DNA of 64,000 bases, taken from assembly GCA_029098225.1 (NCBI GenBank), contig JAQXNX010000032.1:186001-250000 (forward strand). Reading direction: 5' to 3'. Positions 1 through 64,000 of the stretch are shown piece after piece. This stretch comes from Spirochaetales bacterium (GTDB lineage: Bacteria; Spirochaetota; Spirochaetia; Treponematales; Treponemataceae). Position numbers and translations under genes: made by a program. A model generated the notes under the pieces. That model worked only from the letters and a program-made list of their open reading frames with translations. It had not been told where the DNA came from and searched no databases. Numbering within the stretch: the stretch's first letter is position 1; every line of letters begins with the position of its first letter.

Positions 1-844
1 CGTCATATTCTGAAACTCCCAGTGAAACATTTTCATACCACATCGAATCAATAGTTTCTTTTTTTATGATTCTTTCGCCCTTCTCTGTAAGTCCTCCGTT
101 CAAATACATTCTAAGATATTTTTCGTAATCATGAGGAGTACTTGCAATATAACCTGCCGGTTCGTGGAACCATGAATTTTCTACAGGATAATCAGCTTCT
201 CCCTGCTTAAAGAAACCAAAATAATTACGATTTCCTTTCAATAGTTTTGAACTTGTCTTAAGGCTTATTGCTTTAGCGTTAGAATTTTTCATTCCGATAG
301 GACTAAAAATATTTTCTGCAACGTAGTCTTCATAAGACTTTCCGGAAACTTTCTCTATAATTTTTCCAAGAAGATCATAATTTATATTTGCATATTCATA
401 TTTTCCATAACTTTCGGTAATTTTAAAATCTGAAAATCTGGCATGTGTATCAAAACCGCTTGTATGATTCAAAAGCTGCCGGATTGAAACTGTCTTTTCA
501 AACTTATACTCTGGCAAATAAACAGAAATATCATCTTCAAGATTTATAAGTCCCTTTTCTACCAGCTGCATAACACTAAGAGCTGTAAAAGATTTACTCA
601 TTGAACCAATAAAAAACTGCTGATCAAGACTTGTACATTGCCCTAAATTCTTTGAATATAAGGTTTCTTCTGAATCGGTTACAATAAAAGCAATACCTGG
701 AATATGATAAGCCTTTTTAATTTCTTTAAGGTAAGAATCAAATTCTTCAAAACGAGAATCGCCTTTAATTATTTTTTCATTAGTTTCACCAGCCAGTGAA
801 AAACCAAGTGTAAGAAAAATAAATAATAATAAAGATTTCTTCAT
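1..844 (-). CDS. Serine hydrolase, class C beta-lactamase fold (partial, C-terminus off window)
   Basis: The gene opens at the ATG read from 844 and runs off the left edge, giving 281 residues. The start has a signal peptide (KKSLLLFIFLTLGFSLA, cleavage likely before GE) and a GAGG site a few bases upstream. The class C beta-lactamase / D-alanyl-D-alanine carboxypeptidase fold is shown by GSMSK (S81-M-S-K84, the SxxK nucleophile and base) and by YAN in EYANINY (the YxN motif). The family includes penicillin-binding esterases and peptidases; the true substrate cannot be told. It should act in the periplasm or on the cell surface. The third motif (HxG/KTG) lies beyond the edge. The family call is firm, the substrate is unknown. 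Confidence 0.85.
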   Translation of the reverse strand, partial: MKKSLLLFIFLTLGFSLAGETNEKIIKGDSRFEEFDSYLKEIKKAYHIPGIAFIVTDSEETLYSKNLGQCTSLDQQFFIGSMSKSFTALSVMQLVEKGLINLEDDISVYLPEYKFEKTVSIRQLLNHTSGFDTHARFSDFKITESYGKYEYANINYDLLGKIIEKVSGKSYEDYVAENIFSPIGMKNSNAKAISLKTSSKLLKGNRNYFGFFKQGEADYPVENSWFHEPAGYIASTPHDYEKYLRMYLNGGLTEKGERIIKKETIDSMWYENVSLGVSEYD

Positions 845-863
845 AAAATACCTCATGCCGCCA

Positions 864-891
864 ATCATAAAGCATAATGATAAATTATCAA
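864..891 (-). promoter_or_regulatory. Putative sigma70 promoter of the serine hydrolase
   Basis: Read on the minus strand, TTGATA (-35) and TATGAT (-10) are separated by 16 nt. A leader of about 20 nt then carries the GAGG ribosome site before the ATG at 844. Confidence 0.45.
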
Positions 892-951
892 TATATATAT
901 GAGGAACCTAATATACCATTTATGAGGTAGTTAATATCCAAAAACTGTTTT

Positions 952-1899
952 TCAGCAGGTAAAACCGGCAATATTTAATATTCGCCTTATAGAATCTATA
1001 TAAGCTAAACTAATGTTGTCCATTTTTATTCTTTTTTTTGTAATGTATCCGAGTTCAAAACTATGGCTGATTTTTCCATCAGTATTTTTTAATGGTATTA
1101 AAATAAAATCTTCACTGGAATCACTGGCAGCTGCAGGATCGCCTGTATATTCGCCAAACACTCCGGAAAGAAAAGTATATCCATTTAACTGTTCAAGAAG
1201 ATTCAGTTCTGTAGAGCGGTCTGCCACAGTAATTGCTTTATTAAGATTATATTTTTGAATAATTTCATTAGAGAAAAAAGATTTTACATCATCAGTATCA
1301 AAGGTTACAAAACGGAAATCTGCAAGTTCATCCAGAGAAAGACTTTCTTTCTTCGCTAGAGGATGATTTTTATGAAGATAAACAAAGGCGTTACATTCCG
1401 TAAGATGATGAAATATTAATTCTTCTGCATCTAATGCTTTGTTAATTGCTGAACGATTAGAATCACTCAAATATAAAATTCCAACTGTGCTTATCTCTCC
1501 TGAAACATCTGCAATTACATCTGATGCTTTTTTTTCGCAAAAAGCAAAATCGTAACCTGCACCAGAAAAATCTTTAACTATCTGTACAAAGGCTTTACGG
1601 GCAAAAGCATAATACAATGTAGATACAGAAAATTTTCTTTTTTCAATACCACAATGTTTTTTGAGTAATTCTTCGTACTTTGTGTACAATTCCTGTGCGT
1701 CGTGAATAAAGTTCTCGCCTCTTTCGGTTGTTTTAACACCTCTTGCCGTTCGGTCAAAAATTCTGAATCCAAGTTCAGCTTCAGCATCATGTACTGTACT
1801 CGAAAGCGATGGCTGCGAAATAAAAAGTCTCTCCGATGCCTTATTAAGCGAGCCGGCTTCTGCCACACCAAGAATGTATTTTATTTGTTGTAAAGTCAT
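952..1899 (-). CDS. LysR-family transcriptional regulator
   Basis: A 315-residue protein of normal LysR length. Residues 1-60 form the winged HTH (LQQIKYILGVAEAGSLNKASERLFISQPSLSS), followed by the linker helix and a periplasmic-binding-like effector domain (about 90-300). It begins 33 nt after the cysteine synthase stop and is read in the same direction, so it is probably the last gene of the nitrogenase-like/cysK operon. This suggests a CysB/CysR-type role in sulfur or O-acetylserine sensing, which is inference from position only. No strong Shine-Dalgarno is seen before the start. Confidence 0.85.
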   Translation of the reverse strand: MTLQQIKYILGVAEAGSLNKASERLFISQPSLSSTVHDAEAELGFRIFDRTARGVKTTERGENFIHDAQELYTKYEELLKKHCGIEKRKFSVSTLYYAFARKAFVQIVKDFSGAGYDFAFCEKKASDVIADVSGEISTVGILYLSDSNRSAINKALDAEELIFHHLTECNAFVYLHKNHPLAKKESLSLDELADFRFVTFDTDDVKSFFSNEIIQKYNLNKAITVADRSTELNLLEQLNGYTFLSGVFGEYTGDPAAASDSSEDFILIPLKNTDGKISHSFELGYITKKRIKMDNISLAYIDSIRRILNIAGFTC

Positions 1900-1932
1900 A
1901 TTTAGAGCTTAGCCCTGTAATTCTATCCTCTA

Positions 1933-2910
1933 TTATTCCTTGAACAAATCTGTACTTAAATAGCGCAGACCTGTATCCGGGAATACAACTACGATATTCT
2001 TTCCTTCAAACTCTTGACGCTTAGCAAGTTCGGTTGCACCCCAAAGTGCGGCACCGCTGGAATTTCCAACTAACACTCCGTCTGTCTTAGCAACAATTCG
2101 AGCTGCTTCAAAAGAAGGCTTTACTGTTGCAACAAGAATTTCGTCGTAAACGCCGGTAGTATTTCTAACAGTTATAGGAACACGTTCCTCCGGTACTTCT
2201 GTAAAGTTGTGAATGCCTGTTAATGCTCCAGCATCCAGAGCAGGCTCAACAGCTAAAATTTTAACATTCGGATTTTTTCCCTTTACATAATCACTGATTC
2301 CGCGGATTGTTCCACCGGTTCCAACAGAGCATACTACTGCTGCAAGATCGCCTTCTGTCTGCTCCCAGATTTCTACACCTGTTGTATCATGGTGAGCCTG
2401 TGGATTTTTTGGATTAAGCATCTGGTCTACAAAGTAGATGTTTTCGCCTGCTGCCTGTCTGTCGCGGATGTGCTGCTTGAGGATATTAGTTGCGGCTACA
2501 AAATCTCCGTTAGTTGTCTTTAACGCTTCCTGAATCTCAGGTACATCACTAATTCTCGAAACGTTTGCACCAAAAGCCTTCATAATGTCAAAGCGCTCCT
2601 GACTTGTTCCATCCTGAAGGTAAATCGTAACATCATAGCCCTTCATTGCACCAATTGCGCTGACTGCAATTCCGGTGTTTCCGCTTGTGTATTCAACGAG
2701 TGTAGTTACGCCAGGTTTGATTTTTCCTTCACGCTCAGCATCTTCAATAATACGAAGAACAATTCGATCCTTAATGCTTCCGATTGGATTAAAGTATTCA
2801 ACCTTAGCAAGCAGATGAGCCTTAAGACCAAGTTTCTTCTCATAACCGTGTAAGCGTACTAGCGGTGTATTTCCAACGAGTTCTGTTAATGATTCGTGTA
2901 TATTTGACAT
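1933..2910 (-). CDS. cysK: Cysteine synthase (O-acetylserine sulfhydrylase), PLP-dependent
   Basis: Makes cysteine from O-acetylserine and sulfide in the cytoplasm. The 325 residues match the CysK/CysM family: NPIGSIKDR carries the PLP lysine K47, TSGNTGIA binds the substrate carboxylate, and GTGGTIRG is the phosphate-binding loop. An AAGGAGG site precedes the ATG. It is third in a minus-strand operon behind the NifK-like and NifD-like genes, with about 108 nt between it and the NifD-like stop, most of which is a GC-rich repeat element. The context suggests it fixes a reduced sulfur compound delivered by the upstream enzyme. Related PLP enzymes such as cystathionine beta-synthase are less likely at this length. 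Confidence 0.93.
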   Translation of the reverse strand: MSNIHESLTELVGNTPLVRLHGYEKKLGLKAHLLAKVEYFNPIGSIKDRIVLRIIEDAEREGKIKPGVTTLVEYTSGNTGIAVSAIGAMKGYDVTIYLQDGTSQERFDIMKAFGANVSRISDVPEIQEALKTTNGDFVAATNILKQHIRDRQAAGENIYFVDQMLNPKNPQAHHDTTGVEIWEQTEGDLAAVVCSVGTGGTIRGISDYVKGKNPNVKILAVEPALDAGALTGIHNFTEVPEERVPITVRNTTGVYDEILVATVKPSFEAARIVAKTDGVLVGNSSGAALWGATELAKRQEFEGKNIVVVFPDTGLRYLSTDLFKE

Positions 2911-2928
2911 AAAATCCTCCTTATTTAG

Positions 2929-3016
2929 AAGGGGGAAGCCTCCCCCTCGCTCCAGCCCGCTTTGCGGTCTTTCGCTACCTCCTCTGCGGGCTCAATCGCC
3001 GCCCGCAACGCCTGCT
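2929..3016 (-). repeat. GC-rich interspersed element, family 1 copy 1
   Basis: An 88-bp GC-rich block in AT-rich DNA between cysK and the NifD-like gene. Read on the minus strand it runs AGCAGGCGTTGCGGGCGGCG, then AGCCCGCAGAGGAGGTAGCG, a variable hairpin, then GCGAGGGGGAGGCTTCCCCC. The same order of blocks occurs at 5926-6037 (same strand) and 7217-7297 (opposite strand). Confidence 0.8.
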
Positions 3017-3018
3017 AG

Positions 3019-4491
3019 CTATTTTTTAGCTTCTGCGTTAATAAATTTGTCTGCCCCCTGTTCATACCACCACTTTGTGTATGGCAGCTTAATGCGTGCA
3101 GCAAGGTTCTTTTCAAAGCTGCGGTTTGTAACAGTGTCGCGAATCAGCTTTGCAAAGCTCAAAGTTCCTTCATAACCAAACACTGTATACTCGTCAGCAA
3201 CAAATACTGCAGCAAATCCCTGTTTAATTGCCCAAACTGTTGTTCCAGGATGGCGACTGAAGTAAACATCAGGCTGATAGTGATTTAAGATATTCAAAAC
3301 CTCGTAGTTCTGCTGGTCTGCAACGGCAACCTTCATATCCTTTGGAGAATGCTCAAGAAGGTGTTCCAGGGCAGGAGGAACCTTTCCGTTGTCGTATTTG
3401 TAGTCGTAGTGCCAGGCAAGAGCATATTCTACAGTCATGCCGAATTCCTGAAGAACACGGGCGATTTCGTAAGTAAAGCCAGGTCCCATACCGATTACGG
3501 CTTTGAGTCCCTTAAGTTGCTTTGTAACTTCTTCAATCTGAGGAAGATAAATTGCTCTCTGTTTTTCGATATAAGCTTCTGCCTCAGCACGCTTACCGAT
3601 TGCATCTCCGATTCCGCGCAGCCAGGTTTCAAAACCAGTAATACCTGAATGGTTGATTGTGCGCACATAAGGAACACCATATTTTTCTTCCAGAGCATTT
3701 CCAAGATAAGTTCCTAAAGTACCGCAGATACAAACTGTGGCAAGAGCCTCACTCAAATGAGACAACTCCTCAATAGTTGAGTTACAGTAAAGGAACTGTG
3801 GTTCAGCATCAAAAACTTCATTAAAGATTTTTGTAATCTGTGGACGTGCACTTTCGTAGAAGTTTTTAATATTGATTGTTCGTCTCTTCTGTTTTGGAGG
3901 CTGTACAATTCCCTGCAAAACTGCATGGTCTGAAATATCAAAACCACTGGCCCAGATGCGGCTCTTAAAGCCTTCGCAGTGAACTGGAATTACAGGAATT
4001 GGAAGTTCTTTGTCTAAGTCACTTGCAACACCGTCTACGTCTTCTCCGGTTACTCCGGAAACACAGCTTGTAGAAACAAAGATTGCATCAGGCTTATACG
4101 CTTCGTAAGTGTGACGGATAATTGCTTCCAGATCCTTTGTTGCACCAAATACAGTGTCTTTTTCATTAAGGTCTGTACAAACAAAAACTGAGTTTGTAGT
4201 TTTATTTACGCGGGCAGCAATCTGTCCGAACTTTACAGCATCGTTACTTGCCATAGCAGTACAGCCGGCAGGAGCATGATAGACAACTGCAACATTACGA
4301 ATTGCCGCAAGAGCGTTCAAGGCACAGCCACTAAGACAAGAACTTGACTGGCTGAAGCAGCGTTCGCGGTTACGTAAAGTGCCGTCTTCAGACTTATTAA
4401 CTAAGGTTTGTAAGTCTCCAACAAAACCTGTAATGGAACCAAGACGGTTCTCTCGAATTGCTATATTTGCATTACTAAAATTAAATGGCAT
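3019..4491 (-). CDS. Nitrogenase component-1-like protein, alpha (NifD/NifE-like) subunit
   Basis: 490 residues. P-cluster-type cysteines are C52 (SSCLSGC), C77 (HAPAGC) and C143 (STSCVSG), with NifD-like spacing of 25 and 66. VCICGTLGTYLG puts C256 exactly 12 residues before EEKYG, where NifD has the FeMo-cofactor ligand Cys275. However, in CEGFKSRIWASGFDIS the equivalents of NifD Gln191 and His195 are Trp180 and Phe184, and no histidine matches His442 before FGYEG. So it is built like a cofactor-binding alpha subunit but is unlikely to be a dinitrogen reductase. The nearest known analogues are methylthio-alkane reductase (Mar) and other nitrogenase-like groups; NifE-like scaffold use is an alternative. 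A GAGGAGG site precedes the ATG, 21 nt after the NifK-like stop. Confidence 0.88.
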   Translation of the reverse strand: MPFNFSNANIAIRENRLGSITGFVGDLQTLVNKSEDGTLRNRERCFSQSSSCLSGCALNALAAIRNVAVVYHAPAGCTAMASNDAVKFGQIAARVNKTTNSVFVCTDLNEKDTVFGATKDLEAIIRHTYEAYKPDAIFVSTSCVSGVTGEDVDGVASDLDKELPIPVIPVHCEGFKSRIWASGFDISDHAVLQGIVQPPKQKRRTINIKNFYESARPQITKIFNEVFDAEPQFLYCNSTIEELSHLSEALATVCICGTLGTYLGNALEEKYGVPYVRTINHSGITGFETWLRGIGDAIGKRAEAEAYIEKQRAIYLPQIEEVTKQLKGLKAVIGMGPGFTYEIARVLQEFGMTVEYALAWHYDYKYDNGKVPPALEHLLEHSPKDMKVAVADQQNYEVLNILNHYQPDVYFSRHPGTTVWAIKQGFAAVFVADEYTVFGYEGTLSFAKLIRDTVTNRSFEKNLAARIKLPYTKWWYEQGADKFINAEAKK

Positions 4492-4512
4492 AAATACTGT
4501 CCTCCTCGTGCA

Positions 4513-5817
4513 CTACAGCTTCAATTTTGACATTGCGGCAGTAAATATCTGTTCAAGGAGGTGAAGTCCTCCCGAATAGCCGGCAATGTGGTCATTAATT
4601 ACAAGTTTTTCCAGCATCGGGTAGCTTACATTTACATAGTGAGCTCCAAGTTCAGCAGCCAGCTTCTTTTCCCAGTTCGAACCGATAATCAGCGGAGTTC
4701 CCGCAAAATCAAAGCCCTTAATCTGCTCGTGAATATCATGACCGTCAGTTGTGAACTGCACTTCCGTTTTAATTCCATAATTCAGATTGTTTACTTCGTC
4801 AGTAATCTTCTGCTGGAAAGCCTTTGGCGCATCATCAACTATAAAAAGCTTTTCAGGGAAGAGCCCCATATCATTTACAAGAAACTTAGTAACGGCAATT
4901 GTATATTCACTGTCGCTTACAACTGTAAAGCGTTTTCCAAGAATACGGGTTTCAAGCAAAGTGTCGGCAAAGCGTTCAATGTAATAGTAGAACTCGGCTT
5001 CCTTCTCTGCAATTACGCGTTCAACAAGCCCCTTATCAATTCCGGTAAAATCCTGAACAGCGCGAAGGAACTTTGTAGTTTCACTTGCACCAATCGGAAG
5101 AACCGGATACTGCAAAAGCGGAATTCCAAAACGGCTCTGCAAATATTTAGCACTCTCAAGACCGGCCCAAGGGGAAACAAGAATAGTAAATTCAGCGTTT
5201 GGAACTTTCTTAAGATTATCAAGTCCGCGGCCAAAACCAAAAATTGTATTAGGCTTTAAACCAATTGCAGTCAGTAAATTCTCAATTTCACGTAAATTAC
5301 CAAGCCAGTAAGGATCCTGCTGAGGAGGAGCAACAAAAAGATTTACCAGTCCCTTTTCTTTTTCCGGCTCAGCGTATGCAAGATACTGTTCAAAAATAGA
5401 TTTCAAAATCCAGTCGTGGCCAACGTAGTTGTTTCCTTTAAAGCCCGGAGTCTTTGCCCAGATAACAGGCTTTTCAGCATTAGCAAAATTTCCGGTAACC
5501 TCTTCTATATCATCACCAATAATTTCACCGGTACAACCAGAAAGCACAACAAACAAATCTGCGTCAATAACCTTGAGCGCATTTTCTATAGTAGAACGTA
5601 ATTTTGCACTTCCACCAAAGACAACTTCTTTTTCACTAATAGACGTACATGGAAAAATGTTAGGACTGTAACGTCCGCTGGTTCCGTTGTTGTCGTTCAA
5701 TTTTGCCGCACAGCCTGGCCCCGAATGTAAAATCGGAATTGCCCCGGGAATAGCCTGAACGGTCTGCATTGCAGCAAGCGCACATTTGTAACGCGGCTGG
5801 TCCAAAATTTTTGCCAT
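4513..5817 (-). CDS. Nitrogenase component-1-like protein, beta (NifK/NifN-like) subunit
   Basis: 434 residues, shorter at the N-terminus than NifK. Three cysteines, C12 (RYKC), C36 (HSGPGC) and C95 (LSGCTGE), have spacings of 24 and 59, nearly those of NifK Cys70/95/153, so a bridging P-cluster-like centre with the partner alpha subunit is expected. EKEVVFGG and IIGDDIEE are further family marks. It is the first gene of the operon, with an AAGGAG site and a leader of about 45 nt from the promoter at 5869-5897. No NifH-like ATPase reductase, NifB or NifEN is in the window, so electron donor and cofactor assembly must be encoded elsewhere. The cysK, MalY and Rrf2 neighbours point to a reduced-sulfur substrate. 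Confidence 0.87.
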   Translation of the reverse strand: MAKILDQPRYKCALAAMQTVQAIPGAIPILHSGPGCAAKLNDNNGTSGRYSPNIFPCTSISEKEVVFGGSAKLRSTIENALKVIDADLFVVLSGCTGEIIGDDIEEVTGNFANAEKPVIWAKTPGFKGNNYVGHDWILKSIFEQYLAYAEPEKEKGLVNLFVAPPQQDPYWLGNLREIENLLTAIGLKPNTIFGFGRGLDNLKKVPNAEFTILVSPWAGLESAKYLQSRFGIPLLQYPVLPIGASETTKFLRAVQDFTGIDKGLVERVIAEKEAEFYYYIERFADTLLETRILGKRFTVVSDSEYTIAVTKFLVNDMGLFPEKLFIVDDAPKAFQQKITDEVNNLNYGIKTEVQFTTDGHDIHEQIKGFDFAGTPLIIGSNWEKKLAAELGAHYVNVSYPMLEKLVINDHIAGYSGGLHLLEQIFTAAMSKLKL

Positions 5818-5840
5818 ATTTGCTCCTTATTTTTATCCTA

Positions 5841-5904
5841 TTACCTATTGACTTAGTAGGTAGCTATGTTTATACTACAAGTAACCTACTAAGTCAATAG
5901 GTAA
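5841..5904. promoter_or_regulatory. Mirror-symmetric divergent promoter with long inverted-repeat operator
   Basis: A perfect 21-bp inverted repeat has arms at 5841-5861 and 5884-5904 (core ACCTATTGACTTAGTAGGT) around a 22-bp centre. Each arm holds a -35 TTGACT: plus strand 5848-5853, then 17 nt, then TATACT 5871-5876; minus strand 5897-5892, then 17 nt, then TATAAA 5874-5869. The two -10 boxes overlap in the centre. Each arm is itself an ACCTA-N9-TAGGT dyad, the size expected for an Rrf2-type dimer site, and an Rrf2 regulator is encoded at 7322. Occupancy would block both promoters at -35. The assignment to that regulator is inference. Confidence 0.85.
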
Positions 5905-5925
5905 AATAAAATTTTATTTGGAAAA

Positions 5926-6037
5926 TCGCGAGGGAGAAGAATCCCCCTCGCTTCAAACGCCTGCGGCGTTTTCCGCTACCCCCTCTGCGGGGCTAACCAA
6001 CAAAGTTGGTCTTAACGCCGCCCCGCAACGCCCTGCT
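5926..6037 (-). repeat. GC-rich interspersed element, family 1 copy 2 (in the malY leader)
   Basis: A 112-bp GC-rich block lying in the roughly 180-nt untranslated leader of the C-S lyase gene. Read on the minus strand it has AGCAGGGCGTTGCGGGGCGGCG split by a hairpin (ACCAAC...GTTGGT), AGCCCCGCAGAGGGGGTAGCG, an AACGCCGCAGGCGTT hairpin, and GCGAGGGGGA near the end. It matches the elements at 2929 and 7217. Confidence 0.8.
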
Positions 6038-6065
6038 GAACTAACAGCGTGGAAGGAGTTTTTAT

Positions 6066-7250
6066 ATGAGCTACAACTTTAATCAAATTTTCGATCGACA
6101 CAATACGAATGCTGTAAAATTAGATCTTGCTGTACCACGTGGAAAGCCTGCCGATGTACTTTCTCTCTGGGTTGCAGACATGGATTTTCCAACAAGTCCT
6201 GCTATTCTGGAAAGTCTTCATAAAAAAATAGATCACGGAATTTTTGGTTATTCATGCCTGGATGAACCTTTTCATCAAGCTCTTTCTGCCTGGATGAAAA
6301 ACGAGCATAACTTTACTTTTGAACGGCGCGAACTTGTAACAACACCGGGAGTTGTTTTTGCAATATCAAGTGCAATCAAAGCTTTTACAAAAGAAGGAGA
6401 AAGTGTTCTTATTCAAACACCAGTTTACTATCCTTTTAAAAATATGATTGAAGCAAACAACAGACGTACCATTACTTCCTCTCTTTACGAAAAAGATGGT
6501 AAATGGCAGATAGACTTTGAAGACTTTGAAAGTAAAATTATAGAGAACAATGTTAAGCTATTTATTCTCTGCAGTCCTCATAATCCGGTGAGCCGGGTCT
6601 GGACACGAAGCGAACTCGAACAGCTGGCTGAAATCTGCCTTCGCCACAATGTAATTGTTTTTGCCGACGAGATTCACAACGACTTTGTTTATGCACCGAA
6701 TGTTCATACTGTATTTTCTACACTTTCTCCCGAAATAGCAGAAAATTCAATTATTTCAATGTCGCCAAGCAAAACCTTTAATCTTGCTGGACTTCAGTTT
6801 TCTACAAACTTTATAAAAAATCCTTCACTCCGTTCAAAATTCAAAGCTGAACGTGACAAAACCGGTTATGACGAACCTAGCCTTATGGGTATAGTTGCAG
6901 CCAGAGCCGCTTACGAAGGCGGAAAACCCTGGCTTGAAGAACTCAAAAAACATCTTATTTCAAATATTAATTTTGTTCGAAGTTATCTAAAAGACAAACT
7001 ACCGTTAGTTAGGTTTATAGAGCCAGAAGGCACTTTTCTTTTATGGCTTGATTTTTCTGCCTACGGAATTCCAGACGGCGAGCTTGACGACTTGATTGTA
7101 AACAAAGCAAAAGTCTGGCTGGACCGGGGTACTATGTTTGGTGCAGAAGGTGATTGTTATCAGAGAATAAATATTGCAACTTCGCAAGTATTACTGCAAG
7201 AGGCAATAGATAGAATAGCAGGGGCGTTACGGGGGCGGCAGCCCCTGTAG
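6066..7250 (+). CDS. MalY/PatB-type PLP aminotransferase, probable cystathionine beta-lyase
   Basis: A fold-type I PLP enzyme of 394 residues. The PLP lysine is K236 in SPSKTFNLAG, with FADEIHNDF supplying the cofactor Asp and LWVADMDFPT at the N-terminus, all hallmarks of the MalY/PatB group. Members cleave C-S bonds in cystathionine or cysteine to release homocysteine or sulfide. It has a GGAAGGAG site and is transcribed away from the nitrogenase-like operon from the shared promoter. The last dozen residues (GALRGRQPL at the end) are encoded by a GC-rich repeat that overlaps the stop, so the repeat has supplied the C-terminus. Strict aminotransferase activity is the alternative. Confidence 0.9.
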   Translation: MSYNFNQIFDRHNTNAVKLDLAVPRGKPADVLSLWVADMDFPTSPAILESLHKKIDHGIFGYSCLDEPFHQALSAWMKNEHNFTFERRELVTTPGVVFAISSAIKAFTKEGESVLIQTPVYYPFKNMIEANNRRTITSSLYEKDGKWQIDFEDFESKIIENNVKLFILCSPHNPVSRVWTRSELEQLAEICLRHNVIVFADEIHNDFVYAPNVHTVFSTLSPEIAENSIISMSPSKTFNLAGLQFSTNFIKNPSLRSKFKAERDKTGYDEPSLMGIVAARAAYEGGKPWLEELKKHLISNINFVRSYLKDKLPLVRFIEPEGTFLLWLDFSAYGIPDGELDDLIVNKAKVWLDRGTMFGAEGDCYQRINIATSQVLLQEAIDRIAGALRGRQPL

Positions 7251-7297
7251 AGGGGGTAGCGACCAACAGAGTGGGCGCGAAGGGGGAGACTTCCCCC
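7217..7297 (+). repeat. GC-rich interspersed element, family 1 copy 3 (overlaps malY stop)
   Basis: The plus strand runs AGCAGGGGCGTTACGGGGGC, then AGCCCCTGTAGAGGGGGTAGCG, a variable middle, then GCGAAGGGGGAGACTTCCCCC. It has the same block order as the copies at 2929 and 5926, in inverse orientation. It encodes the last ~11 codons of the C-S lyase and the spacer before the Rrf2 gene. Confidence 0.8.
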
Positions 7298-7321
7298 ATT
7301 ATAAAATGGAGGTTTTATTAA

Positions 7322-7747
7322 ATGTACAGAATTTCTACACGAGGGCAATATGCTCTTTTAATTATGGAAGATTTAGCCATGGGACAAAAAGACAAATACA
7401 TTCCATTAAAAACTCTTTCACACAGAAGAAATCTTTCTGTAAAATATCTGGAACAGATTCTTATTCAGTTGAGTAAGGCTGGACTTGTTTCCGGTTCCCG
7501 TGGAATTAGCGGAGGCTATAAACTCACAAAAGAACCAGAAAAATATACTATAGGAGAAATTCTTAGAGTAATGGAAGGAGATCTTTGTCCGCTCAGCACA
7601 TTTGAAAATAAAACATTAATATCCGAAGGCAGTCGTTCTTTCTGGAATGATTTTGAAGATACAATTAATAATTATGTAGATTCAGTTCACCTGGATGACT
7701 TAACAGAAAAAAACAAAAAATTTGTAGGCTATGATTATTGTATTTAA
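7322..7747 (+). CDS. Rrf2-family transcriptional regulator (CymR/IscR-like)
   Basis: 141 residues: a winged HTH over residues 1-65 with the family wing GSRGISGGYKL, then a dimerisation helix. IscR-type members bind an Fe-S cluster through three cysteines near residues 92-106. Here only C89 lies in that region and the next is C140, so it is closer to CymR, the cysteine-metabolism repressor that senses via CysK and O-acetylserine. It follows the C-S lyase with a TGGAGG site and ends flush against the convergent pyrophosphatase gene. It is the best candidate to bind the inverted repeat at 5841-5904 and so autoregulate. That binding is inference. Confidence 0.9.
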   Translation: MYRISTRGQYALLIMEDLAMGQKDKYIPLKTLSHRRNLSVKYLEQILIQLSKAGLVSGSRGISGGYKLTKEPEKYTIGEILRVMEGDLCPLSTFENKTLISEGSRSFWNDFEDTINNYVDSVHLDDLTEKNKKFVGYDYCI

Positions 7748-9403
7748 CTAATTACTATAGTTAAGCACCTGCTCGGTAATTAATGGAATAAGCTGCTTTT
7801 TACGGCTTACTACATCCTGCAGATAATATACGCCATCTTCCATTTTAGGAAAAGTTATGAACTGTATAAATTTTGAATCGCAGTCAATAAGGAGCACACT
7901 CGAAAGTTTTGTGATGTCTGTAACCAGAAGACACGAGAAAAGTCCTTTATGAGCCCGACGTTCAACTGCCAGCTCCTCCATAAACTCTGCCTTGCGGTCT
8001 AAAATTTCCTGAGGGTTACCAACTTCAATCTGACTTGCCGTATAAGTAAGTTTTCCTTCTGTATATTCCTTCATATCCTGATGAATAATCTCGCTGGCAG
8101 ATCGTCCTCCAACTTTACTTCCTGCCATAAGAATTTCATTACCAAGTTCGCGAATATCAAGGTCTGTAATACTAGAAAGATATTCTGCCATATCGCGGTC
8201 TGTATCAGTAACTGTTGCACTTTGCAGAATAAGAGTATCTGAAAGAATTCCACAAAGCAGAAGGGCTGCAACTTCTTTTGGAATTGGAATTTTATATTCT
8301 TTATACAAGCCCGCGATCTGTGTAGAAGTTGAACCAACAGGACGATTGATAAATGTAATAGGATTTTTTGTCGGAATTGAACCGATGCGGTGATGATCAA
8401 TAACTTCCTGAATTTTATAATGTTCAATACCTTCTACCGCCTGAGTAATTTCATTATGGTCTACAAGAATAACTTCAACATTAGGTTCCTTCATTAAATC
8501 ATGTTCTGAAATAATGCCGATAACCTTGTTTTCATCATCTACAACCGGAAGATATTTACAGTGCGCATTTTTAAGAATATCTTTAATTCTGGAAATTGTA
8601 TCATTTTCATGAACAGTAACTATTTCTTTATCGCCCATAACCGAAACCGGCATTGAATAAGCAATTAACATAGAAGTCGGAGATGTTGAATATGGACTTA
8701 CAATTACAGAAACCTTGTTAGTTTCTGCTAACTCACGTAACTCTTTATCTATTACACAATTTGAAGTTGTAATAAGCAGCTTAACTTTATGTTCAATACA
8801 AATTCGCTGAATGTCTTCTCTATCTGAAGAAATTACAACTATATCTTCGCTTGCATGAGCTTCCAGTCTTTTTGCAAAACTTTCTGTTGAAGAAGAACCT
8901 ACATGTATTGAAGCATTAAATGTTTTATCAGCATCGCCAGCAATGTAAATTGGCTGCGCATTTAAGGTTTTTTGAATAAGACTTATGCTTGTAGAAAAGC
9001 GATGTTTTTTTTCGGGATTTAGAATTGTAAGAACGCCTCTGGCAAAGCCACTATAATGAAGCAAAGAAAGATATTTTCCTTCACTGTCTACAACAGGCAG
9101 AACACGAATTTCTGTTTTTTCCATTTTGCCTATGGCTTCCCAAACAGAAACATCGGCAGTAACTGTTTCTACCTTATCCTGCATAAAGTATTTTACTTTT
9201 GGTACAAGATCCGGCAGATATTCCGGACGAGGAATTCCAAATTTTTCAAAAATAAAAGCAGTCTGAGGATTTAAATGACCGGCTCGAGCAGCTTTATATT
9301 CTTTATAGCCAAGAAGATTTTTAAGAGTTGCATAACCAACTGCAGAAACAACAGCATCTGTATCTGGATTACGATGTCCAATGATGTAAACAGTCTTTTC
9401 CAT
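7748..9403 (-). CDS. ppaC: Manganese-dependent inorganic pyrophosphatase with CBS-DRTGG-CBS insert
   Basis: A cytoplasmic family II pyrophosphatase of 551 residues, far longer than the ~310-residue plain form. Order: N-terminal DHH part (GHRNPDTDAVVSA), CBS domain about 70-125, DRTGG-type domain about 130-245, second CBS about 245-305, then VILVDHNE, EVIDHHRIG and the DHHA2 C-terminal domain. CBS/DRTGG inserts in this family bind adenine nucleotides and diadenosine polyphosphates, so activity is probably tuned by energy state. The start is supported by a TATAAT box exactly 6 nt upstream, suggesting a leaderless message. Its stop abuts the Rrf2 stop with no gap. Confidence 0.93.
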   Translation of the reverse strand: MEKTVYIIGHRNPDTDAVVSAVGYATLKNLLGYKEYKAARAGHLNPQTAFIFEKFGIPRPEYLPDLVPKVKYFMQDKVETVTADVSVWEAIGKMEKTEIRVLPVVDSEGKYLSLLHYSGFARGVLTILNPEKKHRFSTSISLIQKTLNAQPIYIAGDADKTFNASIHVGSSSTESFAKRLEAHASEDIVVISSDREDIQRICIEHKVKLLITTSNCVIDKELRELAETNKVSVIVSPYSTSPTSMLIAYSMPVSVMGDKEIVTVHENDTISRIKDILKNAHCKYLPVVDDENKVIGIISEHDLMKEPNVEVILVDHNEITQAVEGIEHYKIQEVIDHHRIGSIPTKNPITFINRPVGSTSTQIAGLYKEYKIPIPKEVAALLLCGILSDTLILQSATVTDTDRDMAEYLSSITDLDIRELGNEILMAGSKVGGRSASEIIHQDMKEYTEGKLTYTASQIEVGNPQEILDRKAEFMEELAVERRAHKGLFSCLLVTDITKLSSVLLIDCDSKFIQFITFPKMEDGVYYLQDVVSRKKQLIPLITEQVLNYSN

Positions 9404-9409
9404 ACGCAG

Positions 9410-9438
9410 ATTATATACTAATGCAAAAATATTGTCAT
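9410..9438 (-). promoter_or_regulatory. Leaderless-type promoter of ppaC
   Basis: Minus strand ATGACA, 17 nt, TATAAT, then 6 nt (CTGCGT) and the ATG at 9403. No Shine-Dalgarno is present. Confidence 0.7.
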
Positions 9439-9456
9439 TGCTTTTATTATTATGAA

Positions 9457-10296
9457 TTATTTTTCAAATCTAGCCTTTACTCTTTCCTTTAAATGCTTCT
9501 TTAAATGCTCAAGTTCATCCTTATACTGAATACTCTTCATAGTTGGGAAGTGAGCCATAAAACTTTCTGCAGCCTTATTACGTGCTGTCTGTAACTTTTC
9601 AATTTTTTCCAGAATGTTTTTATTGATTTTATCTTTATTATTTTCTGCATATTGTTTTACAGAAGCAAGCATTGTTTCAAAGTTTTCACCATGGAACCAG
9701 CTCTCGCTGCCATAATGATCGCGCAGGCTTTCTCCAAAAGTTTTGATTTTTTCCATTGTTGCACTGAAGTCTACAAGCTTACGTACTGTAAAAATCATAT
9801 CTAACGCAAGAGCTGCGCCAATCATATCTGATGAAATCATAATTGCAAAATCTCCAAGCCAATCCAAAAAGCGAAGCATTTGCGGATATACAAAATGAAT
9901 TACTCCAAGTCCAAGAAAACCAAATAATACAGAATTTAACAGACAAATTCTGCCATTAATATTTAATTTATAATGTGAATAATCCCACCAGCGGGCATGA
10001 AACATTTTTTCCATAATCCAGCTTACAAAATATTCAACAACGGTACACATTATCATTGAAGAAAAAAACAAAGGAATCCAGGTTGAATATAAGGAAGCTG
10101 GTAAAAGTAAAATTACTACACCACCAAACCCATACACAGGACAAAGTGGTCCATGTAAAAATCCACGGTTAACAAATTTATGTTCATGAAAAATTCCTAC
10201 ATAAAGAACTTCAGAAATCCAGCCTACTACACTAAACATTATAAAAATTAAGAATGCTTGCCTGAAAGGCAGCTGAAAAATTGACATAAGCTCCAT
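9457..10296 (-). CDS. CmpB-family (putative ABC-transporter type IV) membrane protein
   Basis: 279 residues with about five membrane segments over residues 10-165 and a charged, helical cytoplasmic tail from about 180 (KEHLKE-type coiled coil near the end). GWISEVLYVG, NRGFLHGPLCPVYGFGG and WWDYSHYKLNINGRICL match the family annotated as CmpB / putative ABC-transporter type IV, whose function is unknown. The start is 6 nt after a TATATT box and has no proper ribosome site. It stands alone between the pyrophosphatase and the divergent PHP gene. Confidence 0.8.
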   Translation of the reverse strand: MELMSIFQLPFRQAFLIFIMFSVVGWISEVLYVGIFHEHKFVNRGFLHGPLCPVYGFGGVVILLLPASLYSTWIPLFFSSMIMCTVVEYFVSWIMEKMFHARWWDYSHYKLNINGRICLLNSVLFGFLGLGVIHFVYPQMLRFLDWLGDFAIMISSDMIGAALALDMIFTVRKLVDFSATMEKIKTFGESLRDHYGSESWFHGENFETMLASVKQYAENNKDKINKNILEKIEKLQTARNKAAESFMAHFPTMKSIQYKDELEHLKKHLKERVKARFEK

Positions 10297-10302
10297 AATT
10301 TA

Positions 10303-10408
10303 AATATAATCCTATTTTCTCTAAAATTCAATTAAAGATATTTTCTTCTCTATTTTTTGTTAGTATTGCCTAACTATATTTGATATTTTATACAAAAGGA
10401 TTTATACT
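10303..10408. promoter_or_regulatory. Divergent pair of leaderless-type promoters
   Basis: Minus strand: TTGAAT (10331-10326), 17 nt, TATATT (10308-10303), 6 nt, ATG at 10296. Plus strand: TTGATA (10380-10385), 17 nt, TATACT (10403-10408), 6 nt, ATG at 10415. Both place the first transcribed base at or next to the A of ATG. Confidence 0.75.
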
Positions 10409-10414
10409 CTTTGT

Positions 10415-11131
10415 ATGAAAACATTTAAATATGAGACACATCTTCACACAAGCGAAGCAAGCAAGTGTGGTTCTTCTTCAGGAAAAGAATATATTTCGGT
10501 TTATAAAAAACTTGGATACGATGGTATTTTTGTTACAGATCATTTTTTTGGTGGAAACACGGCAGTTTCTCATGAACTTGACTGGCATACAAGAATTGAA
10601 CAATATTGCAGCGGCTACGAAACGGCCCTTGCAGAAGCTAAAAAGCAGAATCAGGAAGACGGAGGAGACTTTAAAGTTTTCTTTGGTATTGAACAGACTT
10701 TTCAAGGCGATGACTATCTTATTTACGGGCTGGATAAAAACTGGCTTTTTGACCATCCGGATGTTGAAACAATGAATCATCAGCAGCTTTTTGATGCAGT
10801 TAATCGAGAAGGCGGACTTATGATTCAAGCACATCCTTTCAGATTACGTGGTTACATAAATGCAATTCATATTCATCCGCGCGAGATTCATGGAATAGAA
10901 GTTTACAATGGAGGAAATACTCCAGACCAGAATGATCTTGCCCTTGTTTATGCCAAGACCTATAACTTTGCAATGACAAGCGGTTCAGATATTCATAATA
11001 TCAGTTTTGCACTCGAAGAAAAATCAGAAGGAACTATGGCTGTTGGCGGAATGGAATTCAACACTCCTCTCACATCAATTGATGATTACATAGAAAGAAT
11101 TAAAGCCCATCAGGGAACAATAATCAGATGA
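10415..11131 (+). CDS. PHP-domain metal-dependent phosphoesterase
   Basis: 238 residues of the PHP fold (histidinol phosphatase / PolIII N-terminal type). Metal-binding motifs are ETHLHTS near residue 8, FVTDHFF, MIQAHPFR and TSGSDIH. The substrate is not evident. Its last 4 bases overlap the galactokinase start (ATGA), so the two are translationally coupled, which hints at sugar-phosphate metabolism but does not prove it. The start follows a TATACT box by 6 nt. Confidence 0.85.
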   Translation: MKTFKYETHLHTSEASKCGSSSGKEYISVYKKLGYDGIFVTDHFFGGNTAVSHELDWHTRIEQYCSGYETALAEAKKQNQEDGGDFKVFFGIEQTFQGDDYLIYGLDKNWLFDHPDVETMNHQQLFDAVNREGGLMIQAHPFRLRGYINAIHIHPREIHGIEVYNGGNTPDQNDLALVYAKTYNFAMTSGSDIHNISFALEEKSEGTMAVGGMEFNTPLTSIDDYIERIKAHQGTIIR

Positions 11132-12357
11132 CAGAAAAATACGAAATTACTCCAAACCTGCTTAAAGAAAAATTCATAGATTTTTATGGGAACAAATGTG
11201 CAGATAATTTTTCCGAATCTCCTGAAAGTCAATCCGAAATCCGCATATTTGCATCACCAGCTCGAATCAATATTATAGGTGAACATATAGATTACAATGG
11301 AGGCTATGTTTTTCCTGCTGCTATAGACAAATATCTTTATTGTGCTATCCGCAAAAGAGAAGATTCAAAAATCATTTATAATGATTTGTTTTTTCCAGGA
11401 ACCTTTACTTTTGACATCAACGATGATTTTAAGTTTGACAAGGCTAACGACTATGCAAATTTTTTAAATGGAATTCTAAGCTGCATGAAAAAACACGGAA
11501 TAAGTTTTCCTTGTGGCTTTGAAGTTTTGATTGCAAGTAATATTCCAAGCGCAGGCGGAATTTCTTCTTCCTCAGCACTTGAGTGCGGCTTTGCCTGGGC
11601 TGTTAATGAAACCTTTGGTTTTGGATTTTCTCGTAAAGAGATTGCACTCATGGGCCAGCAAAGTGAGCATGAATTTATGAATGTAAATTGTGGTATTATG
11701 GATCAGTACATAATTGCCACTGCTAAAAAAAATACTGCAGAGCTTCTGGATTGTGCAAAAATTGAGCATGAATACATTCCGCTACAATGTGCAGATTATC
11801 TTTTTGTTGTAATGAACACAAAAAAACAGAGAAAGCTTGCAGATTCAAAATATAACGAAAGACGTTCTCAGTGTGAACATGGATTAGCTGAGCTACAGAA
11901 AGCTGGATATAAAATTTCCAATTTATGCAGTCTTACCCCAGAGGATTTAACAGAAGCCGGAAAAATAATTAAAGATGAAATTATTTTCCGTCGTGTGCGT
12001 CATTGTATTTCAGAAAATGCTAGAGTTCTAAACGCTGTAAAGGCATTAAAAGAAAATAATTTAATCAGGCTTGGACAATTACTTTATGAATCGCATAAAT
12101 CGTTGCGCGATGATTATGAAGTTACAGGCTTAGAACTTGATACTCTTGTTGAATCGGCAATTGCTGAACAAGGCTGTATCGGGGCCAGAATGACTGGAGC
12201 CGGATTTGGTGGATGCGCAATTGCTCTTGTCCACAAAGATAACATTAAGAATTTTATAAATAACGTTCAGGCAGCATATAAAAAAGTTGTAGGTTACGAA
12301 GGCAGTTTTTTTGCCTGCTCTAGCAGTGATGGAGTTTATGAAGTTATTTCAGAATAA
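11128..12357 (+). CDS. galK: Galactokinase (GHMP kinase)
   Basis: Phosphorylates galactose at C1 with ATP as the first step of the Leloir pathway. 409 residues with the three family motifs: RINIIGEHIDYNGG (galactokinase signature), IPSAGGISSSSALE (ATP loop) and TGAGFGGCAI (motif 3). It is coupled to the PHP gene upstream by a 4-bp overlap and overlaps the MATE exporter downstream by about 20 bp. galT and galE are not in the window. The large GH2 enzyme at 47600 could provide galactose. Confidence 0.92.
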   Translation: MTEKYEITPNLLKEKFIDFYGNKCADNFSESPESQSEIRIFASPARINIIGEHIDYNGGYVFPAAIDKYLYCAIRKREDSKIIYNDLFFPGTFTFDINDDFKFDKANDYANFLNGILSCMKKHGISFPCGFEVLIASNIPSAGGISSSSALECGFAWAVNETFGFGFSRKEIALMGQQSEHEFMNVNCGIMDQYIIATAKKNTAELLDCAKIEHEYIPLQCADYLFVVMNTKKQRKLADSKYNERRSQCEHGLAELQKAGYKISNLCSLTPEDLTEAGKIIKDEIIFRRVRHCISENARVLNAVKALKENNLIRLGQLLYESHKSLRDDYEVTGLELDTLVESAIAEQGCIGARMTGAGFGGCAIALVHKDNIKNFINNVQAAYKKVVGYEGSFFACSSSDGVYEVISE

Positions 12358-13726
12358 TCCTGCGTTTTATAAAGGTGTTTTTTCACTTGCACTTCCAATT
12401 GCTTTACAAAGTTTAATCAGCATTGGTGTAAACATGCTTGATACAATTATGGTTGGAAGACTTGGTGAAGCTGCACTTTCTGCAACATCACTGGCAAACT
12501 CATTTATAAGTATTTACCATATTTTCTGCATGGGGCTTGGAATGGGAGCTTCAGTTCTTGTTTCACGCTACTGGGGCATGAAAAAAGCTGCATCAGGTCA
12601 CGAAGAAAAGGCCAGTCATGCACTTAAGCAGACGGTTTGTCTTATGCTGCGGATTACGCTCGGCCTTGCAGCTATTTTTGCATTACTAACATTTTTTATG
12701 CCTGATACTCTTATGAAAATGTACACCAGTGAAAAAGAAATTATTAAACTTGGTGATATTTACTTCCGCTGGTCTGTAGTTACATATTTTTTCCTTGGAA
12801 CTTCACTTGTTTCTACAATTGTTTTAAGAAGTGTCGGACAGGTCAAACTTCCACTTTATGTTTCAATCGGAGCTTTTTTTGTAAACCTTGGTGCCAACTA
12901 TACATTTATTTTTGGTAAATTCGGCGCACCACGAATGGAAATTGCCGGAGCGGCACTCGGTACTTTAATTGCCCGTCTTTTTGAAGCTGCAATGATTTTA
13001 GGCTATCTCTTCTATAAGGATAAAAATATCCGCTTTAGATTTAAAGATTTGTTCATGAAAACAGGCACTCTTATTGGTGAATATATAAAAATCAGTATTC
13101 CAGTATTGATTAGCGATGCAATATTAGCAATTGGAAATAATTCAGTTGCAATGGTAATTGGCCATCTTGGAGCCACTTTTGTTGCAGCCAACGCAATTAC
13201 AAGCGTAACACAACAACTTAGCACTGTTGTAATTCAGGGAGTTTCTCAGGCTGGAGCTATTGTTACCGGTCAAACACTTGGCATTGGAGATAAAAACAAA
13301 ACCATGCAGCAGGGATGGATGTTCTTTGGACTTGGACTTGCACTAGGAACCATATCTGCAATTTTTATAATGTGCGTAAGTCATCCTATCATTTCTTCGT
13401 ATAAGGTTGCAAAAGAGACTGAAAACATAGCAGAACAGCTTATGCTTGCAATTAGCCTTATTATTATATTCCAGGCTACAAATAGTATAATGACAAAAGG
13501 TGTTTTGCGCGGAGGTGGTGATACAAAAATACTTATGCTTGCTGATAATTTATTTTTGTGGGTACTTGCAATTCCGCTTGGAATACTAGCAGGTTTTGTT
13601 TTTCACTGGCCGGCTTTCTGGATATATGTAGGTCTTAAATCTGACCAGATTGTAAAAACCTTCTGGTGCTTAATTCGCCTTAAAAGTGAAAAATGGATAA
13701 AGAAAATTTCTACCGGGAAAAATTAA
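12338..13726 (+). CDS. MATE-family multidrug/metabolite exporter
   Basis: Twelve-helix MATE/NorM-type antiporter of about 462 residues. It begins in LALPIALQSLISIGVNMLDT, the typical helix 1 with a conserved P, followed by MVGRLGEAALSATSLA; the second half repeats this pattern. Of three in-frame ATGs (12311, 12329, 12338), 12338 is preferred because TGGAG lies just before it, though the spacing is short. The gene overlaps galK, so the three genes from 10415 are one transcript. The substrate is unknown. Confidence 0.88.
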   Translation: MKLFQNNPAFYKGVFSLALPIALQSLISIGVNMLDTIMVGRLGEAALSATSLANSFISIYHIFCMGLGMGASVLVSRYWGMKKAASGHEEKASHALKQTVCLMLRITLGLAAIFALLTFFMPDTLMKMYTSEKEIIKLGDIYFRWSVVTYFFLGTSLVSTIVLRSVGQVKLPLYVSIGAFFVNLGANYTFIFGKFGAPRMEIAGAALGTLIARLFEAAMILGYLFYKDKNIRFRFKDLFMKTGTLIGEYIKISIPVLISDAILAIGNNSVAMVIGHLGATFVAANAITSVTQQLSTVVIQGVSQAGAIVTGQTLGIGDKNKTMQQGWMFFGLGLALGTISAIFIMCVSHPIISSYKVAKETENIAEQLMLAISLIIIFQATNSIMTKGVLRGGGDTKILMLADNLFLWVLAIPLGILAGFVFHWPAFWIYVGLKSDQIVKTFWCLIRLKSEKWIKKISTGKN

Positions 13727-13736
13727 TCTTTCCCGG
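13713..13736. terminator. Hairpin between convergent MATE and STAS genes
   Basis: CCGGGAAA (13713-13720) pairs with TTTCCCGG (13729-13736) across the MATE stop codon. No long T-run follows on either strand, so it may be a weak bidirectional terminator. Confidence 0.4.
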
Positions 13737-13754
13737 GAAAATCTTCTATGCTAT

Positions 13755-14081
13755 TTAGACGGCTTCGGTTACCGAAGTTATTAAATTAAATTTCGATTTA
13801 AAACCTGTGGCTGCAATTGCTTTTTCTGCCTCGTTTGACATAGACATAAAATACAATTTGTGATCAATCTCTTCTGAATCATTAAATGCAGCCATAAGAA
13901 CTCCAACTCCCGCAGGATCAAGTTCTATTAAGCGAGACATATCAAGTACAATATTATTCTTCTGAATTGCATCGTAAAGTGTTGACTGGAACTCACCAAG
14001 TGTATAGGCGTTCAACGAACCTTGTAATTCATAAAGATGATAGTTTGCACCCTCTTTTTCTGTTATGCTTAATTGTTCCAT
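13755..14081 (-). CDS. STAS-domain protein (anti-sigma-factor antagonist type) lacking the phospho-serine
   Basis: 108 residues covering one STAS domain (SpoIIAA/RsbV type), with NIVLDMSRLIELDPAGVGVL as the central strand-loop-helix. In SpoIIAA and RsbV the loop reads D-S-S-G and the second serine is phosphorylated by an anti-sigma kinase. Here the loop is D-P-A-G, so the phospho-acceptor is alanine. It lies 1 nt after the 843-residue SpoIIE gene and is the third gene of that operon. It may be a constitutively active antagonist, or a STAS partner working without phosphorylation. No HATPase kinase is adjacent. Confidence 0.85.
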   Translation of the reverse strand: MEQLSITEKEGANYHLYELQGSLNAYTLGEFQSTLYDAIQKNNIVLDMSRLIELDPAGVGVLMAAFNDSEEIDHKLYFMSMSNEAEKAIAATGFKSKFNLITSVTEAV

Positions 14082-14082
14082 T

Positions 14083-16614
14083 TTATAAACCAGCCTCCTT
14101 CATCATAGCATCTAAATCACTTAAATCCGGAATATCCATTCCATCTGGAAGACCATCTTCCCTGCCAGGTATTGAATCTGGAGTATTACTTGAATCCTGT
14201 TCAACAGAAACTCCATTATTTTCTGCCGGAGAATCAGTTTCGGCAAATGAATCAGAAACAGTTTCATCTGCCTGAGGAATATTAAAAGCATCCCCACCAG
14301 GAACAAAACCTGCATCTGCTGGAACTTCAACAGTTTCTTCTGCAGCTGGAGTCTGTTCATTTTCTGAAGAATGTTCAGTTTCAGAAACTGTATTTTCTCC
14401 ATTTTCTGCATTTTCAGATTCAGACTGTTCTTCTTTGTTTTCGTCTGCAACACCTTCGTATTTCAAAACAAGAATAGAAACATCGTCTTCCATTTCTTTT
14501 GACATAAATTTTACAAGAGTATCAAAAGTAAACTGAGCCATACGCTGTGCAGGATATGTGGAATTTTCAAGCAATGCCTGCTGAACACGCTCTTTTCCGA
14601 ACTGCTCACCACGAAGCGAATGAGACTGAATTAAACCATCTGTACAGGCAAGAATGATATCACCACGATTTAATTTAGTTGTTTTTACAGAAACATACGG
14701 TGAAAGATCTTTTACGAATCCAAGAATATGTCCGCTACCCTGAATTTCAATTACGTTATTATAAACCTGAGTATAAGCCATGAGGGCTGGAATACCGCAG
14801 TTTATGTAATACATTGTATCAGTTTCAAAATCAATCAGAGCAAAAAGACCTGCAAAAATTGTTCCCTTTGGAAGAGAATCTCGAACGAATGTATTAAGCT
14901 TTACAACAAGCTGCTTAAAGTCATGAACTTCTGTAAGATAAGAACGGATAATGGATTTTAAAATTACCATGTTCATAGAAGCAGCAAGTCCTTTACCGGA
15001 AACGTCACCAACAACAAAAAGATGTCTTGTAGCTGTAAGACGTATAAGGTCAATAAATTCACCACCAATACTATGAGCAGGAATCATCATATATCCTATA
15101 TCAACCTTAGGATTTTTAACGTGATCAAGGTTTTCCTGAATAGATGTAATAATCTGGCTTGCCATTCGAATTTCACGGTTTACAATACCAATTACATCTT
15201 TATTAGAAATATTACGCATGTAATAGCCGAATACAAAGAAGTATGAATAAAGCTTTACAAATACATTTACGTCATATTCCTTGTAATGGTCACCACTGAC
15301 TTTCTTTCCTAATGTGATAAGACCAAAAATATTATGACCTTCATTTAAGATAAATAAGGCATCAGATTTTGTTAATTCAAAGAATTTCTTTAATTCCTCC
15401 TGAACAGGACCTAAATCATGTTCTTTTTCAATTTCATTTTCTACAACAACAGTCTTATTTATATTTAACAAAAGATCAAAAATTGGATTTGAAAGAGGAA
15501 TCTTTAACTGCATATTATTTGATGAATAAGCAGTTTCAACATCTTTTTCTCCTGTAAGAATATAGACATTCATAGAAGATGCTTCTACATTTCTCTTAAG
15601 AATTTCAAACATTCGCTCAGTAATCTGGTCCATTTCTGAGTTTTTATAATCTACACTTGCAAGATCCTTTTCCAGAGCAACTTCATAATCTGCTGTATAG
15701 AGTTTGCTTGAAGACAAAAGATATCGGCTTATCCACAATGCAAATAATACACAAATAATAGAGAAAATTATAAAGATTACGATAAAGCCCGTGGTCATAT
15801 TTGAACCGACCGGCTGGAAAATCATACAAAGAACACCAATAAGGAATGCAGGCAAGAGATACGACAGGAATGTTTTTAAAAAAGTAATTAATAAACCTTT
15901 TCCAGAAGGAACTGTTGTTTTTGTAAGAGCCATATAAATAACAACAAAAAGGAAAAGATGTGAATACTGATATAAAAGAGTAAAAGCCGGCACAACTCTG
16001 GAAATTATTACAATAATGAAGTCAATTACCCACATAAGTAAGAAGCCTTCACCAATAACTGCTGTCTGATATTTTTCCAGCTGAGTAGCTTTTTCTTCCT
16101 GTAACTGAAGCAGGAATACATAACAAATTACAGGAATAATATATTTAATTACTGCATTATAAATTGTGTACCAGGTCCATGGGAAAAACTTGCTGACTTC
16201 CGGCGAAAAAATGAGTTTTGAATTCCATTCAATTCCACGCTCAATAGAAAGTCCCATACTTGGTAAGTTTTTAAATACATAAAAAGTAACTGATACATAT
16301 AATATAAGCTTTAGAGCAGTAACAATATTTCTTTTTTTCTCTATTGCTATTTCTACCAGCCCGAAACTTAACATTATGAATAAGATTCCATTTATAATTA
16401 AAAGAATCTGCATCATTCTGTGAGTAAGAGCATCAAACCAGAAATGTTTACATAAAAGAATAAGTACAAAAAATACAGCTTCAATTGTAGAAAGCAGCAT
16501 TGAAATTGCAAGTGAGCCTACTCCGATATTATCACTTTTTATCTGCTTATCCATAAGGTGGGTGAAAAAGCCTAAGAAAAATGCAATTGTTATATTTAAG
16601 ACAATATATACCAT
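14083..16614 (-). CDS. Membrane-bound SpoIIE/RsbU-type PP2C phosphatase with acidic tail
   Basis: 843 residues. Residues 1-310 hold eight or more membrane helices (AFFLGFFTHLMDKQ onward), a GAF-like segment follows at about 340-480, and the SpoIIE phosphatase domain covers about 510-700, with IGGEFIDLI, VGDVSGKGLAASM and ACTDGLIQS carrying the metal-binding aspartates. From about 705 the chain is a low-complexity Glu/Ser/Asn-rich tail ending in DIPDLSDLDAMMKEAGL, a hydrophobic-acidic end that could be a docking peptide. It should dephosphorylate a STAS-type antagonist in response to a membrane or GAF signal. It is the second gene of the 18010-13755 operon. Confidence 0.88.
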   Translation of the reverse strand: MVYIVLNITIAFFLGFFTHLMDKQIKSDNIGVGSLAISMLLSTIEAVFFVLILLCKHFWFDALTHRMMQILLIINGILFIMLSFGLVEIAIEKKRNIVTALKLILYVSVTFYVFKNLPSMGLSIERGIEWNSKLIFSPEVSKFFPWTWYTIYNAVIKYIIPVICYVFLLQLQEEKATQLEKYQTAVIGEGFLLMWVIDFIIVIISRVVPAFTLLYQYSHLFLFVVIYMALTKTTVPSGKGLLITFLKTFLSYLLPAFLIGVLCMIFQPVGSNMTTGFIVIFIIFSIICVLFALWISRYLLSSSKLYTADYEVALEKDLASVDYKNSEMDQITERMFEILKRNVEASSMNVYILTGEKDVETAYSSNNMQLKIPLSNPIFDLLLNINKTVVVENEIEKEHDLGPVQEELKKFFELTKSDALFILNEGHNIFGLITLGKKVSGDHYKEYDVNVFVKLYSYFFVFGYYMRNISNKDVIGIVNREIRMASQIITSIQENLDHVKNPKVDIGYMMIPAHSIGGEFIDLIRLTATRHLFVVGDVSGKGLAASMNMVILKSIIRSYLTEVHDFKQLVVKLNTFVRDSLPKGTIFAGLFALIDFETDTMYYINCGIPALMAYTQVYNNVIEIQGSGHILGFVKDLSPYVSVKTTKLNRGDIILACTDGLIQSHSLRGEQFGKERVQQALLENSTYPAQRMAQFTFDTLVKFMSKEMEDDVSILVLKYEGVADENKEEQSESENAENGENTVSETEHSSENEQTPAAEETVEVPADAGFVPGGDAFNIPQADETVSDSFAETDSPAENNGVSVEQDSSNTPDSIPGREDGLPDGMDIPDLSDLDAMMKEAGL

Positions 16615-16615
16615 A

Positions 16616-18010
16616 TTAGTAACCTACCTTTGCAATCATCATAGTAACGTCATCATGCAATTTTTTATCACCATTATATTTCCAGATTAAATCTACAATA
16701 TCATTTACCATTTCCTGAGGTGATTTTGCAGCACCTGCCATTAATGTTTTCTTATAAATATCTGTATCACCAAGCTCAACACCATCATCATCCATAACTT
16801 CTGAAACACCATCAGTTGCCATAAGAATTGTATCTCCACGGAAAAGTCGTTTTTCTGCAACTGAAACATCACCAACATCAAGAATACCAATAAGAGAAGC
16901 ATTAGATGTAAGCGGTTTAATTCTGTATCCGTCTGGAGAAGGTGAAAGGATGAGTGGATCCGACATGGAAGCATTAATATAACGGATTCTCATTTTTTCT
17001 GTATCTACAATGCTAAGGAACAATACAGTATATTTATCCTGCAAATGCATTCCTTTAATAGCTTTATCTATTGCATGAAGAACTCCAACAAGATCTTCCT
17101 TATCTTCAATAATTTTTACAGTGTTCATTACCAAACCCATAATTAAAGCAGCTGGAAGTCCTTTACCAGATACGTCTCCAAGCATGAGCAGAGTTTTTGA
17201 TGCATCAATTGGAAGAATAGAGAAATAGTCTCCTGATACATTTACCAAAGGACGATAATATGTAGCAATTTTTAATTTTGGGATATCTGGAATTTTCTGT
17301 GGAAGGAATGACTGCTGTGTAATGGCAAGCTGCTCCCACTCTTTTGTTGTAGCAGAAATTTCTGAAAGTGTAGTAATTGTTCTTGTACGCGAAATAAAGC
17401 GTTTGTATTCTTCAAACAAACGTTTATAAACATCTGTATCAAAAAGTCTTGTATAACGACAGAAAACATAAAGATGCTGATTATCTACAACCATAAAGAA
17501 TCCGCGTGTTTTCTTATAATTTGTAGTTACACCAAGATGGCGGTCAAAATAATAAAAACCTTCCGGCCAGGATTCTGTAAAATTCTGGTCAATTTTGTTT
17601 CGTATCTGATCATTAGTAGTAATATTACTTGGGCTATTATAGAGAATATAATTTTTTGAACGATCTACAAATAAAATTGAACAGTCGCCCTGTTTTTCAA
17701 GTACATCTGCAAGAACCAGATAAAAATCTTCAAGAGTATAGCAGAATCGGAGCTTAGAAATAAAATTATTTAAAATTACAGTTTCGCCGGACTCCAGAGT
17801 ATCTTTTTTTACCTTTGCAAGTAATAAGCCTCTGATTTTATTTGCCCAGAAAACAATTACAAGAAAAACAATAAATGCAACGATCAGTGTATAAAAAGAA
17901 ATTTTTGAATCGGTGCGAACAGGTAACAGGAATATACCTATTACTATATAAAATATAACCGCAAATAAATTTACTAATGTAAGAACAACATTTTTTCTTG
18001 CTTTGTACAT
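16616..18010 (-). CDS. SpoIIE/RsbU-type PP2C phosphatase with N-terminal membrane hairpin
   Basis: 464 residues: two membrane helices at about 8-55, a GAF-like region about 75-215, then the phosphatase domain about 225-464 with VSGDYFSILP, LGDVSGKGLPAAL and MATDGVSEV (metal aspartates). An AGGGG site lies before the ATG, so this message has a conventional leader. It is first in the operon with the second phosphatase (1 nt gap) and the STAS protein. Two phosphatases with different sensory ends feeding one STAS protein suggests two inputs to one switch. Confidence 0.88.
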   Translation of the reverse strand: MYKARKNVVLTLVNLFAVIFYIVIGIFLLPVRTDSKISFYTLIVAFIVFLVIVFWANKIRGLLLAKVKKDTLESGETVILNNFISKLRFCYTLEDFYLVLADVLEKQGDCSILFVDRSKNYILYNSPSNITTNDQIRNKIDQNFTESWPEGFYYFDRHLGVTTNYKKTRGFFMVVDNQHLYVFCRYTRLFDTDVYKRLFEEYKRFISRTRTITTLSEISATTKEWEQLAITQQSFLPQKIPDIPKLKIATYYRPLVNVSGDYFSILPIDASKTLLMLGDVSGKGLPAALIMGLVMNTVKIIEDKEDLVGVLHAIDKAIKGMHLQDKYTVLFLSIVDTEKMRIRYINASMSDPLILSPSPDGYRIKPLTSNASLIGILDVGDVSVAEKRLFRGDTILMATDGVSEVMDDDGVELGDTDIYKKTLMAGAAKSPQEMVNDIVDLIWKYNGDKKLHDDVTMMIAKVGY

Positions 18011-18145
18011 GATAACCCCTAATGTTACTACTATTCTAACACATAATCGGCAAAAAGGGAAAAAAAGTTTAATAAAGTGAATTTTTTACAATTATTTATG
18101 CGGAATATGAAAGAATTTTCAAAAAAACAGTCTTTGCCTGAGTTA

Positions 18146-19300
18146 TTATGCTTCAGAAAGTTTACTCAACGGTATTAACTGAGGAGAAGATGGAGGATTT
18201 TCAAGTTCCATAAACTGTTTAAGCAGTTCTTTCTGCTTAGCAGATAATCTTGTAGGAACCTGAACAATTATCTTAACGTATAAATCTCCCTTACGAGTTG
18301 AACCTATAACAGGAACACCTTCTCCTTTTATGCGGAGTAATTTTCCATTAGAAGTACCATCTGGTACCTTTATACTAACTTTTTTATCATCCAGAGCTGG
18401 AATTGTAATTTCGCAGCCTAAAGCAGCCTGAGTCATAGAAATAGGAATAGCACAGTACAAATCATTTCCATCGCGTTCAAAGAAAGTATGTGGTTCAACA
18501 TGAATTACTACAATTAAATCTCCAGCTGGTCCGCCGTTTTCGCCGGCATCACCCTGACCTCTGATAGTTACCCGCTTTCCATTATCTGTTCCTGCAGGAA
18601 TTTTAAGTGAAGTTTCCCGCTGTTTTTCCTGAACTCCAGTTCCACGACATGCAGGACATGGCTTATCGATTGCAGTTCCTTTTCCTCCACAACGGGGACA
18701 AGTCTGCTGAATTGTAAAGAAGCCAGAACCTTGTCTTATCTGACCCATTCCATTACAGGTTGGACAAGTTTTTCTTGAAGAGCCGGGAGCTCCACCGGTT
18801 CCTTTACATTCTGAACATTTTTCATTATGACGGAATTTAAATACAGCTTCTGTTCCATATACAGCATCTTTAAACTGAATATGAAGATCATAACGCAGGC
18901 TGGCACCTGCAGCAGGACCACTGCTTCGCGAAGCACGTGAACTTCCGCCGCCAAAGCCGCCGCCAAAAATACTGTCAAAAATATCGGAGAATCCGCCTCC
19001 CGCTCCACCAAATAAGTCTGAAAAATCGTGGAAGGCATGAGAATACTGAGCTCCACCTCCGCCCTGATCCATTCCATCAAGTCCGGCAAAACCATACTGA
19101 TCGTAAATAGGACGTTTCTTATCATCAGAAAGGACTTCATAAGCTTCTGTAGCCTCACGGAATTTTTCCTCGGCAGTTTTATCTCCAGGATTTCTATCCG
19201 GATGGTATTTTACAGCAAGTTTTCTATAAGCTTTTTTTATAGTGTCCTGATCTGCTGATTTATCAATTCCTAATACTTCGTAATAATCACGTTTTGCCAT
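18146..19300 (-). CDS. dnaJ: Chaperone DnaJ (Hsp40)
   Basis: 384 residues, type I Hsp40. J-domain 1-70 with KYHPDRNPG (HPD at the DnaK contact), Gly/Phe-rich segment about 75-130, four CxxCxGxG zinc modules ([32 protein letters not shown]) at about 155-225, then the substrate-binding C-terminal domain. It stimulates DnaK ATPase and delivers unfolded clients in the cytoplasm. It is third behind grpE and dnaK, 252 nt after dnaK, and the gap is filled with GC-rich hairpins that may uncouple its expression. Confidence 0.95.
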
Positions 19301-19372
19301 GTTAATATTCCATTAAAAAAATATATTGCGGCGAAAAAAATCGCCGCGGTAATAAGAAATTTCTTTAAAGCG

Positions 19373-19520
19373 CCCCGCTGTCGCAGCTCGCTGTTTTAAG
19401 TCGCAGCAAGCTGCTTACCGAGTTTTCTTCGAAAACTCGCGGTTCTTCGATTACAGGCGGCTCGCTAGTCTCGCCGCTTGAGCCGTTCTTTCGATAATCC
19501 TAAGACAGCCCGCTGTCGCA
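19373..19520. repeat. GC-rich hairpin block between dnaK and dnaJ
   Basis: Contains two direct copies of CCGCTGTCGCAGC, a CGAGTTTTC/GAAAACTCG hairpin, and an AAGACAG/CTGTCTT pair close to the dnaK stop. It has no coding potential. It may terminate or process the dnaK transcript. Confidence 0.55.
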
Positions 19521-19552
19521 GCCTGTCTTTTAACGGATTTTCGATTATAGCC

Positions 19553-21517
19553 TTACTTTACCTCGTACTCTACATCATCTGCAGAGCCTTTGTCAAAGTT
19601 GCTCTTATTTTCTGAGCCGGCATCGCTGCTTTCTGCACCGGCATTTGCATTTGCGCCAGCATCTGCTGCACCTTCAGCTCCTGGCTGAGCACCGGCTGCA
19701 CCCTGCTGTTTGTAAAGCTCTTCAGCAATCTTATAAGAAGCCTGTTTAAGGGCTTCTGTTTTAGACTTGATTTCTTCAATATTGTCGCCCTGCATAGCCT
19801 GCTTCAAAGCGGCGATTGCATCTTCAATCTTCTGCTTTTCTGCTCCGTCTACCTTGTCGCCAAGTTCTTTCAAAGACTTTTCAGTTGCATAAATCATGCT
19901 GTCTGCTTCATTGCGGGCATCAACACCTTCACGCTTAGCCTTATCTGCAGCGGCATTAGCTTCTGCATCCTTTACCATCTTTTCAATTTCAGCATCGCTC
20001 AAACCAGAAGAAGAAGTAATCTGGATATGCTGTTCCTTTCCTGTTCCCAGATCCTTTGCAGATACGTGAACAATACCGTTTGCATCAATATCGAAGGTAA
20101 CTTCAATCTGTGGAACTCCACGAGGAGCGGCTGGAATACCTACAAGGTCAAAACGTCCAAGAGTTCTGTTCTGGTCTGCCATTTCACGTTCACCCTGAAG
20201 TACGTGAATAGAAACTGCAGTCTGTCCGTCGGCAGCAGTAGAGAAAATCTGGCTCTTCTTTGTAGGAATTGTTGTATTTCTTGGGATAAGCTTTGTGAAT
20301 ACGCCACCCATTGTTTCAATACCGAGAGAAAGTGGAGTAACATCAAGCAAAAGAATATCCTGTTTAACATCCTTATTAAGAATACCACCCTGAATAGCGG
20401 CACCAATTGATACAGCTTCATCCGGGTTTACAGAACGGCTTCCTTCCTTACCAAAGATTGCCTTTACAACATCCTGAACTTTTGGCATACGAGAAGAACC
20501 ACCAACAAGGATTACCTCGTCAATCTGATCTGTAGAAAGTTTTGCATCCTGCAATGCCTTCTTACAAGGTTCCTTAGTACGTTCAAAGAGATTGTCTGTC
20601 ATCTGTTCAAACTGGGCACGTGTCAAAGACTTCTGCAAGTGCTTTGGACCAGTAGCATCTGCTGTAATATATGGAAGATTAATATCTGTAGTTGTCTGGT
20701 TAGAAAGTGCAATCTTTGCATTTTCTGCTGCTTCACGAAGACGCTGCATAGCCATAGGATCTTTTGAAAGATCAATTCCAGTATCTTTCTTGAATTCATC
20801 AATAAGCCAATTAGCAATTACACGGTCCCAGTCATCTCCACCAAGATGAGTATCACCATTTGTAGAAAGAACCTCGAATACACCATCAGCAAGCTGAAGA
20901 ATAGAAATATCGAATGTACCACCTCCAAGGTCATAAACGGCAATTGTACGTTCTTTAGACTGATCTTTGTTAAATCCAAATGCAAGAGCAGCAGCAGTAG
21001 GTTCGTTGATAATTCGCTGAACATTCAATCCGGCAATTTTTCCGGCATCCTTTGTAGCCTGACGCTGAGAGTCATTAAAATAAGCAGGAACTGTAATTAC
21101 AGCATCTGTAACTTCCTGTCCAAGATAATCTTCTGCAGTCTTCTTCATCTTCTGCAAAATAAAAGCAGAAATTTCCTGTGGAGAATAGCGTTTCTTTGTA
21201 CCGTTTTCATCAACTTCTACACGGCAGTCAGCTCCGTTATCAATTACAGTGTATGGGAGCTTTGTTGCTTCGCCCTGCAATTCTGCATATCTGTGTCCAA
21301 TAAGACGTTTTACAGAATAAACAGTATTTTTAGGGTTTGTTACCATCTGGTTTTTAGCAGGAGCACCAACAATGCGGTCTCCCTTAGATGTAAATCCTAC
21401 GATAGAAGGAGTTGTTCTTCCACCTTCTGAATTCTGAATTACAACCGGTTCTCCGTTTTCCATTACAGAAACACAAGAGTTTGTTGTTCCTAAGTCAATA
21501 CCAATAATCTTTCCCAT
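19553..21517 (-). CDS. dnaK: Chaperone DnaK (Hsp70)
   Basis: 654 residues: nucleotide-binding domain 1-385 ([40 protein letters not shown]), linker [17 protein letters not shown], peptide-binding domain to about 510, helical lid, and a Gly/Ala-rich tail ending DDVEYEVK. It is the central ATP-driven chaperone working with GrpE and DnaJ. A GAGGT site precedes the ATG, 39 nt after grpE. Confidence 0.97.
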
Positions 21518-21556
21518 TTTATTTACCTCTTTTCTATATTTTCAAATAATCAGCAG

Positions 21557-22189
21557 CTAAGCCTTTGGTACCTTTACCATTACCTTCGCGTGCCGAATAA
21601 CCTTATCCTTCAGTTTATATCCTTTCAGATAAACCTGAGCCAAAGTTTCCTTTTTAGCCTTTTCATCTTCTACGCGGCCTATAGCCTCATGCTCATCCGG
21701 ATTGAATTCATCTCCTTCTTCACCATAAGCAGCAAGACCATATTTTTCGCCTAATAGTTTTACAAGGCTTTTATTTATCATTTTAATACCGTCTGCAATC
21801 GATTTTGCATCCTTTGCATCTTTAGCAGCTTCGATTGTGCGGTCAAAATTATCTAAACTATCAAGAAGATCACCAAGCAGCGATGCATTTGCATAATCAT
21901 AAGTATCCTGCTTTTCCTTCATCATTCTTTTTCTGTAATTGTCAAAATCGGCAGCACGACGCAAAAGCTGGTCTTTTAAATCAGCATTTTCTGCTTCCAG
22001 TTTTGCAATTTTTTCTTCTGGAGTAAGCTCTTTAGCTTCTTCTTTCTGTTCATCAGCGGCAGCATCTGCAGCCTTAGTAGCCTCTTCCCCTGAAGTCTGA
22101 GCCTGAGCAGATTCCTGAGAAGCTGCTTTTTCTTCATTAGGTTCAGAATTAGTAGAAGGATCAGCCTGTTCTGTTTTTTCTTCAGCCAT
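21557..22189 (-). CDS. grpE: Nucleotide exchange factor GrpE
   Basis: 210 residues. Residues 1-70 are an acidic, Ala/Glu/Gln-rich tail; then comes the long dimerising helix (AKLEAENADLKDQLLRRAADFDNYRKR) and the beta-rich head with YEKGYKLK-like LKGYKLKDKVIRHAKV. It exchanges ADP on DnaK. First gene of the operon. No CIRCE element (the HrcA operator) is present upstream, so heat-shock control must differ or use another site. Confidence 0.94.
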   Translation of the reverse strand: MAEEKTEQADPSTNSEPNEEKAASQESAQAQTSGEEATKAADAAADEQKEEAKELTPEEKIAKLEAENADLKDQLLRRAADFDNYRKRMMKEKQDTYDYANASLLGDLLDSLDNFDRTIEAAKDAKDAKSIADGIKMINKSLVKLLGEKYGLAAYGEEGDEFNPDEHEAIGRVEDEKAKKETLAQVYLKGYKLKDKVIRHAKVMVKVPKA

Positions 22190-22322
22190 TAGTTTCCACC
22201 ATCAAAATTTTATATTCTATAGTTAAAATTAATAATTTTGAGCATAAAACGTCAATATTTTTTTAAATTTTTTTTGACAAAAATATTCCGCATAAATTTC
22301 ACATTTTTTTTATATTACGTGC

Positions 22323-22328
22323 TATACT
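22323..22328 (+). promoter_or_regulatory. -10 box of a leaderless-type promoter for the GH127 gene
   Basis: TATACT followed by 6 nt (AATACT) and the ATG at 22335. The -35 is weak (TTCACA at 19 nt). No ribosome site. Confidence 0.55.
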
Positions 22329-22334
22329 AATACT

Positions 22335-24152
22335 ATGATAACACAAACAAACTTTAATGACGTACAACTTTTACCTGGTCTTTTTTTTGACCGCGCAAAA
22401 ATCAACAGAGAGTATTTAATGGAATTAAATACAACAAGCCTGCTTCAAAATTATTACCTTGAAGCTGGAATTCAAATTCCTGGTGCTACAGTTATAACAG
22501 ATCCAGAAAATACAAAGCTTCACTGGGGATGGGAAGCTCCTGTCTGCCAGCTTAGAGGACACTTTCTTGGCCATTGGCTTTCTGCAGCAGCAATGCTCGT
22601 AGCCGAAAATAACGATGCAGAATTAAAAGCAAAATTAAATTTTATTGTGGATGAGCTTGCCCGCTGTCAGGAATTAAACGGAGGAAAATGGGTTGGCCCA
22701 ATCCCAGAAAAATATTTTACAAGGCTTGAAACTCAGGAATATATCTGGTCGCCGCAATATACAATGCATAAGCTCATACTTGGACTTTTACATGCAAATA
22801 TTTATGCAGGAAACCGTAAAGCTCTTACAATTTTAAATGGACTAGGTGACTGGTACATAAAATGGACCGACAGAATCATAAAATCAGATACGCCACAGGC
22901 AATTTACAAGGGCGAACAGGGCGGAATGATAGAAGTCTGGGCAGATCTGTTCGAGCTTACAAACAGACCAAAATTCAAAACTCTTGCAGAACGCTATGCG
23001 AATCCTGCCATTTTTGATGATTTATTAAACGGCAAAGACCCGCTCACCAGCTCTCATCAAAATGCAAGTATTCCGTTCATTCATGGCGCAGCCAGACTTT
23101 ACGAAATAACCGGCGAAAAAAAATACTTTGATATAGTGGAAAAATTCTGGAAATGTGCAGTAACCGAGCGTGAATCTTATTGTACAGGCGGACAAGGAGC
23201 AGGAGAATTCTGGACACCACAGCATGAAGCAGGTCAATTTATCGGTGAACGCAATCAGGAATTCTGTACTGTTTATAATATGGTACGCGTGGCAGATTAT
23301 CTTTTCCGCTTTACCGGCAGTGCATCTTATCTTGATTATATCGAAAAAAATATTTACAACGGCTTTCTTGCACAGCAAAACCGTTATACCGGAATGCCGA
23401 CTTATTTCTTACCGTTAAAATCTGGAAGCATAAAAAAATGGGGATCAAAAACCCGCGACTTCTGGTGCTGTCACGGAACAATGATTCAGGCACAGACAAT
23501 TTATCCGCGCTTAACATACTATCAGAACGAAGAAGAAAGACGAATTTTTGTAAGCCAGTATATTCCAACCGTTTCGAACTTTAAGTTTGGAGAAGACAAA
23601 ATTAAAATAACACAAACCTCTGGAATGAAGTATTATTCAGCCGCAGAATTCTTTGACGATAATTCAGAAGGCCACGATTCCCGCTGGCTTTTAAAATTCA
23701 ACATAGAAGCCGACAGCGACTTTACACTTTCCTTTAGAATTCCTTCATGGATAGCAGGAAAACCATCTGTTACAGTAAATGGAAGCGAAATCGATGTACC
23801 GGCAAACTGCGATAAGAGCGGATTTTTGAATATTAAAAAGCACTGGAAGGATGAAGAAGTAATTGTTTATCTGCCTGCAAATCTGATTGAATCTAAATTA
23901 AGCGATATGCCGGAAAAAACTGCAATTCTTGAAGGTCCAATTGTACTTGCAGGAATTTCAGATAACGACTATGGCTTAAAAGCGCCACAGGGATTACCAA
24001 GCGTTTTAAGACAGGCAAAAGAACATACTTACGAAGCCTTTCCATGGCAGCAGTCTACATACAGAACAATTAATCAGGATAGAGAAACAACCTTTATTCC
24101 GCTGTATGAAGTTACAGACCAGAAATATACAGTTTACTGGACCAAACTTTAG
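22335..24152 (+). CDS. GH127-family glycoside hydrolase, probable beta-L-arabinofuranosidase
   Basis: 605 residues without a signal peptide, so cytoplasmic. The N-terminal LLPGLFFDRAKINREYL and RGHFLGHWLSA are typical of the DUF1680/GH127 family. The zinc-thiolate catalytic set is visible: GERNQEFCTVYNM supplies Glu and Cys, and FWCCHGTM supplies the paired cysteines, one of which is the nucleophile in the characterised bifidobacterial enzyme. It would release L-arabinofuranose from plant-glycan oligosaccharides. The first ATG is kept because family-conserved residues begin almost at once. Confidence 0.9.
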   Translation: MITQTNFNDVQLLPGLFFDRAKINREYLMELNTTSLLQNYYLEAGIQIPGATVITDPENTKLHWGWEAPVCQLRGHFLGHWLSAAAMLVAENNDAELKAKLNFIVDELARCQELNGGKWVGPIPEKYFTRLETQEYIWSPQYTMHKLILGLLHANIYAGNRKALTILNGLGDWYIKWTDRIIKSDTPQAIYKGEQGGMIEVWADLFELTNRPKFKTLAERYANPAIFDDLLNGKDPLTSSHQNASIPFIHGAARLYEITGEKKYFDIVEKFWKCAVTERESYCTGGQGAGEFWTPQHEAGQFIGERNQEFCTVYNMVRVADYLFRFTGSASYLDYIEKNIYNGFLAQQNRYTGMPTYFLPLKSGSIKKWGSKTRDFWCCHGTMIQAQTIYPRLTYYQNEEERRIFVSQYIPTVSNFKFGEDKIKITQTSGMKYYSAAEFFDDNSEGHDSRWLLKFNIEADSDFTLSFRIPSWIAGKPSVTVNGSEIDVPANCDKSGFLNIKKHWKDEEVIVYLPANLIESKLSDMPEKTAILEGPIVLAGISDNDYGLKAPQGLPSVLRQAKEHTYEAFPWQQSTYRTINQDRETTFIPLYEVTDQKYTVYWTKL

Positions 24153-24160
24153 ACTTTTAT

Positions 24161-24212
24161 GGGGGAACCGCCCTTGCGGGCGGCCGTTATGTCCGCCCTT
24201 CGCTAACGCTCA
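24161..24212. repeat. GC-rich hairpin element after the GH127 gene
   Basis: A short GC-rich block (ACCGCCCTTGCGGGCGG and GTCCGCCCTTCGC) in the convergent spacer just before the terminator. Similar in character to the other GC islands, but not alignable to family 1 by eye. Confidence 0.45.
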
Positions 24213-24214
24213 TC

Positions 24215-24252
24215 TAAAAAAACAGGCTGGTTTATAACCAGCCTGTTTTTTT
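24215..24252. terminator. Bidirectional rho-independent terminator
   Basis: ACAGGCTGGTT pairs with AACCAGCCTGT around a TAT loop, flanked by A6 and T7, so it works for both the GH127 gene and the convergent pseudouridine synthase gene, whose stop codon lies in the T-run. Confidence 0.93.
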
Positions 24253-25276
24253 AGACTTCGGGGCTCCCAGCACTTTCCCAGTCGGGTAAACATTTTACGT
24301 CGTAAACTTTTTCACCAATCGTAAATGAAAGCCCTGCCGAATGAAGATAAATTCGTTCAGCTTTACTGCCTCCATACAAGATATCCCCAAGAATCGGAAT
24401 TCCTTCTTCTGCTAGATGCACACGTATCTGATGAGTTCTTCCAGTAAAAAGCTCACATTCTACAAGAAGACATTTTTTATTTTCAATTGTAATTTCTTTT
24501 ATCACAGAAAATTCCGTTTTGGAATAAAGTCCGCCGTCTTTCTCAGAAACTCTGCCCCATTTTGCATTCTGCGAGCTTTTAGAAATTCTGTTCATAAACA
24601 TTTCCACGCAAAAATGCGCGCCTGGAAAAAAATTATTTTGAACCGTACCAATTTTTCCATTTGCAAATTTGTTTTTTCCGCCCGCTGAATTTTCCGGTCT
24701 TTCAACAATTGCATAATATTTTTTTATAAGCCTATGACTTTGGAAAATATCAGAAATTTCTTTATTAACATTTCTGTTTTTTGTAAATAGAATCAAACCG
24801 CTTGTAGTTCTGTCCAGTCTGTGCATAATTCCTGCATAAGGCGGATTTCTTAACGCTTTATTTCGTGACCACAAAAAATCTACCAGAGCATCATGAAGAT
24901 TTACCCGATTACCGGTAATAGTCTGTTCAACCGGGAAAAAAGCCGGTTTATTAATAAAAATTAAATCTTCATCTTCGTAAACAATTTCTTTTTGAGTTAA
25001 AGTAAACTTAATATCTTCAGGCTGCTTTTCAAAAAAGAATTTTTCTGAATCAAAATTTATAAAAACTTCAGATTTACCACGCAATTCAAAAGCAGGCCGT
25101 GTTACATTTTTTCCATTTACTTTTACCGCGCCGCAAAGAATAAGCCTTCGGATTTTTGAATTGGAAAGATTGTCGTTTTTTAAAGAAAGCGGAAGCTGCT
25201 CGCGCAAAAATATATCCAGCCGTTCATTATCTGATGAATGTAAAAGAATATTTTTTTTCATGTCTTGTATTTTCAA
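24251..25276 (-). CDS. RluA-family RNA pseudouridine synthase
   Basis: 341 residues: S4 RNA-binding domain at about 15-80 (LSNSKIRRLILCGAVKVNGK), then the catalytic domain with GIMHRLDRTTSGLILFTK, whose HRLDRxTSG aspartate is the catalytic residue, and TGRTHQIRVHLA near residue 280. It isomerises uridines in 23S rRNA or tRNA; the exact site (RluC/RluD-like) cannot be assigned. It follows the radical-SAM-like gene by 1-2 nt, implying co-translation. Confidence 0.92.
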   Translation of the reverse strand: MKIQDMKKNILLHSSDNERLDIFLREQLPLSLKNDNLSNSKIRRLILCGAVKVNGKNVTRPAFELRGKSEVFINFDSEKFFFEKQPEDIKFTLTQKEIVYEDEDLIFINKPAFFPVEQTITGNRVNLHDALVDFLWSRNKALRNPPYAGIMHRLDRTTSGLILFTKNRNVNKEISDIFQSHRLIKKYYAIVERPENSAGGKNKFANGKIGTVQNNFFPGAHFCVEMFMNRISKSSQNAKWGRVSEKDGGLYSKTEFSVIKEITIENKKCLLVECELFTGRTHQIRVHLAEEGIPILGDILYGGSKAERIYLHSAGLSFTIGEKVYDVKCLPDWESAGSPEV

Positions 25277-25277
25277 T

Positions 25278-26261
25278 TTACTCTATTGCATAATCTGGAT
25301 TATTGCCATTAATAAAAAATTTTGTCCTGCAATTTTCCATACAAACATTTTCTACAAATAATTTTAAATCCATAGCTTCAGGACCAAACAAATCATCCGG
25401 ATTATAAGAAGTTTCTACAATACTTTCCTCGCCTTCTCCAACAAGCCGAGAATAGGCTCCGTTTATTTTTATAATATCCAAAGCTGCATTTAAAAATTCA
25501 TGACATTTTTTTTCTTCATATTTTTCTTCAATAAATAAAAGCTGCATTTTTTCTATAGCTTCATGTTTTTCTGCTTCCGGCGAAAAACCGCTTTTAAAAT
25601 CACAATTATTACAGCGCTGCCATTCTGCAAAATCTTCAAAAAATCTGGAAGGATAAATTTTCAGCGGTTTAAGAATTGATAAAAACCATGGAACCGCGCG
25701 TCCTGCAGAATAAAAAGTTCGGGTAGAAAATGCAGTATCGCGGGCATGTCTTATATCCTGTGCCGAAAAAAATCCTGTAACAGAAGCCTGAATTTCATTA
25801 TTTTCTATCTGCGGAAAATCTATATGATTAGGATACTGCTGAACCGCAAAATCAAGTCTTTCAAAAAACAATTTTAAAGTGTCCGAAGAATTTCTTGCGT
25901 AAGTTAATTGAAAACCAAAAACAATTCCACTTTCGTTAAGTAAACGTGCCTTTGAAGCATAAAATTTTTTATCAAATAATAAATGTCCGTTTTTATCCTT
26001 ACAATTTAAAGGAATCTCCAGAGAACAGAATAATTTAGAAAAAGCATTAATTATTTCTCTGTCTACTATAGAAGCGTCTATAAGAATTGTATAAAAAATA
26101 TCGGGAGCTTTTTTATATGCAGAATCTGCAAATTTTAAAATGCGGTTTTTATTTCCTGCAAAAGTTTCATCATGTACAGAAAGTTCAGTTATACCTTTTG
26201 CAGGCAAATCTTGAATATGAGACTCAATTTCTTCAATTGAAAAAGAATATTCTTTATCCAT
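25278..26261 (-). CDS. Radical-SAM-barrel-like protein lacking the CxxxCxxC cluster motif
   Basis: About 327 residues from the ATG at 26261; an in-frame TTG at 26282 is an alternative, and neither has a clear ribosome site. ITELSVHDETFAGNKNRIL and FYTILIDASIVDREI resemble the barrel strands after the iron-sulfur loop in B12-binding-type radical SAM enzymes (ELxxxDETFxxNKxR). Here the chain begins too late to hold CxxxCxxC, and asnA ends only 9 nt upstream of the TTG, so no missing N-terminus fits. The C-terminal half has RCNNC and CMENC pairs that could bind a metal. Function unknown; perhaps a non-catalytic relative or an RNA-modification partner of the adjoining pseudouridine synthase. Confidence 0.7.
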   Translation of the reverse strand: MDKEYSFSIEEIESHIQDLPAKGITELSVHDETFAGNKNRILKFADSAYKKAPDIFYTILIDASIVDREIINAFSKLFCSLEIPLNCKDKNGHLLFDKKFYASKARLLNESGIVFGFQLTYARNSSDTLKLFFERLDFAVQQYPNHIDFPQIENNEIQASVTGFFSAQDIRHARDTAFSTRTFYSAGRAVPWFLSILKPLKIYPSRFFEDFAEWQRCNNCDFKSGFSPEAEKHEAIEKMQLLFIEEKYEEKKCHEFLNAALDIIKINGAYSRLVGEGEESIVETSYNPDDLFGPEAMDLKLFVENVCMENCRTKFFINGNNPDYAIE

Positions 26262-26291
26262 CACATACCCAAAATCATTCAACCAGAAAAA

Positions 26292-27323
26292 CTACAAAAG
26301 AATAATTCCGCGCTTTTTGCAATCAGCTTTAATTGCGTCAGTCCATACACTAACCTGAGTTTCTCCAATATGAGCCTTTCGCAAAAGGAACATACAAAGT
26401 CTAGACTGACCAATTCCGCCCCCCAAAGTCTGGGTAAGCTCACCTTTAAGCAATTTAGAATGGAACGGAAGCTTTTCGCGTTTAACGGCATTTCTTTCTA
26501 CAAGCTGCAATTTTAAGCTCTCAGGACTAACTCGAATTCCCATAGAAGAAAGTTCAAATGCAGTATTCAAAACCGGGTTCCAGACAAGAATATCTCCATT
26601 CAGGCCTCTGTGACCGTCGCCGCTTTCTGTAATCCAGTCATCGTAGTCCGGAGCACGACCATCATGAATTGAACCATCCGGCAATTTTCCACCAATTCCA
26701 GTAATAAATACAGCACCATATTCTTTAGCAACTTTATCTTCACGTTCTTTTGGAGAAAGCTTAGGATACTTCTGCTGTAAATCATCAGCATAAAGAATTT
26801 TTATTTCTTTTGGCAGAATAGGCTGCAAAGCAGGATATCTGTCATAAAGGAAAAATTCAGTTCTCTGAATGCAGCGATAAACCTTTTTTACAATTTCGTG
26901 CAGATAATAAACAGTTCTGTCTTTTTCATCAATTGCCATTTCCCAGTCCCACTGATCAACGTAAATTGAATGAATTGCATCAAGAGTTTCATCCGGACGA
27001 AGGGCATTCATATCTGTATAAATTCCAAAACCAGGTTCAAGACCAAGAGAAGTAACTTTTAATCTCTTCCATTTTGCAAGCGATTGAACAATTTCCATTT
27101 TTGAATCATTCAAATCTTTTACAGGAAAGCTTACAGGTCGTTCAACACCATTTAAATCATCATTAATACCGGTTCCGCTTCCAACAAAAAGAGGAGCAGT
27201 AACGCGTGTAAGATTTAACTCAGTAGAAAGTGCAAGCTGAAAAAAATCCTTTATAGAAACAATTGCATGTTCTGTTTCTTTTGTGTTTAAAATTGATTTG
27301 TATTTTGAAGGTAATTTAATCAT
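26292..27323 (-). CDS. asnA: Aspartate--ammonia ligase (asparagine synthetase A)
   Basis: Converts aspartate and ammonia to asparagine using ATP, with AMP as product. The 343 residues match AsnA, a relative of class II aminoacyl-tRNA synthetases: LTRVTAPLFV, DDLNGVERPVSF, VDQWDWE, and GGGIGQSRLCMFLL as motif 3. The ATG at 27323 is chosen over one 48 nt upstream because AAGGA is correctly spaced and family homology starts there. It lies 66 nt downstream of apt in the same direction. Confidence 0.95.
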   Translation of the reverse strand: MIKLPSKYKSILNTKETEHAIVSIKDFFQLALSTELNLTRVTAPLFVGSGTGINDDLNGVERPVSFPVKDLNDSKMEIVQSLAKWKRLKVTSLGLEPGFGIYTDMNALRPDETLDAIHSIYVDQWDWEMAIDEKDRTVYYLHEIVKKVYRCIQRTEFFLYDRYPALQPILPKEIKILYADDLQQKYPKLSPKEREDKVAKEYGAVFITGIGGKLPDGSIHDGRAPDYDDWITESGDGHRGLNGDILVWNPVLNTAFELSSMGIRVSPESLKLQLVERNAVKREKLPFHSKLLKGELTQTLGGGIGQSRLCMFLLRKAHIGETQVSVWTDAIKADCKKRGIILL

Positions 27324-27389
27324 ATTTTTATCCTTAATATTAAATGATTTTGCAGCAAATAAAATCTGCAATTGAGCCGTTTTACAGGC

Positions 27390-27920
27390 TTACTCACCAT
27401 CGTAATTAATTAATGTAGTAACTTTACAAGGCGAGAGAACCTTCTCGTAATTTAATGCGGGAAGACCGATAACGCCAAAGAAATCAGTTACTTCCCCGCC
27501 CCCTTGCTCAATCAGGTTTTTGGCAGCTAAAAGCGTACCACCAGTTGCAATCAAATCATCTATTACAATATATTTTTTACCTTTTGAAACATCTGCTTTA
27601 TGAACCTCTACAGTTGCTGTTCCGTATTCAAGAGAATAACTGCATTCATAAGTGTCGCCAGGAAGTTTTCCCTTCTTGCGAACAAGAACAAGCGGAACAT
27701 TTAAACGTTCTGCCAAAGGAGCAGCAAATATAAAACCACGACTCTCTACAGCGGCAATTGCATCTATTTTTGAATTTTTATAAAGCTCTTCCATTTTTTC
27801 AATACAAAACTTAAAAGCTTCAGGATTCATAAGAATACTTGTAATATCATAAAAAAGAATTCCTGGCTTTGGAAAATCAGGAACACGACGAATAGATTTG
27901 TCCAATTCTGAAAGGGTCAT
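27390..27920 (-). CDS. apt: Adenine phosphoribosyltransferase
   Basis: Salvages adenine to AMP with PRPP. 176 residues, standard Apt length, with AAVESRGFIFAAPLA and the PRPP loop YIVIDDLIATGGTLLAA. A GGAG site precedes the ATG. Probably co-transcribed with asnA. Confidence 0.95.
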   Translation of the reverse strand: MTLSELDKSIRRVPDFPKPGILFYDITSILMNPEAFKFCIEKMEELYKNSKIDAIAAVESRGFIFAAPLAERLNVPLVLVRKKGKLPGDTYECSYSLEYGTATVEVHKADVSKGKKYIVIDDLIATGGTLLAAKNLIEQGGGEVTDFFGVIGLPALNYEKVLSPCKVTTLINYDGE

Positions 27921-28000
27921 AAATAATCTCCAAATATAGTGTATATTTGTTACACGACAGAATATTTTAATACTATCATTTATTTATCGCAAGTAGTAAA

Positions 28001-28101
28001 ATCAAACAATGGCATAAATGCCATTGTTTGATTCACGCATTTTTTTGCTTCGCAAAAAAAGTGCTCAAATAAAACAATGTCGTAAATGCCATTGTTTTAT
28101 T
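28001..28101. repeat. Three consecutive hairpins upstream of the SGNH esterase gene
   Basis: The 356-nt gap 27921-28276 has no gene. It holds a perfect 32-nt palindrome 28001-28032 (ATCAAACAATGGCAT arms), a TTTTTTTGC/GCAAAAAAA hairpin at 28037-28064, and AATAAAACAATG/CATTGTTTTATT at 28068-28101. The first and third share the core CAATG...CATTG and look like diverged copies of one unit. Confidence 0.75.
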
Positions 28102-28116
28102 GATACATTTTTATTA

Positions 28117-28242
28117 TTTCAAAAAGACTTCCGTTACACAAATCTGAAAAGTCATGGGTTACGGGCGGCACCGCTTGGAGCGCAAGCTCGCTAAAACCGT
28201 AAAATGACTTTTCAGATTCGTTTCACTCACGTCTTTTTGAAA
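28117..28242. repeat. Large 126-bp nested inverted repeat with GC-rich loop
   Basis: Outer arms TTTCAAAAAGAC/GTCTTTTTGAAA and inner arms AATCTGAAAAGTCAT/ATGACTTTTCAGATT enclose a GC-rich loop containing GGAGCGCAAGCTC. It ends 34 nt before the esterase ATG. The near-perfect ends resemble a small non-autonomous insertion, but no target duplication was recognised. Confidence 0.65.
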
Positions 28243-28276
28243 AATAAAACGTTATAAAAAAAGTACAGGAGTTTTT

Positions 28277-29962
28277 ATGTCTTTTTCTATTGCGAAAGTT
28301 TTTTCAAATCATTGTGTTTTACAGCGAAATAAAATAATTTCAATTTTTGGTTACTGCGATGAAAATTGCAGGATTTTTGTTGAATTATATGATTCTGACG
28401 GAAAGCTGCTTTCTAAAAACAGTTCAAGTTTTAAATATTCAAATAAAGGCAAAAAATGGATTGTTAAACTTTCTGCGCAAAATGCACAGGATAATTGCCG
28501 GCTTGAAATTTCTTCAGATAAATCGAAGGAAAAAACAATTTTTACAGATATTTCAATTGGAGAAGTCTGGCTTGCAGGTGGTCAGAGTAATATGGAATTT
28601 GAACTACAGAATTGTACAGAAGGTCCTCAGGAGCTTTCTGATTCAGAAGGAATTGACGGTGGTAAAAATGTTCGTTTTTATTACACAAATAAAATCGGCT
28701 GGATGGATGAAAAATTCTTTGAAGCCGAAAATAATACCTGCTGGCAAACCTGGAAAGATGAATCAAAAAAATCGTGGTCGGCAGTAGGATATTTTTTTGC
28801 AAAAAAACTTGCAAAGGATCTTGGCGTAACAGTTGGGTTAATAGGCTGCAACTGGGGAGGAACAAGTGCCAGCAGCTGGATGCGCAAAGAATATCTGGAA
28901 AAAGATGAAGATTTAAAAACCTATATTACGGAGCAGGAAGAAGCCATAAAAGGAAAATCCATTGAACAGCAGTGCGCAGAATTTGATGCATACGAAAAAG
29001 AAAACGACATATGGCAAAAGAAATTTTCAGAAATGTTTGAAAAGGATAAATCACTGACCTGGGAATCAGCAGAAAAAGTTCTTGGAAAATGTCCATGGCC
29101 AGGACCAAAATCATGTAAAAACCCATACCGACCTGCAGGACTCTATGAATGCATGGTTAACAGAATTATTCCATACACACTTAAAGGAGTAATATGGTAT
29201 CAGGGAGAAAGTGACGATTACAAGCCTTATGCCTACAGAAAACTCTTTACAAATTTAATAGAAAACTGGAGAACAGACTGGGACGATGAATTACTTCCAT
29301 TTGTTTATGTTCAGCTTCCGGTTCACAGATATCTTGCAGATAAAGACTTCCGTCACTGGTGTATAATCCGCAAGGCTCAGGAAGAAGTTTCAAAATCTGT
29401 AGCAAATGCTTTTATGACCTGCGCCCTGGATTTGGGTCAGTACAATGATATTCATCCAAAGGCAAAAAAAGTTCTTGCAGAACGTCTGGAACAGAATGCC
29501 CTTGCAAATGTCTATAAAAATGCAAAAGCAGAAGAGGTACTTTCTCCCAGACTTTTTGATTCATACCCTGAAGCTCAAAAAATCACTTTGTCATTCGAAA
29601 ATGCACAAAAAGGATTTATTTATCAGATGGATGAAAAAATTCTTAATGAATACCGGGATATGGAAGCATTGCAAAAAACTCCTCTTTCTGAAGATTTTAC
29701 AGGCTTTGAAGTTGCCGGCGAAGATGAAGTTTTTTACCCGGCAGAATTTGCATTTGGCGGAACTGATTCAAAATTAAATACAATCACTTTGTTCAGTAAA
29801 TCTGTAAAAGAACCTTTATATGCCCGCTATGCCTGGTATAATTACGGACCAGCTCCTTTAAAGGCAAAAAATGGACTACCTGTGCAGCCATTTAATACAC
29901 TTAAAAAAATTAAGCAAGAAGCAACAGAACACGCAGAAGTACAACAGATAATGACTGTTTAA
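28277..29962 (+). CDS. SGNH-hydrolase carbohydrate esterase (sialate O-acetylesterase family)
   Basis: 561 residues without a signal peptide. Family marks: GEVWLAGGQSNMEFEL (serine nucleophile block), IGCNWGGTSASSW, GVIWYQGESD and the C-terminal DIHP, which gives the catalytic Asp/His. The family (SASA domain) includes sialate 9-O-acetylesterases and acetyl-xylan esterases. Given the surrounding arabinan/xylan-type enzymes, deacetylation of plant oligosaccharides in the cytoplasm is the more likely role; this is inference. An AGGAG site precedes the ATG. Confidence 0.87.
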   Translation: MSFSIAKVFSNHCVLQRNKIISIFGYCDENCRIFVELYDSDGKLLSKNSSSFKYSNKGKKWIVKLSAQNAQDNCRLEISSDKSKEKTIFTDISIGEVWLAGGQSNMEFELQNCTEGPQELSDSEGIDGGKNVRFYYTNKIGWMDEKFFEAENNTCWQTWKDESKKSWSAVGYFFAKKLAKDLGVTVGLIGCNWGGTSASSWMRKEYLEKDEDLKTYITEQEEAIKGKSIEQQCAEFDAYEKENDIWQKKFSEMFEKDKSLTWESAEKVLGKCPWPGPKSCKNPYRPAGLYECMVNRIIPYTLKGVIWYQGESDDYKPYAYRKLFTNLIENWRTDWDDELLPFVYVQLPVHRYLADKDFRHWCIIRKAQEEVSKSVANAFMTCALDLGQYNDIHPKAKKVLAERLEQNALANVYKNAKAEEVLSPRLFDSYPEAQKITLSFENAQKGFIYQMDEKILNEYRDMEALQKTPLSEDFTGFEVAGEDEVFYPAEFAFGGTDSKLNTITLFSKSVKEPLYARYAWYNYGPAPLKAKNGLPVQPFNTLKKIKQEATEHAEVQQIMTV

Positions 29963-30061
29963 TTTTCGCGCAAATTCTTTGCATAGCATAATTTTGCATT
30001 TTTTTTGAATTTTTTTCATTTTTTATTTCCTTTTTTTTATACTTTTTGCGTTTATATATAT

Positions 30062-31120
30062 ATGAAAAAGATTCAAAAATTATTTTTATCTCTGCTCGTT
30101 TTGATTTTTATTGCATTAATCAGCAGCTGCAATTCAGAAATTCTTCTGAACACGCAAAAAGAATATACGCTTGTATGCTGGAATCTGCAGACTTTTTTTG
30201 ACGGAAATATTGACGGCTGCGAATATACTGAATTCAAAAAAAGCGAAAAATGGGATGAAGGAAAATATAAAATAAGGTTGAACCGCCTCTGCGAATCCAT
30301 AAAAAAACTAAATGCAGATATTTTTGTTTTTGAAGAAATTGAAAATGAAAAAATCATCTTTGATATTTCAAATATGCTATGCGGATCTTCCTGGAAAAAT
30401 AGTGAACGCTGGAATTATGCATGCTTTGCTAAAGAAAATGGAAGTTCAATAGGCTGCGCAATTATATCTAGAATTCCAATAAAAGAAGTTAAAACTCATT
30501 CTCTGGATATAAGAACACAAAAAGCAGCACAGCCTTCCATGCGTCCAGTTATGTGCGTAAATCTTTCTGCGGGGAAAAAAGAATTTTGCATTATAGTTAA
30601 TCACTGGAAATCTAAATCAGACGGAGCAGAAAAATCAGAAATCTGGCGTGACTGGCAGGAAGCCTTATGCGAAAGAATTATTCCGCAGGATTTTCCGGTT
30701 TTAATTTGCGGAGACTTTAATCGTGACGCACAGGAATTTATTCATTTCTTTAATGAAGGAAAATTCAACGAAAATCAAAATTCTGCAAACACCATTTTTC
30801 GCGGATTTAGCGAAAAATCAAAAGCTGCAATTAATTCTACCAGCCTGCCTTGCTTTACTCCAGAAGAAAAAATTCTTTATTCTCCCTGGTATGATGAAAA
30901 CGGAGATTTTTCTACCGCAACTGGCAGTTACTATTACAAAGAAAAATGGGAAAGAATTGACCACATATTCACAAATGATCAAATACTTATTCTTTCATTT
31001 TCTCCATGTGCTGAAAGCCCATGGCTTAATGAATATGGAGAACCTGACAGTTATAAAATTTATAACGGCAGAGGGTACTCCGACCATCTGCCGCTAAAAT
31101 GTACATTCCAGATTTTATAA
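30062..31120 (+). CDS. Endonuclease/exonuclease/phosphatase (EEP) family lipoprotein
   Basis: 352 residues. The ATG at 30062 is chosen because it opens a lipoprotein signal (KKIQKLFLSLLVLIF...ISSC, lipid on the Cys). The mature part has the EEP fold: LVCWNLQTFFDG, FEEIENE (metal Glu), VNHWKS, ICGDFNRDA and YSDHLPLKC at the end, the catalytic His. Members cut DNA or RNA or remove phosphates. An exported, membrane-anchored form suggests nutrient scavenging from nucleic acid or phosphoesters. No convincing ribosome site. Confidence 0.85.
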   Translation: MKKIQKLFLSLLVLIFIALISSCNSEILLNTQKEYTLVCWNLQTFFDGNIDGCEYTEFKKSEKWDEGKYKIRLNRLCESIKKLNADIFVFEEIENEKIIFDISNMLCGSSWKNSERWNYACFAKENGSSIGCAIISRIPIKEVKTHSLDIRTQKAAQPSMRPVMCVNLSAGKKEFCIIVNHWKSKSDGAEKSEIWRDWQEALCERIIPQDFPVLICGDFNRDAQEFIHFFNEGKFNENQNSANTIFRGFSEKSKAAINSTSLPCFTPEEKILYSPWYDENGDFSTATGSYYYKEKWERIDHIFTNDQILILSFSPCAESPWLNEYGEPDSYKIYNGRGYSDHLPLKCTFQIL

Positions 31121-31217
31121 ACAGGAATAAAAACTACAGCATGGCTACGCGCGGTAATTGAGATTATGAATGGAACCTGACTGCTCATATGCTCATATAT
31201 CCGCGCCAAAAGAATTT

Positions 31218-32543
31218 CTATTTTTCAATCAATTCAAAATTGGCACCAAGCTTATTCATTTCTTCAAAAAAGTTTGGAAATGTTACACTGCACCACTGAG
31301 CATCGCTGACTGTAAGTTTTTCGCCTTCTTTAAGAGCAAGTCCAAGACAGGAAAGTGCCATTACAATTCTGTGATCTTTATACGACTCCACTGCCCCGCC
31401 GCAAAGATTTTTTCCACCGTTTCCATTTACAACAAGAATATCGCCTTCATCCCGTATATCTGCGCCTAACTTTGAAAGTTCACTTTCCATAGCTTTAATT
31501 CTATCTGTTTCTTTTTTACGGCAAATATCAATGTCTGTAAAAATTGTTTTTCCTTCAATAAAGCAGGCAGCAACAGCCAGAGCACAAATAGCATCTGGAA
31601 AACCCGACATATTAATTTTTAAAACACCATCAGTAAGGTTTTTTGTAGAAAGTACTTTTCCACCCTGCACTATAAGCTGATTTTTCTGCTTATCCCATTC
31701 AATATCTGCACCAACAGACTTAAGTACATCTACTATTTTATCATCTCCCTGGCTTCCTGAACTGTCAATATTATCAATAATAATGTGACTGTTTGTAATA
31801 AGAGCAGCAACCAGAGGAAAAGCAACACCCTCCCAGTCAGAAGGAACTGCTCTGTCAAATCCCTGAATATTAAGCGGGCCCTTTACAGAAATTGATTTAA
31901 AATCATCAGAAACAGAAACCTGCGCACCAACACTTTCTAGCCACATTTTTGTCATAGTAAGATAAGGAGTTTCTTTTGGATTTGTAAGTGAAAGTTTTAA
32001 TTCTCCGTCTAACCTTGTTGCAGCCATCATAAATCCGCTTATATATTGCGAAAGTTCTCCCCCTGTAACAAGTTTTTTATTAACATCAATAGGTCCTTCA
32101 AAACTAAAAGGAGGTGTAGAATCGTTATTCAAACAACTGGCTTTTGCTCCAAGCTGATTCAAAGAATCAATTAAATGATTCACAGGACGGCGGCAAATAG
32201 ATTCATCGCCGGTAAAAGTACATTTCCCTTTTAAGGTAGATAAAACCGGACTAAGAAAATACATTAACGAACCGGAATTTCCAACATCTATCTGTTTTTC
32301 TGGAAGATGAAGATTTTTTCCTGCGCCATTAACTGTCCAGACATTTTCCTGCATAGTAACTTTTCCGCCTATCTGATCTACTGCTTTTGCGGTAGAAAGG
32401 CAGTCATTGCTTGGTAAAGGATTAGAAATATGTGAAACTCCTTCTGCCATAGAAGCAAGAATAAGTGCTCTGATTGTATGGCTCTTTGAGCCAGGAACAG
32501 TTATATGACCAGATAAAACATTTTTTTTAGCAACTGCTTTCAT
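31218..32543 (-). CDS. aroA: 3-phosphoshikimate 1-carboxyvinyltransferase (EPSP synthase)
   Basis: Joins shikimate-3-phosphate and PEP in aromatic amino-acid synthesis. 441 residues with GSKSHTIRALILASMA (S3P/PEP site), DVGNSGSLMYFL (the LxNAGTxxR region, here N-S-G-S) and YKDHRIVMALSCLGLA. The departures from the usual AGT motif (G-S instead of G-T-A) are typical of divergent class enzymes. The start follows a TATTAT box by 9 nt with no ribosome site, another possibly near-leaderless case. Confidence 0.93.
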   Translation of the reverse strand: MKAVAKKNVLSGHITVPGSKSHTIRALILASMAEGVSHISNPLPSNDCLSTAKAVDQIGGKVTMQENVWTVNGAGKNLHLPEKQIDVGNSGSLMYFLSPVLSTLKGKCTFTGDESICRRPVNHLIDSLNQLGAKASCLNNDSTPPFSFEGPIDVNKKLVTGGELSQYISGFMMAATRLDGELKLSLTNPKETPYLTMTKMWLESVGAQVSVSDDFKSISVKGPLNIQGFDRAVPSDWEGVAFPLVAALITNSHIIIDNIDSSGSQGDDKIVDVLKSVGADIEWDKQKNQLIVQGGKVLSTKNLTDGVLKINMSGFPDAICALAVAACFIEGKTIFTDIDICRKKETDRIKAMESELSKLGADIRDEGDILVVNGNGGKNLCGGAVESYKDHRIVMALSCLGLALKEGEKLTVSDAQWCSVTFPNFFEEMNKLGANFELIEK

Positions 32544-32651
32544 AGTAAAGTGATAATAGCAAAAAAAAGCGCGGGTTTCTAGTGAACCGTAATTCTCTAA
32601 AAACCCACGTTTAAAAAAGCTGCTAAATCTTTTTCCTATTTTGTAAAATTA

Positions 32652-33623
32652 TTATCGTTCCATTCCGTCCATTGTAATAATTCCACCCTTGTCATCAAAT
32701 TTTAATTCGCGAAATTTTACATTACGCTTCTGGTTAATACCGTTTGAACGTTCACAGTCGTGATAGAACAGATACCATTTTCCATTATACTCAATAATAG
32801 AATGGTGTGTTGTCCAACCCAATACAGGAGTAAGAATTTTTCCTCCATAAGTATAAGGTCCGTAAACATTCTTACTTGTTGAATAACACAAGAAGTGTGT
32901 AGTTCCTGTTGAATATGTAAAATAATATGTATCGCCTTTTTTGAACAACCATGGATCTTCAAAATATCTGCGGTCTTCATCTCCACCTGTCAATGGATTT
33001 CCTTTTTCATCAAGAATAACAAGATCGCGGAATTCTTCTGCCATTTCTGTAAGATTGTCTTTCATTAAAGCAATTTTTGGAGTACATGCAGGTTCATTTC
33101 CTTTAGGTTCTTTGTTATCTGCACTCCATTTATTGTTTCTGTACTGATCAAGCTGTCCGCCCCAGAGTCCACCAGCAGTAAGATAATATTTTCCGTCTGT
33201 ATCCGGGAAAATACAAGGATCTATAGAATAACTTCCTTTAATATAATCAGGCTCTGCTTTAAATGGACCTTCCGGTTTATCACCTTTTGCAACTCCAATT
33301 CGGAACATTCCTGTTTTATCGCGTGCAGGGAAGAAGAAGTAATATTTGCCGTCTTTTTCTGCACAATCTGGAGCCCAAAGCTGTTTACTTGCCCATGGAA
33401 CATCCTTTAATGTTAAAACACAACCACAGTCACGTGGCAAGGTATTGTCATCAGCCATTTCATACACATGATAATCAATCATGTCATACTGATCTCCGTT
33501 GTCATTATTTTCCACATCTTTATCTTCGTCATGAGAAGGATAAATATATATTTTCCCATTAAAAACATGAGCTGATGGATCTGCTGTATACAAATCCATA
33601 ACAAGTGGTTTCTTCTGAATCAT
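32652..33623 (-). CDS. GH43-family glycoside hydrolase
   Basis: 323 residues of the five-bladed GH43 propeller, no signal peptide. The three catalytic acids are placed as D in YTADPSAHVF (base), D in SYSIDPCIFP (pKa modulator) and a later Glu, probably in RYFEDPWLF. Likely beta-xylosidase or alpha-L-arabinofuranosidase acting on imported oligosaccharides, in keeping with GH127 and the esterase nearby. GGGAG site upstream of the ATG. Confidence 0.87.
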   Translation of the reverse strand: MIQKKPLVMDLYTADPSAHVFNGKIYIYPSHDEDKDVENNDNGDQYDMIDYHVYEMADDNTLPRDCGCVLTLKDVPWASKQLWAPDCAEKDGKYYFFFPARDKTGMFRIGVAKGDKPEGPFKAEPDYIKGSYSIDPCIFPDTDGKYYLTAGGLWGGQLDQYRNNKWSADNKEPKGNEPACTPKIALMKDNLTEMAEEFRDLVILDEKGNPLTGGDEDRRYFEDPWLFKKGDTYYFTYSTGTTHFLCYSTSKNVYGPYTYGGKILTPVLGWTTHHSIIEYNGKWYLFYHDCERSNGINQKRNVKFRELKFDDKGGIITMDGMER

Positions 33624-33694
33624 TTTTGTCTCCCTATTGTTAATTCCTGTTATTCTTATTTTCTATAGCTGCTTCTATAAAAAAAAGAACCGCC

Positions 33695-33712
33695 CTCCGC
33701 CAAAAGGCGGAG
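33695..33712 (-). terminator. Hairpin with T-run on the minus strand, upstream of GH43
   Basis: CTCCGCC/GGCGGAG with an AAAA loop on plus; on minus it is followed after a few bases by TTCTTTTTTTT. It lies in the gap 33624-33946 ahead of the GH43 gene, so it could be a leader attenuator or a remnant. Confidence 0.4.
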
Positions 33713-33734
33713 TTGCAGTTACAGGAGGTATTAT

Positions 33735-33797
33735 ATGAAAAAACAAAGTTTAAAAAAACACCTGACTTTGCATTTCATATCTGTATTCTATATTTAA
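33735..33797 (+). CDS. Possible 20-residue small protein
   Basis: ATG at 33735 has an ideal ACAGGAGGT site 7 nt upstream and opens MKKQSLKKHLTLHFISVFYI before TAA: a lysine-rich start and hydrophobic end. It lies in the otherwise gene-free 33624-33946 gap. An imperfect inverted repeat (ATGAATTTTC/GAAAATTCAT) follows the stop. It may be a leader peptide, a small membrane peptide, or the remnant of a longer gene. Confidence 0.3.
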   Translation: MKKQSLKKHLTLHFISVFYI

Positions 33798-33946
33798 CGC
33801 ATGAATTTTCAATCAGAGTTTTATCTTATTAATAAAAAAAAAATTTGAAAATTCATACGTTATGACGGATAATTTTTATTATAGAATTTAAAAAGAATTA
33901 CAAAAAGTCATATTTTAGATCTTTCTGTTTAGATAGGATATAAATT

Positions 33947-36900
33947 ATGAAAAAATTTTTATTTTCTTTTTTATTGCTTGCTTCTTGCTTTTTTTGCTAT
34001 GCGCAATATGATTTTTTTGGGAATTATGTTTACCAGTCATGGAATTCCTTTGGAGAGCTTTCGGGCACGACCTCTACAGATATTTTCCAAACTTCAGACG
34101 GCTATATTAACATTGGAACTTATGAAGGGCTTGTCAAATTCGACGGAGTTGAATTTTCGACCATTAACAAATCTACCCGCGGCGATGTAGATTTTATCTC
34201 TGTTCGTGTAATCTTCCAGGATTCAAGAGGAAATGTATGGATTGGAACAAACGATGAAGGACTGCACAAAATTTCTCCACAGGGAAATAAATCTTATACA
34301 ACTGATAATGGCCTTCCTAACAATTCAGTAAGAGCTCTCGTAGAAGATAAAAAAGGTAACATATGGATAGGTACTGCCGGTGGAGTTGCCTATCTTACAT
34401 ATGACGGGAAAATAATTACACCTCAATTCCAGGCCGGTACAATTGCTAATGGAATTATTGCATCTTCGCTTTATTGCGATACAGTAGGAAAAATCTGGCT
34501 TACGACCTCAAACGAAAGAGGATTGTTTTTATATACAGACGGACTTTTTAAACAGCGCCCTGAACTTGAACCATTTGGAATGTATTTTGCTACTTCGATT
34601 TTTCAGGATTTGACGGGAACTTATTGGATTGGACTTGGCGATAATGGAATTATAACAATAAAAAATGGTGTTCTTAAGCATTTAAAAACTGACACATTAC
34701 TTGATTATTCACCAACCTGCACTATTTATCAGGAACCGAACGGAACAATGTGGTTCGGAACAGAAAATGGCCTCGTAGCTTACTATAATGGAAAGTTTAT
34801 AGAATACAATGGTCCTAATAAAGACGCCCTTATAAACATAAATAAAATTATAAGAGACCGTGAAGGAAATATCTGGTTTGCAACAGACAGAAATGGCGTT
34901 GGAAAAATGTCTCACGGAAAATTCCGCATGGACAGACTTAATACAACAGTAAATGCAATTGCAGAAGATTCTCAGGGATTAATCTGGGCAGCAACAGACA
35001 AAGGTGTTATCTGTTATAAAAATGATGAACAGATTGAAAACAAACTTACAGAATATACAAAGGATATAAGAATCCGTCATGTAGAAGCAACTTCGGATGG
35101 AGGAATTCTTGTAAGCTGTTATACAAAACCTGCCCAGCTGTACTATGACGGGAAAACAATAAAAAGCTGGACTACCGATGATTCTCTTGCAGGAAATAAA
35201 GTAAGAGTCGCAATTGAAACAGCAAAAAATGAATATTATGTAGGAACAACAACAGGACTCTCAATTATTCATGCTGATGGAACTATAAAAACTTTTAAAC
35301 AGCTTAATGGCTTAGAAACAGAATACGTAATGTGTATTTACAAAGACACAGACGGAATAATTTGGGTTGGAACAGATGGAGGCGGAATTTATCTTTTTAA
35401 GGATGAAAAAATTTATTCAAAAATAACATCTGCTGACGGGCTTGCAGGAAACGTAATTTTTAAAATTTCTCAAGACAAAACCGGCGCTTACTGGATTTGT
35501 ACAGGAAACGGAATTACACGCTGTACAGCACTGGATAATTTTACAAAAAAGCCTTCCTCTTATCAGATTATAAATTCAGAAAACGGAATTGGAACAACAT
35601 CAGTATTCCAGATAATTTTTGACACAGAAGGAAATTTATGGCTTACAAGCAATCATGGAATTGCTTCCATTTCTGAATCGGAATTAATGAATGTCTTTTT
35701 AAAGAAGCAGAAAACTGTTTATGCAAAATATTACAGTAAAAATGACGGATTAAATTCAGATGGTCCTACATCAACCTCTTTATCCCTGTTAGACAGGCAT
35801 GGAAGAATCTGGTTTACAATGATAGATGGAATTGCAGTTTATGATCCTCAAAAGGTACATAAATCTTCCACTACACCTTTAGTTCTTATTGAATCTGTAA
35901 CTATAGATAATGTTGAATACAAAAATCTTGGAAATATTTTTACCTTAAAGCCTGGAACAAAACGTGTAGATATAAAATATACAGGAATCAGTTTTGATGC
36001 TCCGGAAAGAATTTTATTCTCTCACAAGCTTACCGGTTTTGATGACGACTATTCAGAACCGGCTTTGGGCAGAGTTGTTTCTTACACAAACCTTACTCCA
36101 GGAAAACATTCTTTTCTTGTTAATGCAACGAATGGAAGCGGAATTAAATCGGAAGATGACGAGATGGTTTTCTTCTATCAAGCACCACATATTTATCAAC
36201 GGCCAGTCTTCTGGATTATAATTGTTTCTATTGGTTTTGTAATTCTCTTTATAGTCATATACAGCCGGGAACGAAGAATTAAAAAAGAAAATTTACGGCT
36301 TGAAGCTCTTGTTCAGGTACGAACAATAGATCTTGAAATTGAGAAAGATAAATCAGATCACCTTTTGCGTTCAATACTTCCAAATAAAATCGCAGACCGA
36401 CTTAAAGAAACCGGTGTAAAATCTTTTGGTGAAAATTTTGAATGCGCTTCAATTCTTTTTTCTGACATAGTCGGCTTTACAAATATTTCCAGCGGATATT
36501 CGGCAGAAGAAATAGTAGATGCTCTAAACTCGCTTTTTTCTTTGTTTGATGAACGTGCATCAGAAATGGGCGTAGAAAAAATAAAGACAATTGGAGACGC
36601 CTACATGGCAGCCTGCGGAATTCCAGAACCTAATGAAAATCATGCAAAAATTCTTCTTGAATTTGCAAAAGGAATGTATGAGGATTTGGAAAATTATAAT
36701 AAAAATGCTAAAATAAAATTTCAGATTCGAATAGGCTTAAACAGCGGACCTGTTACAGCAGGAATTATTGGTACAACTAAATTTATTTACGATGTATGGG
36801 GAAACACCGTAAATGTTGCAAACAGGATGGAATCTGTATGTACTCCAGGCGAAATAAGAGTCACAGAAACTTTTAAAGAACTCATTAATAAATCTGGAAT

Positions 36901-36970
36901 AAAATTCTCCGACGTAATCGAATGTGAAATAAAAGGAAAAGGTTTAATGAAAACCTATGAAATATTATAA
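33947..36970 (+). CDS. Periplasmic beta-propeller sensor adenylate cyclase (class III)
   Basis: 1007 residues: signal peptide (LLLASCFFCYA), about a dozen two-component-regulator propeller repeats (such as DSRGNVWIGT, DREGNIWFAT, DTDGIIWVGT) to about 650, a Y_Y_Y domain about 655-745, one membrane helix (FWIIIVSIGFVILFIVIY), a coiled coil, and the cyclase domain about 830-1005. SDIVGFT holds the metal Asp; KIKTIGDAYMA and DVWGNTVNVANR supply the Lys and Asp that specify ATP over GTP. The layout is that of hybrid polysaccharide sensors but with a cyclase output, so it likely turns an extracellular glycan signal into cAMP. First of a three-gene operon. Confidence 0.92.
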   Translation: MKKFLFSFLLLASCFFCYAQYDFFGNYVYQSWNSFGELSGTTSTDIFQTSDGYINIGTYEGLVKFDGVEFSTINKSTRGDVDFISVRVIFQDSRGNVWIGTNDEGLHKISPQGNKSYTTDNGLPNNSVRALVEDKKGNIWIGTAGGVAYLTYDGKIITPQFQAGTIANGIIASSLYCDTVGKIWLTTSNERGLFLYTDGLFKQRPELEPFGMYFATSIFQDLTGTYWIGLGDNGIITIKNGVLKHLKTDTLLDYSPTCTIYQEPNGTMWFGTENGLVAYYNGKFIEYNGPNKDALININKIIRDREGNIWFATDRNGVGKMSHGKFRMDRLNTTVNAIAEDSQGLIWAATDKGVICYKNDEQIENKLTEYTKDIRIRHVEATSDGGILVSCYTKPAQLYYDGKTIKSWTTDDSLAGNKVRVAIETAKNEYYVGTTTGLSIIHADGTIKTFKQLNGLETEYVMCIYKDTDGIIWVGTDGGGIYLFKDEKIYSKITSADGLAGNVIFKISQDKTGAYWICTGNGITRCTALDNFTKKPSSYQIINSENGIGTTSVFQIIFDTEGNLWLTSNHGIASISESELMNVFLKKQKTVYAKYYSKNDGLNSDGPTSTSLSLLDRHGRIWFTMIDGIAVYDPQKVHKSSTTPLVLIESVTIDNVEYKNLGNIFTLKPGTKRVDIKYTGISFDAPERILFSHKLTGFDDDYSEPALGRVVSYTNLTPGKHSFLVNATNGSGIKSEDDEMVFFYQAPHIYQRPVFWIIIVSIGFVILFIVIYSRERRIKKENLRLEALVQVRTIDLEIEKDKSDHLLRSILPNKIADRLKETGVKSFGENFECASILFSDIVGFTNISSGYSAEEIVDALNSLFSLFDERASEMGVEKIKTIGDAYMAACGIPEPNENHAKILLEFAKGMYEDLENYNKNAKIKFQIRIGLNSGPVTAGIIGTTKFIYDVWGNTVNVANRMESVCTPGEIRVTETFKELINKSGIKFSDVIECEIKGKGLMKTYEIL

Positions 36971-36982
36971 GAGAGGATTTCT

Positions 36983-38209
36983 ATGAGAAAATCAACTTTT
37001 CTAAATTCAAAAATGTTTTTACCTGCTGCTTTAACAGCAGGAATTATACTTGCTTCAGGCTTCTTCGCTTCATGTAAAAAAAATGATGAATCTGTTGTAA
37101 AAGTTGGTATATTACATTCACTTTCTGGAACAATGGAAATAAGTGAGACTCCTGTAAAAGATGCAGAGCTTCTTGCAATTAAAGAAATTAATGAAAAGGG
37201 CGGAGTTCTTGGAAAACAGATAAAAGTTGTTATAAAAGATGGTAAAAGTGATTCACAGACTTTTGCAGAAAAGGCTCGTGAATTATTAGAAGAAGACAAT
37301 GTCGTTACTGTTTTTGGCTGCTGGACTTCTGCTTCCAGAAAGGCTGTAAAACCTGTTTTTGAAGAAAAATATGGACTATTATGGTATCCGGTTCAATACG
37401 AAGGAATGGAAGCAAGTCCTAATATTATGTACATGGGAGCTTCTCCAAATCAGCAGGTTGTTCCGGCAATAGATTATTGTGCCCAGAAGATTGGAAAAAA
37501 AATGTTCCTTGTAGGAAGTGATTATGTTTTCCCTAAAACTGCAAACAAAATCATAAAAGCCCAGTTAAATGAATTAGACGGAAAATGCCTTGGTGAAGAA
37601 TACGTTCCTATGGGACACAGCGATTTTAGCAGCATTATTGCTAAAATTCAGGAAACAAAACCGGATGTAATTATTAATACATTGAATGGTGACTCAAATA
37701 CATATTTCTTTAAGCAGCTGATCGAAGCCGGAATCAATTCAAAAAAAATTCCGGTAATGAGTTTTTCAATTGCTGAGGAAGAAATCTCTCAAATAGGCGC
37801 CGATTATCTTAAAGGAAATCTTGTTTCCTGGAATTATTACGAATCTACTCCAACTCCAACAAATGAAAAATTTGTAAAAGATTATAAAATGGAATATGGT
37901 TCTGACAGAGAAACTGGAGATCCTATAGAAGCAGGTTACATTGGAGTTTATATGTGGGCAGCCGCCTGCGAAAAAGCTGGATCTTTTGATGTAGAAGCTG
38001 TTAGAATTGCAGCAAAAGGTTTAAGCTTTACTGCACCAGAAGGTACTGTAACAATAGACGGCTCAAACCAGCATTTATATAAACAGGTTAGAATTGGAAT
38101 TATAAATGAAGCTGGAAAAATTGATGAAATTTGGGCAACCTCTGGAGCAATTAAACCGGATCCTTACCTGAGCACTTATGCCTGGGCAAGAGGAATTGAA
38201 GAAGACTAA
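36983..38209 (+). CDS. Urea/short-chain-amide-type ABC substrate-binding lipoprotein (UrtA-like)
   Basis: 408 residues. A lipobox (LASGFFASC) is followed by a type I periplasmic-binding fold: VKVGILHSLSGTMEISE, TVFGCWTSASRKAV, GLLWYPVQYEG and NIMYMGASPNQQ are close to UrtA/FmdD/AmiC proteins that bind urea or amides. No permease or ATPase genes follow; instead it sits 12 nt after the sensor cyclase, with a GAGAGGA site, and its stop overlaps the methyltransferase start. It may therefore act as a sensory binding protein for the cyclase rather than for transport, which is inference. Confidence 0.88.
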   Translation: MRKSTFLNSKMFLPAALTAGIILASGFFASCKKNDESVVKVGILHSLSGTMEISETPVKDAELLAIKEINEKGGVLGKQIKVVIKDGKSDSQTFAEKARELLEEDNVVTVFGCWTSASRKAVKPVFEEKYGLLWYPVQYEGMEASPNIMYMGASPNQQVVPAIDYCAQKIGKKMFLVGSDYVFPKTANKIIKAQLNELDGKCLGEEYVPMGHSDFSSIIAKIQETKPDVIINTLNGDSNTYFFKQLIEAGINSKKIPVMSFSIAEEEISQIGADYLKGNLVSWNYYESTPTPTNEKFVKDYKMEYGSDRETGDPIEAGYIGVYMWAAACEKAGSFDVEAVRIAAKGLSFTAPEGTVTIDGSNQHLYKQVRIGIINEAGKIDEIWATSGAIKPDPYLSTYAWARGIEED

Positions 38210-39249
38210 TGAAAAAAGAACGTTCCCAGAGAAATCAAACATTAACCCTTGATGAAAAAGAAATCCCACTTCTCCGCAAAACACTTTTAACGCTTTCTGA
38301 TTTAGAAAAGTCTAAATCAGAAATGCTTACAAAAAAATCTGCAGCAAACTCAATTAATCCGGCAATAACCTCAACCACGCCATCGGCAGTTATTCACGCC
38401 GAAAATATTTCTGATTTTTTTACAGATAAAACAATTTTTGGAGATACACTTTCGGCTCTGAATTATATTCCCGATGAATTTGCAGATTTAATAATTATTG
38501 ACCCGCCTTATAATCTTTCTAAAGATTTTAACGGAAACAAATTTTCTGCAATGAAAAATGATGAATATGAAGAATATCTGAATTTATGGTTTCCTAAAGT
38601 ATGTAAAAAATTAAAACCGGACGGCTCCCTTTATATGTGCGGCGACTGGAAATGCACAGCCGCCATGCAAAGGGTAATTGAAAAAGAACTGACAATCATA
38701 AACAGAATTACCTGGGAAAGAGAAAAAGGCCGTGGAGCAAAAACAAACTGGAAAAACTCAATGGAAGATATCTGGTTTGCGGTAAAAAATCCCGAGAATT
38801 ATTGCTTTAATGTTGAAGCCGTTATGATGAAAAGACGCGTAATTGCGCCGTATAAAGAAAACGGAACTCCAAAAGACTGGGAAGATTCAGAAGACGGAAA
38901 ATTCCGTTTAACTTATCCTTCAAACTTTTGGAACGATATAAGCGTGCCCTTCTGGTCAATGGCGGAAAACACAGACCATCCTACACAAAAGCCAGAAAAA
39001 CTGTATGCAAAATTAATTCTTGCTTCCTCTAATAAAGGCGACATAGTTTTTGATCCATTTTTAGGAAGCGGAACAGCCAGTGTTGTTGCAAAAAAACTTG
39101 GACGCCATTTTTGCGGAATTGAACAAAACGAAGAATACTGTCTTTATGCTCAAAAAAGACTGCAAAAAGCAGAAGAAGATAAATTCATTCAGGGCTACAA
39201 AAATGGAGTCTTTTGGGAAAGAAACTCTATAGAAGCTAAAAAATCATAG
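38209..39249 (+). CDS. Orphan site-specific DNA methyltransferase (N6-adenine/N4-cytosine, beta-type order)
   Basis: 346 residues. The catalytic IIDPPYNLSKDF (about residue 100) precedes the SAM-binding FDPFLGSGTASVVA (about 285), the beta-class order, with TDHPTQKPEKL between, typical of MboII/DpnA-like enzymes. An N-terminal 65-residue extension is charged and Ser/Lys-rich. It is coupled to the binding-protein gene by a TAATG junction, and no restriction endonuclease is adjacent. It could be a regulatory orphan methylase or a solitary relic. Target site unknown. The last 14 bp overlap the convergent GH5 gene. Confidence 0.9.
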   Translation: MKKERSQRNQTLTLDEKEIPLLRKTLLTLSDLEKSKSEMLTKKSAANSINPAITSTTPSAVIHAENISDFFTDKTIFGDTLSALNYIPDEFADLIIIDPPYNLSKDFNGNKFSAMKNDEYEEYLNLWFPKVCKKLKPDGSLYMCGDWKCTAAMQRVIEKELTIINRITWEREKGRGAKTNWKNSMEDIWFAVKNPENYCFNVEAVMMKRRVIAPYKENGTPKDWEDSEDGKFRLTYPSNFWNDISVPFWSMAENTDHPTQKPEKLYAKLILASSNKGDIVFDPFLGSGTASVVAKKLGRHFCGIEQNEEYCLYAQKRLQKAEEDKFIQGYKNGVFWERNSIEAKKS

Positions 39250-40243
39250 CGTTTACAAAAAGCTCATATAAGTCACGGTCAAATTTAATTCCGTTCTTTT
39301 CTATCCAGTTTGTTCCTTCGCGGCCATGTTCTGCAATTCCAAATGGCCCGCGGAAATTCCATAAAGCAAAACCGAATCCAAGTTCATTGCATACACTAAA
39401 AAAATCTTTATACCAGGCAAGCGCAACATCATTAGAAACTTTATTAAAGCAGCCAGCCTCTCCAATATGTACAGTACAGCCAGAATCTTTTAATGCCTTC
39501 CAGGGTGCATAAAAATTCTTTAAAGCTTCTCTGTTCCATGTTGTATTGTCGCAAAACATTCCAGGCCATTTTGGATATTCCCATTTATCTGAACCAGAAA
39601 CCCAGTCAGCATTCCAGTGCGTAAGACGGAACGGCATATAACCTCGTCCACTAAGAACAACATTTAAATCTGCCAGCTCCGGGCAGGCAAGATGTCCACC
39701 GCCAAGACCATCACAAATAATAATTCTATCCGGAGTAATTTTGCGTATTTCTCCGGCAGTTCTTGCCATAATTGCTTTATGAATCTCTCTTGTCAGGCCA
39801 TACTGACCTTCTGCAGGAGGTTCATTCAAAAGATCAAAACTCAACTGGTCTTTTGAATAATTTTTATAGCGGTTTGCAAAAAGCTTCCAGAGATTAACAA
39901 AAGCGTCCTGTGCAATTTTATCTTTCCAAAGATTATGCTTTTCAAGATTATTGCCATTTATACAATAACCCGGCCCTCGATGCACATTCAGCGAACAATG
40001 AAGTCCCCTGTTTACAATAGCTTCAATACATCTATCAAGAACTTTCAGCATTTTTTCATCAGGATTATCATATTCAAAATTGTGAAGAAAAAATCTATAA
40101 TCTGTAGGAAGCCTTACAAAATTGCAGCCCATTTCTGCCATTGCATCAATATCATTTTCGCTTATATGAACACTATCCGGGTTCTTTGAACCTTCTGCAC
40201 CATCTGACCAGAACATCCACAAAACATTAAAACCATACCACAT
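39236..40243 (-). CDS. GH5-family glycoside hydrolase (first copy)
   Basis: 335 residues, no signal peptide, TIM-barrel cellulase family. CNFVRLPTDYRFF is the barrel strand 2 mark, FDLLNEPP carries the acid/base Glu and HIGEAGC the nucleophile Glu. Substrate (cello-, manno- or xylo-oligosaccharide) cannot be told; a cytoplasmic place suggests short oligosaccharides. A TGGAG site precedes the ATG. Tail-to-tail overlap with the methyltransferase. Confidence 0.88.
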   Translation of the reverse strand: MWYGFNVLWMFWSDGAEGSKNPDSVHISENDIDAMAEMGCNFVRLPTDYRFFLHNFEYDNPDEKMLKVLDRCIEAIVNRGLHCSLNVHRGPGYCINGNNLEKHNLWKDKIAQDAFVNLWKLFANRYKNYSKDQLSFDLLNEPPAEGQYGLTREIHKAIMARTAGEIRKITPDRIIICDGLGGGHLACPELADLNVVLSGRGYMPFRLTHWNADWVSGSDKWEYPKWPGMFCDNTTWNREALKNFYAPWKALKDSGCTVHIGEAGCFNKVSNDVALAWYKDFFSVCNELGFGFALWNFRGPFGIAEHGREGTNWIEKNGIKFDRDLYELFVNAMIF

Positions 40244-40351
40244 AATTTTCTCCAGTATAACTTATTTTATAGTTAATATTTTATATGCCCGTAACAAAGA
40301 AAGGTTGAACAAATATAGATGATTCTGGTAGTAAATACTATCGTTCTATTT

Positions 40352-40485
40352 TTGGGCGCATTTTTGCTTTCGCAAAAAACAGGCTTTTCGCCGTTCCGCT
40401 CTAACCGAGCTCCAGCCTCCTCGTCTTCGCCTGCGGTGGCCGCCTTCGGCGCGGCTACAATCCTTTGCGCGTTCTCTTCCGATTA
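40352..40485. repeat. GC-rich island in the 431-nt gap before gdhA
   Basis: The gap 40244-40674 starts AT-rich, then holds a GC-rich block with hairpins (GCATTTTTGC/GCAAAAA type; TGCGGTGGCCGCCTTCGGCGCGGC), then the gdhA promoter region. No gene is supported in this block. Confidence 0.5.
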
Positions 40486-40572
40486 AAATCATTTCTTAAC
40501 CATCACTTAAAAACTTTACTAAAAATTAATATTTTTGGCATTTTACTACTTTTCATAGAAACACGGTTGTGG

Positions 40573-40605
40573 TATATTTATTCCTTGGAAATGCATAATT
40601 ATGCA
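40573..40605 (+). promoter_or_regulatory. gdhA promoter region with TGCATAATTATGCA palindrome
   Basis: A TATATT -10 (40573-40578) has a weak -35 (TTTTCA at 17 nt). A perfect 14-bp palindrome at 40592-40605 lies just downstream of the predicted start point, where an operator would act. The regulator is unknown. Confidence 0.4.
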
Positions 40606-40668
40606 AAATGTGGCTCAGGCCTGCCGATTGCTGAAATGCCCTTTGCTGGTGCATTTACCGAGGAGTAA
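40591..40668 (+). CDS. Possible 25-residue upstream ORF in the gdhA leader
   Basis: ATG at 40591 opens 25 codons (MHNYAKCGSG ... AFTEE) ending 6 nt before the gdhA ATG, so the GAGGAG ribosome site of gdhA forms its last two codons. If translated it would couple or gate gdhA translation. No strong ribosome site of its own. The palindrome overlaps its first codons. Confidence 0.25.
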   Translation: MHNYAKCGSGLPIAEMPFAGAFTEE

Positions 40669-40674
40669 AACGAA

Positions 40675-42033
40675 ATGAAAAATGCTTACGTAAACCGCGT
40701 ATGGGAAGAAGTAAAAGCAAAGAATGCCAACGAACCTGAATTCTTGCAGGCCGTTGAGGAAGTTTTGACAACTCTTGATCCTGTTGTTGCTAAAATGCCA
40801 GAACTTGAACCAAATGCAATTTTGGAACGCCTGGTTGAACCAGAGCGCGTTATTCAGTTCAGAGTTCCTTGGATGGATGATAAAGGAAAGTACCATGTAA
40901 ACCGAGGTTTCCGCGTACAGTACAACAGTGCAATTGGACCTTACAAAGGAGGTCTTCGTTTCTCTAAGGAAGTAAACCTTTCTGTTCTTAAGTTCCTTGG
41001 TTTTGAACAGGTTCTCAAGAACTCTCTTACAACACTCCCAATGGGTGGTGGAAAGGGTGGTTCTGACTTCGATCCACACGGAAAATCAGATAAGGAAGTT
41101 ATGCGTTTCTGTCAGTCTTTCATGACAGAGCTTTACCGCCATATTGGTGCTGATACAGACGTTCCAGCCGGAGACAAAAACGTTGGTGGACGCGAAATCG
41201 GTTATCTCTTTGGTCAGTACAAGAGAATCCGCGACGAGTACACTGGAGTTCTCACAGGTAAGGGACTTACATTCGGTGGTTCTTTGATTCGTACAGAAGC
41301 TACTGGTTATGGTCTTATCTACTTTGCTCAGGAAATGCTCAAGAAGGTTGGAGACAACTTCGAAGGTAAGGTATGTTCAGTTTCTGGTTCAGGAAACGTT
41401 GCTACTTATGCTGCTCAGAAGCTTATTCAGCTTGGTGCTAAGGTTGTTACACTTTCTGACTCTGACGGATATATCTACGATGAAGAAGGTATTACACAGA
41501 AGAAACTTGACTGGGTTAAGAAGCTCAAGGGTGAAAAACGCGGTCGTATTTCTGAATATGTTAAGAAATTCCCTAACGCAAAATACTTTGCCGGAAAGAA
41601 GGTTTGGGAAGTTAAAGTTGACTGTGCATTCCCATGTGCTACACAGAACGAATTGCTCGGTGAAGATGCAGAAAAGCTCTTGAAGAACGGTGTAAAGCTT
41701 GTTGCTGAAGGTGCTAACATGCCATCTAACATCGACGCTGTAAATAAGTTCCTCGCTGCAAAGATTCTCTATGCTCCAGGAAAAGCTTCTAACGCTGGTG
41801 GTGTTGCAACATCTGGTCTCGAAATGTCTCAGAACAGCGAGCGCCTTTCATGGTCTGCAGAAGAAGTTGACGAAAAGCTTCACCAGATTATGATCAACAT
41901 CCACAACAACGCTTACGACACAGCTGTTAAGTTTGGTGCTAAAGACGGCAACTGGGTTAACTACGTTGCTGGCGCAAACATTGCAGGCTTTGTTAAAGTT
42001 GCTAATGCTATGGTAGCACAGGGATTGGTATAA
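40675..42033 (+). CDS. gdhA: Glutamate dehydrogenase (NADP-type, hexameric)
   Basis: Interconverts 2-oxoglutarate plus ammonia and glutamate. 452 residues. GPYKGGLRFSKEV and LPMGGGKGGSDFDP carry the substrate lysines; VSGSGNVATYAAQKL is the dinucleotide fold. A length near 450 and the NADP-like subfamily sequence suggest an assimilatory role. Codon choice is notably more GC-ended and regular than in neighbours, as expected of a strongly expressed gene. GAGGAG site; strong terminator downstream. Confidence 0.96.
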   Translation: MKNAYVNRVWEEVKAKNANEPEFLQAVEEVLTTLDPVVAKMPELEPNAILERLVEPERVIQFRVPWMDDKGKYHVNRGFRVQYNSAIGPYKGGLRFSKEVNLSVLKFLGFEQVLKNSLTTLPMGGGKGGSDFDPHGKSDKEVMRFCQSFMTELYRHIGADTDVPAGDKNVGGREIGYLFGQYKRIRDEYTGVLTGKGLTFGGSLIRTEATGYGLIYFAQEMLKKVGDNFEGKVCSVSGSGNVATYAAQKLIQLGAKVVTLSDSDGYIYDEEGITQKKLDWVKKLKGEKRGRISEYVKKFPNAKYFAGKKVWEVKVDCAFPCATQNELLGEDAEKLLKNGVKLVAEGANMPSNIDAVNKFLAAKILYAPGKASNAGGVATSGLEMSQNSERLSWSAEEVDEKLHQIMINIHNNAYDTAVKFGAKDGNWVNYVAGANIAGFVKVANAMVAQGLV

Positions 42034-42059
42034 TTCTAAACTTGTAGCTTAAAGCATAA

Positions 42060-42090
42060 AAAAGAGTCCGTTTTTGCGGACTCTTTTTTT
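42060..42090 (+). terminator. gdhA rho-independent terminator
   Basis: AGAGTCCG/CGGACTCT stem followed by a T-run. The same stem recurs at 43372. Confidence 0.92.
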
Positions 42091-42211
42091 ATTTTACGGT
42101 CGTTCCCGCTTACTCCACTTCGTTCCGTAAGCGGTCGGCGCTTCCAGGCTCCGCTACGCTCGGTGCTTACGCACGCGCATCCGCGCCCTTCCAGTGCCTA
42201 ACGTGGGGTTA
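42077..42211. repeat. ~135-bp direct repeat, copy A
   Basis: Runs from the terminator arm CGGACTCT through CGTTCCCGCTTACTCCACTT, the CGCTTAC/GTAAGCG stem, CTCCGCTACGCTCGG, GCACGCGCATCCGCGCCC and CCAGTGCCTAACG to GGGGTTAAA. Copy B at 43385-43520 is nearly identical in the same orientation, about 1309 bp away. Confidence 0.9.
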
Positions 42212-42220
42212 AAAAAATCA

Positions 42221-42580
42221 TTAATTCAATTTACTTACAATTCTATTTATAAACTCATAATCTCTATCTGATAGAGATTCCAGTTTTTTGTTCAATTCCT
42301 GCAAATTACGTTCTTTCTTTGGGGATTCATAATTTTTTCCAAGTACAAGAGATTCCACAGTAACATTTAAAGCCTGAGCAATCTTTACAGCAAGTTCAGC
42401 CTGTGGTTGACTTCCATTTTTTGTAAGATAGTGATCTATTGTATGTTTACTTATACCTGTTCGGCTTGATAATTCTTTTACAGTTATATCCTGATAAGTT
42501 AATTCATCTTTTAAGTTTTCTCTAAATCCCATATAAACAGAATATTCAAATATGGTCATTTTATGTACTTGACTATTCAT
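42221..42580 (-). CDS. XRE-family HTH transcriptional regulator
   Basis: 119 residues from the first ATG (later in-frame ATGs exist). The Cro/C1-type HTH covers about 25-85: LKDELTYQDITVKELSSRTG, SKHTIDHYL, AVKIAQALNVTVESLV. The tail is lysine/glutamate-rich. A TATAAT box lies 8 nt before the ATG. It sits alone between copy A of the 135-bp repeat and the divergent zinc-ribbon gene, which it may regulate. Confidence 0.82.
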   Translation of the reverse strand: MNSQVHKMTIFEYSVYMGFRENLKDELTYQDITVKELSSRTGISKHTIDHYLTKNGSQPQAELAVKIAQALNVTVESLVLGKNYESPKKERNLQELNKKLESLSDRDYEFINRIVSKLN

Positions 42581-42708
42581 AAATCAATATTATAATTTAA
42601 GTGTTATTGAGTTTTGAATAATATATTTTTCATTTCTCAATATATAAAATGCAGTTTAAAAATCATAATTTTTCAACTCGCGATAAATAATTACTTGGAG
42701 GAACAATA

Positions 42709-43332
42709 ATGCTTTGTTCAAAATGTGGAAAGGAACTGGACGAAAATACAAAAGTTTGTCCTGAATGTGGAACTACAGTTTCAAATACAGAAAATGTAGA
42801 AAATTCAAAAAAAGAAACTATCAATGAATTAAAAGATAAGGTTTCAGATAAAACTAAGAATTTAAAATTCAATTGGGCAGAAGTTATAGGAGCAGCTCTC
42901 TTTTTTGCATGGAACAGTTATGTAATCCTTCATAATTTCTGTGTACATGACGGATATTTTTGGGCTATTTTAGGAATTCTTATAAATGCAGTAATTATAT
43001 TGTGTGCACCAAAAATGATTACGGATTTATTTCCAAAATTAAATCCAAAAATTGGATTTGCAGTATTCGGTGCCATTTTTTTAATTGGAGCAATTATTGG
43101 ATACAAACCATTTGAAACATATATTGAAGAATCATCGGTTGAAATTGTAAATGACATTCTTGTTGAAAACCTTGGTTCAAATGTAGCAGAATGTACAAGT
43201 GTTACAATTTTGAAAGAAACAGGTAAAAATATATATAAAGCAAAAGCATATTTAGATAACGGTAACAATATTGATGTGATTATTGAATACTACAAGAAAA
43301 CAAAACAAATTGAAGTAACAATTCCGTACTAA
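42709..43332 (+). CDS. Zinc-ribbon membrane protein of unknown function
   Basis: 207 residues: an N-terminal zinc ribbon (CSKCGKEL ... CPECGTTV), a charged linker, three or four membrane helices between about 55 and 130 (EVIGAALFFAWNSYVI, AILGILINAVIILC, IGFAVFGAIFLIGAIIG), and an extracytoplasmic domain of about 75 residues (a beta-rich tail similar in style to small lipid-anchored domains). GGAGG site. No specific function recognised. Confidence 0.75.
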   Translation: MLCSKCGKELDENTKVCPECGTTVSNTENVENSKKETINELKDKVSDKTKNLKFNWAEVIGAALFFAWNSYVILHNFCVHDGYFWAILGILINAVIILCAPKMITDLFPKLNPKIGFAVFGAIFLIGAIIGYKPFETYIEESSVEIVNDILVENLGSNVAECTSVTILKETGKNIYKAKAYLDNGNNIDVIIEYYKKTKQIEVTIPY

Positions 43333-43371
43333 TTTTTTATCTAAATCTATTATATTTAAAATGTATATTAC

Positions 43372-43399
43372 AGAGTCCGCATTACGGACTCTTTTTTTT
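43372..43399 (+). terminator. Terminator of the zinc-ribbon gene
   Basis: AGAGTCCG/CGGACTCT stem with T8-9. The stem is identical to the gdhA terminator, only the loop differs. Confidence 0.92.
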
Positions 43400-43520
43400 A
43401 TTTTACGGGCGTTCCCGCTTACTCCACTTCGTTCCGTAAACGGTCGGCGCTTCCAGGCTCCGCTACGCTCGGTGCTTACGCACGCGCATCCGCGCCCTTC
43501 CAGTGCCTAACGCAGGGTTA
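43385..43520. repeat. ~135-bp direct repeat, copy B
   Basis: Second copy of the element at 42077, with a few substitutions (AAACGG for AAGCGG; ACGCAGGG for ACGTGGGG). Its right end overlaps the stop codon of the PIN-domain pseudogene. Confidence 0.9.
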
Positions 43521-43925
43521 AACCATGAAAAATTCAGAAGGCTCTATAGCTTTTACAGGTGATAATTTAAAATCTTTTACATTTCGTGTAATTATATAAT
43601 CAATATGATATCTTTTTGCACAATTTACCTGAAGAGCATCTTCAAAATCGGACATCACTCCTGTAAAAGCAAATTTTAAATCCTTTGCAGTTATCTTTGC
43701 TATTTTCATAGTATCAATAAAATTCATAACTGTTTGTAACTGCATTTCTTTATCAGAAAATTAACTCTTTGTTATATACATAATATCAGCAACAGAAACA
43801 GTGGAAATATAAATTCTATCTTTATTCAAAATTGCTTTTTTGTAGCATACAATAGCATCCGTACAAAACGGCTCTCAGTTTGTAAGAATATCAATTGTAA
43901 TATTGGTATCAAGCAGAATTCTCAT
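43518..43925 (-). pseudogene. PIN-domain (VapC-like) toxin pseudogene, two in-frame stops
   Basis: Read from the ATG at 43925 the frame gives MRILLDTNITIDILTN, then TGA, then EPFCTDAIVCYKKAIL ... VADIMYITKS, then TAA, then FSDKEMQLQT and the rest to 43518. LLDTN and GVMSDFEDALQ supply PIN acidic residues, and YIITRNVKDF is the usual C-terminal strand. The two stops (residues 17 and 55) make the gene dead unless read through. Only the last 75 residues remain as an open frame. Confidence 0.85.
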
Positions 43926-44138
43926 TGACGTTTTAGCCTCTCAGCTTTTGCAGAATTTTCATCAACATCTGACGGCAGAATTCCAATCACAGCATTTAAG
44001 GCATCAATTTTATTCTGAATTCTATGAGAAAGTTTTTTTTTCTTTTTTGCGAGGAAGAATTTTTATTCCATAGTTTTCTGCTTTTTCTTTATATAGTGCA
44101 GGATTTTCAAAAAAATCTGCAGCTGAAACTACAAACAT
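43922..44138 (-). pseudogene. Cognate antitoxin pseudogene, frameshifted in an A9 run
   Basis: ATG at 44138 after a GGAGG site starts MFVVSAADFFENPALYKEKA and continues to KKEKK, then leaves frame at nine A on the minus strand (44041-44033) and stops at once. One frame over, LSHRIQNKIDALNAVIGILP ... AERLKRQ runs to a TGA that overlaps the toxin ATG (ATGA). This gene order and overlap are typical of type II toxin-antitoxin pairs. The antitoxin family is uncertain. Confidence 0.75.
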
Positions 44139-44280
44139 ACAATACCTCCATCACGTTTATTATAACATAAAAATAAATTAATTGTGAACATAAAATTATT
44201 TATAAATTATCGGAAGAAGTAAATGCAAAAAAAGCCCCTCCTAAAAACACCGAACGCAAGGCTTTATGCGAATTCGTGTC

Positions 44281-44309
44281 TTGACTTGACGGATTGTATA
44301 ATCTATAAA
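44281..44309 (+). promoter_or_regulatory. Leaderless-type promoter of the second MATE gene
   Basis: TTGACT (44281-44286), 17 nt, TATAAA (44304-44309), 6 nt (TCATAT), then the ATG at 44316. This argues against the longer frame that opens at 44223. Confidence 0.75.
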
Positions 44310-44315
44310 TCATAT

Positions 44316-45710
44316 ATGTTTAATTCTAAAGCTTTATCAAAACAATTCGGTCCAGCAAGCTTTTATGCACAGGCTTTAAAAATCGCAATTCCTGTAATGG
44401 CACAAATGCTTATTCAGAATCTTGTTTCGTTAATTGATAATTTTATGGTTGCCGGTCTTGGCGATATAAAAATGTCTGGGGTAAATATCTGTGGTCAGAT
44501 TATTTTTGTATTCATGGTTTTTATGAATACAATCTGTATGGCTGGCGGGATTTTTCTTACACAGTTTTGTGGCGCAAAAGATAAAGACGGAATGAAGCAG
44601 GCATTCTGTTTTAAAATCTGGATGGGACTTTTTGTAGTAGGAGTTTTTTCAATTGTATGTTTCGTAATTCCGCGCCCAATTCTTGGACTTATGGTCAGAG
44701 GAAATTCAGAAGCAGCGTTTATTCTCGATCAGGGAGTAACATATATCCGAATAATGGGTTTCATGGGAATTCCATGGATGATTTCTTCTATGGTTTCTTC
44801 CTCTCTCCGCGAAATTGGAAAGGTAAAAGTTCCGCTTGTAATTTCAATAATTGCAACATGTGTAAACACACTCTTTAACTGGATTTTTATATACGGACAT
44901 TTAGGAGCACCAAGACTAGAAGTTCGTGGAGCAGCTATAGCAACTGTAATTGCAAGATCTACAGAGGCATTGATATTTATCGGTTATATGATAAAAAACA
45001 AGCCTGATTTTGCAATTAAGCTTTTTGATGTATTTCGCATAAACTTTGTTCTCTTTAAGAATATCTTGAAGAAAGCCTGGATGATTATGCTTTCAGAAAT
45101 GGTCTGGGCAATTGCCGAAACTGTTACTACTGCACTTTACAACGGACGTGGTGGAGCAGATGTAGTTTCTGGAATGGCTTCAAGCTTTGCAATTTCTAAT
45201 CTTTTCTTTGTAGCCTTTAATGGAATCATTACTTCAACAGGCGTAATAATCGGAAAAGATTTAGGAAGCGGCGAATTGGATAGAGCCCGTCAGGAAAAAA
45301 TCTGGATTCTGAATGGAGCAAAAATTTTCGGACTCATTTTTACCGGCATTGGATTTTTATGCATGCTGCTGGTTCCTCTTGTATTCCGCAATTTAAGTCA
45401 GAATGCTCAGCATATCTGCCGTCAAATGGTATGCGTTATGGCAATCTACATGCCGGCCTGGGTTTACATAAACGGACAGTTTGCAGTAAGCCGTGCAGGT
45501 GGAGACACTGTAATGGGGATGCTCGTAGATGGAATCGGTAACCTTGGCGTAGTAATCCCTGGAATTTTCATACTCGCAAAATTCACTTCAATCGGGCCTG
45601 TTATTATGTATGCAATAATAAAATCTGTTGAAGTTCCAAAAATCATCATAGCTCATTTCTGGCTAAAAAAAGAAAAATGGGTTGTAAATCTTGCAGAAAA
45701 GAAAAATTAG
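44316..45710 (+). CDS. MATE-family exporter (second copy)
   Basis: 464 residues, twelve helices. ALKIAIPVMAQMLIQNLVSLIDNFMVAGLGD is the first helix pair, and GAPRLEVRGAAIATVIAR the typical loop. It is only distantly similar to the exporter at 12338, with different helix-1 residues. The ATG at 44316 is used because a well-formed promoter ends 6 nt before it and the 31 residues encoded upstream do not resemble the family. Substrate unknown. Single-gene unit. Confidence 0.88.
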   Translation: MFNSKALSKQFGPASFYAQALKIAIPVMAQMLIQNLVSLIDNFMVAGLGDIKMSGVNICGQIIFVFMVFMNTICMAGGIFLTQFCGAKDKDGMKQAFCFKIWMGLFVVGVFSIVCFVIPRPILGLMVRGNSEAAFILDQGVTYIRIMGFMGIPWMISSMVSSSLREIGKVKVPLVISIIATCVNTLFNWIFIYGHLGAPRLEVRGAAIATVIARSTEALIFIGYMIKNKPDFAIKLFDVFRINFVLFKNILKKAWMIMLSEMVWAIAETVTTALYNGRGGADVVSGMASSFAISNLFFVAFNGIITSTGVIIGKDLGSGELDRARQEKIWILNGAKIFGLIFTGIGFLCMLLVPLVFRNLSQNAQHICRQMVCVMAIYMPAWVYINGQFAVSRAGGDTVMGMLVDGIGNLGVVIPGIFILAKFTSIGPVIMYAIIKSVEVPKIIIAHFWLKKEKWVVNLAEKKN

Positions 45711-45820
45711 TATGAATTAGCGCATTAATTAATTTATGTAGCGTAATGAAAAAAATAGAAGTATAATAAAACATATAAGTTTACATGTGTGGCAGCTAAC
45801 GATATGGATTTAATAAAACT

Positions 45821-45852
45821 ATGAAAAAAGGATCGTCATGAACTTTTTTCAT
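45821..45852 (+). other. Hairpin between the MATE exporter and the next gene
   Basis: ATGAAAAAAG pairs with CTTTTTTCAT around a 12-nt loop. There is no T-run beyond TTTT, so it is a weak terminator or leader structure for the gene at 45882. Confidence 0.35.
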
Positions 45853-45881
45853 ATGTAGTTTTCCCCTTTTCAGGAGAAGCC

Positions 45882-46379
45882 ATGTTAAAAAGAAAAACAC
45901 ATTTTTTTTACGTTTTATTCTTCTTATTTTTTCAACTTTTTTTTTCAATTAATTTACATGCTTTTGAAGTTTTGCCAATTCCTTCATTTGGTGTACATAC
46001 CGGAAGACAGGAATATTTATCCGGCGATCTGGGATTTAATCTTTTATTTAGTTTTGATACAAGTGAACTTGTTTCTGCAACCGGCCCTTATGTGCGTGCC
46101 AGTGCAGCTACAGATTTTGATACAGGCTTCTTCAGATTTTCGGGTGGTATTGGGACCGAAGTTATGGGCTTTTTGGGCTGGAAGCTCGGTTTAGGATACG
46201 GAATAATTCCAAAAAATGATTTCATAATTAACACAACCTTTTTTGAAGCAAGTGCACGTGCTTTATTACTTGATATTAAAATAATATACGAAATGCCGAT
46301 TTCTGAACCTGAGCATAGAGAATATTATTTAAATAAGTACAACACCTTTAAATTTAATATAGGATTATTCTTCTTTTAA
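45882..46379 (+). CDS. Exported small beta-barrel-like protein, unrecognised
   Basis: 165 residues with a signal peptide (FLFFQLFFSINLHA). The mature part alternates polar and aromatic residues, with GLGYGIIP, FFEASARALLLDIKIIYE and a final phenylalanine (FNIGLFFF), as in outer-membrane beta-barrels and their C-terminal assembly signal. No family recognised. CAGGAG site upstream. Spirochaete genomes carry many such short barrels. Confidence 0.7.
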   Translation: MLKRKTHFFYVLFFLFFQLFFSINLHAFEVLPIPSFGVHTGRQEYLSGDLGFNLLFSFDTSELVSATGPYVRASAATDFDTGFFRFSGGIGTEVMGFLGWKLGLGYGIIPKNDFIINTTFFEASARALLLDIKIIYEMPISEPEHREYYLNKYNTFKFNIGLFFF

Positions 46380-46452
46380 ATATTCACTGTTCAAAAAATT
46401 TAAAAATTTATCAGTTCCTTATGTTTCTCTTTTGTGATATTCTTTTTGAACT

Positions 46453-47607
46453 ATGAAAAGTCTTTTATTGAATTTTAAGAATTTTATAAAACGTGAGCCT
46501 GTTCTTTTTGCAGCCTTATTACTAGCTTTGTCAGCCGTTTGTATAGTACGGCCTGCCCCTTCAGTTTGTATTCAGGCAATTGATTTACGTACACTTGCAA
46601 TTCTTTTTTCTCTTATGATTGTAATAAAAGCTTTTCAAAGTCAGAATTTTTTAGATTTTATTGCATCGCGTCTTTTAAGACTTTGCAAAACAAGACGTTC
46701 ACTTTATTTTCTTTTAACTTATCTTGTATTTTTCAGTTCAATGTTTGTTACCAACGATGTTGCACTTTTGACCTTTGTCCCAATTTCGCTTTTAATTTTT
46801 AAACGAATTAATCTTTCACCTTTACATCTTATTGTTCTTGAAACTCTTGCAGCAAATCTTGGTTCATGTATTACTCCAATGGGAAATCCGCAGAACCTTT
46901 TTTTATTTTCCTATTATAATTTTTCTGCTTTGGATTTTTTTGCACTTACTGCAAAAATCGCAATACCTTCACTTTTCATTCTTGCAGTTATTATTCTTTT
47001 TTTAACTGGAAAAAGACGCATAAAACAAGGCAATCTGACAGAACCTCATGAACTTTCAGGAAATGTTCTTCAGACTCAGACAGCTTCTATTAAAATTGAC
47101 TTCCGCACAATTTTTTATGCTGCAGATTTTATAATTTGCCTGCTTACAGTTTTCCATGTAATTAACTATATTTTCATGCTCATTTTTACACTTATTGCAA
47201 TGCTTATCTGCAATCTCAGACTTTTTAAAAAAGTTGATTACAGTCTGCTGCTTACATTCGTAGGATTTTTTATTTTTACAAAAACTCTTTCTACGGTCCC
47301 GGCTTTTTCTGATTTTATAAAATCGCTTTTATCGTCGCCGCTGAAAACTTATGTTACGGGAATTGCAGCCAGTCAGATAATAAGCAATGTACCTGCCGCA
47401 CTTCTTTTGAGTGGATTTACAGAAAATGGTGCTATGCTTCTTCTTGCTGTAAACGTCGGAGGACTTGGAACTTTGATTGCTTCCATGGCAAGCGTAATTT
47501 CGTTCAAGTTATACACTGCAGAAAATCATGATAACTATTTTGCAGTGTTTACTGCTTATAATGTCATACTGCTGATTATTCTTGGCGTTACAGTATACCT
47601 TATTTAA
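46453..47607 (+). CDS. Ion-transporter-superfamily permease (CitMHS/ArsB/NhaD-like)
   Basis: 384 residues, about 10 helices. SSMFVTNDVALLTFVPISL and LGSCITPMGNPQNLFLF are the paired hairpin motifs of the ion-transporter superfamily, repeated in the second half (ASQIISNVPAALLLSGF). Anion:sodium or sodium:proton exchange are both possible, and the substrate is unknown. A TATTCT box is 9 nt before the ATG and there is no ribosome site. The last 8 bp overlap the convergent GH2 gene. Confidence 0.8.
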   Translation: MKSLLLNFKNFIKREPVLFAALLLALSAVCIVRPAPSVCIQAIDLRTLAILFSLMIVIKAFQSQNFLDFIASRLLRLCKTRRSLYFLLTYLVFFSSMFVTNDVALLTFVPISLLIFKRINLSPLHLIVLETLAANLGSCITPMGNPQNLFLFSYYNFSALDFFALTAKIAIPSLFILAVIILFLTGKRRIKQGNLTEPHELSGNVLQTQTASIKIDFRTIFYAADFIICLLTVFHVINYIFMLIFTLIAMLICNLRLFKKVDYSLLLTFVGFFIFTKTLSTVPAFSDFIKSLLSSPLKTYVTGIAASQIISNVPAALLLSGFTENGAMLLLAVNVGGLGTLIASMASVISFKLYTAENHDNYFAVFTAYNVILLIILGVTVYLI

Positions 47608-50600
47608 ACCTGAACCACTTAAAATCAAAATTAGTGCCTGGAAGAAACACAAAACTGATTTTTTGCTTTCCATTTATCGGTGTGAGCACAAAGTCCTTTT
47701 CTTCAAAATTGTCGGTATGAGGAAATTCTATAACCTGTGTAATACATGTACCATCTTCAGAAAAACATTTAAGATTTATAGTGTTATTTTCTGTATTTGA
47801 TTTTCCGCAGATTGTAATTGATGTAGCACCAGTTGAGGAATTATTTGTATTGTCATCATTTGCAACTCCAAAATCCATATCAGAAAAATCGAGATTTACG
47901 TTATTTCCAATTCCTTCCACGGCTTCTGCTGTGCGTGTAAATGTATCTCCTGTAATTAGATTTGCATCAAGAGCCCGAAGACGAGCGTAAGCCTTAGGCG
48001 TTTTATCAAAATAAAAGCCGTGCAGATACAAATCTGTTTCGTAACTGATTGTAATTGTATGAACGCCAAACAGACGACAGTTCAATGTAAATACATTTTC
48101 TGAATAAGTATTGTAAATTGATTCATGGCGATACATAAAGCTTCCAAGGCAAACTGACTGCTTGCCGGTTCCTTTACCATCCCAAACCTTAATTTCAAGC
48201 TCTGTAGCAAAACTAAAAATCGGCAGATGAATTGTGTCAGCTCCGTCCGCACCAAAATCTATTTTATCAAAGCTAACCCATGTAGGACCAGATTTTCGGT
48301 TGGAAATACCACTTTCCAGCGACATCTCTGGTTTTTCTTTTCCATCGGAATCATCCCAGCCTGTAAAGCGACAGGCTTCGATTAATTTGTAAGGATTAAG
48401 CCTGCAGCTTCCTATGCCGCTTACAGTAAACTGCAGATCGCTTATAACCTCATCATATTTAGTACCATTCTGTGCAGTACAACGAAGAATACATTCACCG
48501 TCTCCGGCTGCTGTTATAATTCGAGAATCTTCAATATCTGTAATTTTATTTGATACAACACTTTCATCATTTTCTTTTACCAGGATATTATCACTGAAAA
48601 TACATTCCTTAAAAACCGGATTCCAGTTAATTTCCTTGGAAGTTGCATTTTTAGGAAACACCTTCGCGGTAACAAGAATTTTCCTATTAGCAGAATCTAA
48701 GTTTGTTGATCCGTCTGCAAGCAGTTCAATTTTACGAACAGGGATATAATCCTTTTCAGGCTTTATAGCAAGATATGGAGCTACTTCTGTCCATTTGCCT
48801 TGTTCTGTGGTGGTATTTCCATTATATTTTATGGAAACTGTCGGAAGTCCTGAACTTGCTGCTGTTACTACAAATGATGAATTCTTTTTATTGCTGCGAA
48901 CAATTGCAATAAGCCGATTAGCAAATAATTTTCGTGTATGGCTGCGAGTTCCTTCAGGCCTATATTCTTCATAATCTGTTGAGTCTCCGTTATCCATACC
49001 TAACAGTTGAGCATCACCTGCAACATTTATTGTCACATAATTTCTTGCATTCTCAACAAGAGTGCCTGCTTTATCAGCCAGCATAATCTGAATAAAATGA
49101 AGAAGCTCTGATTTTCCGCATTCCTCTTCTGTTTCAGGTTTTAAAATAATCTTATCCGGGTCATCAAAAGATTTTTTTACATCTTCAGCAATGACATGTC
49201 TTTCTGAATCATAGGCAAGAGCTTTTATTTCGCCCTTGTGATATTCAAGCTGCCACTGTCCGAACGGAGCTGCTCCATTCTTATGATTTATCTCCTGCAT
49301 TCCAAGAGACTTATCATTAAAGAACAGCTCAACATAATCTGCATTTGTATAAGCTTTTACATCAATCAGCTGGCCTTCATTCCAATCCCAATAAGGAAGC
49401 AAATGAACAAATGGTGCTGCATTTTTTCCAGCCCATTCGGATTTAAAAAGATAAAATGTATCTTTAGGAAAGCCAGCCGTATCTATCTGCCCAAAGAAAG
49501 AAGACTTTGAATGATAAGGAGTCGGCTCACCAATATAGTCCCAGCCAGTCCATATAAACTGACCAGCGCTGAATGGACAGTCACGGTCATTTGCAATTAC
49601 AGTCTGAGTATTTATACAACCCCAGGGAGTTGTACAGTTTCCAAGAGTTGAGCACTGACCGTCGCTGAAGGTTACAAGCTTAAGTGAATCCGGGAAGTGA
49701 TAGATTCCCCGGCTCTGAACTGTGGAGCAAGTCTCGCTTCCATAAATCTTCCAGTGCGGATATTTTTTATGATGTTCATTGTAAAGACGTTCAAGATAAT
49801 TATAACCAACAACATCTATATGTTCTGCACATTTCTGCGCACCCTCTGTCATCATGTAATTTGAGGCGATAGTTATCGGAGCATTTTTATTTGGGTCATG
49901 TTTTACTACTTCAGAATAAAGATGCTTTGTAATTTCAAGTCCATTTCCTATATGAGTATCGTATATTTCGTTTCCAATTGACCACATTATAAGACTAGGA
50001 TGATTTCTGCCTTTTCTAACCCAGGAAGCAACATCGCGCTCACACCATTCATTAAAATAATTTGCATAATCAAACGGAGTTTTATTTTTTTCCCACATAT
50101 CAAAAACTTCGTTATCAAGCAATAAGCCCATTTCATCACATAAATCCATCCAGGCTTCAGGAGGAGGATTATGGGAACATCTTATTGCATTAACACCCAT
50201 CTCTTTAAGTTTATAAAACTGACGTCGCAAAGCTTCTATATTGAATGCAGCTCCAAGAAGTCCATGATCATGATGCTGACAGGCACCAAAAATTTTTACG
50301 TGACGTCCGTTTAGAAAAAATCCTTTATCACTGGTAAACTGAGCAATTTTAAATCCGCAATGCTGACTCACTTCATCAATTACGCTTCCAGACTCATCAA
50401 CAAGCCTTGTATTCAAAATATAATAAAACGGTTCATTTATATCCCAGAGTTTTGGATTTTCAATTATAAATTCATTCTGATCAGATTCTGCAAAAACAGT
50501 TCCATCCTTCAGGGAAATAGTATTTTTTACACGGCAGGAATTATCTCCCCTGCAAATTTCTGCACTTATTTTTACATTCCATTTACCGCTAAGATTTGCT

Positions 50601-51127
50601 TCATCAAGCGGTTTTGCAGAAAAATAAACTCCATCAGTTACAAGATGATTTTTAGGACTGTTTATAAAATTTACATCACGGAAAATTCCCGCGCCCGAAT
50701 ACCATCTTGTATTACAATCCTGATAAACTGCAATAACAAGAACTTCATTTTCGCCTGAATGAACCAAACCAGTTATATCAAATTCAAAAGCAGAATAACC
50801 ATATTTCCATTCTCCTGCTTTTTTCCCGTTTACCCATACCGCACTGTTCATATAGACGCCTTCAAAATTCAGCGCAATATATCGCTCAGAAGGCTCACCT
50901 TCAAGTGAAAATTTTTTCTTATAAAATCCAACGCTGTTTTTATACAAATCTTTTACATGAAAAATCTGCCAGTCATGAGGAAGTGTGACCGGTCTGTAAA
51001 TCTGCTTTTCCGAAGAAATAAAAAACTGATCCGGATTAAAAATGACAGGAGTGCCATCCTTATACATTGAATCTTTATCAAGAGACAGTTCTGCAAACTG
51101 CCAGTTATCATTAAAAAGGATTTTCAT
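47600..51127 (-). CDS. GH2-family glycoside hydrolase (beta-galactosidase type) with C-terminal carbohydrate-binding-like domain
   Basis: 1175 residues, no signal peptide. Sugar-binding jelly-roll about 1-170, immunoglobulin-like domain about 180-275, TIM barrel about 280-590 with RCSHNPP, IMWSIGNEIYD (acid/base Glu) and KIYGSETCST (nucleophile Glu), then FIWTGWDYIGEP, DUF4982-type and further beta domains. A CBM6-like region begins about 900 (LNPYKLIEACRFTGWDDSDG). Probably a cytoplasmic beta-galactosidase or related enzyme for plant or host galactosides, which would feed galactokinase. The ATG follows TATACT by 6 nt; the -10 lies just beyond the SRP RNA terminator on the same strand. Confidence 0.9.
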   Translation of the reverse strand: MKILFNDNWQFAELSLDKDSMYKDGTPVIFNPDQFFISSEKQIYRPVTLPHDWQIFHVKDLYKNSVGFYKKKFSLEGEPSERYIALNFEGVYMNSAVWVNGKKAGEWKYGYSAFEFDITGLVHSGENEVLVIAVYQDCNTRWYSGAGIFRDVNFINSPKNHLVTDGVYFSAKPLDEANLSGKWNVKISAEICRGDNSCRVKNTISLKDGTVFAESDQNEFIIENPKLWDINEPFYYILNTRLVDESGSVIDEVSQHCGFKIAQFTSDKGFFLNGRHVKIFGACQHHDHGLLGAAFNIEALRRQFYKLKEMGVNAIRCSHNPPPEAWMDLCDEMGLLLDNEVFDMWEKNKTPFDYANYFNEWCERDVASWVRKGRNHPSLIMWSIGNEIYDTHIGNGLEITKHLYSEVVKHDPNKNAPITIASNYMMTEGAQKCAEHIDVVGYNYLERLYNEHHKKYPHWKIYGSETCSTVQSRGIYHFPDSLKLVTFSDGQCSTLGNCTTPWGCINTQTVIANDRDCPFSAGQFIWTGWDYIGEPTPYHSKSSFFGQIDTAGFPKDTFYLFKSEWAGKNAAPFVHLLPYWDWNEGQLIDVKAYTNADYVELFFNDKSLGMQEINHKNGAAPFGQWQLEYHKGEIKALAYDSERHVIAEDVKKSFDDPDKIILKPETEEECGKSELLHFIQIMLADKAGTLVENARNYVTINVAGDAQLLGMDNGDSTDYEEYRPEGTRSHTRKLFANRLIAIVRSNKKNSSFVVTAASSGLPTVSIKYNGNTTTEQGKWTEVAPYLAIKPEKDYIPVRKIELLADGSTNLDSANRKILVTAKVFPKNATSKEINWNPVFKECIFSDNILVKENDESVVSNKITDIEDSRIITAAGDGECILRCTAQNGTKYDEVISDLQFTVSGIGSCRLNPYKLIEACRFTGWDDSDGKEKPEMSLESGISNRKSGPTWVSFDKIDFGADGADTIHLPIFSFATELEIKVWDGKGTGKQSVCLGSFMYRHESIYNTYSENVFTLNCRLFGVHTITISYETDLYLHGFYFDKTPKAYARLRALDANLITGDTFTRTAEAVEGIGNNVNLDFSDMDFGVANDDNTNNSSTGATSITICGKSNTENNTINLKCFSEDGTCITQVIEFPHTDNFEEKDFVLTPINGKQKISFVFLPGTNFDFKWFRFK

Positions 51128-51133
51128 AGGTTA

Positions 51134-51139
51134 AGTATA
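51134..51139 (-). promoter_or_regulatory. -10 box of a leaderless-type promoter for the GH2 gene
   Basis: TATACT, then 6 nt (TAACCT) and ATG at 51127. The -35 at 17 nt (TAGGCA) falls inside the SRP RNA closing stem, so the two units overlap closely. Confidence 0.5.
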
Positions 51140-51156
51140 GAATGAAACAAAAAAAA

Positions 51157-51253
51157 TGCCTAGATAATCCCAAGCACAGCTCTTAGCGCATACCGTTGCT
51201 GGATTCCTCCTCTGGCGGGGTTTTGCGAAAGACACTTGAAGGGCATCTAGGCA
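51157..51253 (-). ncRNA. ffs: Signal recognition particle RNA (small, 4.5S type)
   Basis: A 97-nt RNA. The ends TGCCTAGAT and ATCTAGGCA pair perfectly. The apex is the SRP domain IV: CCGCCAGA-GGA-GGAA-TCC-AGCAACGG, that is, a GGAA tetraloop on a GGA/TCC stem with the conserved CAG.../AGCA internal loop that binds Ffh. In E. coli the closing stem is UCC/GGA, so here it is swapped with pairing kept. It has its own strong promoter and a T7 terminator at 51156-51150. It guides Ffh to membrane-protein nascent chains. Confidence 0.93.
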
Positions 51254-51258
51254 GATAA

Positions 51259-51287
51259 AATGTACAATGTAAGGCGTTTATTGTCAA
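51259..51287 (-). promoter_or_regulatory. Promoter of the SRP RNA
   Basis: Minus strand TTGACA (51287-51282), exactly 17 nt, TACATT (51264-51259), and 5 nt to the first RNA base. Confidence 0.85.
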
Positions 51288-51314
51288 TGCATTTTTACTA
51301 ACTAAAATAAAATT

Positions 51315-51342
51315 TTGAATTTCTGCTCTGTTATGATATAAT
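51315..51342 (+). promoter_or_regulatory. Promoter of the FGE-like protein gene
   Basis: TTGAAT, 16 nt, TATAAT; about 30 nt of leader with CAGAG before the ATG at 51379. Confidence 0.6.
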
Positions 51343-51378
51343 CTATTTTATAAAAAATATAAAATACAGAGTAAAAAT

Positions 51379-53529
51379 ATGAAAAAAATATCATTTAAAT
51401 TTTTTATTTTCTTAGCATTTATTTTATGTGGAAGCCAGGCTGTTATTTCTCAGGAAAGTTTGACAATTACAAAAGATGATATATATATAGTTCAAGGTGA
51501 TGAAAACGGCCCTTCAAAAAATGGCGAAGGCATGCATCTTTATATCAGAAAAAAAAGTGGAATTAACAGTGTTATGCTTGTTGAATCCAGTTCTACAAAA
51601 GATGTAACAAACTATGCTTACCGCGCAACTGAATATAATAAAATTAACGGAGATGAAATTCGTATTCTGGATGGAAAAGTTCTTGAATCAGAATATGCTA
51701 AATATTCATTAATTTCTTCCACTGTAGAAAAAAATGAAAAATTTGGTGAAGCATTTCATATTTATATTCCTAAAATAGTTGTTTATGGATATCCCTGGGC
51801 ACGTTCCGGAACAATTGATACAGAAGAAGGACTATTAGTAAATATCCGAAGCTTTGGTGCAAAATATTGCGATTATTCAAATGGATTTAAAGATAACAAC
51901 TTTATGATTTCTAAATCAAAGCAAAAGAAATCTGATAAAAAAGTAACGGAACAAAAACAGACAAAAAAAGAAGAAAAAATTGCAATACCGCAGGTTAACA
52001 ATGAACCTGAATTTATTACCGAGCCGGAAGAAGTAAAAAAGCCGGTAACGAAAAAAACTGAAAAAAAATCAATAGTAGATGATGTTCTTGAACTTCCTCC
52101 GGAACCATCAGTTGAAGATGAAATTTTAGAAGATAAAACTGCAGAAATTGAACGCGCGAGAAAAGAAGCAGAACGCCTTGCTCAGGAAGAAACTGCACGC
52201 ATTGAAGCTGAAAAACTCGCTCAGGAAGAAGCTGCCCGCGCTGAAGCTGAAAAACTCGCTCAGGAAGAGGCTGCCCGCATTGAAGCAGAAAAACTTGCTC
52301 AGGAAGAAGCTGCACGCATTGAAGCAGAAAAACTTGCTCAGGAAGAGGCTGCCCGCGCAGAAGCAGAACGCCTTGCTCAGGAAGAAGCTGCCCGCGCAGA
52401 AGCAGAAAGACTCGCTCAGGAAGAAGCTGCCCGCGCCGAAGCCGAAAAACTCGCTCAGGAAGAGGCTGCCCGCATTGAAGCAGAAAAACTTGCTCAGGAA
52501 GAGGCTGCCCGCATTGAAGCAGAAAAACTTGCTCAGGAAGAGGCTGCCCGCATTGAAGCCGAAAAGCTCGCTCAGGAAGAAGCTGCACGCGCAGAAGCCG
52601 AAAAGCTTGCTCAGGAAGAAGCTGCACGCATTGAAGCTGAAAAGCTCGCTCAGGAAGATGCTGCACGTGCAGAAGCTGAACGCCTTGCTCAGGAAGAGGC
52701 TGAACGCACCGAAGCGGAACGCATTGCTCAGGAAGAAGCTGCACGCATTGAAGCTGAAAGACTCGCTCAGGAAGAAGCTGCCCGCGCTGAAGCTGAAAAA
52801 CTTGCTCAGGAAGAAAGTTCAAATACAGAATCAGAAAATTTGGATGAATCAAATGAAACATTTGGAATTGAATATGCATTTGTAAAAGGAAAAGGAAGCA
52901 TAAAAGATTTATATATTTCAACAACAGAAATTACACAAGGTAGTTATCGTTCCATCATGGATAAAAATGATTCGCATAACAGAGGTACTAATTATCCTGT
53001 AGACAGCATTTCGTTTTACGATGCAATTGTATTTTGCAATACACTAAGTATAAAATCTGGACTTGAACCATGTTATACAATTCAAGGTTCAACAAATCCT
53101 GAAGACTGGGGAGAAGTTCCTCTCGAAAATAACAATAATTGGAATAAAGTTAAAGTAAACAATAAGGCCAACGGCTACAGATTATTGACAAAAGACGAAT
53201 GGGAATATGCAGCTAAAGGCGGAATAAATAAGGAAAAAACAAAATATTCTGGAAGTAAAGATATTGGAACTGTAGGCTGGTATCTTAAAAATACAGATTT
53301 AAAATCTAGTGCTGTTTCTAAGAAAAAAGAAAATTCTCTTGGACTATATGATATGACAGGAAACCTTTGGGAATGGGTTTGGGGCATTAGCGGTAAAAAT
53401 GGAACCCAGAAAGGTGGAAGTTACAGCAGCAACGAAGCTTCATGTACAATCGATTATTCAGAAGCATGCCAGCTTTGGAGCAGACGTTTCGAAAATGGAT
53501 TAAGAATCTGCAGACTTGCAGTTGAATAA
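51379..53529 (+). CDS. Exported SUMF1/FGE-sulfatase-domain protein with 13-residue repeat stalk
   Basis: 716 residues: signal peptide ([17 protein letters not shown]), an N-terminal beta domain about 25-175, a Lys/Glu-rich linker, then 17 tandem copies of [14 protein letters not shown] (residues 263-483), a continuous alanine-glutamate helix, and a C-terminal formylglycine-generating-enzyme-like domain about 500-716. Domain marks are [51 protein letters not shown] and [11 protein letters not shown]. This fold is common in spirochaetes and binds or acts on ligands at the surface, usually without the oxidase function. The stalk should hold the domain away from the membrane. Confidence 0.88.
52165..52827 (+). 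repeat. 39-bp tandem repeat array, 17 units (coding)
   Basis: Seventeen in-frame units of 39 bp, each coding 13 residues on the pattern [13 protein letters not shown] or [13 protein letters not shown]. Synonymous changes are scattered, so it is old but still homogenised. It creates long spurious frames on both strands. It is likely to change in copy number between strains. Confidence 0.95.
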
Positions 53530-53530
53530 T

Positions 53531-54709
53531 CTATTTCTTAATATATTCTTCAGTTTCTTCCAAGGCTAAATGCATTGCTGCTTTTTCATTATATAGATTC
53601 AAATCTGCTGCTTTTTCGGCAGCAGCAATTTCTGCCTTTGATTTTCCATTTATTGGAGCATAACCAACACTCACAGAAAGTCTGTATGGAAGGTCACTAA
53701 TCTGGAATTCTTTTTCAAATTCTTTGTAAATTTTTATTCTTACATCTCCAGCCTGTTCATTTGTACAATTATAAATTATAGCAAACTCATCGCCTCCATA
53801 CCGGCATAAAAATGCATTTGATTGTACAAGAACTTTCTTTAGTATATCAGCTGTTTTTATAAGAGCGGTGTCACCTTCAAGATGTCCATATTTATCATTA
53901 ATTTTTTTAAAGAAATTTATATCTATCATAAAAATATAAGTATGTGAACAATCATTCTGTTCAGCAGCCATTTGAGAAAGCTTTATATCAAAGGCACGTC
54001 TGTTATTTAAATTTGTTAGTGCATCTCTGGAAATTAAATCAAACTGAAATTCAACATAAACAAGAAGAAAACCAAAACTGATTGTCTGCCAGATGCTCTT
54101 TACTTCCGGAAAAATAAGATGAGAAACTCCACTCAAACATGGGAAAAATATAAATGCAAAGAAAATTACATAACGATGATAATATTGTGGACGATTCTTT
54201 TTATTAAGTAACGAAACAAAAGCGACAACCCCAGCCATAGTAAATAATCCGTAAGTTAAAATTATCTGAAGAAAATACAAAGGGCCTTTGCAAAAGAAAT
54301 TATTTTCGTCTATATAATAAATCAGTTTATTAAAAGGAGATAAAACTACAAACAGTAAAAAAATAAACAGAGGAATTAGAAAAATTCTGGACAATAAAAT
54401 ACTAGATCTTTTAATTCCACGAATATAATACCGCACATAAGCTTCCCAGGTAAAAGCTACAACAGCATTCAGAATTAAATAAATACAATTCAATGCCCAG
54501 TTCAAATAATAAATAAATGATCCTTCTTTACCATTTGTAAAGATTAAAATTGTATCAATAAATAGCAAAAGAGCTGCAGAACTAATAACTCGTTGAAACA
54601 TAATATTTCTAGTCTGCTTGTCTTTTATTTTCTTTGAACGATAAATAATCCAGACTAATGCAAATAGAGAAATGATATTTACTTCTGTGCGATAAAAAAT
54701 TTCGTACAT
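53531..54709 (-). CDS. Membrane diguanylate cyclase (GGDEF)
   Basis: 392 residues: about seven membrane helices over 1-215, then a GGDEF domain about 225-385 with SRDALTNLNNRRAF, IDINFFKKINDKYGH and CRYGGDEFAIIY. The active-site motif is intact, so it should make c-di-GMP. No RxxD inhibitory site lies five residues before GGDEF. It follows the small membrane protein gene by 17 nt with no clear ribosome site, so coupling is likely. A PilZ receptor is encoded 1.4 kb upstream. Confidence 0.92.
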   Translation of the reverse strand: MYEIFYRTEVNIISLFALVWIIYRSKKIKDKQTRNIMFQRVISSAALLLFIDTILIFTNGKEGSFIYYLNWALNCIYLILNAVVAFTWEAYVRYYIRGIKRSSILLSRIFLIPLFIFLLFVVLSPFNKLIYYIDENNFFCKGPLYFLQIILTYGLFTMAGVVAFVSLLNKKNRPQYYHRYVIFFAFIFFPCLSGVSHLIFPEVKSIWQTISFGFLLVYVEFQFDLISRDALTNLNNRRAFDIKLSQMAAEQNDCSHTYIFMIDINFFKKINDKYGHLEGDTALIKTADILKKVLVQSNAFLCRYGGDEFAIIYNCTNEQAGDVRIKIYKEFEKEFQISDLPYRLSVSVGYAPINGKSKAEIAAAEKAADLNLYNEKAAMHLALEETEEYIKK

Positions 54710-54726
54710 AATAAATTCTGAAATAT

Positions 54727-55035
54727 TTATTTTTTGATTTTTATTTGAGCAATCATGTCGGCATTAATAATCCGGATATTTCTTTTCTCTTCGATTTTAA
54801 TAAGGTTCTCTTCTACAGCAATAACTTTTCCTGCAAAACCAGAAATTCCACCTTCTCCATAAAGCTGAACCTCTTTACCAATTAATTCTGAAAGTAACTG
54901 TGATGCCATTTTTTTATGTCCTCCATTAAGCATTCTTAACTTTTTTTGTCTGATTCTTCTTCGACGTCGTGCATAATATTGTGGCAGAAATATACCGAAG
55001 AAAATAAACATAAATAATAAAAACCAATAATACAT
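54727..55035 (-). CDS. Small membrane-anchored protein, unrecognised (YajC-like layout)
   Basis: 102 residues: one N-terminal helix (WFLLFMFIFFGIFLPQYY), a strongly basic stretch (ARRRRRIRQKK), then a compact beta domain (IGKEVQLYGEGGISGFAGKV ... IIKIKK-like end). The layout (helix, basic patch, small SH3-like barrel) is that of YajC but the residues do not match well. TATAAT lies exactly 6 nt before the ATG. First gene of a pair with the GGDEF protein. Confidence 0.65.
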   Translation of the reverse strand: MYYWFLLFMFIFFGIFLPQYYARRRRRIRQKKLRMLNGGHKKMASQLLSELIGKEVQLYGEGGISGFAGKVIAVEENLIKIEEKRNIRIINADMIAQIKIKK

Positions 55036-55041
55036 AATTTA

Positions 55042-55047
55042 ATTATA
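55042..55047 (-). promoter_or_regulatory. -10 box of a leaderless-type promoter
   Basis: TATAAT, 6 nt (TAAATT), ATG at 55035. The -35 is not convincing. Confidence 0.55.
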
Positions 55048-55127
55048 CAATAAAAAATAAAAAATTAAACTCAATTATTTGTAAAATGATGTATTTCTAA
55101 TTGCAATTATTCCCCTTTTAAAACAAA

Positions 55128-56093
55128 TCAAGTATGAATCCATGTAAGCTCGTGCTTATTATAATTCAAATGTACAATTCTACTGCCATTTATTTTTTTG
55201 AATTCATCAATTAACGGCCAGTTTATTTCGCCCTGCATTTTTATAGTACAAATCATTTTTATATTGCTTTTATATTCAATCCAGTTTTTTATCCATTCTA
55301 AAAGACGTTCCGGATAACAGATTACATCACTAAATACCCAATCTACTTTTCCAAACTCATTTTCTACATCCTGAGGCTTTAATGTAAATGCATCATGAGC
55401 AAGAAATTTGACAAGCGGATTTTTCATTAATTTTGCATCCAGCTCACTACGGTCTACGGCAAAAACTTTTGCACCAAGATTTGTCAGAACCCAGGTCCAG
55501 CCACCGGGACAAGCACCAGCTTCAAAACAAGAAGAAGAAGAATCAGGGAAAGGTGTTCCATTCAAAAGCTTTGCCATAACAAGCGATTCCTGAATTTTTA
55601 AATACGCACGACTTGGAGGATTTTCATGATCTTCTTTAAAGGTTAAGGCTCCTGCAGGAAGATAAGAATTTGTTTTTGCACTCGCAATTAAATGAGTTTC
55701 ATCAATTAGAGTATATAGCCCTATTTCCGAAGATGGAATTTCGCAGGGAAAGTTTCTTTCTTTTAAATTTATATATGGCAGTTTTTTCTGAATTAATTCT
55801 GCCTTGCGGAACAGCGTAAATTGGTACGGAGCCCAGTTTCTTTGAATTGCTTTTAAGGAATTTGCAGCATCGGAAATTGATTTATATTCAAGGAAAAAAG
55901 GTTCAAGCATTACAGTTCTTGCCCAATATGGAAGCTCAAAATCTCCTGCCTGATTTTTCTTAAATGTCAGATTTTCATAATATAAAAGCTCTCCAAAACG
56001 CTCATCTGGCTTTTGAGAAATTCCAAAACGATTTTTTAATTCCGAAATAAGTAATTCCGATTGCTCAGGAAAAGAAAGAAATGCAATTTTCAT
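55128..56093 (-). CDS. RlmM/FtsJ-type ribose 2'-O-methyltransferase
   Basis: 321 residues. An N-terminal THUMP-like half (about 1-150) precedes a Rossmann methyltransferase with FEAGACPGGWTWVL (SAM motif), VFAVDRSEL, WVFSDVICYP (catalytic Asp), ICTIKMQGE (Lys) and NKHELTWI (Glu), the K-D-K-E set of FtsJ-family ribose methylases. RlmM methylates C2498 of 23S rRNA; that exact target is inferred. It overlaps the PilZ gene by 4 bp (ATGA). Confidence 0.87.
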   Translation of the reverse strand: MKIAFLSFPEQSELLISELKNRFGISQKPDERFGELLYYENLTFKKNQAGDFELPYWARTVMLEPFFLEYKSISDAANSLKAIQRNWAPYQFTLFRKAELIQKKLPYINLKERNFPCEIPSSEIGLYTLIDETHLIASAKTNSYLPAGALTFKEDHENPPSRAYLKIQESLVMAKLLNGTPFPDSSSSCFEAGACPGGWTWVLTNLGAKVFAVDRSELDAKLMKNPLVKFLAHDAFTLKPQDVENEFGKVDWVFSDVICYPERLLEWIKNWIEYKSNIKMICTIKMQGEINWPLIDEFKKINGSRIVHLNYNKHELTWIHT

Positions 56094-56446
56094 ATAATGT
56101 CTGGCAGCTGGTCTTTTGATTTTTCTGTTAAGTCTTCTATAAATTTTTCCAGACGCTTATTATCCGGAGAATATAAAATTTTCATTCCAATCATTGTATT
56201 TCCGTCAACTTCATTAACCCACTGCGGCTGACAGATTAATTTTAAAGGTGAAGCATCCATCTGATGCAAAGGAGAAAGTTTAACTTCATATTCATTTTCA
56301 AGATCTACAACAACAGGAAAAGTATAATGAACCTTACAGCCGCTTACGCTTATATCATCGAGGATTCCTGGCAAAGCGCAAATCTCTTGAGAAAAAATCC
56401 TTCCAATTTCATTAAAACGTGGCTCCTGTCTTTTTTCTTCGCCCAT
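56090..56446 (-). CDS. PilZ-domain c-di-GMP receptor
   Basis: 118 residues. RQEPRFNEIG supplies the RxxxR-type arginines and LDDISVSGCKVHY the DxSxxG loop, the two c-di-GMP contacts, followed by a six-strand barrel. Because the whole protein is one PilZ domain it would act by binding a partner. TATAAT lies 6 nt before the ATG (with AAGGA directly touching the ATG). Co-translated with the rRNA methylase. Confidence 0.88.
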   Translation of the reverse strand: MGEEKRQEPRFNEIGRIFSQEICALPGILDDISVSGCKVHYTFPVVVDLENEYEVKLSPLHQMDASPLKLICQPQWVNEVDGNTMIGMKILYSPDNKRLEKFIEDLTEKSKDQLPDII

Positions 56447-56452
56447 TCCTTA

Positions 56453-56482
56453 ATTATAACATTAAAAAATAAATGTTAGCAA
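56453..56482 (-). promoter_or_regulatory. Leaderless-type promoter of the PilZ gene
   Basis: Minus strand TTGCTA, 18 nt, TATAAT, 6 nt (TAAGGA), ATG at 56446. Confidence 0.65.
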
Positions 56483-56545
56483 CAACATGTAGAAAAACTC
56501 TTTGAATTGTAAATTTCTTTTATAATTCACTCATAAAAGCTGTTA

Positions 56546-56574
56546 TTGAATAAAATTATATTTTTTTATATTCT
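56546..56574 (+). promoter_or_regulatory. Leaderless-type promoter of the S41-like gene
   Basis: TTGAAT, 17 nt, TATTCT, 6 nt (GTTCGC), ATG at 56581. No ribosome site. Confidence 0.7.
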
Positions 56575-56580
56575 GTTCGC

Positions 56581-57699
56581 ATGAAAAAAATGTTTTTAGC
56601 TTTTGCAGCTCTTTTAGAATGCTGTTTTTTATTTTGTTCGGAATGGTCAATTGAAGAACAGACTTATAATTTTTCTATTGATGATTCGTCTTCAGAATAT
56701 TATTTCTACTATGTAGTTTCAACTCCAGAAAAATACAGTAATGTAAAAAATGGAACTTCCATTTATGCCTGGCAGTCTGAAAATATGTACAGGAATCTTT
56801 TTGCACAACCAAATAAGGACAAAATTCTTGAATATCTGGATACAGATAATTTTGACGTTTATAATATTGATGGATATGACTGTATTTTTCTTCCATTTTC
56901 TTTTCTCAAAGAAACTATAAGCATTTCTGAACAGCAGCTTCAATATGTCTGGGATGAATTTGAAAAAAATTATATTGCATTTTCTGATATGAAGAAAAAA
57001 GGATTTTCTAAAAAGAAATTCTTTGCAGTTAAGACTTATGGAGATTTAGTTGACTTATTTAATCAATATATTGATGATGCTCATTTTAATTTTACAATCA
57101 GCGATATTACTTACAAGCTGCCGACAGCATATGATGAAGGCTCAATTCCAAGCATAGATGAAGATAATACTTATTATGAGGCAGCAACCTCTAATGCTTA
57201 TTATGTCCGATTTACAAATTGTACCAGCGATGCTTACCTTGAAAGCATGCCGACTGTTGGTGAAAGAGCACTCAACAAAGAGTATCTTATTCTTGATGCA
57301 CGTACTAATTATGGCGGAAATAATTATCCTGTTTTTGAAACAGTAAATTATCTTGCTGATAAAAAATACAAAGGGACTATTTATGTTCTTCAGGATAACT
57401 GGAGCTTTAGTTCTGGAGAGCTTTGGTCTGTAATAGGACATAAGAGCGTAAAACTGAATAAGAAACTTGCAGGAACTCATTCTGGCGGAATGCAAAAATA
57501 TGGCAATGTACGCTATTATGAAAATGAAGAGCTTGGAATTTCCATGAGATTCGGTTCAAAGAGTTTTGTAAAAACCCTCCCCAAAAATTATCTTGGAGAA
57601 GGCAAAGGCTTTGAACCGGAAATCTGGGCTACAACCCAAAATATGAAATCAATTCTTGAATCTTTTGGTATTGATCTTACTGGAATTGAATTTCAATAA
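56581..57699 (+). CDS. Exported S41-family peptidase-like protein
   Basis: 372 residues with a signal peptide (FLAFAALLECCFLFCS, possibly a lipid-type end). The second half carries YLILDARTNYGGNN and YVLQDNWSFSSGELW, matching the interphotoreceptor-retinoid-binding/C-terminal-processing S41 fold, in which the serine of the SxxSxE segment is the nucleophile. The first half is an unrecognised beta-rich domain. Proteolytic or carboxy-terminal processing activity is plausible, and a substrate is not evident. GEGKGFEPEIW near the end is typical. Confidence 0.78.
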   Translation: MKKMFLAFAALLECCFLFCSEWSIEEQTYNFSIDDSSSEYYFYYVVSTPEKYSNVKNGTSIYAWQSENMYRNLFAQPNKDKILEYLDTDNFDVYNIDGYDCIFLPFSFLKETISISEQQLQYVWDEFEKNYIAFSDMKKKGFSKKKFFAVKTYGDLVDLFNQYIDDAHFNFTISDITYKLPTAYDEGSIPSIDEDNTYYEAATSNAYYVRFTNCTSDAYLESMPTVGERALNKEYLILDARTNYGGNNYPVFETVNYLADKKYKGTIYVLQDNWSFSSGELWSVIGHKSVKLNKKLAGTHSGGMQKYGNVRYYENEELGISMRFGSKSFVKTLPKNYLGEGKGFEPEIWATTQNMKSILESFGIDLTGIEFQ

Positions 57700-57704
57700 T
57701 ATTA

Positions 57705-58745
57705 TTATAAATATTTAAGAAGTTCATCTCTGACAGAATCAAGTCTTGCGTCTGAAAGACCAAAATCCATCTGCCGGTAACTCCAGGCTGCTCTTCCTAT
57801 TCCATTCTTGTTAAACACAGAAGAAATAGTTTTATACCATTTAATGGTATCTTCAGGAGTAGCCCTGTCTATAACTCCATATTCTCCGCAATACAAAAGA
57901 ACATTTCTTTTTTCTGCAACAGAAATTGCTTCTGCAAAAATTGTTTCAAAATATGATTCATCTGGAATTGAATCTGGAGCAAAGCCATCAAAAGACGTTC
58001 CAACCTGACCAACATTTTCTTCTGTAAGTTTTTTATATTCAGAAAAAGAAGTATTAAAAGGAACCTTAAGAGAGGTATTCATTTTGTCTATCCAGGGAGC
58101 TCCCTGATGTGTAAATAAAAGTGGCTCATAACAATGAAAATTATAAACTATATTTTCGTCATAAGGCTCATCAAGATCTTTTACAGCAGCAACAGAATTA
58201 TTCCAGTAGCTTCCTACAAGAATTTTTATATCCGGAGCATTTATACGAATTATTTTTATACAATTCTTAGCAATTTCATTCCACTTCTTGCTGTATTCCT
58301 TATCTGTAACTTCATTTAGAATTTCAAAACAAATTTCCTGCTTTGTTCCTTTAAAAGCATTTGCATAATGTTTAGAAAGATTATCCCACAAGTTATAAAA
58401 ACGCTTCTGATAATCTTCATTTTCAAAAAATCCACTTTCTTTGTGTCCCTTATCAAAAGAAAAGCCAGCAGTTTTATGAAGATCAAGAATCATATTTAAA
58501 TTATATTTTTTGCACCATTCAATAACTTTATCTATGCGAGCATATCCGTCTTCTTTTACAGATCCGTCTTTATTTTCTAAAATATTATAGTCAATTGGCA
58601 GTCGTATATGATCCATTTTCCAGCCGGAAATTACTTTTAAATCTTCTTCCTTTATAAAATTATTCAGCCTGTCTTCTGAATAATCACACTGCGAAAACCA
58701 GCCCCCAAGATTTACACCATGCATAAATCCATAAAACTTCTTCAT
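57705..58745 (-). CDS. GH5-family glycoside hydrolase (second copy)
   Basis: 346 residues, no signal peptide. GVNLGGWFSQCD at the N-terminus, DHIRLPIDYNIL (strand 2), FEILNEVTD (acid/base Glu) and LLYCGEYGV (nucleophile Glu). It differs from the enzyme at 39236 (ILNEV and CGEYG against LLNEP and IGEAG), so it is a separate subfamily, closer to exo-glucanase types. GGAGG site. Its stop lies 5 nt from the convergent S41-like gene. Confidence 0.88.
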   Translation of the reverse strand: MKKFYGFMHGVNLGGWFSQCDYSEDRLNNFIKEEDLKVISGWKMDHIRLPIDYNILENKDGSVKEDGYARIDKVIEWCKKYNLNMILDLHKTAGFSFDKGHKESGFFENEDYQKRFYNLWDNLSKHYANAFKGTKQEICFEILNEVTDKEYSKKWNEIAKNCIKIIRINAPDIKILVGSYWNNSVAAVKDLDEPYDENIVYNFHCYEPLLFTHQGAPWIDKMNTSLKVPFNTSFSEYKKLTEENVGQVGTSFDGFAPDSIPDESYFETIFAEAISVAEKRNVLLYCGEYGVIDRATPEDTIKWYKTISSVFNKNGIGRAAWSYRQMDFGLSDARLDSVRDELLKYL

Positions 58746-58871
58746 ATAGCCTCCAAAAATATATTCAGTATATTTTAATAAGTATACACATAAAATGATT
58801 TTTTCAACAAGATAAATTTATTTTTTTGCTTTGTAATTTTCCGCCTGAAAAACTCAATAATTCATAATCAA

Positions 58872-59645
58872 TTAAGAATTAATTCTGTTTCCTTCAACGA
58901 ATAAAACCTGGGGAATATTTAAAACCGGATGTGTATAAATTTTTGTTTTAGAAGAAAAAGCCTCAGATAAAATTTCTTCCGAGAAAATATCCTGTTTTCC
59001 ACCGCAAATAATTTTTTCATCAAAAATTATAATAAAATTTTCTGCATAAATTGCTGCAGTATTTATATCGTGAATTGAAAACAAAACCGTCTTTCCCAGA
59101 TTTTTTATCTGGCCAAGAAATTCCTGCTGAAAGGGAAGATCAAGTCCCTCTGAATGTTCATCAAAAAACATGTATGGAGTTTTTTGAATCAGGCATCTTG
59201 CAAGCCTGCATTTTTGAAATTCTCCGCCTGAAATATTAAATATTTTTTTTTCTGCAAAATCTAAAATACCTGTTCTATCCAGCGCTTCATTAATCTGCTG
59301 ATCAGACTGATTTTTGGGTAAACTTTCTGCCGAATACAACCCCGTTTCTACAAACTGTCTTACAGTCATATTCCAGACCGGATTTTCATTCTGAATTAAA
59401 AAAGAAATTTTCCGGGCTATATTTTTACGTTTCATTTTAAAAACACTATTCCCGTCAATTAATACATCTCCTTTAAATTTTAATCCTGCGGGAACTATTC
59501 CTGCCATTAAATTTAAAAGTGTACTTTTCCCGGCCCCATTTTTTCCGCATAAAGCTGTAAAAGAGCCTGATTTTAAATTAAAAGAAATATCTTTAAAAAT
59601 ACATTTTGTTCCATAAAATGCAGAAAGGTTTAAAACTTCAATCAT
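58872..59645 (-). CDS. btuD: ABC transporter ATP-binding protein (BtuD/FecE type)
   Basis: 257 residues. Walker A GKNGAGKSTLL, signature NISGGEFQKCRLARCL, Walker B YMFFDEHSEGLD (H after the catalytic Asp/Glu), switch SIHDINTA. Its start overlaps the permease stop by 4 bp. Family members drive uptake of cobalamin, haem or iron siderophores. B12 is preferred here because the divergent genes are methionine synthase parts, which is an inference from context. Confidence 0.85.
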   Translation of the reverse strand: MIEVLNLSAFYGTKCIFKDISFNLKSGSFTALCGKNGAGKSTLLNLMAGIVPAGLKFKGDVLIDGNSVFKMKRKNIARKISFLIQNENPVWNMTVRQFVETGLYSAESLPKNQSDQQINEALDRTGILDFAEKKIFNISGGEFQKCRLARCLIQKTPYMFFDEHSEGLDLPFQQEFLGQIKNLGKTVLFSIHDINTAAIYAENFIIIFDEKIICGGKQDIFSEEILSEAFSSKTKIYTHPVLNIPQVLFVEGNRINS

Positions 59646-60718
59646 CTTTTTTCACCCCCCATTTTTACAAGAACAACAATAAAAAAGGGAACTCCAACAA
59701 GAGAAGTAATAATTCCTACAGGAAGTTCAGAAGGAGCAACTATAGTTCGGGCAATTGTATCAGCAACAAGCATCAAAAGCGCGCCGTAAATCATACTTTC
59801 AAAAATCAAAGTTTTATGAAGCGGCCCGTAAATTTTTCTTGCTATATGAGGAGCAATTAATCCAACAAAAGAAATAATTCCTCCGGAACATACCGCACAA
59901 CTGGTTGCAAGTGATCCGACTATTAAAACATAGTTTCTTAAAAATTTATAATTCAAGCCAAAGGTTTGAGCAGAAGTTTCTCCACAAACCAGCACGTCTA
60001 AATGTCGATAAGATAATTCAAGAAGGATAAGTGAAATAACAGAAGGAATTATAAATACAAAAAATTCATTCCAGCCTTTAGCATTAAAGCTTCCTGTTGT
60101 CCAGACATAAAATGAATGCAAATCATTTTCGTGAGTAAGAAGAATTATAGAAGCAATTGCAGAAAAAAAAGTTCCTACAGCCGTTCCGGAAAGAAGCAGG
60201 GTTACACTGGAAGTTTCTTTAAAAAATTTTGAAAAAATAAAAACGCAGAATGAAGAAAATAAAGCGCCTGCAAATGCGAAAATTGTTGAATGACTCAAAA
60301 ACGAAAGTGAAACCATTGGTATTAATCCCGATAAAACAGCACCAAAGGTAGCTCCTGAACAAACTCCCATAATTCCGGGATCAGCAAGCGGATTTCTAAA
60401 AAAACCTTGAAAAACAGCTCCTGTTCCGCCAAGCAACGCGCCGCAAATAATACTTACCAGAATTCTTGGAAGCCTGATTTTTGTTAAAACTAAATAATCT
60501 GTTCTGGAGCATTTTGAAATTAAAGTGACAGGAATAAATTTTGAACCAAGACTTATAGCGGCTAAGGCAATAATTACAAGAAATATAACAGGCAATACTT
60601 TTAAAAATATTGAGAAAAAACTAACGTTAATTAAAACCCGGTTGTTTTCAGATTTTTTTTTACTTTCTGCAGCAGCCGGGATTTTTTTTTGAAATGCCAA
60701 TTCTAATTTTTTCCCCAA
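59642..60718 (-). CDS. btuC: ABC transporter permease (BtuC/FecCD family)
   Basis: 358 residues with about ten helices and a 50-residue N-terminal extension (KKIPAAAESKKKSENN). IRLPRILVSIICGALLGGTGAVFQGFFRNPLADP is the family signature, followed by GSFNAKGW and FVGLIAPHIAR. It forms the homodimeric channel with the ATP-binding subunit. It overlaps the binding-protein gene by 16 bp. Confidence 0.9.
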   Translation of the reverse strand: MGKKLELAFQKKIPAAAESKKKSENNRVLINVSFFSIFLKVLPVIFLVIIALAAISLGSKFIPVTLISKCSRTDYLVLTKIRLPRILVSIICGALLGGTGAVFQGFFRNPLADPGIMGVCSGATFGAVLSGLIPMVSLSFLSHSTIFAFAGALFSSFCVFIFSKFFKETSSVTLLLSGTAVGTFFSAIASIILLTHENDLHSFYVWTTGSFNAKGWNEFFVFIIPSVISLILLELSYRHLDVLVCGETSAQTFGLNYKFLRNYVLIVGSLATSCAVCSGGIISFVGLIAPHIARKIYGPLHKTLIFESMIYGALLMLVADTIARTIVAPSELPVGIITSLVGVPFFIVVLVKMGGEKR

Positions 60719-61572
60719 AGAATTAACGAAAGCTTTTCTACAGCATCAGCAACTCTAGGAGAAGAACGAACAAACCTGTCATCATCACCCATATAATAAA
60801 TTCCTTCTGGAGGATCAAAAACTTCAGAAGGTTTACCACCGCCCATTCCGTCTCCAGTATAGAAAATATAATCTGGATTTGCATACAAAACAGCTTCTTC
60901 GCTTACCATTGGATAAGATGATTCTTCATCAGCAAAAATATTCTTTCCGCCGGCATACTGAATAATATCGTTAATAAAAGAATTCTTTCCAACACTCATC
61001 ATAGGCTCATGCCATACTTCCCAATAAACGGTAGGCAGATTTTCTTCATTTTTTCCGGACTCATTTTCTGCAAGTTTTTTGGCAGCATTCAATTTTTTAT
61101 CCATTTCCTTTACAACTTTCTGAGCCTGTTTTTCGTGACCAGTAAGTTCTCCAATATCAAGAACTTCTTTTTTTACAGCCTCAATTGATGAAGCATCTGA
61201 AACATAAACTTCAATTCCATAATCCTTTAATGGCTGAATTAAAAAGTCATGCATACCTGCAAAAAGATAAACAAGAGTCGGCTCATAAGAAATAATAGAT
61301 TCCAGGCTTATAGCATTTCCTGTAAAGCCGCCAACTGAAGGATAATTACTTACCTCAGCAGGGTAATCACACAAGTCTGTTCTTGCAACAAGCTGCTCCT
61401 GAGCACCAATCGCAAAAATAATTTCTGTAGCCGAAGGCCCAAGAGAAACAATTCTAACTTCTGAAGTTTCAGAAGATTTTTTTTCTGAATTGTTACAAGA
61501 AATTAAACAAAATAAAAATGAAAAAATAGCAAAATAAAATGTAATAAAAGAGGATTTTTTTAGTGTCTTCAT
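60703..61572 (-). CDS. btuF: ABC substrate-binding lipoprotein (BtuF-like)
   Basis: 289 residues from the ATG at 61572; the frame is open 31 codons further up, but the true start opens a lipoprotein signal (FYFAIFSFLFCLISC) and is preceded by a good promoter. RIVSLGPSATEIIFAIGAQ and VGGFTGNAISLESIISYEPTLVY are BtuF/FhuD-type marks. It delivers the corrinoid (or possibly an iron chelate) to the BtuCD pair. Confidence 0.87.
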   Translation of the reverse strand: MKTLKKSSFITFYFAIFSFLFCLISCNNSEKKSSETSEVRIVSLGPSATEIIFAIGAQEQLVARTDLCDYPAEVSNYPSVGGFTGNAISLESIISYEPTLVYLFAGMHDFLIQPLKDYGIEVYVSDASSIEAVKKEVLDIGELTGHEKQAQKVVKEMDKKLNAAKKLAENESGKNEENLPTVYWEVWHEPMMSVGKNSFINDIIQYAGGKNIFADEESSYPMVSEEAVLYANPDYIFYTGDGMGGGKPSEVFDPPEGIYYMGDDDRFVRSSPRVADAVEKLSLILWGKN

Positions 61573-61579
61573 AAAATCG

Positions 61580-61631
61580 AGTATAATCAAAACAAAAGTT
61601 TGTTGCAACAAAATCTTCAATACTCTATATT
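61580..61631. promoter_or_regulatory. Divergent promoters sharing one palindromic -35
   Basis: TTGCAA (61603-61608) is its own reverse complement and serves both ways. Plus: 17 nt, TATATT (61626-61631), 6 nt, ATG at 61638. Minus: 17 nt, TATACT (61585-61580), 7 nt, ATG at 61572. Only one polymerase could use the -35 at a time. Confidence 0.75.
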
Positions 61632-61637
61632 TAAATA

Positions 61638-62309
61638 ATGATTTTTCAGCACAGATTAAGTTCAAAAGATGTTCCTCCAGATTTTAATGAACTTTTTAGA
61701 TATGCAGGTTATTCAAGACAAACTATCTTAAATGAAAGCTTTAATGACCAGCAGATGCAGGAGCTTGCACAAACTGCTGTTACTGAACTTAGCGAAAAAA
61801 TAAACTGTCGTGCTGTATATGCAAAATTTTCTCTGAAATCAAATGGAAGCGGAGAAAATAATTGCGAAAAGGAAATAATAAAATTCGCAGGAAAAGAAAT
61901 CAAAAGTCATAATTTAACTATTAATTTAAAAGGCTGTCACAGTGTAATTTTATTTGCAGCTACACTTGGACCCGAAGTTGATAAGCTTATTCAAAAAACT
62001 TCAAAAATAAATCCTGCAAAATCAGTAATGCTGCAGGCAGGCGGAGCAATGTATATTGAACAGTATGTGGAGCTTCTGCAAAAACATTTTCAGGATGAAG
62101 AAGCAAAAAATCATAATTGCATCCGACCAAGATATAGCCCGGGCTTTGGTGATGTTGGACTGGAAGTTCAAAAGATTTTTTTTGAGCTTCTCCAATGCCA
62201 GAAAAATCTTGCGCTTACCTTAAATGATTCTTTAATTATGTCACCAGAAAAATCTGTTACTGCATTTGTTGGAATCTATAATTCAGAAACTCAGGCCGGA
62301 GAAAAATAA
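61638..62309 (+). CDS. Stand-alone MetH reactivation-domain protein
   Basis: 223 residues matching the B12-dependent methionine synthase activation domain: ATLGPEVDKLIQ, RPRYSPGFGDVGLEVQKIFF and DSLIMSPEKSVTAFVGI. In E. coli this is the C-terminus of MetH and binds SAM to re-methylate oxidised cob(II)alamin. Here it is a separate protein placed 96 nt before the metH gene, as in Thermotoga-like split forms. It divides a promoter region with the B12 transporter. Confidence 0.9.
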   Translation: MIFQHRLSSKDVPPDFNELFRYAGYSRQTILNESFNDQQMQELAQTAVTELSEKINCRAVYAKFSLKSNGSGENNCEKEIIKFAGKEIKSHNLTINLKGCHSVILFAATLGPEVDKLIQKTSKINPAKSVMLQAGGAMYIEQYVELLQKHFQDEEAKNHNCIRPRYSPGFGDVGLEVQKIFFELLQCQKNLALTLNDSLIMSPEKSVTAFVGIYNSETQAGEK

Positions 62310-62405
62310 TTTATTTAGACTAACAGCCCACTTTCAATACAAAAGTCTCCTGCAATAAACGATACTCCGCAAGACAAATCCGTTAAAAAAGTATAAAATA
62401 ACTCC

Positions 62406-64000
62406 ATGGAAAAATTCAGTGAATATTTAGGAAAGCAAATTTTATTTTTTGACGGTGGAACAGGTTCTGTATTACAGGCTCAGGGATTAAAGCCTGGAGA
62501 ACTTCCAGAAAACTGGAATATTGAACAGCCGGAAAAAATAGTTCAATTAGGCTACGGCTATTATCTTGCCGGCTCAAACATAATCAACACAAATACATTC
62601 GGTGCGTTCGAAACAAAATTCACGGGAACAGATGGAAAATATTCACTTGAACAAATTATAAATGCCGCTTTTAAAAATGCAGAAAAGGCTCGCAGACTGA
62701 TTATAGAAAAAGACAAAGCAGAAAAAAAATCAACTCCAAGATTTATTGCTTTTGATATTGGTTCATGCGGAAAACTTTTAAAACCGCTTGGAGATCTGGA
62801 ATTTGAAGATGCAGTACTTTTATTCAAAAAATCTTTTTTAATTGCACTCAAAAATAATCCGGATTTAATTCTTATTGAAACAATGAATGATTTGTATGAA
62901 GCTAAATCAGCAATCATTGCAGCAAAAGAAGCAATGGAAGAAACAGGATATGAAATTCCTGTTATAGCTTCAATGGTTTATGACGAAGGCCAGAAAACAT
63001 TAACTGGAAGCACTCCCGAAATCTGTTCAGCTGTTCTTGAAGGTCTTGGCGTAAGTGCCTTAGGATTAAACTGCAGTCTTGGCCCGGAACAGATGAAACC
63101 AATTGTAACAAGACTGTTAGAATCAACTAACCTCCCGATTCTTGTAAAGCCAAATGCAGGTCTTCCAAAAAGTGAAAATGGAAAAACAATTTACGATGTT
63201 GGTGCAGAAGAATTTTCTGATATTGTAAGCGAATTCTGTAAACAGGGTGCTGCAATTGCTGGTGGCTGCTGCGGAACAAATCCTTCTTTCATAAAAGCTC
63301 TTGTAAATAAATCAAAAGACATTCAGTTGCCGGAAAAAAATCATGAGCTTAAAAAATCAGTTATAACATCAGGCACAAAAATTGTAGAATTTGGAAAAGA
63401 ACCAATTTTAATTGGCGAAAGAATTAATCCGACCGGAAAAAAGAAATTAAAGCAGGCCTTAAACGATAACGATATTTCCTACATTTTAAACGAAGCAATT
63501 TCTCAGGAAGAAAAAGGAGCCCATGTTCTGGATGTAAATGTTGGACTTCCAGAAATTGATGAATGCAAGATGATGCAGACAGTAATTAAAGAAATTCAAA
63601 CAGTCACAGATTTGCCGCTCCAAATTGATACTTCAGATCCTGTTACAATGGAAAAAGCATTAAGGCTTTATAATGGTAAACCGCTTATAAATTCTGTAAA
63701 TGGAAAACAGGAAGTTATGGAGCAGGTATTTCCGCTGGTTAAAAAATATGGTGGCATGGTGGTTTCTCTTGCTCTGGATGAAAAAGGAATTGCAGAAAAT
63801 GCGGAAGACAGGATTGCCGTTGTAGAAAAGCTTTATGCAAAAGCAAAAGAATATGGAATAAGCGAAAAAGATATTATTATTGATCCGCTGGCAATGACAG
63901 TCAGTGCAAATGATCAGGCTGCTATCGCAACCCTGGCAACTGTAAAATACGTAAAAGAAAAAAAACACGGATTAACTATTCTGGGGGTTTCAAATGTTTC
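62406..64000 (+). CDS. metH: B12-dependent methionine synthase (partial, C-terminus off window)
   Basis: 531 codons visible, open to the window edge. Homocysteine-binding domain 1-300: LFFDGGTGSVLQ, LNCSLGP and GGCCGTNPSF carry the zinc cysteines. Pterin-binding domain from about 330: ILIGERINPTGKKKLKQAL, HVLDVNVGLPEIDE, LQIDTSDP. The cobalamin-binding domain should follow beyond the edge. Transfers methyl from methyltetrahydrofolate to homocysteine. A TAAAAT box is 6 nt (and TATAAA 8 nt) before the ATG. Confidence 0.95.
   Translation, partial: MEKFSEYLGKQILFFDGGTGSVLQAQGLKPGELPENWNIEQPEKIVQLGYGYYLAGSNIINTNTFGAFETKFTGTDGKYSLEQIINAAFKNAEKARRLIIEKDKAEKKSTPRFIAFDIGSCGKLLKPLGDLEFEDAVLLFKKSFLIALKNNPDLILIETMNDLYEAKSAIIAAKEAMEETGYEIPVIASMVYDEGQKTLTGSTPEICSAVLEGLGVSALGLNCSLGPEQMKPIVTRLLESTNLPILVKPNAGLPKSENGKTIYDVGAEEFSDIVSEFCKQGAAIAGGCCGTNPSFIKALVNKSKDIQLPEKNHELKKSVITSGTKIVEFGKEPILIGERINPTGKKKLKQALNDNDISYILNEAISQEEKGAHVLDVNVGLPEIDECKMMQTVIKEIQTVTDLPLQIDTSDPVTMEKALRLYNGKPLINSVNGKQEVMEQVFPLVKKYGGMVVSLALDEKGIAENAEDRIAVVEKLYAKAKEYGISEKDIIIDPLAMTVSANDQAAIATLATVKYVKEKKHGLTILGVSNV

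Follow-up and report, generated by a model that had tools for sequence, protein, structure and literature searches.

The locus and its flanking genes

The window analysed here, that is the whole stretch of 64,000 nt at positions 186,001-250,000 (forward strand) of contig JAQXNX010000032.1, belongs to the 3.05-Mb genome of a gut Treponema deposited as Spirochaetales bacterium (GCA_029098225.1; Spirochaetota; Spirochaetia; Treponematales; Treponemataceae). Two operons diverge within it. The leftward operon, on the reverse strand, encodes in order a NifK-like nitrogenase-component-1 subunit (4513-5817), a NifD-like subunit of the same component (3019-4491), a divergent cysteine-synthase-like enzyme, CysK2, with matches below curated cut-offs (1933-2910), and a LysR-type regulator, LysR1, which ends the operon (952-1899). 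The rightward operon, on the forward strand, starts with a PatB/MalY-family C-S lyase (6066-7250; TIGR04350, above cut-off) and continues with Rrf2A (7322-7747), a CymR-like Rrf2 regulator of 141 aa with the C-terminus YDYCI, which we propose as the protein binding the two operators described below. Promoter and inverted-repeat scans of the stretch between patB and rrf2A returned neither a promoter-like match nor an inverted repeat, and the genes show an 8-bp overlap at the Treponema bryantii locus (L089), so that co-transcription is likely.

The solved chain closest in sequence to the NifK-like protein is 9d9u/9fmg, 9FMG being a methylthio-alkane reductase complex (PMC12552129). The locus is like the methylthio-alkane reductase (Mar) system of Rhodospirillum rubrum both in this match and in apparently tying a nitrogenase-like enzyme to sulfur acquisition, but differs in that the regulator is of the Rrf2 type. 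Upstream of the window, the same contig (G000:C32:150560-170308; L019, L020) carries nifB-like, nifH-like and nifX-like genes, a second nifDK-like pair and transporter genes, all within 45 kb; one nifH and one nifB may serve both nitrogenase-like enzymes.

A GC-rich intergenic repeat occupies both the patB leader (5930-5992) and the gap between cysK2 and the nifD-like gene (about 2930-2990). At least 16 copies of it, with 69-100% identity, are present in the genome, and the GC-rich leader was accordingly rejected as part of the promoter device, being a dispersed repeat. Other long inverted repeats in the window are a perfect hairpin (20 bp, 3-nt loop; 24213-24255) and a cluster of 12-16-bp inverted repeats (28000-28218).

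Geometry of the mirrored promoter

The nifK-patB intergenic region contains the longest perfect inverted repeat of the window (gaps of up to 100 bp considered), with arms at 5841-5861 and 5884-5904 that are 21 nt long, 100% complementary and separated by 22 nt; first-order Markov resampling of the window, repeated 100 times, yielded perfect arms of 15 nt at most. Each arm holds the 19-mer ACCTATTGACTTAGTAGGT, itself an ACCTA-N9-TAGGT dyad, the two copies lying in opposite orientations. We designate these predicted operators O1 (5843-5861, forward strand; assigned from its sequence and motif family) and O2 (5884-5902, reverse strand; assigned from its sequence and from a 41-bp register present in 17/17 sequences, see below).

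Towards patB-rrf2A, a promoter scan identified the -35 box TTGACT (5848-5853, forward) and the -10 box TATACT (5871-5876, forward), predicting a transcript start at about 5883. Towards the nifK-like gene, alignment of 17 sequences identified the -35 box TTGACT (5892-5897, reverse) and the -10 box TATAAA (5869-5874, reverse), with a predicted start at about 5862; lacking the T at -7, this second -10 box is missed by a promoter scan that demands T at its position 6. The spacer is 17 bp in both directions, and the two -10 boxes overlap such that TATA at 5871-5874 is common to both. O1 overlaps the patB-direction -35 together with the predicted first ~20 transcribed bases towards the nifK-like gene, and O2 overlaps the nifK-direction -35 together with the predicted first ~20 transcribed bases towards patB.

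The arms, their dyads and the overlapping central -10 boxes, each 17 nt from a -35 in one arm, had all been described in the first-pass annotation and were borne out. Its term 'perfectly mirrored' is right for the arms but not for the -10 boxes (TATACT vs TATAAA), and its expectation that both operons would be shut equally is not supported by comparison with relatives, the -10 boxes differing consistently across the 17 sequences. The patB-direction box is TATACT in 16/17 and TATAGT in the other, whilst towards the nifK-like gene the -10 reads TATAA(A/C/G) or, in a single sequence, TATACC, and is without T at -7 in 17/17; the two directions are therefore probably of unequal strength, with the nif side predicted to be the weaker.

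Overlapping -10 elements and divergent transcripts are also features of the bidirectional promoters described by Warman, Grainger and colleagues, defined by opposite-strand starts 7-25 bp apart; the starts predicted here from sequence geometry are 21 bp apart. The preferred distances in that work are 18, 10 and 23 bp, whereas here four bases, TATA, are shared, strong -35 boxes and mRNAs are expected in both directions, and symmetric operators flank the promoter.

Conservation in relatives

All 80 Rrf2A loci that were fetched come from Treponema or close relatives. Sixteen of these have a patB-first rrf2A operon facing a nifK-like gene and, together with the window, provided 17 distinct nifK-patB intergenic sequences, in every one of which the operators keep an exact 41-bp spacing. 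The -35 is retained on both sides in 17/17 (with TTGAC in the patB direction), as are TATA in the centre and the CC and GG of each dyad, and the spacer and flanks diverge. Treponema bryantii, a commensal of the rumen that is in culture, also carries the element. Perfect identity of the arms is confined to the window, relatives' arms differing at one to a few bases. With the 41-bp spacing the symmetry axis of the complete element falls at the centre of TATA, and the register is explained by this being the only spacing that lets both -10 boxes share the palindromic TATA.

Over all loci we counted 93 operator pairs, with a -35 in both arms of 29; 18 of these 29 are spaced at 41 bp and six at 50 bp. 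Most of the remaining pairs belong to promoters that face one way only and have their second operator close to the start site, and the mirrored form is thus the bidirectional version of a common regulon layout. For the 111 TTGA-type -35s of the 93 pairs, the best -10 lies 17 bp away in 92 cases and matches 5 or 6 of 6 bases in 94, vs 23/111 with shuffled gaps. At four loci (L168, L177, L188 and L213) rrf2A is preceded by a run of three or four operators, divergent to nifH at two of them.

A perfect 21-bp inverted repeat is also a common signature of an RNA hairpin or attenuator and of a mobile-element end, and could on that ground be something other than an operator pair. Each predicted transcript starts between the arms, so that neither RNA holds both of them; the arms vary independently in relatives whilst the dyads and -35 boxes stay, and the element occupies one and the same intergenic position in all 17 sequences. 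Most other copies, moreover, are not mirrored. Given the 17-sequence alignment and the 93-pair survey we rejected this reading, which we regard as extremely improbable. As judged by these comparisons, the mirrored element is conserved and looks functional as an operator pair around a promoter.

A putative sulfur regulon

The exact motif ACCTA-N9-TAGGT occurs nine times in the 3.05-Mb genome, vs two occurrences of a reversed control, and among 37 sites there are five pairs 40-49 bp apart vs 0.026 expected. Exact sites precede cysK1, nifB-like, nifH-like and cystine-type transporter genes, two sulfonate/taurine-like transporter operons and the MetN operon, and one-mismatch sites precede metE and metY. 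The genes for cysteine and methionine with an upstream site are thus cysK1, metY, the cystine-type SBP gene, metN and metE. A genome search for sites like ACCTATTGACTTAGTAGGT before other sulfur genes had been the check proposed in the first-pass annotation, and it found them (cysK1, metY, metE and transporters). The same annotation had pictured autoregulation of the whole local sulfur cluster: autoregulation is strongly supported by the comparisons, but the regulon reaches beyond that cluster, to a candidate set of about a dozen targets in this genome under one motif and one candidate regulator. The nitrogenase-like genes share this motif with methionine and cysteine genes, which is circumstantial evidence that they serve sulfur acquisition rather than nitrogen fixation.

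Which protein binds the operators

The motif is found upstream of 47/59 operons encoding Rrf2A orthologues (sites within 450 bp) and is exact in 39; 29 permuted half-sites searched upstream of the same 59 operons gave a mean of 0.28 and a maximum of 2. The partner genes of these operons differ (nifK, nifH, cysK, metN, nifB or none known) and the sites persist, with 12/59 operons having no site within 450 bp. Among 36 same-genus genomes the median number of sites is seven with Rrf2A vs one without (p=1.6e-5), and the effect also holds among genomes that lack LysR1-like proteins (p=0.0017) or NifK-like genes (p=0.0024), all three p values being descriptive since they ignore shared ancestry. Counts of a control pattern across the 36 genomes showed no effect of Rrf2A. 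The operators have the spacing of an IscR type 2 site, CC-N13-GG with A/T-rich flanks (PMC4055776), which fits an Rrf2-type binder.

This spacing is one of the points against a LysR-type regulator, either LysR1 (952-1899) or the LysR2 protein beside metE, binding the motif in the manner of CysB or MetR. ACCTA-N9-TAGGT is compatible with the loose T-N11-A pattern of LysR sites, LysR1 is encoded in the nif-like operon, more sites occur in genomes with a close LysR1, and a one-mismatch site lies between LysR2 and the adjoining metE. Four genomes in which a LysR1-like protein is absent or only remotely matched (G006, G018, G014 and G020) nevertheless have five to 13 sites, four with a LysR1-like protein (G005, G017, G021 and G012) have none to two, and in the absence of Rrf2A a LysR1-like protein made no difference to the site count (p=0.41). 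The count tracks Rrf2A rather than LysR1; we therefore rejected LysR as the binder and consider such a role very unlikely.

The genome also encodes an IscR-like paralogue, Rrf2B (contig C9), which carries a Cys triplet and could, by itself or together with Rrf2A, bind the motif in response to Fe-S status rather than cysteine. A one-mismatch site lies 41 bp upstream of its own gene, one other gene having such a site too, some genomes without Rrf2A retain sites, and nitrogenase-like enzymes require Fe-S clusters. The strong, paired and exact sites, however, precede the Rrf2A operons and not Rrf2B or Cys-triplet paralogues, and the targets are cysteine and methionine genes. Upstream sites were found for 0/7 Cys-triplet paralogues of the G017 type (one with only 52 bp upstream), most of which also carry an Ile tail. 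Alignments and these upstream regions led us to reject Rrf2B as the main binder, and we consider a part for it in the manner outlined very unlikely. Canonical sites before metY or cysK1 are kept in genomes without a detected Rrf2A, namely G007 and G011 (94% completeness) and the less complete G016, G022, G026, G033 and G035; another protein may share the motif there, or Rrf2A may have been missed. In G012, which has a nifK-like gene and no Rrf2A, the contig breaks off a short way upstream of nifH.

Comparative genomics thus strongly supports the Rrf2 protein at 7322 as binder and autoregulator, as first suggested from the window: the motif precedes its orthologues' operons and sulfur genes of its own genome, and site number follows its presence. 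Rrf2A most probably binds both halves of the element and represses both operons together.

Rrf2A is CymR-like and may be gated by CysK

Rrf2A belongs to the Rrf2 family (PF02082, 98.6 bits). Its closest solved structure by sequence is CymR (2Y75, E 1.4e-22), which also ranks first in a Foldseek search with the AlphaFold2 model (E 2.5e-11, 39% identity; mean pLDDT 83, with the last six residues <50). It scores 109.8 bits against the NCBIfam CymR equivalog NF047409, below the cut-off of 195, and is for that reason termed CymR-like and not CymR. In alignments Rrf2A lacks the Cys triplet that provides the Fe-S ligands of the [2Fe-2S] protein IscR.

With CymR, the Rrf2-family cysteine master repressor of Bacillus subtilis and Staphylococcus aureus, Rrf2A shares the structural match, the missing Fe-S Cys triplet, a C-terminal Ile as in the B. 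subtilis protein and cysteine and methionine genes as targets. It differs in being spirochaetal, in its score under the NCBIfam cut-off, in adding a nitrogenase-like cluster to the targets, in operators arranged as mirrored or tandem pairs and in a CysK gating that is putative. IscR shares with it the Rrf2 fold, and the IscR type 2 site the half-site spacing WWWWCC-N13-GGWWWW; unlike IscR, Rrf2A has no Cys triplet, the inner bases of its sites are CCTA rather than CCxYA, and the targets are sulfur genes, not Fe-S assembly genes.

The C-terminal Ile is invariant in 74/74 Rrf2A orthologues, mostly as [YFW]-x-Y-x-I, and ends a poorly conserved linker. B. subtilis CymR is counted among those partners of CysK that carry an Ile motif at the C-terminus (PMC12895370), and CysK-dependent DNA binding has been described (PMC9338935; PMC3828012). 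The invariant Ile lends support to involvement of CysK and O-acetylserine and, by analogy, we lean slightly towards a model in which Rrf2A represses when cysteine is plentiful, aided by CysK, and is freed by O-acetylserine on sulfur shortage. The only clear CysE-like protein of the genome (L221:1489-2400) ends in ...SVITQG, without a C-terminal Ile. CysE is usually anchored to CysK by such a residue, and a grip of CysK on tails of this kind is consequently uncorroborated by CysE here. A hybrid class of Rrf2 proteins in other Treponema genomes (L047, L048, L052, L054 and L105) combines an Fe-S-type Cys triplet with a C-terminal Ile and adjoins cysK in some genomes; possibly it reads both signals.

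Proposed mechanism

We propose that the element is a sigma-70-type promoter, symmetric and bidirectional, flanked by two palindromic operators, each of which would be bound by one Rrf2A dimer. Judged by position, operator occupancy would block RNA polymerase both ways, because each operator covers one -35 and adjoins the start of the other promoter downstream. The leftward output would be the nitrogenase-like NifKD pair, the CysK-like enzyme and the LysR protein, and the rightward output the C-S lyase and Rrf2A itself, which would thereby repress its own synthesis. To judge by the location of further copies of this operator, mostly paired 40-50 bp apart around a promoter, cysK, metY, the nifH-like and nifB-like genes, the cystine-, methionine- and sulfonate-type transporters and metE would likewise come under Rrf2A. 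When cysteine is plentiful, CysK would grip the C-terminal Ile of Rrf2A and aid repression, as in Bacillus CymR; during sulfur shortage, accumulating O-acetylserine would free Rrf2A. Taken as a whole, an autoregulated Rrf2A repressor with paired operators on a bidirectional promoter, heading a sulfur regulon that includes nitrogenase-like genes and is probably gated by CysK, is in our judgement well supported and quite probable.

Implications

A literature search found no published Treponema sulfur regulon, nor did titles or abstracts from other searches mention such a case. We thus found no earlier account of a sulfur regulon that joins a CymR-like repressor to a symmetric bidirectional promoter, each component being known. 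Control of bidirectional promoters was, according to a 2026 paper, entirely undescribed before that paper (PMC12825309); the element described here offers a natural, deeply conserved bidirectional promoter that is putatively controlled by a repressor. For rumen and gut Treponema the analysis offers a concrete regulon of co-regulated sulfur genes previously undescribed, and regulon membership suggests growth conditions under which these nitrogenase relatives might be assayed. In the widest form of the proposal, to which we give an even chance, a CymR-like repressor outside the Firmicutes, with its Ile tail held by cysteine synthase, would control nitrogenase-family enzymes from a one-register symmetric promoter across many species, with timing set by the balance of O-acetylserine and cysteine. 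If true, that balance would decide when nitrogenase-type enzymes for sulfur acquisition are made.
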